11,808 nt of DNA from Deltaproteobacteria bacterium RIFCSPLOWO2_12_FULL_60_16 (GTDB taxonomy: Bacteria > Desulfobacterota > Binatia > UBA9968). Each line of letters begins with the position of its first letter. Within the stretch, counting starts at the first letter, position 1. The stretch spans positions 1-11,808 of the forward strand of contig MGSR01000027.1 of NCBI GenBank assembly GCA_001798565.1, read 5' to 3'. The notes beneath the pieces are model-generated. The model did not search any database. It had not been told where the DNA came from and saw only the letters and a program-made list of their open reading frames with translations. The translations under genes were made by a program, and so were the position numbers. Shown here one piece after another: positions 1 through 11,808 of the stretch.

Positions 1-41
1 GGTCTATCGGCCGCAGCCGAGAGCGCGTTCCCCGAGGGAGC

Positions 42-62
42 TATTGCATCGATCTTGAGAGA
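42..62. repeat. Possible diverged partial copy of the right-flank hairpin arm
   Basis: This 21-base stretch matches 11721-11741 at 17 of 21 positions in the same orientation, sharing the core GCATCG and the run TGAGAGA. The 9-mer GGTCTATCG also occurs both at 1-9 and at 11717-11725. The rest of 1-110, beyond the 3' end of the minus-strand cluster, holds two small GC hairpins (63-73 and 71-84) and no supported gene or terminator with a T run. The similarity is short and could be chance. Confidence 0.25.
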
Positions 63-110
63 CGCCTTCGGCGGTGAGCGCCGCTCCAGGGATGGTGAGG
101 TTCCTCTCCC

Positions 111-743
111 CTACCTCCTGCGGTCCGCCTCCTCCAACAGCGGCTTTACTTGTTCCAGGATGCGCTCGGCCATGATCCGATAGCCCGCGCCGTTGGGGTG
201 GATGGAATCGCTTTTCAGCTTGGGATCGGAGAGTACCCCTTTGAGGACCTGCGGAATGTACAACGCCCCGTGTTTCCCCGCGATCTCCTCGTAGACCGGG
301 CTGTATTCGTCGGTGAAGAGGCCGAGCCTCAAGCCGACCAGCACCACCATCGCACCGCGCTCCTGAATGCGCCGGACTATCTCTTCGAGGTTTTTTCTGG
401 TCTCGGCGAGGGGCACCTGGCGCAGAAAATCGTTGCCGCCGAAAAGCACGATAACCAAACGGGGGTTGCGGGCCAGCACCTCCTGCTCCACGCGGGAAAG
501 AGCGTCCGCCGCGGTATCCCCGCGCCGCCCCGCGTTCACGATCGGAAGCTTGAGCTGCCGTTCCAGCAGCGACGGATAGTCCTCGCCGCTGCCGGCGCCC
601 ACCCCTTCGGTCAAACTGTCGCCGAAGCAGATCACCGTCTCACCGCGAGATTGAAGATTGCGGATGTCGCTGAAGCTCCCGCCGCGCTCGCAACCCGAGG
701 CCAGGAAGCCGGTTAGCAGGAGGGGCCCAAGGAACCGGATCAT
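111..743 (-). CDS. SGNH/GDSL-family esterase, TesA-like, probable lipoprotein
   Basis: A 210-residue secreted esterase/lysophospholipase-type hydrolase, close to the usual length of TesA-like arylesterases. The N terminus has a hydrophobic segment (about residues 3-16) ending in ASGC, a plausible lipobox with Cys18 as the lipidated residue. This suggests a membrane-anchored enzyme outside the cytoplasm. All SGNH blocks are visible: GDSLTEG with nucleophile Ser43, Gly72 in NAGRRGDT, FGGND with Asn104, and DSIHPN with catalytic Asp179 and His182. The ATG lies 12 nt after the ABC ATPase stop, so it is probably the last gene of that operon. No good ribosome binding site is visible and translational coupling is possible. 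Family assignment is secure. The natural substrate and the link to the importer are unknown. Confidence 0.9.
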   Translation of the reverse strand: MIRFLGPLLLTGFLASGCERGGSFSDIRNLQSRGETVICFGDSLTEGVGAGSGEDYPSLLERQLKLPIVNAGRRGDTAADALSRVEQEVLARNPRLVIVLFGGNDFLRQVPLAETRKNLEEIVRRIQERGAMVVLVGLRLGLFTDEYSPVYEEIAGKHGALYIPQVLKGVLSDPKLKSDSIHPNGAGYRIMAERILEQVKPLLEEADRRR

Positions 744-755
744 GGAAGCGGGCGA

Positions 756-1847
756 TCAGCTCTCCCCGACGATGACGCAGTGATCCGGATGCGCCAGGGC
801 GAAAACCTTCTGCCCCGTTTCGTAGCGCTGCGACGGGGGCGCGACGACGCGAAGCGCCATACGGTGGGCCGGAAGCTCGACCATATAGTCAAAGGCGTCG
901 CCGAAGTAGATGCGCCTCTGGATGACGCCGGGAAAGAGATTATAGCCGCTGCGCCGGCGCTGCTCGGCCTCGGCTTCGCTGCCTGACAGGGCGACGTTGT
1001 GTGGCCGGAGACAGAAAGAGACCGACTCCCCCTGAGCGTAGCGCTCCCTCGCGCTCACCTGCACGAGGATGCCTTCCCCAAGGTCCACCTTCCCTCCCTC
1101 CCGCCACTTCCCGCTGAGGATATTGGTCCTGCCGATAAACTCCGCCACGAAAGTGGTCTTGGGCCGCTCGAAGATCTCCTGCGGCGTGCCGACTTGAATG
1201 ACCTTTCCCAGGTGCATGACCGCGATCCGGTCGGAGGTCACCATCGCCTCCGCCTGATCGTGGGTGACGTAAATCGTGGTGATGCGAAACTCTTCGTGCA
1301 GGCGGCGGATCTCAAAGCGCATCTCCTCGCGCAGGTTGGCGTCGAGATTGCTGAGCGGCTCGTCGAGCAGCAAGATCTGCGGCTGCACCACCAGGGCGCG
1401 GGCCAGCGCCACTCTCTGCTGCTGGCCGCCCGACAGCTCCGCGGGATAACGATCCTTCAACGCGTCGAGATGGACCAGCCGCAGCAATTTTTCCACTCTT
1501 GTCCCGGGATCGTCGCCCGGGAGTTTCTTGAATTTCAGCCCGTAGGCGACATTCTGAAACACCGTCATGTGCGGCCACACCGCGTAGCTCTGGAAGATCA
1601 TCGACATGTTGCGGCGCTCCGGAGGGACCAGAACCGAGCGGGACGAAACTACCTGTTGGTTGACCCGGATCTCGCCCTCCTCCGGTTGCAAAAAGCCGGC
1701 GATCAGCCTCAGCGTGGTGGTTTTGCCGCAGCCCGAAGGACCGAGGAGGGAGACGAATTCCCCGTCGCCGATCTCCAGATGGAGATCATGCACGGCGGCC
1801 GCCTCGGCGAACCTCTTGGTCAATCCCTCCAGCGTGACCGTAGCCAT
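756..1847 (-). CDS. ABC transporter ATP-binding protein (Fe3+/spermidine/2-aminoethylphosphonate type, TOBE domain)
   Basis: A 363-residue cytoplasmic ATPase that powers the adjacent permease. It has all motifs of an active subunit: Walker A GPSGCGKTT at 36-44, Q-loop Gln86, signature LSGGQ at 138-142, Walker B ILLLDE at 158-163, D-loop SNLD at 166-169 and switch His196 in THDQ. The C-terminal region from about residue 235 is a TOBE-type regulatory domain, as in FbpC, PotA and PhnT relatives. The reading frame stays open upstream, but homology starts at MATVTLEGLTKRF. That ATG overlaps the last base of the permease stop (TAATG), a typical coupled start. Family is certain; the transported substrate is not. 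Confidence 0.95.
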   Translation of the reverse strand: MATVTLEGLTKRFAEAAAVHDLHLEIGDGEFVSLLGPSGCGKTTTLRLIAGFLQPEEGEIRVNQQVVSSRSVLVPPERRNMSMIFQSYAVWPHMTVFQNVAYGLKFKKLPGDDPGTRVEKLLRLVHLDALKDRYPAELSGGQQQRVALARALVVQPQILLLDEPLSNLDANLREEMRFEIRRLHEEFRITTIYVTHDQAEAMVTSDRIAVMHLGKVIQVGTPQEIFERPKTTFVAEFIGRTNILSGKWREGGKVDLGEGILVQVSARERYAQGESVSFCLRPHNVALSGSEAEAEQRRRSGYNLFPGVIQRRIYFGDAFDYMVELPAHRMALRVVAPPSQRYETGQKVFALAHPDHCVIVGES

Positions 1848-3559
1848 TATTCCCTCGTGGCCAGAACCTCTCTCTTCACCAGCCGCTGAACCGCGAGAAT
1901 GACCATGAAAGATACCAGCAATAACAGGATGCCGAGCACGGCGATCACCCCGATCTGCCCCTCCTCTTTGAGGTCGAAGATCACCACCGAGACGACCTTC
2001 GACTTGGGAGTAAAGAGCAGGATCGAGGCGCTGAGCTCCCGGATCACGCCGATGAAGATAAAACACCAGGTCGCGATCAGGCCGGTGCGGGCCAGCGGGG
2101 CGGTCACGTCCCTCAAGGCGCCCAGCCGGTTGGCCCCGAGGATGCGGCTCGCATCCTCAAGCTCCGGATGGATGCTCTTGAAAGTCGTCTCCGCCTGCGA
2201 GAAGCCGATCGGCATCTCCTTGGTGAGATAGGCGACGAACAAGATCCAGATCGTGCCGTACAAAACGATGGGCGGCCGGGCATAGGCCAGGAACAGGCCG
2301 ACCGCCAGAACGATTCCCGGCACGACCAACGGCGCCAGGGCGAAGAACGTGAGATAGCGCGCGCCCCAGAAAAGCTGGCGGTTGGTGATGTAGGCGATCA
2401 ATGCCGCGATGACCGTGCCCGCGCTGGCGGTCGCAATCCCGAGCTTGAAGGTATTGAGGATCGCGTCCTGGGTGTCGCCGTATTGAAAAAAGGCGAAGCT
2501 GAAGTTCTCGAGCGTGAAATTGTCCCAGGTGAGAGGCTGGGCCCAGGCCTTCGCCAGGGCCGCTTTCAGCAGAATCCAGTAGGGGAGAAAAACGGAAAGG
2601 GCAATAATCCCCAGCACCAGCAATAGAGCCGGGATGCGGAATATCCCGAGACGCAGCAGCCGGCGCTCCCCGCCCTTTCCGCCGACGGTGCTGTAGCCGC
2701 GCCGTCCCAGGATCTTCTTCTGCAGGGCGATCAGCAGCATGGTCGCCAGCAGCAGTGGAACGGAAAAGGCCGCCGCGAGATCCAGGCGGGGTGGGTACTG
2801 AAAGAGCGCCCAAATCTGGGTGGTGATCGTGTGCAGGCTCGCCGGCAGGCCGAGGATGGCCGGCGCCCCGAACAGCGAGAGCGAGTGCAGAAAGGCCAGG
2901 ATGAATCCTCCCAGCAGGGCCGGGGCCGCAAGCGGCAAGGTCACGGTCAAGGCCACCCGCAGCTTGTTCGCCCCCAGGATGTTCGCCGCGTCTTCGAGAT
3001 CCGAGGAGATCAGCTCGCAGACGTTGGCGATCATGGAGAAGACGTAGGGAAAGCTGTACAGGGCCATCACGAAAATGAGCCCTTCCATGCTGAAGATGTT
3101 GAAGAGGGCCTCCTCCGAGCCCGTGAGGGAGCGGTAGATCTTGTTGAGCAGACCGGCGTTCGGGCCGGCCAGGAGCGTCCAGGCGAAGGCCCCGAGAAAA
3201 GGAGGAGTGACGAAGGAGGCCATGACCAGGGCGCGGATCGTTCGCTTCAGCGGCAGATCGGTCCGGGTCACCAGCCAGGCCAGCAGGGAGCCGATCACGA
3301 CCGCGATCCCGCCCACCCAGAAGGAGATAATCAGGGTGTTCCAGATAGCCTTGAGATAGGCCTTCTCGGTGAAGACCTGGGCATAGCCGCTTGCGCTCCA
3401 GCCCGCTTCCGTTTGCAGGCTGGCAACAAAGATCCAGCCCAGCGGCAGGAGCATCAAGAAGACCAGAAACAGCGAGGCGCCGATCCAGACCGGAAGCGTT
3501 CGGTCCAGATTTCTGATGCCCTGCCAGCCTGATACTCTCAGTCGCCCTACCGCTTCCAC
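1847..3559 (-). CDS. ABC transporter permease, fused two-domain (FbpB/SfuB/ThiP-like)
   Basis: A 570-residue inner-membrane protein with two binding-protein-dependent permease domains in tandem, about six membrane segments each (roughly residues 23-285 and 305-565). Each half has an EAA loop for docking the ATPase: LEDAANILGANKL at about 188-200 and LEDASRILGANRLG at about 467-480. A single fused chain serves as both halves of the channel, as in the FbpB/SfuB iron permeases and ThiP. The start is a GTG at 3559; no ATG lies near the beginning of the homology. It begins 30 nt after the binding-protein stop and its TAA overlaps the ATPase ATG. Permease family is secure; substrate is open (Fe3+, thiamine, aminoethylphosphonate or an organic anion). 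Confidence 0.93.
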   Translation of the reverse strand: MEAVGRLRVSGWQGIRNLDRTLPVWIGASLFLVFLMLLPLGWIFVASLQTEAGWSASGYAQVFTEKAYLKAIWNTLIISFWVGGIAVVIGSLLAWLVTRTDLPLKRTIRALVMASFVTPPFLGAFAWTLLAGPNAGLLNKIYRSLTGSEEALFNIFSMEGLIFVMALYSFPYVFSMIANVCELISSDLEDAANILGANKLRVALTVTLPLAAPALLGGFILAFLHSLSLFGAPAILGLPASLHTITTQIWALFQYPPRLDLAAAFSVPLLLATMLLIALQKKILGRRGYSTVGGKGGERRLLRLGIFRIPALLLVLGIIALSVFLPYWILLKAALAKAWAQPLTWDNFTLENFSFAFFQYGDTQDAILNTFKLGIATASAGTVIAALIAYITNRQLFWGARYLTFFALAPLVVPGIVLAVGLFLAYARPPIVLYGTIWILFVAYLTKEMPIGFSQAETTFKSIHPELEDASRILGANRLGALRDVTAPLARTGLIATWCFIFIGVIRELSASILLFTPKSKVVSVVIFDLKEEGQIGVIAVLGILLLLVSFMVILAVQRLVKREVLATRE

Positions 3560-3589
3560 GCCGGATTTCCGCCGCCTGCCGCTCCCGCC

Positions 3590-4618
3590 CTAGGCGCCGA
3601 AGAACTCAACGAATTTTTTCTTGATCTCGGCGTTTTTCTTTTCTAACTCCGCTGGATCCGCGGCTAAAAGCTTAAGATCCTTAAGCTGGGGCTTATCCTT
3701 GGGATACGTCACCTGAGGATGCCCTGTGTACAGCCCTTGTTGATCGGCTAACATCTGCTGCGCCTCTTTGCTAAAGATAAAATCGGTAAACAGCTTGGAG
3801 GCATTCGGGTGCGGCGCATCCTTGGCTATCGCTGTCGGCGAAACAATAAGCGGGACCCCCTCCTTAGGATAGATGATCTTTATAGGGTTCCCCTGCTTCA
3901 TAGTCTTATAATAAAAATACTCGGCGCCATTGGCCCCAACGGCTCGTTCCCCTGATGCGATCACACCAGCCGGATCGTTCGCTGACTGGACCACATGCAG
4001 TTTGTTCTTCGCCAATTCCTTAAAGTAATCCCAGCCGTGCAAGTTCAGCAGCGCCAGCACATGGGTCATAATGATGCCGCTATATCCGGGATGTGCCGTG
4101 ACCATCTTCCCTCTCCACTTGGCATTCAAAATCTCCTTCCACGTCTTTGGCGCATCCTTTTCAGAAACGATCTTGGGATTGTAAGCAAGGACGGAGAGGG
4201 TGGCCCGCATGCCGTAGTAAAACCCTTCCTTGTCCTTGAAACCTTCGGGAAAGCTTTCCAATCCCTGAGGGACATATTTCATGAGCAGCCCTTTACCTTT
4301 TAGGAGAACAAAATGACCGCCGTCCGAGGTATGGATAATATCGGCATTCTTGATTCCCGCCGACACCTCCTGCATCACTCTTTGCAGAACCCTCTGCGAC
4401 CCCGAACGGTGGACCTCAACTTCGATCCCCTTATACTTGTTCATAAAAAGGTGCGCCAACGCGGTCGATGACGGGAGAGCGAGTGAGGTATACCAAGCTA
4501 CCTTCCCCTCCCTTTTTGCCGCTGCGACGAGGGCCGCGTCCTGGGCGGAGGCGACGGAACCCCAGGCGACAAGCGCCAGCACGGCCAGGTGTCTAAAAAT
4601 GCCAAATCTCTTTTCCAT
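3590..4618 (-). CDS. ABC transporter periplasmic substrate-binding protein (FbpA/AfuA-like family 1)
   Basis: A 342-residue extracytoplasmic solute-binding protein. The start at 4618 is chosen because it gives a classical signal peptide (MEKRF, hydrophobic core about 8-20, SVASA|QD cleavage after residue 25) and follows a GGGGGA ribosome binding site; the frame is open further upstream to about 4696. The mature part begins with LVAAAKREGKVAWYTSL, typical of the FbpA/AfuA/PhnS group. A tyrosine cluster YFYYK at 234-238 lies where FbpA-type proteins carry iron-ligand tyrosines, but ferric binding cannot be claimed from this alone. It lies 81 nt after the PrpD-like gene and 30 nt before the permease. 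Its GC content is visibly lower (about 48% in a sampled stretch) than its neighbours. Confidence 0.92.
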   Translation of the reverse strand: MEKRFGIFRHLAVLALVAWGSVASAQDAALVAAAKREGKVAWYTSLALPSSTALAHLFMNKYKGIEVEVHRSGSQRVLQRVMQEVSAGIKNADIIHTSDGGHFVLLKGKGLLMKYVPQGLESFPEGFKDKEGFYYGMRATLSVLAYNPKIVSEKDAPKTWKEILNAKWRGKMVTAHPGYSGIIMTHVLALLNLHGWDYFKELAKNKLHVVQSANDPAGVIASGERAVGANGAEYFYYKTMKQGNPIKIIYPKEGVPLIVSPTAIAKDAPHPNASKLFTDFIFSKEAQQMLADQQGLYTGHPQVTYPKDKPQLKDLKLLAADPAELEKKNAEIKKKFVEFFGA

Positions 4619-4699
4619 TATGTTTCCCCCTTTCCTTGGCGTGGTCATCCAAACAACGCCGTATGCCCCTTTATCACTACCCTGCCTCGCCTGCAATAC

Positions 4700-6070
4700 T
4701 CAATATAAGAGTTTTGCCAGTTCTCTAACGGACCTGAGCCTCTCCAACTTCCGCACGGCAGAGACGATCTTTTCAACTTTTCTTTCAGGCAAGGCAAACC
4801 CGGCATTGGCGCGAAACTTTGCTTCGATCTCCTCGGGCGGAAGCGGAGATTCCAGCCCGCCCCTCGGGTGGGGCTGGCTTTCCTCCCGTACTGTCCCGTC
4901 CTTGAGCCGGATGCGCACATGACCCGAGAAATGGCGCGGATAGTCGATCGTGGGGTCCAGCTGGTACCGTACCTTCTCAGCCACAGCCAGAACCTCCAAA
5001 TCCCGGATCGCCTTATCCGAGAACTCTTCAAGACCGGCCTTGCCCCGCACCAGCATGACGGCGATGCTGTAGGGCAGGCTGAACTTCGCCCCATAGGAGC
5101 TCGAAGGTTTTTGCTTCTCCTGAATAGGCTCCCAGAGGCGGTGCACCGTTCCTTCGGCCACCCGGCAGGTGATCTCCTCTATCTGCTCCGGCCGGAAGGA
5201 ATATTTTTCTCTCAGCTTGAGCGCGCAGTCCATGTAGGGATGAGAGATCGAGCCGCAGGGATAGGACTTGAAGGCGAGCCGGGGAATCTCCCAGCTCTTG
5301 CCGAGCTCGGCCAGTCTGTCGAGATTAGCGCCTTCCTCGCCGGCGCCGAAGGCGCGATAAAAACCATGGCGCCCTTCGAACACGGAGGCGGGGCCGCGAA
5401 AGCCGCGCCGGGCCAGGAGCACGGCGATAATCCCGCCGTGAGCCGACCAGCCCGGATGGAGTCTCTTGGTCCAGCTCCCGTCCGCCAGATATTCGATGAT
5501 TCCGGAGCTCTGGCTGCCGCAGATGCCGAAGGCGTCCGTCCACCGAGACGATTCGAGCTTATAGAGCTTGCCGGCGGCCGCCGCCGCGCCGAAAGTGGCG
5601 CACAGGGCGGTAGGGTGAAAGCCCCGCGCGTGGAACTTTCCGGGGGCCACCAGTCCCACCTTGCACATCACCTCCATCCCGGCCACCGCCGCCTCCAACA
5701 CCCTCTTCCCGCTGGCGCCGAGCGCCTCGCCCACCGCCAGCGCCGTGATGACCCCGCAACAGCCGGTGTGGACGATCGCCCCTTCCAAGGTGTCGTCGTA
5801 GTCCAGGCCATGGGCGAGGGTGCCGTTGGCCAGCACGGCATTGGCAGCGGCTGCCTTGCGCCGCGTGCCGATCAGCCGGCTCTCCCGAGCGCCGCCAAGG
5901 TCGGAGGCCACGTCGAGCGCCATCCGCCCGAACTCCATCGTCGAAGAGACCAGAGCGATCCCCAGGGTGTCGAGAACCACCAGCTTCGCCTTGTCCACCG
6001 CCCCGGGAGGGACTTCTTCAAGGCGCAGGCCCCGCACAAAGGCTCCTACCTTTTCCGAATACCGCTCCAC
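4700..6070 (-). CDS. MmgE/PrpD family protein (copy 1, downstream)
   Basis: A 456-residue cytoplasmic protein of the MmgE/PrpD fold, which includes 2-methylcitrate dehydratase and cis-aconitate decarboxylase. Visible family motifs are HGLDYDDT at 87-94, GFHPTA at 150-155, RLHPGWSAHGG at 203-213 and SYPCGSISHP at about 269-278. No ATG lies near the homology start. A GTG at 6070, preceded by GGGAG with a 6-nt spacer, gives MERYSEKVGAFVRGLRLEEVPP, which fits the family N terminus. The start lies inside the end of the upstream paralogue (25-nt overlap), implying coupled translation. Many family members have unknown substrates, so methylcitrate dehydration should not be assumed; no prpB or prpC is present. 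Confidence 0.88.
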   Translation of the reverse strand: MERYSEKVGAFVRGLRLEEVPPGAVDKAKLVVLDTLGIALVSSTMEFGRMALDVASDLGGARESRLIGTRRKAAAANAVLANGTLAHGLDYDDTLEGAIVHTGCCGVITALAVGEALGASGKRVLEAAVAGMEVMCKVGLVAPGKFHARGFHPTALCATFGAAAAAGKLYKLESSRWTDAFGICGSQSSGIIEYLADGSWTKRLHPGWSAHGGIIAVLLARRGFRGPASVFEGRHGFYRAFGAGEEGANLDRLAELGKSWEIPRLAFKSYPCGSISHPYMDCALKLREKYSFRPEQIEEITCRVAEGTVHRLWEPIQEKQKPSSSYGAKFSLPYSIAVMLVRGKAGLEEFSDKAIRDLEVLAVAEKVRYQLDPTIDYPRHFSGHVRIRLKDGTVREESQPHPRGGLESPLPPEEIEAKFRANAGFALPERKVEKIVSAVRKLERLRSVRELAKLLY

Positions 6071-7515
6071 CTTTTGCTCCCGGGGCGCTTCCGCTTCGCC
6101 CTTCTCTTCAGCTTCGCCATGGCGCCCGTTGACTTTCCCGCGGAAAGCGCTCGAACCAGCGGCAGGATGCTTCTCTGCCGGTCCAGGTTGGCCACCAGCT
6201 CGACAGCCGCCTCCGTGTTGCCGCGGGAAAGAACCAGACTGGCGCAATCGCGGAATTTCTCGCCGATCTCGGCCCAGCTCATGGGCTTGAGCGGATGGCC
6301 GCGCGCGACGTCCGCCCTCCCCTCGATGGACTTCCCGTCCTTCAGCTTGATGCGGACACGCGAGCGCACCTGATCGTATCCCAAGGCCTCGAGCTCCTGA
6401 TCCACGTAAAGCGTGACCCGCTTCATCAGCTCCACCACCTTGGGGTCGCGGACCTTTCTGTCCGTGAACTGGGCGATGCCCGCCTTGCGCTCCAAGACGC
6501 CTATCGCCATGCAGAACGGGATACTGAATTTTCCCTCGAGGGCGGTCTTGGGCATGGGATAGATCAAAGCGTTGGGAACGTTGGAATTGGTCCCCACTTC
6601 GATGGATTCGATCTGCTCCGCATGGAGGTTGTGCGTCTTGACCAGATCCAGAATACAATCCTGCGCCGGATGGGAGAGCGAGCCGGACGGATAGGGCTTG
6701 ATGGAAATCCCGGGATCCTGCATGAAGTAGGGCTTGCCCAGCCGGCCGCTGATTTTCTTCTCGTCGTAGCCGCCGGCCATCGCGTTGAAAAATCCCCTTT
6801 TGGCCTCGAGGATGTTGTGGGCCGAGGTAAAGCCCTTCTCGGCCAATAGCGCGGCGGTCACCCCGTTCTGCGCGGCCCGTCCGGCATGCAAAGGTTTGGT
6901 CATGGTCCCGAAGTTCTCGCGCAGCCCGGACGACATGCTGGCGGCGATCCCCAGGGCGCGGGCGCAGGCTTCCTCTCTCAGGTTCAAGATCGTACCCACC
7001 GCCGCGGCCGCCCCCAGACCCGCGATGGTCGCCGTCGAGTGAAATCCGGATTGGTAGTGGCGCGGGTTGATGGCGTCCGCGATGCGACACTCTACCTCCA
7101 CTCCCAGGATATAAGCCAAAAGAAATTCCTGGCCGGAAATCTTTTCCCCCTCCCCCACGGCTAAGATCGCCGAAAGCACCGGCACCGTGGGGTGGGTGAG
7201 CAATCCGTAGACCGCCTCCTTGGAGGTGGAGAGCTGAGTGTCGTCGTAATCCATGGCATGGCCGGCCGCGCCGTTGGCCAGAGCGGCCATCATCGACGGG
7301 ACCATGGTTCCCGTCCCCACGACCGTCGCCTCCTTCTTACCGCCGGATTGGCGGATCAACCCTTGCAGGATGCGAGAGCCTTTTTCCGTGCAGCCGGCCA
7401 GGGTGACACCCAGCCCGTCCAGGATAAAGCCCTGCGCCAGGCGGATGACCTCCGGGGGGATATCCCGGTAACGCGTTTCGACAACAAAATTGACAACTTC
7501 TTGCGTTAGTCCCAT
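6046..7515 (-). CDS. MmgE/PrpD family protein (copy 2, first gene of the minus-strand cluster)
   Basis: A 489-residue paralogue of the next gene, with HAMDYDDT at 86-93, GFHSTA at 157-162, KPLHAGRAAQNG and IKPYPSGSLSHPAQD. The start MGLTQEV is chosen because AAGGAGA at 7521-7527 gives a good ribosome binding site; the frame continues upstream without family similarity. The last 22 or so residues (KLKRRAKRKRPGSKRWSGIRKR) are very basic and unlike the family; they partly overlap the start of the next gene. The reaction is probably dehydration, decarboxylation or isomerisation of a di- or tricarboxylate-like compound, inferred from the family only. Two paralogues side by side may be successive steps, different stereospecificity, or a heteromer. 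Confidence 0.9.
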   Translation of the reverse strand: MGLTQEVVNFVVETRYRDIPPEVIRLAQGFILDGLGVTLAGCTEKGSRILQGLIRQSGGKKEATVVGTGTMVPSMMAALANGAAGHAMDYDDTQLSTSKEAVYGLLTHPTVPVLSAILAVGEGEKISGQEFLLAYILGVEVECRIADAINPRHYQSGFHSTATIAGLGAAAAVGTILNLREEACARALGIAASMSSGLRENFGTMTKPLHAGRAAQNGVTAALLAEKGFTSAHNILEAKRGFFNAMAGGYDEKKISGRLGKPYFMQDPGISIKPYPSGSLSHPAQDCILDLVKTHNLHAEQIESIEVGTNSNVPNALIYPMPKTALEGKFSIPFCMAIGVLERKAGIAQFTDRKVRDPKVVELMKRVTLYVDQELEALGYDQVRSRVRIKLKDGKSIEGRADVARGHPLKPMSWAEIGEKFRDCASLVLSRGNTEAAVELVANLDRQRSILPLVRALSAGKSTGAMAKLKRRAKRKRPGSKRWSGIRKR

Positions 7516-7638
7516 CGTGTTCTCCTTAGGAAGGCACTCGGTGAATATGGAGCAAAGAGCGATAGCATTATTGATCGCCTTTTTCCAGCCCGGCTCGCTA
7601 TCGAAAAACCTGCCTCCTCGCGCAACGAGGAGCGGCCC
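7516..7638. other. Divergent intergenic region, minus-strand leader part
   Basis: This holds the leader of the minus-strand cluster: the ribosome binding site at 7521-7527 and a perfect 7-bp hairpin CTCCTCG/CGAGGAG at 7614-7632 (loop CGCAA). Read on the minus strand, that hairpin is followed five bases later by five Ts, a weak terminator- or attenuator-like arrangement. I see no convincing -35/-10 pair or operator for the minus-strand genes here, and no gene. Confidence 0.4.
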
Positions 7639-7667
7639 TTGACACACCCTCCGGACTACGTTAACCT
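7639..7667 (+). promoter_or_regulatory. Putative sigma-70-type promoter for the riboswitch operon
   Basis: A perfect -35 box TTGACA at 7639-7644, a 17-nt spacer and a weak -10 TAACCT at 7662-7667. Transcription from here would start at about 7674, just ahead of the riboswitch P1 helix. The -10 matches consensus at only three of six positions, so the exact start is uncertain, but position and -35 are as expected. Confidence 0.45.
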
Positions 7668-7687
7668 CGCTGCTTAATAAGTCTGGA

Positions 7688-7805
7688 CACCTTATCCAGA
7701 GTGGTGGAGGGATTGGCCCTTCGAAGCCACAGCAACCGGTCCCATCGTTAAGGTGGGGTGCTGGTGCTAATTCCCACCTCGCCTAGGGCGGGGGAAGATA
7801 AGGTG
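7688..7805 (+). promoter_or_regulatory. SAM-I (S-box) riboswitch aptamer
   Basis: The sequence follows the SAM-I consensus closely: CTTATCCAGAGTGGTGGAGGGA, then TTGGCCC, GAAGCC, GCAACC, AAGGTG, GGTGCTAATTCC and the closing GATAAG. P1 is a perfect 9-bp helix, 7688-7696 (CACCTTATC) with 7797-7805 (GATAAGGTG). The antiterminator GATAAGG..GAGGT at 7797-7809 pairs with ACCTC..CTTATC at 7814-7826, competing with both P1 and the terminator. High SAM should stabilise P1, free the terminator and switch the plus-strand operon off. It is placed in front of a thiocarboxylate sulfur-transfer operon instead of classical met genes. Confidence 0.96.
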
Positions 7806-7811
7806 AGGTGC

Positions 7812-7847
7812 AAACCTCTTCTTATCAATGGGAAGAGGTTTTTTTTT
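7812..7847 (+). terminator. Intrinsic terminator of the SAM-I riboswitch (expression platform)
   Basis: A perfect 10-bp stem, 7812-7821 with 7832-7841, around a 10-nt loop, running into nine Ts at 7839-7847. Its 5' arm is shared with the antiterminator helix formed with 7797-7809. The first ATG follows only 11 nt after the T run. Confidence 0.95.
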
Positions 7848-7858
7848 GGCCGTAGATC

Positions 7859-8653
7859 ATGAGTGTTCGTCTTACACCTGAGCAGATCGAGCGCTACAGC
7901 CGCCAAATCATGATTCCCGACGTCGGCGGCAAAGGACAGATCCGCCTCCGTCAGGGCCGGGTCTTGATCATCGGGGCCGGAGGGCTGGGATCGCCGGCGG
8001 CCTTTTATCTGGCCGCAGCCGGAGTCGGCACGCTGGGGCTGGTGGACAGCGATCGCGTCGATCTCTCCAACCTCCAACGGCAGATTCTGCATTCGACGGC
8101 GGACCTGGGCCGGGAAAAGGTCGCCTCCGCCAAGGACAAACTCGCCCGGCTAAACCCGGAGGTAGAGATCCTCGCCTTTCCCGTGCGCCTGGACGAAAAA
8201 AACGCGGCGGATCTCATTGCCGGCTATGATTTTATCGTCGACGGCAGCGATAATTTTGCCACGAAGTTCTTGGTCAACGACGCCGCTGTGGCTCTCGGCA
8301 AAGCGTTTTCCCACGCCGGGATCGTGCGCCTGCAGGGCCAGACCATGACCGTGATTCCCGGCAAGGGCGCCTGTTACCGCTGCCTGTTCAAGGACCCGCC
8401 CGCTCCGGGCGAGATCCTCAACTGCCAGCAGGCGGGCATCCTCGGGGCGATTGCCGGGACTATAGGCTCGATCCAGGCCACGGAAGCGATCAAATACCTG
8501 ATCGGCATGGAAGAAGAGCTGCTGGTGGATCGTCTGCTGACCTACGATGCCACAGCTATGAGGTTCCATACCATCGAGGTGCGAAGAGATCCCCGGTGCG
8601 GCGCCTGCGGCGACAACGCAAGGGGCGAGCGGAAGCTCCGTTCGATGGCTTGA
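7859..8653 (+). CDS. moeB: MoeB/ThiF/HcyF-type sulfur-carrier adenylyltransferase (E1-like)
   Basis: A 264-residue cytoplasmic enzyme that uses ATP to adenylate the C-terminal glycine of a ubiquitin-like sulfur carrier. Visible features are ERYSRQ at 11-16, the nucleotide-binding GAGGLGS at 39-45, VDSDRVDLSNLQRQILH at 62-78, DGSDN at 128-132, a zinc site of four Cys (172, 175, 247, 250; CYRC and CGAC) and the conserved crossover Cys189 in ILNCQQAG. It ends after the zinc site, so there is no rhodanese domain as in MoeZ/MOCS3 and sulfur must come from another donor or free sulfide. No clear Shine-Dalgarno sequence precedes the ATG. With a carrier gene two positions downstream and SAM-I control, it probably serves amino-acid sulfur transfer like HcyF. 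A molybdopterin or thiamine role remains possible. Confidence 0.93.
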   Translation: MSVRLTPEQIERYSRQIMIPDVGGKGQIRLRQGRVLIIGAGGLGSPAAFYLAAAGVGTLGLVDSDRVDLSNLQRQILHSTADLGREKVASAKDKLARLNPEVEILAFPVRLDEKNAADLIAGYDFIVDGSDNFATKFLVNDAAVALGKAFSHAGIVRLQGQTMTVIPGKGACYRCLFKDPPAPGEILNCQQAGILGAIAGTIGSIQATEAIKYLIGMEEELLVDRLLTYDATAMRFHTIEVRRDPRCGACGDNARGERKLRSMA

Positions 8654-8669
8654 GCAGAAAGGAAGGACC

Positions 8670-9938
8670 ATGAGTTTCGTCAGAGGGCTTCAATGCAGAG
8701 AATGCGGCCAAGGGTATCCCAAGGAACCGCTGCATGTTTGTGAAACCTGCTTCGGTCCCCTGGAGATCGTCTATGACTACGACGGAATCAAGAAGGCGAT
8801 CAGCCGGGAAAAAATCCTCTCGCGCCCGAAGAGCCTGTGGCGCTACCGGGAGCTTTTACCGATCGACGGAGAGCCCCAGGCCGGACTCTATTCAGGCTTC
8901 ACGCCGCTCGTGCGCGCCCACAGGCTGGGAGAGGCCCTGGGCGTGAAAGAGCTCTATATCAAAGACGACTCGGTGAACCACCCCACGTTCTCGTACAAGG
9001 ACCGGGTGGTGTCGGTGGCCATCTCCAAGGCCATCGAGTTCGGATTCGATACGGTTTCGTGCGCCTCCACGGGCAACCTTGCCAACTCGGTCGCCGCGCA
9101 CGCGGCCAAGGCCGGCCTGAACTGCTACGTCTTTATTCCCGACGGCCTGGAACAGGGAAAGATCATCGGCTCGGCCATCTACGGGCCACGCACCATCTCG
9201 ATCAAGGGGAATTACGACGATGTCAACCGGCTGTGCAGCGAGATCGCGGACAAGTACGGCTGGGCCTTCGTCAACGTCAACTTGAGGCCCTACTATGCCG
9301 AGGGGGCGAAGACGCACGCCTTCGAGATCGCCGAACAGCTCGGCTGGAAGCTGCCGCGCCATGTGGTGGTCGCTTCGGCGGGAGGGACCATCCTCCCCAA
9401 GCTCGCCAAGGCCTTCAAGGAGCTCAAGCAGGTCGGGCTGATCGACGGCGGCAATTGTAAGATCTATTCTGCCCAGGCGAGCGGCTGCGCCCCCATCGTC
9501 CAGGCCTTAAAGAAAGGCACGGATCTTATCAGTCCGGTGAAGCCGAACACCATTGCGAGCTCCATCGCCATCGGCAATCCGGCGGACGGCTACTACGTGC
9601 TTCAGGCGGTGCGGGAGTCCGGCGGATGGGGCGAGGCGGTCACCGACGAAGAGATCCTCGATGGCATCAAGCTCCTCGCTCGCACCGAGGGAATTTTCAC
9701 CGAGCCGGCGGGCGGGACCGAGGTGGCGGTGACAAAAAAGCTGATCCAGCAGGGAAGGATACCGCGCGACGAATCCATCGTCATCAGCATCACGGGCAAC
9801 GGCTACAAGACCCTCGAGGTGGTAGCGCGGAGCGTGGAGCAGCCCTTCAAGATCCAGGCGAGTCTCTCAAGCTTCGATGAGCTTTACCTCCAGCTTGCCC
9901 AGCCGGCCCAGGGAAAGGCGCTGGCAGGCGAAGGCTGA
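8670..9938 (+). CDS. thrC: Threonine synthase-like PLP enzyme with N-terminal zinc ribbon
   Basis: A 422-residue fold-type II PLP enzyme. Threonine synthases convert O-phosphohomoserine and water to threonine and phosphate. The N terminus is a four-Cys zinc ribbon (C9, C12, C24, C27). The PLP lysine is Lys110 in HPTFSYKDR, with Tyr where classical ThrC has Phe (SFKDR). The phosphate-binding loop is STGNLANS at 133-140. AAGGAAGG lies just before the ATG and the gene starts 16 nt after the MoeB-like stop. In this operon, beside a sulfur carrier and under SAM control, the family name may mislead: an enzyme activating O-phosphohomoserine could accept sulfur instead of water and give homocysteine. 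That is inference; ordinary threonine synthase or a cysteate-synthase-like role are alternatives. Confidence 0.85.
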   Translation: MSFVRGLQCRECGQGYPKEPLHVCETCFGPLEIVYDYDGIKKAISREKILSRPKSLWRYRELLPIDGEPQAGLYSGFTPLVRAHRLGEALGVKELYIKDDSVNHPTFSYKDRVVSVAISKAIEFGFDTVSCASTGNLANSVAAHAAKAGLNCYVFIPDGLEQGKIIGSAIYGPRTISIKGNYDDVNRLCSEIADKYGWAFVNVNLRPYYAEGAKTHAFEIAEQLGWKLPRHVVVASAGGTILPKLAKAFKELKQVGLIDGGNCKIYSAQASGCAPIVQALKKGTDLISPVKPNTIASSIAIGNPADGYYVLQAVRESGGWGEAVTDEEILDGIKLLARTEGIFTEPAGGTEVAVTKKLIQQGRIPRDESIVISITGNGYKTLEVVARSVEQPFKIQASLSSFDELYLQLAQPAQGKALAGEG

Positions 9939-9948
9939 AAAGCGTGCC

Positions 9949-9977
9949 TTGAAAGGTTCCCAAGGAAGGTTTATAAA
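9949..9977 (+). promoter_or_regulatory. Putative internal promoter ahead of the sulfur-carrier gene
   Basis: TTGAAA at 9949-9954, a 17-nt spacer and TATAAA at 9972-9977 form a near-consensus sigma-70 promoter in the 72-nt gap after the threonine-synthase-like gene. Transcription would start at about 9984, giving a short leader that contains the strong ribosome binding site TAAGGAGG at 9997-10004. It would let the carrier, CysM-like and NIL genes be made when the riboswitch is off. Confidence 0.5.
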
Positions 9978-10010
9978 AAAGTATCCATAGGGTCTTTAAG
10001 GAGGCTGACT

Positions 10011-10289
10011 ATGACGGTGCGTGTTCGTGTGCCAACGCCCCTTCGCAAATTCACCAACGGGGCCGATGAAGTGAATGGCCAGGGCGGCAATGTCCGCGCC
10101 CTGGTGGAAGACTTGGACCGGCAGTTTCCAGGAATCAAAGAGAGAATCTGTGATGAAACGGGAAAGGTCCGCCGCTTTGTGAATGTCTATGTCAACGGCG
10201 ATGACATTCGATTCTTGCAGAACTTGGAAACCTCTCTCAAAGAGGGGGACGCCATCTCGATTGTCCCTGCCATAGCAGGCGGGGCCTGA
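10011..10289 (+). CDS. CysO/MoaD/ThiS-family sulfur carrier ending in Gly-Gly-Ala
   Basis: A 92-residue ubiquitin-fold sulfur carrier. It resembles Mycobacterium tuberculosis CysO in length and in stretches I remember (VRVPTPLR near the start, RRFVNVYVNGDDIRF at about 54-68, and an end of the form IVPAIAGG). In such carriers the terminal Gly is adenylated and turned into a thiocarboxylate that delivers sulfur to a PLP enzyme. Here the stop follows one extra codon, so the protein ends AGGA. The terminal Ala must be removed before activation, as known for HcyS-Ala of Wolinella; no protease gene is in the window. TAAGGAGG at 9997-10004 is a strong ribosome binding site. The gene is less GC-rich than its neighbours. 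Confidence 0.93.
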   Translation: MTVRVRVPTPLRKFTNGADEVNGQGGNVRALVEDLDRQFPGIKERICDETGKVRRFVNVYVNGDDIRFLQNLETSLKEGDAISIVPAIAGGA

Positions 10290-10309
10290 GATTTGGTCGA
10301 GATCCATTC

Positions 10310-11311
10310 ATGATTACGTCCATCACCGCCCGCGCACTGGCCCGTGAAGCCGCCGTGGAGCCGAGGATCGCCAATTCCGTTCTCGATCTGGTGGGCAACA
10401 CCCCCGTGCTTCAGATCGGCAGGATCGCCCAGGGGCTATCCCCGGCGGTACGAATCTTCGCCAAGCTGGAGGGATTCAATCCGGGCGGCTCGGTGAAAGA
10501 CCGTCCGGCCCTGAAGATGGTCCAGGAAGGGATCCGCTCAGGAAAACTCGCGGCGGGAAAAAGCATCATCGACTCGACTTCGGGAAACACGGGCATCGCC
10601 CTGGCGCTGATCGGCAGGGTCCTGGGCTATCCGGTGGAGCTGGTTATGCCCTCCAACGTGAGCACCGAGCGGAAGCGCATCATCGCGGCGCTCGGGGCGA
10701 AAATCATCTTCAGCGATCCGCTGGAGGGATCGGACGGCGCGATCCGCCTGTGCCGCAAGGTCCTGGAAGAAAACGCCGACAAATACTTCAAGCCCGATCA
10801 ATATTTCAACCCGATGAACCCGCAGGTCCACTACGAAACCACCGGTCCGGAGATCTACCGCCAGACGGGCGGGGAGATCACCCACTTTATCGCCGGGATC
10901 GGCACCGGCGGCACGATCATGGGCGCCGGCCGATACCTGAAAGAGAAAAACCCGAGGATCCGGGTCATCGCGGTCGAGCCGGACGATGCGCTGCACGGGC
11001 TCGAAGGGCTAAAGCACATGGCGAGTTCCATCGTTCCGGGGATCTACGATGAAAAAGCGCTGGACGAAAAAATCGCCATCTCCACCGAAGACGCCTATGC
11101 CATGGTCTACCGGCTGGCCCAGGAGGAGGGGCTTCTGGTCGGGCAGTCTTCCGGCGCTGCCATGCATGCCACTCTGCGGATTGCCAGGAAACTCAGGTCC
11201 GGCACCTTGGTGACGGTTTTTCCCGATTTCGGCGACAAGTATCTGACCACCAATCTTTGGGTGGGATGGCGTGACAAGATGTCGGTCGGGAATCTCAACT
11301 TTTCCATTTGA
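10310..11311 (+). CDS. cysM: CysM/CysK-family PLP-dependent synthase (carrier-linked cysteine synthase-like)
   Basis: A 333-residue fold-type II PLP enzyme of the cysteine synthase/cystathionine beta-synthase family. Visible features are LVGNTP at 27-32, PLP Lys63 in NPGGSVKDRPA, TSGNTG at 90-95, PSNVSTERKR at 114-123, HYETTGPE at 174-181, the phosphate loop GTGGT at 198-202 and QSSGAA at 279-284. SVKDRPA, the STERKR region and the HYxTTGPE stretch recall mycobacterial CysM, which takes sulfur from CysO thiocarboxylate. The position after AVEP, where mycobacterial CysM has an Arg for O-phosphoserine, is Asp225 here, so the acceptor may be O-acetylserine or a homoserine ester. It starts 20 nt after the carrier gene with a weak ribosome binding site. 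The first 20 or so residues precede family similarity. Confidence 0.9.
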   Translation: MITSITARALAREAAVEPRIANSVLDLVGNTPVLQIGRIAQGLSPAVRIFAKLEGFNPGGSVKDRPALKMVQEGIRSGKLAAGKSIIDSTSGNTGIALALIGRVLGYPVELVMPSNVSTERKRIIAALGAKIIFSDPLEGSDGAIRLCRKVLEENADKYFKPDQYFNPMNPQVHYETTGPEIYRQTGGEITHFIAGIGTGGTIMGAGRYLKEKNPRIRVIAVEPDDALHGLEGLKHMASSIVPGIYDEKALDEKIAISTEDAYAMVYRLAQEEGLLVGQSSGAAMHATLRIARKLRSGTLVTVFPDFGDKYLTTNLWVGWRDKMSVGNLNFSI

Positions 11312-11322
11312 ACCGCCCAGCG

Positions 11323-11580
11323 ATGAAACGCCAAAAAGAAAAAGTCTGTGAGAGAATCTATCTGACCTTTCCGAAGGAGCTGGTCAAGGAGCCGATCGTC
11401 TGCTTGCTGGCGAAAAAATTCGACATCGTCTTCAACATCCGGGGATCGACGGTCACCCCGGAGATGGCCCTAGTGGCGCTGGAAATCGACGGCGAGCGCG
11501 GGGAAGTGGACAGGGCGGTTCACTGGCTCAAAGAAAAGGGCGTCATGGTCGAGCCGATCGAGAAAAACGTCATCGAGTAA
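11323..11580 (+). CDS. Stand-alone NIL-domain protein
   Basis: An 85-residue protein that is essentially one NIL domain (RIYLTFPKELVKEPIVCLLAKKFDIVFNIRGSTV... with the family's N-I-[LR] core at about 38-40). NIL domains are known as the methionine-sensing C-terminal domain of the importer ATPase MetN, and in ferredoxin-fused proteins tied to homocysteine synthesis in methanogens. ATG 11323 lies 11 nt after the CysM-like stop; a TTG at 11308 overlapping that stop is an alternative giving five more residues. As the last gene of a SAM-regulated sulfur operon it could be a small methionine or homocysteine sensor, or a subunit of the synthase. No catalytic residues are recognised. Confidence 0.85.
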   Translation: MKRQKEKVCERIYLTFPKELVKEPIVCLLAKKFDIVFNIRGSTVTPEMALVALEIDGERGEVDRAVHWLKEKGVMVEPIEKNVIE

Positions 11581-11637
11581 CCCAGCTCGGTTTCCTTCCA
11601 AACAAGTAAACAATTCGGTCGAGCGCCACTATCATAA

Positions 11638-11758
11638 CCGCCGGCCCGGGGGGCTATCGAGGGTCCGATGCGTCAGTCGAGGAGTTTCAAGCGTATGTTC
11701 GGTACAGCGTACCACAGGTCTATCGCATCGGACCTGAGAGAGCTTCTCGGGCCGGCTG
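11638..11758 (+). repeat. Long imperfect inverted repeat, possible structured RNA or mobile repeat
   Basis: Arms 11638-11672 and 11724-11758 are complementary at 27 of 35 positions, including an uninterrupted 11-bp run GTCCGATGCG next to the loop side and GCCGGCCCG near the base. Four of the eight mismatches are G.U pairs if transcribed on the plus strand. The 51-nt loop holds a second hairpin GGTAC/GTACC at 11701-11713. It lies 57 nt downstream of the last sulfur gene. No T run follows directly, so it is not a standard terminator. Confidence 0.6.
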
Positions 11759-11772
11759 ACGGCAGATAGGCC

Positions 11773-11790
11773 TTTTTCAGCAGGCTGCTA
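11773..11790. repeat. Short palindromic motif TTTTTCAGCAGGCTGCTA, likely dispersed repeat
   Basis: AGCAG-G-CTGCT at 11779-11789 is a perfect odd palindrome preceded by five Ts. I recall similar CTTTTTCAGCA..CTGCTA strings as dispersed non-coding elements in several GC-rich bacterial genomes, but cannot verify that here. The rest of 11581-11808 holds no gene. Confidence 0.35.
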
Positions 11791-11808
11791 TTGGACTGTG
11801 GCCGAGAT

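What the first reader, a model, noticed from the sequence alone, without database searches (positions are those of the whole stretch)
10281..10289. Sulfur carrier ends in Gly-Gly-Ala: it must be trimmed before it can work
Seen: codons GCA GGC GGG GCC TGA end the carrier, so the reactive Gly-Gly is capped by one Ala. Known: CysO, MoaD and ThiS normally end in GG, and in Wolinella succinogenes HcyS-Ala is uncapped by the metalloprotease HcyD before HcyF adenylation. Inference: this CysO-like carrier uses an HcyS-type proteolytic activation step, mixing features of the mycobacterial cysteine pathway and the Wolinella homocysteine pathway.
Basis: partly seen in the sequence, partly recalled or inferred. 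Interest (0 to 1): 0.85.

Follow-up and report, generated by a model that had tools for sequence, protein, structure and literature searches.

The report
Capped sulfur carrier in methionine operon

Summary
In detail: carrier ORF 10011-10289 (+) ends Ala-Gly-Gly-Ala-stop. It is no private change: of the 120 best protein hits 102 end GG plus one residue, 7 in plain GG. But the residue drifts (V, A, L, R, M...), so Ala itself is not conserved. Of 155 distinct PAIAGG carriers, 134 have a tail (69 of one residue, 29 of two, 23 of 3-21; 12 run into a NIL domain, 1 into an E1); of 36 more distant carriers, 7 do. Pro and Asp never follow GG in the 134. The genome shows one JAMM protease. In a phylum sample a JAMM of its profile is in 29 of 34 genomes with the carrier and 14 of 213 without, within 3 kb of it in 17. 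Within the class it is nearly universal, whatever the carrier's end, so trimming by it is likely, with published precedent, but not shown. The pathway needs reassigning: a SAM-I riboswitch and terminator precede E1, ThrC-like, carrier, CysM-like and NIL genes. The riboswitch tracks the ThrC-like gene (46 of 60 class loci against 1 of 32), pointing to MetM-like homocysteine synthesis, perhaps beside cysteine synthesis. A new variant of a known kind.

The parts
7689..7804 (+). SAM-I riboswitch aptamer (S box, RF00162) in the leader of the operon
   Evidence: Rfam 87.1 bits against a gathering score of 44.4, model positions 1-108 of 108
7812..7847 (+). Terminator-like hairpin (13 pairs, 7812-7841, ending in a T run to 7847) between aptamer and first gene; in the predicted minimum-energy fold of the leader the aptamer's 3' strand (7797-7803) pairs instead with 7820-7826, a possible antiterminator
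   Evidence: the consensus scan found 8 terminator-like sites in the region against 4.4 expected in shuffles, so the scan alone is weak
7859..8653 (+). E1-like adenylyltransferase (ThiF/MoeB family, no rhodanese domain found), predicted activator of the carrier
   Evidence: PF00899 1.5e-81; of the NCBIfam models only PRK05690 (MoeB subfamily) passes its cut-off, 271.3 against 266
8670..9938 (+). Threonine-synthase-like PLP enzyme, proposed MetM-like homocysteine synthase
   Evidence: TIGR00260 299.8 bits and PRK08197 312.6 bits, both over cut-off as threonine synthase; separate from seven ThrC-type paralogues in a tree
10011..10289 (+). CysO-like (MoaD/ThiS fold) sulfur carrier, 92 aa, PAIAGG-A
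   Evidence: PF02597 8.4e-17; best PDB match of the profile 3dwg_C, the carrier chain of the entry whose chain A is a cysteine synthase B, E 2.7e-31; that this chain is CysO is recalled
10278..10286 (+). Gly-Gly plus the one-residue cap (Ala); predicted cut in the protein between the residues encoded by 10281-10283 and 10284-10286
   Evidence: direct reading; tail statistics
10310..11311 (+). CysM-like cysteine synthase (PLP)
   Evidence: TIGR01136 cysKM 351.0 bits over cut-off; TIGR01138 cysM 369.6 bits, below its cut-off of 394.2
11323..11580 (+). Small NIL-domain protein; in other genomes of the phylum sample this domain is fused to the carrier directly after GG
   Evidence: PF09383 1.9e-12; fusions

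Best explanation
The gene encodes a precursor of a CysO-like sulfur carrier. Steps: (1) translation gives carrier-Gly-Gly-Ala (shown by sequence); (2) a JAMM metalloprotease encoded elsewhere in the genome cuts after Gly-Gly (inferred); (3) the E1-like enzyme adenylates the exposed Gly and a sulfur donor makes the thiocarboxylate (inferred from family); (4) PLP enzymes of the operon take the sulfur: the ThrC-like enzyme as a MetM-like homocysteine synthase on O-phosphohomoserine, and the CysM-like enzyme as a cysteine synthase (inferred); (5) if the product stays attached as carrier-GG-homocysteine or carrier-GG-Cys, the same JAMM releases it (inferred). A capped newborn carrier (GG-X) has the same bond as the product-loaded carrier, so a product-release protease would uncap it at no extra cost. 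That would explain why the tail is short, its identity drifts, poorly cleavable residues are avoided, and the protease is kept even where the cap is lost. The operon is predicted to be switched off by SAM through a SAM-I riboswitch and terminator.
For: Cap kept in position but not identity; fewest changes on a FastTree of 155 carriers: 27 in the identity of the single cap residue, 11 between plain and tailed. Tails in 134 of 155 PAIAGG carriers against 7 of 36 more distant ones. No Pro or Asp after GG in 134 tailed locus carriers or 339 tailed distinct proteins (sets may overlap); single caps 0 of 69 Pro/Asp against 11.6% at C-termini of 558 long ORFs of the class loci. In-frame fusion through GG to NIL in 12 of the 155 and in all 120 listed hits of a fusion query, and to an E1 once (L147): GG of such a fusion can be activated only if cut. 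The GG junction is the low-confidence linker of the fusion model. JAMM residues E25, H91, H93, S101, D104 invariant in the 18 orthologues aligned, of 19 found (one with an internal stop left out). JAMM in 29 of 34 carrier-bearing against 14 of 213 other phylum genomes, within 3 kb of the carrier in 17 of the 26 outside the class. Its model best matches archaeal JAMM1 in complex with ubiquitin-like SAMP2. JAMM found for 14 of 15 plain-GG class loci. SAM riboswitch and its tie to the ThrC-like gene. No PF01053 and no HcyBio found in G021, G004, G018, G116, 97-100% complete. Precedents: PMC6006322, PMC4326299, PMC12172450.
Against: No cleavage was shown. Within the class the JAMM does not track this carrier: it was found in 115 of 128 genomes with a strong carrier hit and in 17 of 20 without one, so it may have other partners. 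It was not found in several genomes with a capped or fused carrier, some nearly complete: G381 and G191 (99%), G298, G014 and G067 (94%), G320 (93%). In the window's family it lies apart from the operon beside an alpha/beta hydrolase (19 of 19). Asp does follow GGG in one distant paralogue (L363). 43 of 60 class loci with the ThrC-like gene are from genomes that also have a PF01053 enzyme. Sequence models call the ThrC-like enzyme threonine synthase; MetM activity is by analogy, and a Microcystis ThrC 51.6% identical to MetM, next to a metO-like carrier, acted mainly as threonine synthase and deaminase and did not raise methionine (PMC12172450 passages). I could not read the Wolinella or MetM papers.
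Confidence: 0.62

Rival explanations
1. The cap is removed, but by a general carboxypeptidase or another housekeeping protease; the JAMM only releases the amino-acid product or serves other partners.
For: Some capped genomes show no JAMM. The JAMM is also present in 17 of 20 class genomes without a strong carrier hit. One- and two-residue tails dominate, as an exopeptidase would tolerate. In the window's family the JAMM is not in the operon.
Against: Fusions through GG to an 80-residue NIL part or to an E1 need an endopeptidase cut. A JAMM lies within 3 kb of the carrier in 17 of 26 carrier-bearing genomes outside the class. Loss of the JAMM PtmS1 abolished the products that use capped carriers in Streptomyces (PMC6006322).
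Confidence: 0.22
2. The extra residue is a tolerated C-terminal decoration that stays on; the carrier acts in a role that needs no thiocarboxylate at Gly91.
For: The identity drifts as at a site under little constraint.
Against: GG is invariant in the 21 aligned carriers, tail length is strongly biased to 1-2 residues (98 of 134), Pro/Asp are avoided, an E1 gene lies within 5 kb in 88 of 92 class loci, and E1 chemistry needs a free Gly carboxylate (established knowledge).
Confidence: 0.07
3. Pathway alternative: the operon makes cysteine only (CysO/CysM style); the ThrC-like gene is an ordinary threonine synthase that is co-transcribed.
For: The carrier is nearest to CysO among solved structures; the CysM-like gene follows it directly; 31 of 92 class loci have carrier, CysM-like and E1 without ThrC-like within 5 kb; NCBIfam calls the ThrC-like protein threonine synthase; the Microcystis ThrC result (PMC12172450).
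Against: SAM-I riboswitch in front of the operon, tied to the ThrC-like gene (46 of 60 against 1 of 32). G021 (100% complete) has two further ThrC-type genes and a CysK elsewhere. No PF01053 or HcyBio found in several near-complete genomes. 31 of 32 class loci without the ThrC-like gene are from genomes with a PF01053 enzyme.
Confidence: 0.25

Closest known systems
Capped sulfur carriers of a thioplatensimycin-producing Streptomyces, PtmS2 (GG-MV) and PtmS3 (GG-C), with JAMM protease PtmS1 (PMC6006322; passages and section 7 seen)
   Same: Sulfur carriers with one or two residues after GG in a genome with a JAMM metalloprotease; the JAMM and the E1-like PtmS4 are needed for the products.
   Different: There the carriers feed thiocarboxylic-acid natural products; here the carrier sits behind a SAM riboswitch with amino-acid genes, most carriers of the class are tailed, and relatives are fused to NIL or E1.
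MetM/MetO homocysteine route of Streptomyces (Hasebe et al. 2024, not held; known through passages of PMC12172450)
   Same: ThrC-like PLP enzyme with a sulfur-carrier gene; SAM riboswitch upstream of metM in Streptomyces albulus.
   Different: The window's operon adds E1, a CysM-like enzyme and a NIL protein. I could not compare sequences, nor check whether MetO is capped.
[quoted passage not shown] paper not held; content recalled, its existence confirmed in PMC5764234 and PMC6225789 passages)
   Same: As recalled: carrier ending GG-Ala, metalloprotease uncapping, thiocarboxylate used for homocysteine, and the protease also releasing the product.
   Different: As recalled Wolinella uses MetY; here a ThrC-like enzyme stands in that place, and the Ala is not conserved.
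CysO / CysM / Mec / MoeZ cysteine pathway of Mycobacterium (PMC3227635, passages)
   Same: Nearest carrier among solved structures, CysM-like neighbour, JAMM-type peptidase in the genome; Mec releases cysteine from CysO-cysteine.
   Different: The CysO chain in the PDB ends in plain GG; MoeZR has a rhodanese-like domain and none was found in this E1; no SAM riboswitch, ThrC-like or NIL gene appears in the passages seen.
MoaX, a MoaD-MoaE fusion cleaved after GG (PMC4326299; abstract and passages)
   Same: A sulfur carrier fused through GG, cut between Gly and Ser, and inactive unless cut.
   Different: The partner is MoaE and the protease was unidentified; here the fusion partner in relatives is a NIL domain.

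Membership tests
MoaD/ThiS-fold sulfur carrier (CysO-like) | ThiS/MoaD family by sequence profile | tested here: met
   PF02597 8.4e-17, 61.9 bits over the cut-off of 22.5; PDB hit 3dwg_C 2.7e-31
MoaD/ThiS-fold sulfur carrier (CysO-like) | C-terminal Gly-Gly free in the encoded protein | tested here: not met
   GG is followed by Ala; plain GG in only 21 of 155 close relatives
Capped carrier needing proteolytic maturation | One or a few residues after GG, kept in position across relatives | tested here: met
   134 of 155 tailed; 113 of the 120 best protein hits
Capped carrier needing proteolytic maturation | A JAMM protease with intact metal motif in the same genome | tested here: met
   L001/L067; E25, H91, H93, S101, D104 invariant in 18 aligned orthologues
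Capped carrier needing proteolytic maturation | The protease cuts after GG and only the cut form is thiocarboxylated | not testable with these tools
   needs purified proteins
MetM/MetO-type homocysteine synthesis | ThrC-family enzyme encoded with a sulfur carrier | tested here: met
   window 8670-9938 and 10011-10289; ThrC-like within 5 kb in 60 of 92 class loci
MetM/MetO-type homocysteine synthesis | SAM riboswitch control | tested here: met
   SAM-I riboswitch 7689-7804 by covariance model; 46 of 60 class loci with ThrC-like; SAM binding not tested
MetM/MetO-type homocysteine synthesis | Sequence orthology to Streptomyces MetM | not tested
MetM/MetO-type homocysteine synthesis | Homocysteine made from O-phosphohomoserine | not testable with these tools
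   enzyme assay needed
HcyS-type (Wolinella) pathway, features recalled | MetY (PF01053) partner | tested here: not met
   no PF01053 found in the window genome (78.6% complete) or in G021 of the same genus (100% complete)
SAM-I riboswitch | Full-length match over the curated score | tested here: met
   87.1 bits against 44.4, positions 1-108 of 108

The most novel reading that the evidence does not exclude
In this bacterial class and its relatives one sulfur carrier, made as a ubiquitin-like precursor (capped by a throw-away residue, or fused through GG to a NIL domain), feeds two PLP enzymes, one for homocysteine (ThrC-like) and one for cysteine (CysM-like). A single JAMM protease both matures the precursor and releases each product, so the cap is a near-neutral by-product of having a product-release protease. 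In the fused forms the cut would yield carrier and NIL protein in a fixed 1:1 ratio.
Probability: 0.38. Interest if true: 0.65.

Novelty: new variant of a known kind. Interest (0 to 1): 0.52.

Why it matters
It turns one odd C-terminal residue into a testable rule: carriers used with a product-release JAMM can keep any short cleavable tail, whereas most of the more distant MoaD/ThiS-like carriers in the sample end exactly at GG (27 of 36). It also gives a candidate homocysteine route for a widespread, mostly metagenome-known class in which several near-complete genomes showed neither PF01053 enzymes nor HcyBio. And it shows natural carrier-NIL fusions that resemble ubiquitin precursors and are ready-made substrates for testing JAMM cleavage.

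Tried and rejected
Sequencing error or private change: rejected, a residue after GG is the rule in relatives. Conserved Ala: rejected, the residue drifts even within the genus. Overlap of the carrier stop with the next start as the reason for the extra codon: rejected for the window, 20 bases lie between the stop codon and the CysM-like start. JAMM in the operon: not so in the window's family, where it lies beside an alpha/beta hydrolase (19 of 19 loci). A link between cap and JAMM within the class: none visible (68 of 73 capped and 14 of 15 plain loci are from genomes with JAMM), which is why I favour product release as its main job. ThrC-like genes of 60% identity or more were not a single clade by themselves; with four outlying cluster genes added they separate from the seven paralogues. 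Whether the CysM-like enzyme uses O-phosphoserine or O-acetylserine was not resolved. Literature: the searches listed no paper on this operon in Binatota-type bacteria or on carrier-NIL fusions; I saw listings and passages only, and the library lacks most subscription papers, so this is weak.

Caveats on counts: one search uses only the best 120 listed hits of each protein search (7998, 3375 and 7999 passed the threshold); the fusion query finds fusions by construction. One search merges identical carriers and drops matches that end before model position 88. Its control group of 30 contains loci fetched on purpose as weaker matches; on checking this report I fetched six more from class genomes without a strong carrier hit: 3 plain, 3 tailed, making 27 plain, 2 without GG and 7 tailed of 36; the Fisher test is for 4 of 30 and was not redone. 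The 29 of 34 and 14 of 213 counts were made by hand from the tables, with E below 1e-30 as the line for the carrier; so were the 128 strong-carrier class genomes (tables). The ThrC-like count is 60 of 92 (alignment at least 35% of its length) and 59 of 92 (at least 50%). Some loci are cut by contig ends, so riboswitch misses may be edges. The C-terminal control uses mechanically chosen long ORFs, some of which may not be genes. After this check I lowered the main confidence from 0.65 to 0.62, raised the first rival from 0.20 to 0.22 and lowered the novel case from 0.40 to 0.38, because the JAMM is as common in class genomes without a strong carrier hit as in those with one.

Full report
Observation. 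The carrier gene is 10011-10289 on the + strand and ends GCA GGC GGG GCC TGA, that is Ala-Gly-Gly-Ala-stop. It is a MoaD/ThiS-family protein (PF02597). The best match of its family profile among solved structures is chain C of 3dwg (E 2.7e-31), whose chain A is a cysteine synthase B; I recall this as the CysM-CysO complex. That chain ends in plain GG. The window is contig C27 of a 1.64-Mb, 78.6% complete genome; relatives are labelled Deltaproteobacteria, Candidatus Binatia or Binatota.

Is the cap real and conserved? Among the 120 best protein hits 102 have exactly one residue after the final GG, 11 have more and 7 end in plain GG. The single residue varies: V 28, A 20, L 19, R 13, M 7, S 4, C 4, N 2 and one each of I, Y, T, H, Q. 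In the window's genus it reads A, A, V, V in four genomes. From the loci fetched up to, 155 distinct carriers with a strong match (over 100 bits) gave 21 plain, 69 with one extra residue, 29 with two, 23 with 3 to 21, and 13 with long in-frame extensions. Thirty more distant carriers gave 24 plain GG, 2 without GG and 4 with tails; six further ones fetched later gave 3 plain and 3 with tails. The first difference (134 of 155 against 4 of 30) has a Fisher p of 6e-15, which ignores kinship. On a FastTree built without the C-terminal end, the fewest changes are 11 between plain and tailed and 27 in the identity of the single cap residue.

What is constrained. Identity is nearly free, but Pro and Asp never follow GG in 134 tailed locus carriers or 339 tailed distinct proteins (the two sets may overlap). 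Glu occurs in 3 of the 134 and in none of the 339, Trp in none. Single caps were Pro or Asp in 0 of 69, against 11.6% at the C-termini of 558 long ORFs of the class loci (binomial 2e-4, not corrected for kinship). Among the more distant paralogues one does have Asp after its glycines (L363). Avoidance of Pro and acidic residues is what a site that must be cut at GG|X would show.

Fusions. In other genomes of the phylum sample the carrier runs in frame through GG into the NIL-domain protein that is a separate gene in the window (L088, L090, L105, L106, L109-L114, L146 and the shorter L092). A search with one such fusion listed 120 of 3375 hits, all with 79-80 residues after GG; the residue after GG is Ser in 82, Ala 33, Thr 3, Gly 1, Leu 1. 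The query being a fusion, such hits are expected; the point is the residue after GG and that the fusions are many. In the predicted model of a fusion (mean pLDDT 81.5) the low-confidence stretch 89-91 is the Ala-Gly-Gly between two folded domains. One carrier is fused to an E1 (L147), and one weaker relative to an E1 with a C-terminal extension (L267). These proteins can be thiocarboxylated at GG only if cut there.

The protease. One Prok-JAB/JAMM protein was found in the genome (G000:C66:8040-8501, minus strand). Eighteen aligned orthologues keep E25, H91, H93, S101 and D104. Its AlphaFold model (pLDDT 89.7) best matches Pyrococcus JAMM1, first in its complex with the ubiquitin-like SAMP2; proteins of Desulfitobacterium and Salinibacter are among the top seven, beside archaeal Rpn11 homologues. 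An orthologue is in 19 of 25 family genomes, and the profile matches 132 of 148 class genomes, 89 of 95 of good quality. In a sample of 247 phylum genomes it is in 29 of the 34 with a strong carrier and in 14 of the other 213. Outside the class it lies 0.3-2.8 kb from the carrier in 17 of 26 such genomes. In the window's family it stands apart, beside an alpha/beta hydrolase in 19 of 19 loci. Against: within the class it does not track the carrier, being in 115 of 128 genomes with a strong carrier hit and in 17 of 20 without. It was not found for five of 73 capped class loci with context, among them G381 (99% complete), for six capped genomes of the window's family, or for G067, G120, G148 and G191 of the phylum sample.

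Cap and protease are not tied within the class either: 14 of 15 plain-GG loci are from genomes with the JAMM. This fits a protease whose standing job is to release the amino acid from the loaded carrier, as Mec does for CysO-cysteine (PMC3227635, passages), though other partners are possible. The newborn GG-X and the loaded GG-Cys have the same kind of bond, so uncapping would come for free. That is inference.

Precedents. Capped carriers with a JAMM are known. In a Streptomyces PtmS2 (GG-MV) and PtmS3 (GG-C) coexist with JAMM PtmS1; loss of ptmS1 abolishes the thioacid products, while loss of ptmS2 alone does not, which the authors read as redundancy (PMC6006322, section 7). MoaX is cut between Gly82 and Ser83 and is inactive uncut; its protease was unidentified (PMC4326299, abstract and passages). 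Operons of carrier, E1, JAMM and cysteine synthase were catalogued in 2006 (PMC1779556, passages). The Wolinella HcyS paper is not held; what I say of it is recalled.

The pathway. A SAM-I riboswitch lies at 7689-7804, 87.1 bits against a gathering score of 44.4. It is followed by a terminator-like hairpin at 7812-7841 with a T run, and the predicted fold of the leader holds a competing pairing of 7797-7803 with 7820-7826; the E1 gene starts at 7859. With a model built from 12 such riboswitches, 46 of 60 class loci with a ThrC-like gene near the carrier have one, against 1 of 32 without. G021 (100% complete) has a CysK and two further ThrC-type genes elsewhere, so the PLP enzymes of the operon need not be its ordinary threonine and cysteine synthases. 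In genomes G021, G004, G018 and G116 neither a PF01053 enzyme nor HcyBio was found. Of the 32 class loci without the ThrC-like gene, 31 are from genomes with PF01053, against 43 of 60 with it. A ThrC-like homocysteine synthase, MetM, with a sulfur carrier, MetO, and a SAM riboswitch is known from Streptomyces through a citing paper (PMC12172450, passages); the original is not held. The same citing paper reports that a Microcystis ThrC, 51.6% identical to MetM and beside a metO-like gene, acted mainly as threonine synthase and deaminase, which counsels caution. The window operon looks like a MetM-type homocysteine route with an added CysM-like enzyme.

Verdict. Observation confirmed; trimming likely, by the JAMM most likely; the special role of Ala rejected; the pathway reassigned towards MetM-like homocysteine synthesis. 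The parts are known kinds; the drifting cap across the class, the NIL fusions and the possibly shared carrier behind one SAM riboswitch make it a new variant.

Noticed in passing
window 7689-7847: SAM-I riboswitch with terminator-like hairpin in front of the operon; the finding does not mention it and it changes the pathway reading.
   Followed up: yes
L088, L090, L092, L105, L106, L109-L114, L146; proteins P0121-P0240: Carrier fused in frame through Gly-Gly to the NIL domain, resembling ubiquitin precursors.
   Followed up: partly
L147 and L267: Carrier fused through GG to an E1-like domain, in L267 with a further C-terminal extension; no JAMM was found in L147's genome (G191, 99% complete).
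   Followed up: partly
G021, G004, G018, G116 (97-100% complete): No PF01053 enzyme and no HcyBio found: no textbook homocysteine synthase seen in these genomes.
   Followed up: partly
G173, G244, G289, G308 and others of the class: Near-complete class genomes with the JAMM but without a strong hit to this carrier, so the JAMM may have other partners; two of them have a distant paralogue ending GGG-EV or GGG-DV (L362, L363).
   Followed up: partly
L145 42-160: SAM-riboswitch match upstream of a more distant ThrC-like (41%) and carrier cluster with tail LSL in another family of the phylum; no JAMM found in that genome (G067).
   Followed up: no
L065, L272, L038, L365: Distant MoaD-like paralogues with tails after GG (V, RCC, LQ, CGAEARNT), exceptions among mostly plain-GG paralogues.
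   Followed up: no
window 756-4696, minus strand: Likely ABC transporter set: solute-binding protein at 3590-4696 (PF13343, PF13416); the permease and ATPase were judged by eye only.
   Followed up: no
window 4700-7647, minus strand: Two MmgE/PrpD-like genes in tandem upstream of the operon on the opposite strand (family match run only for the one at 6046-7647; the other judged by eye).
   Followed up: no
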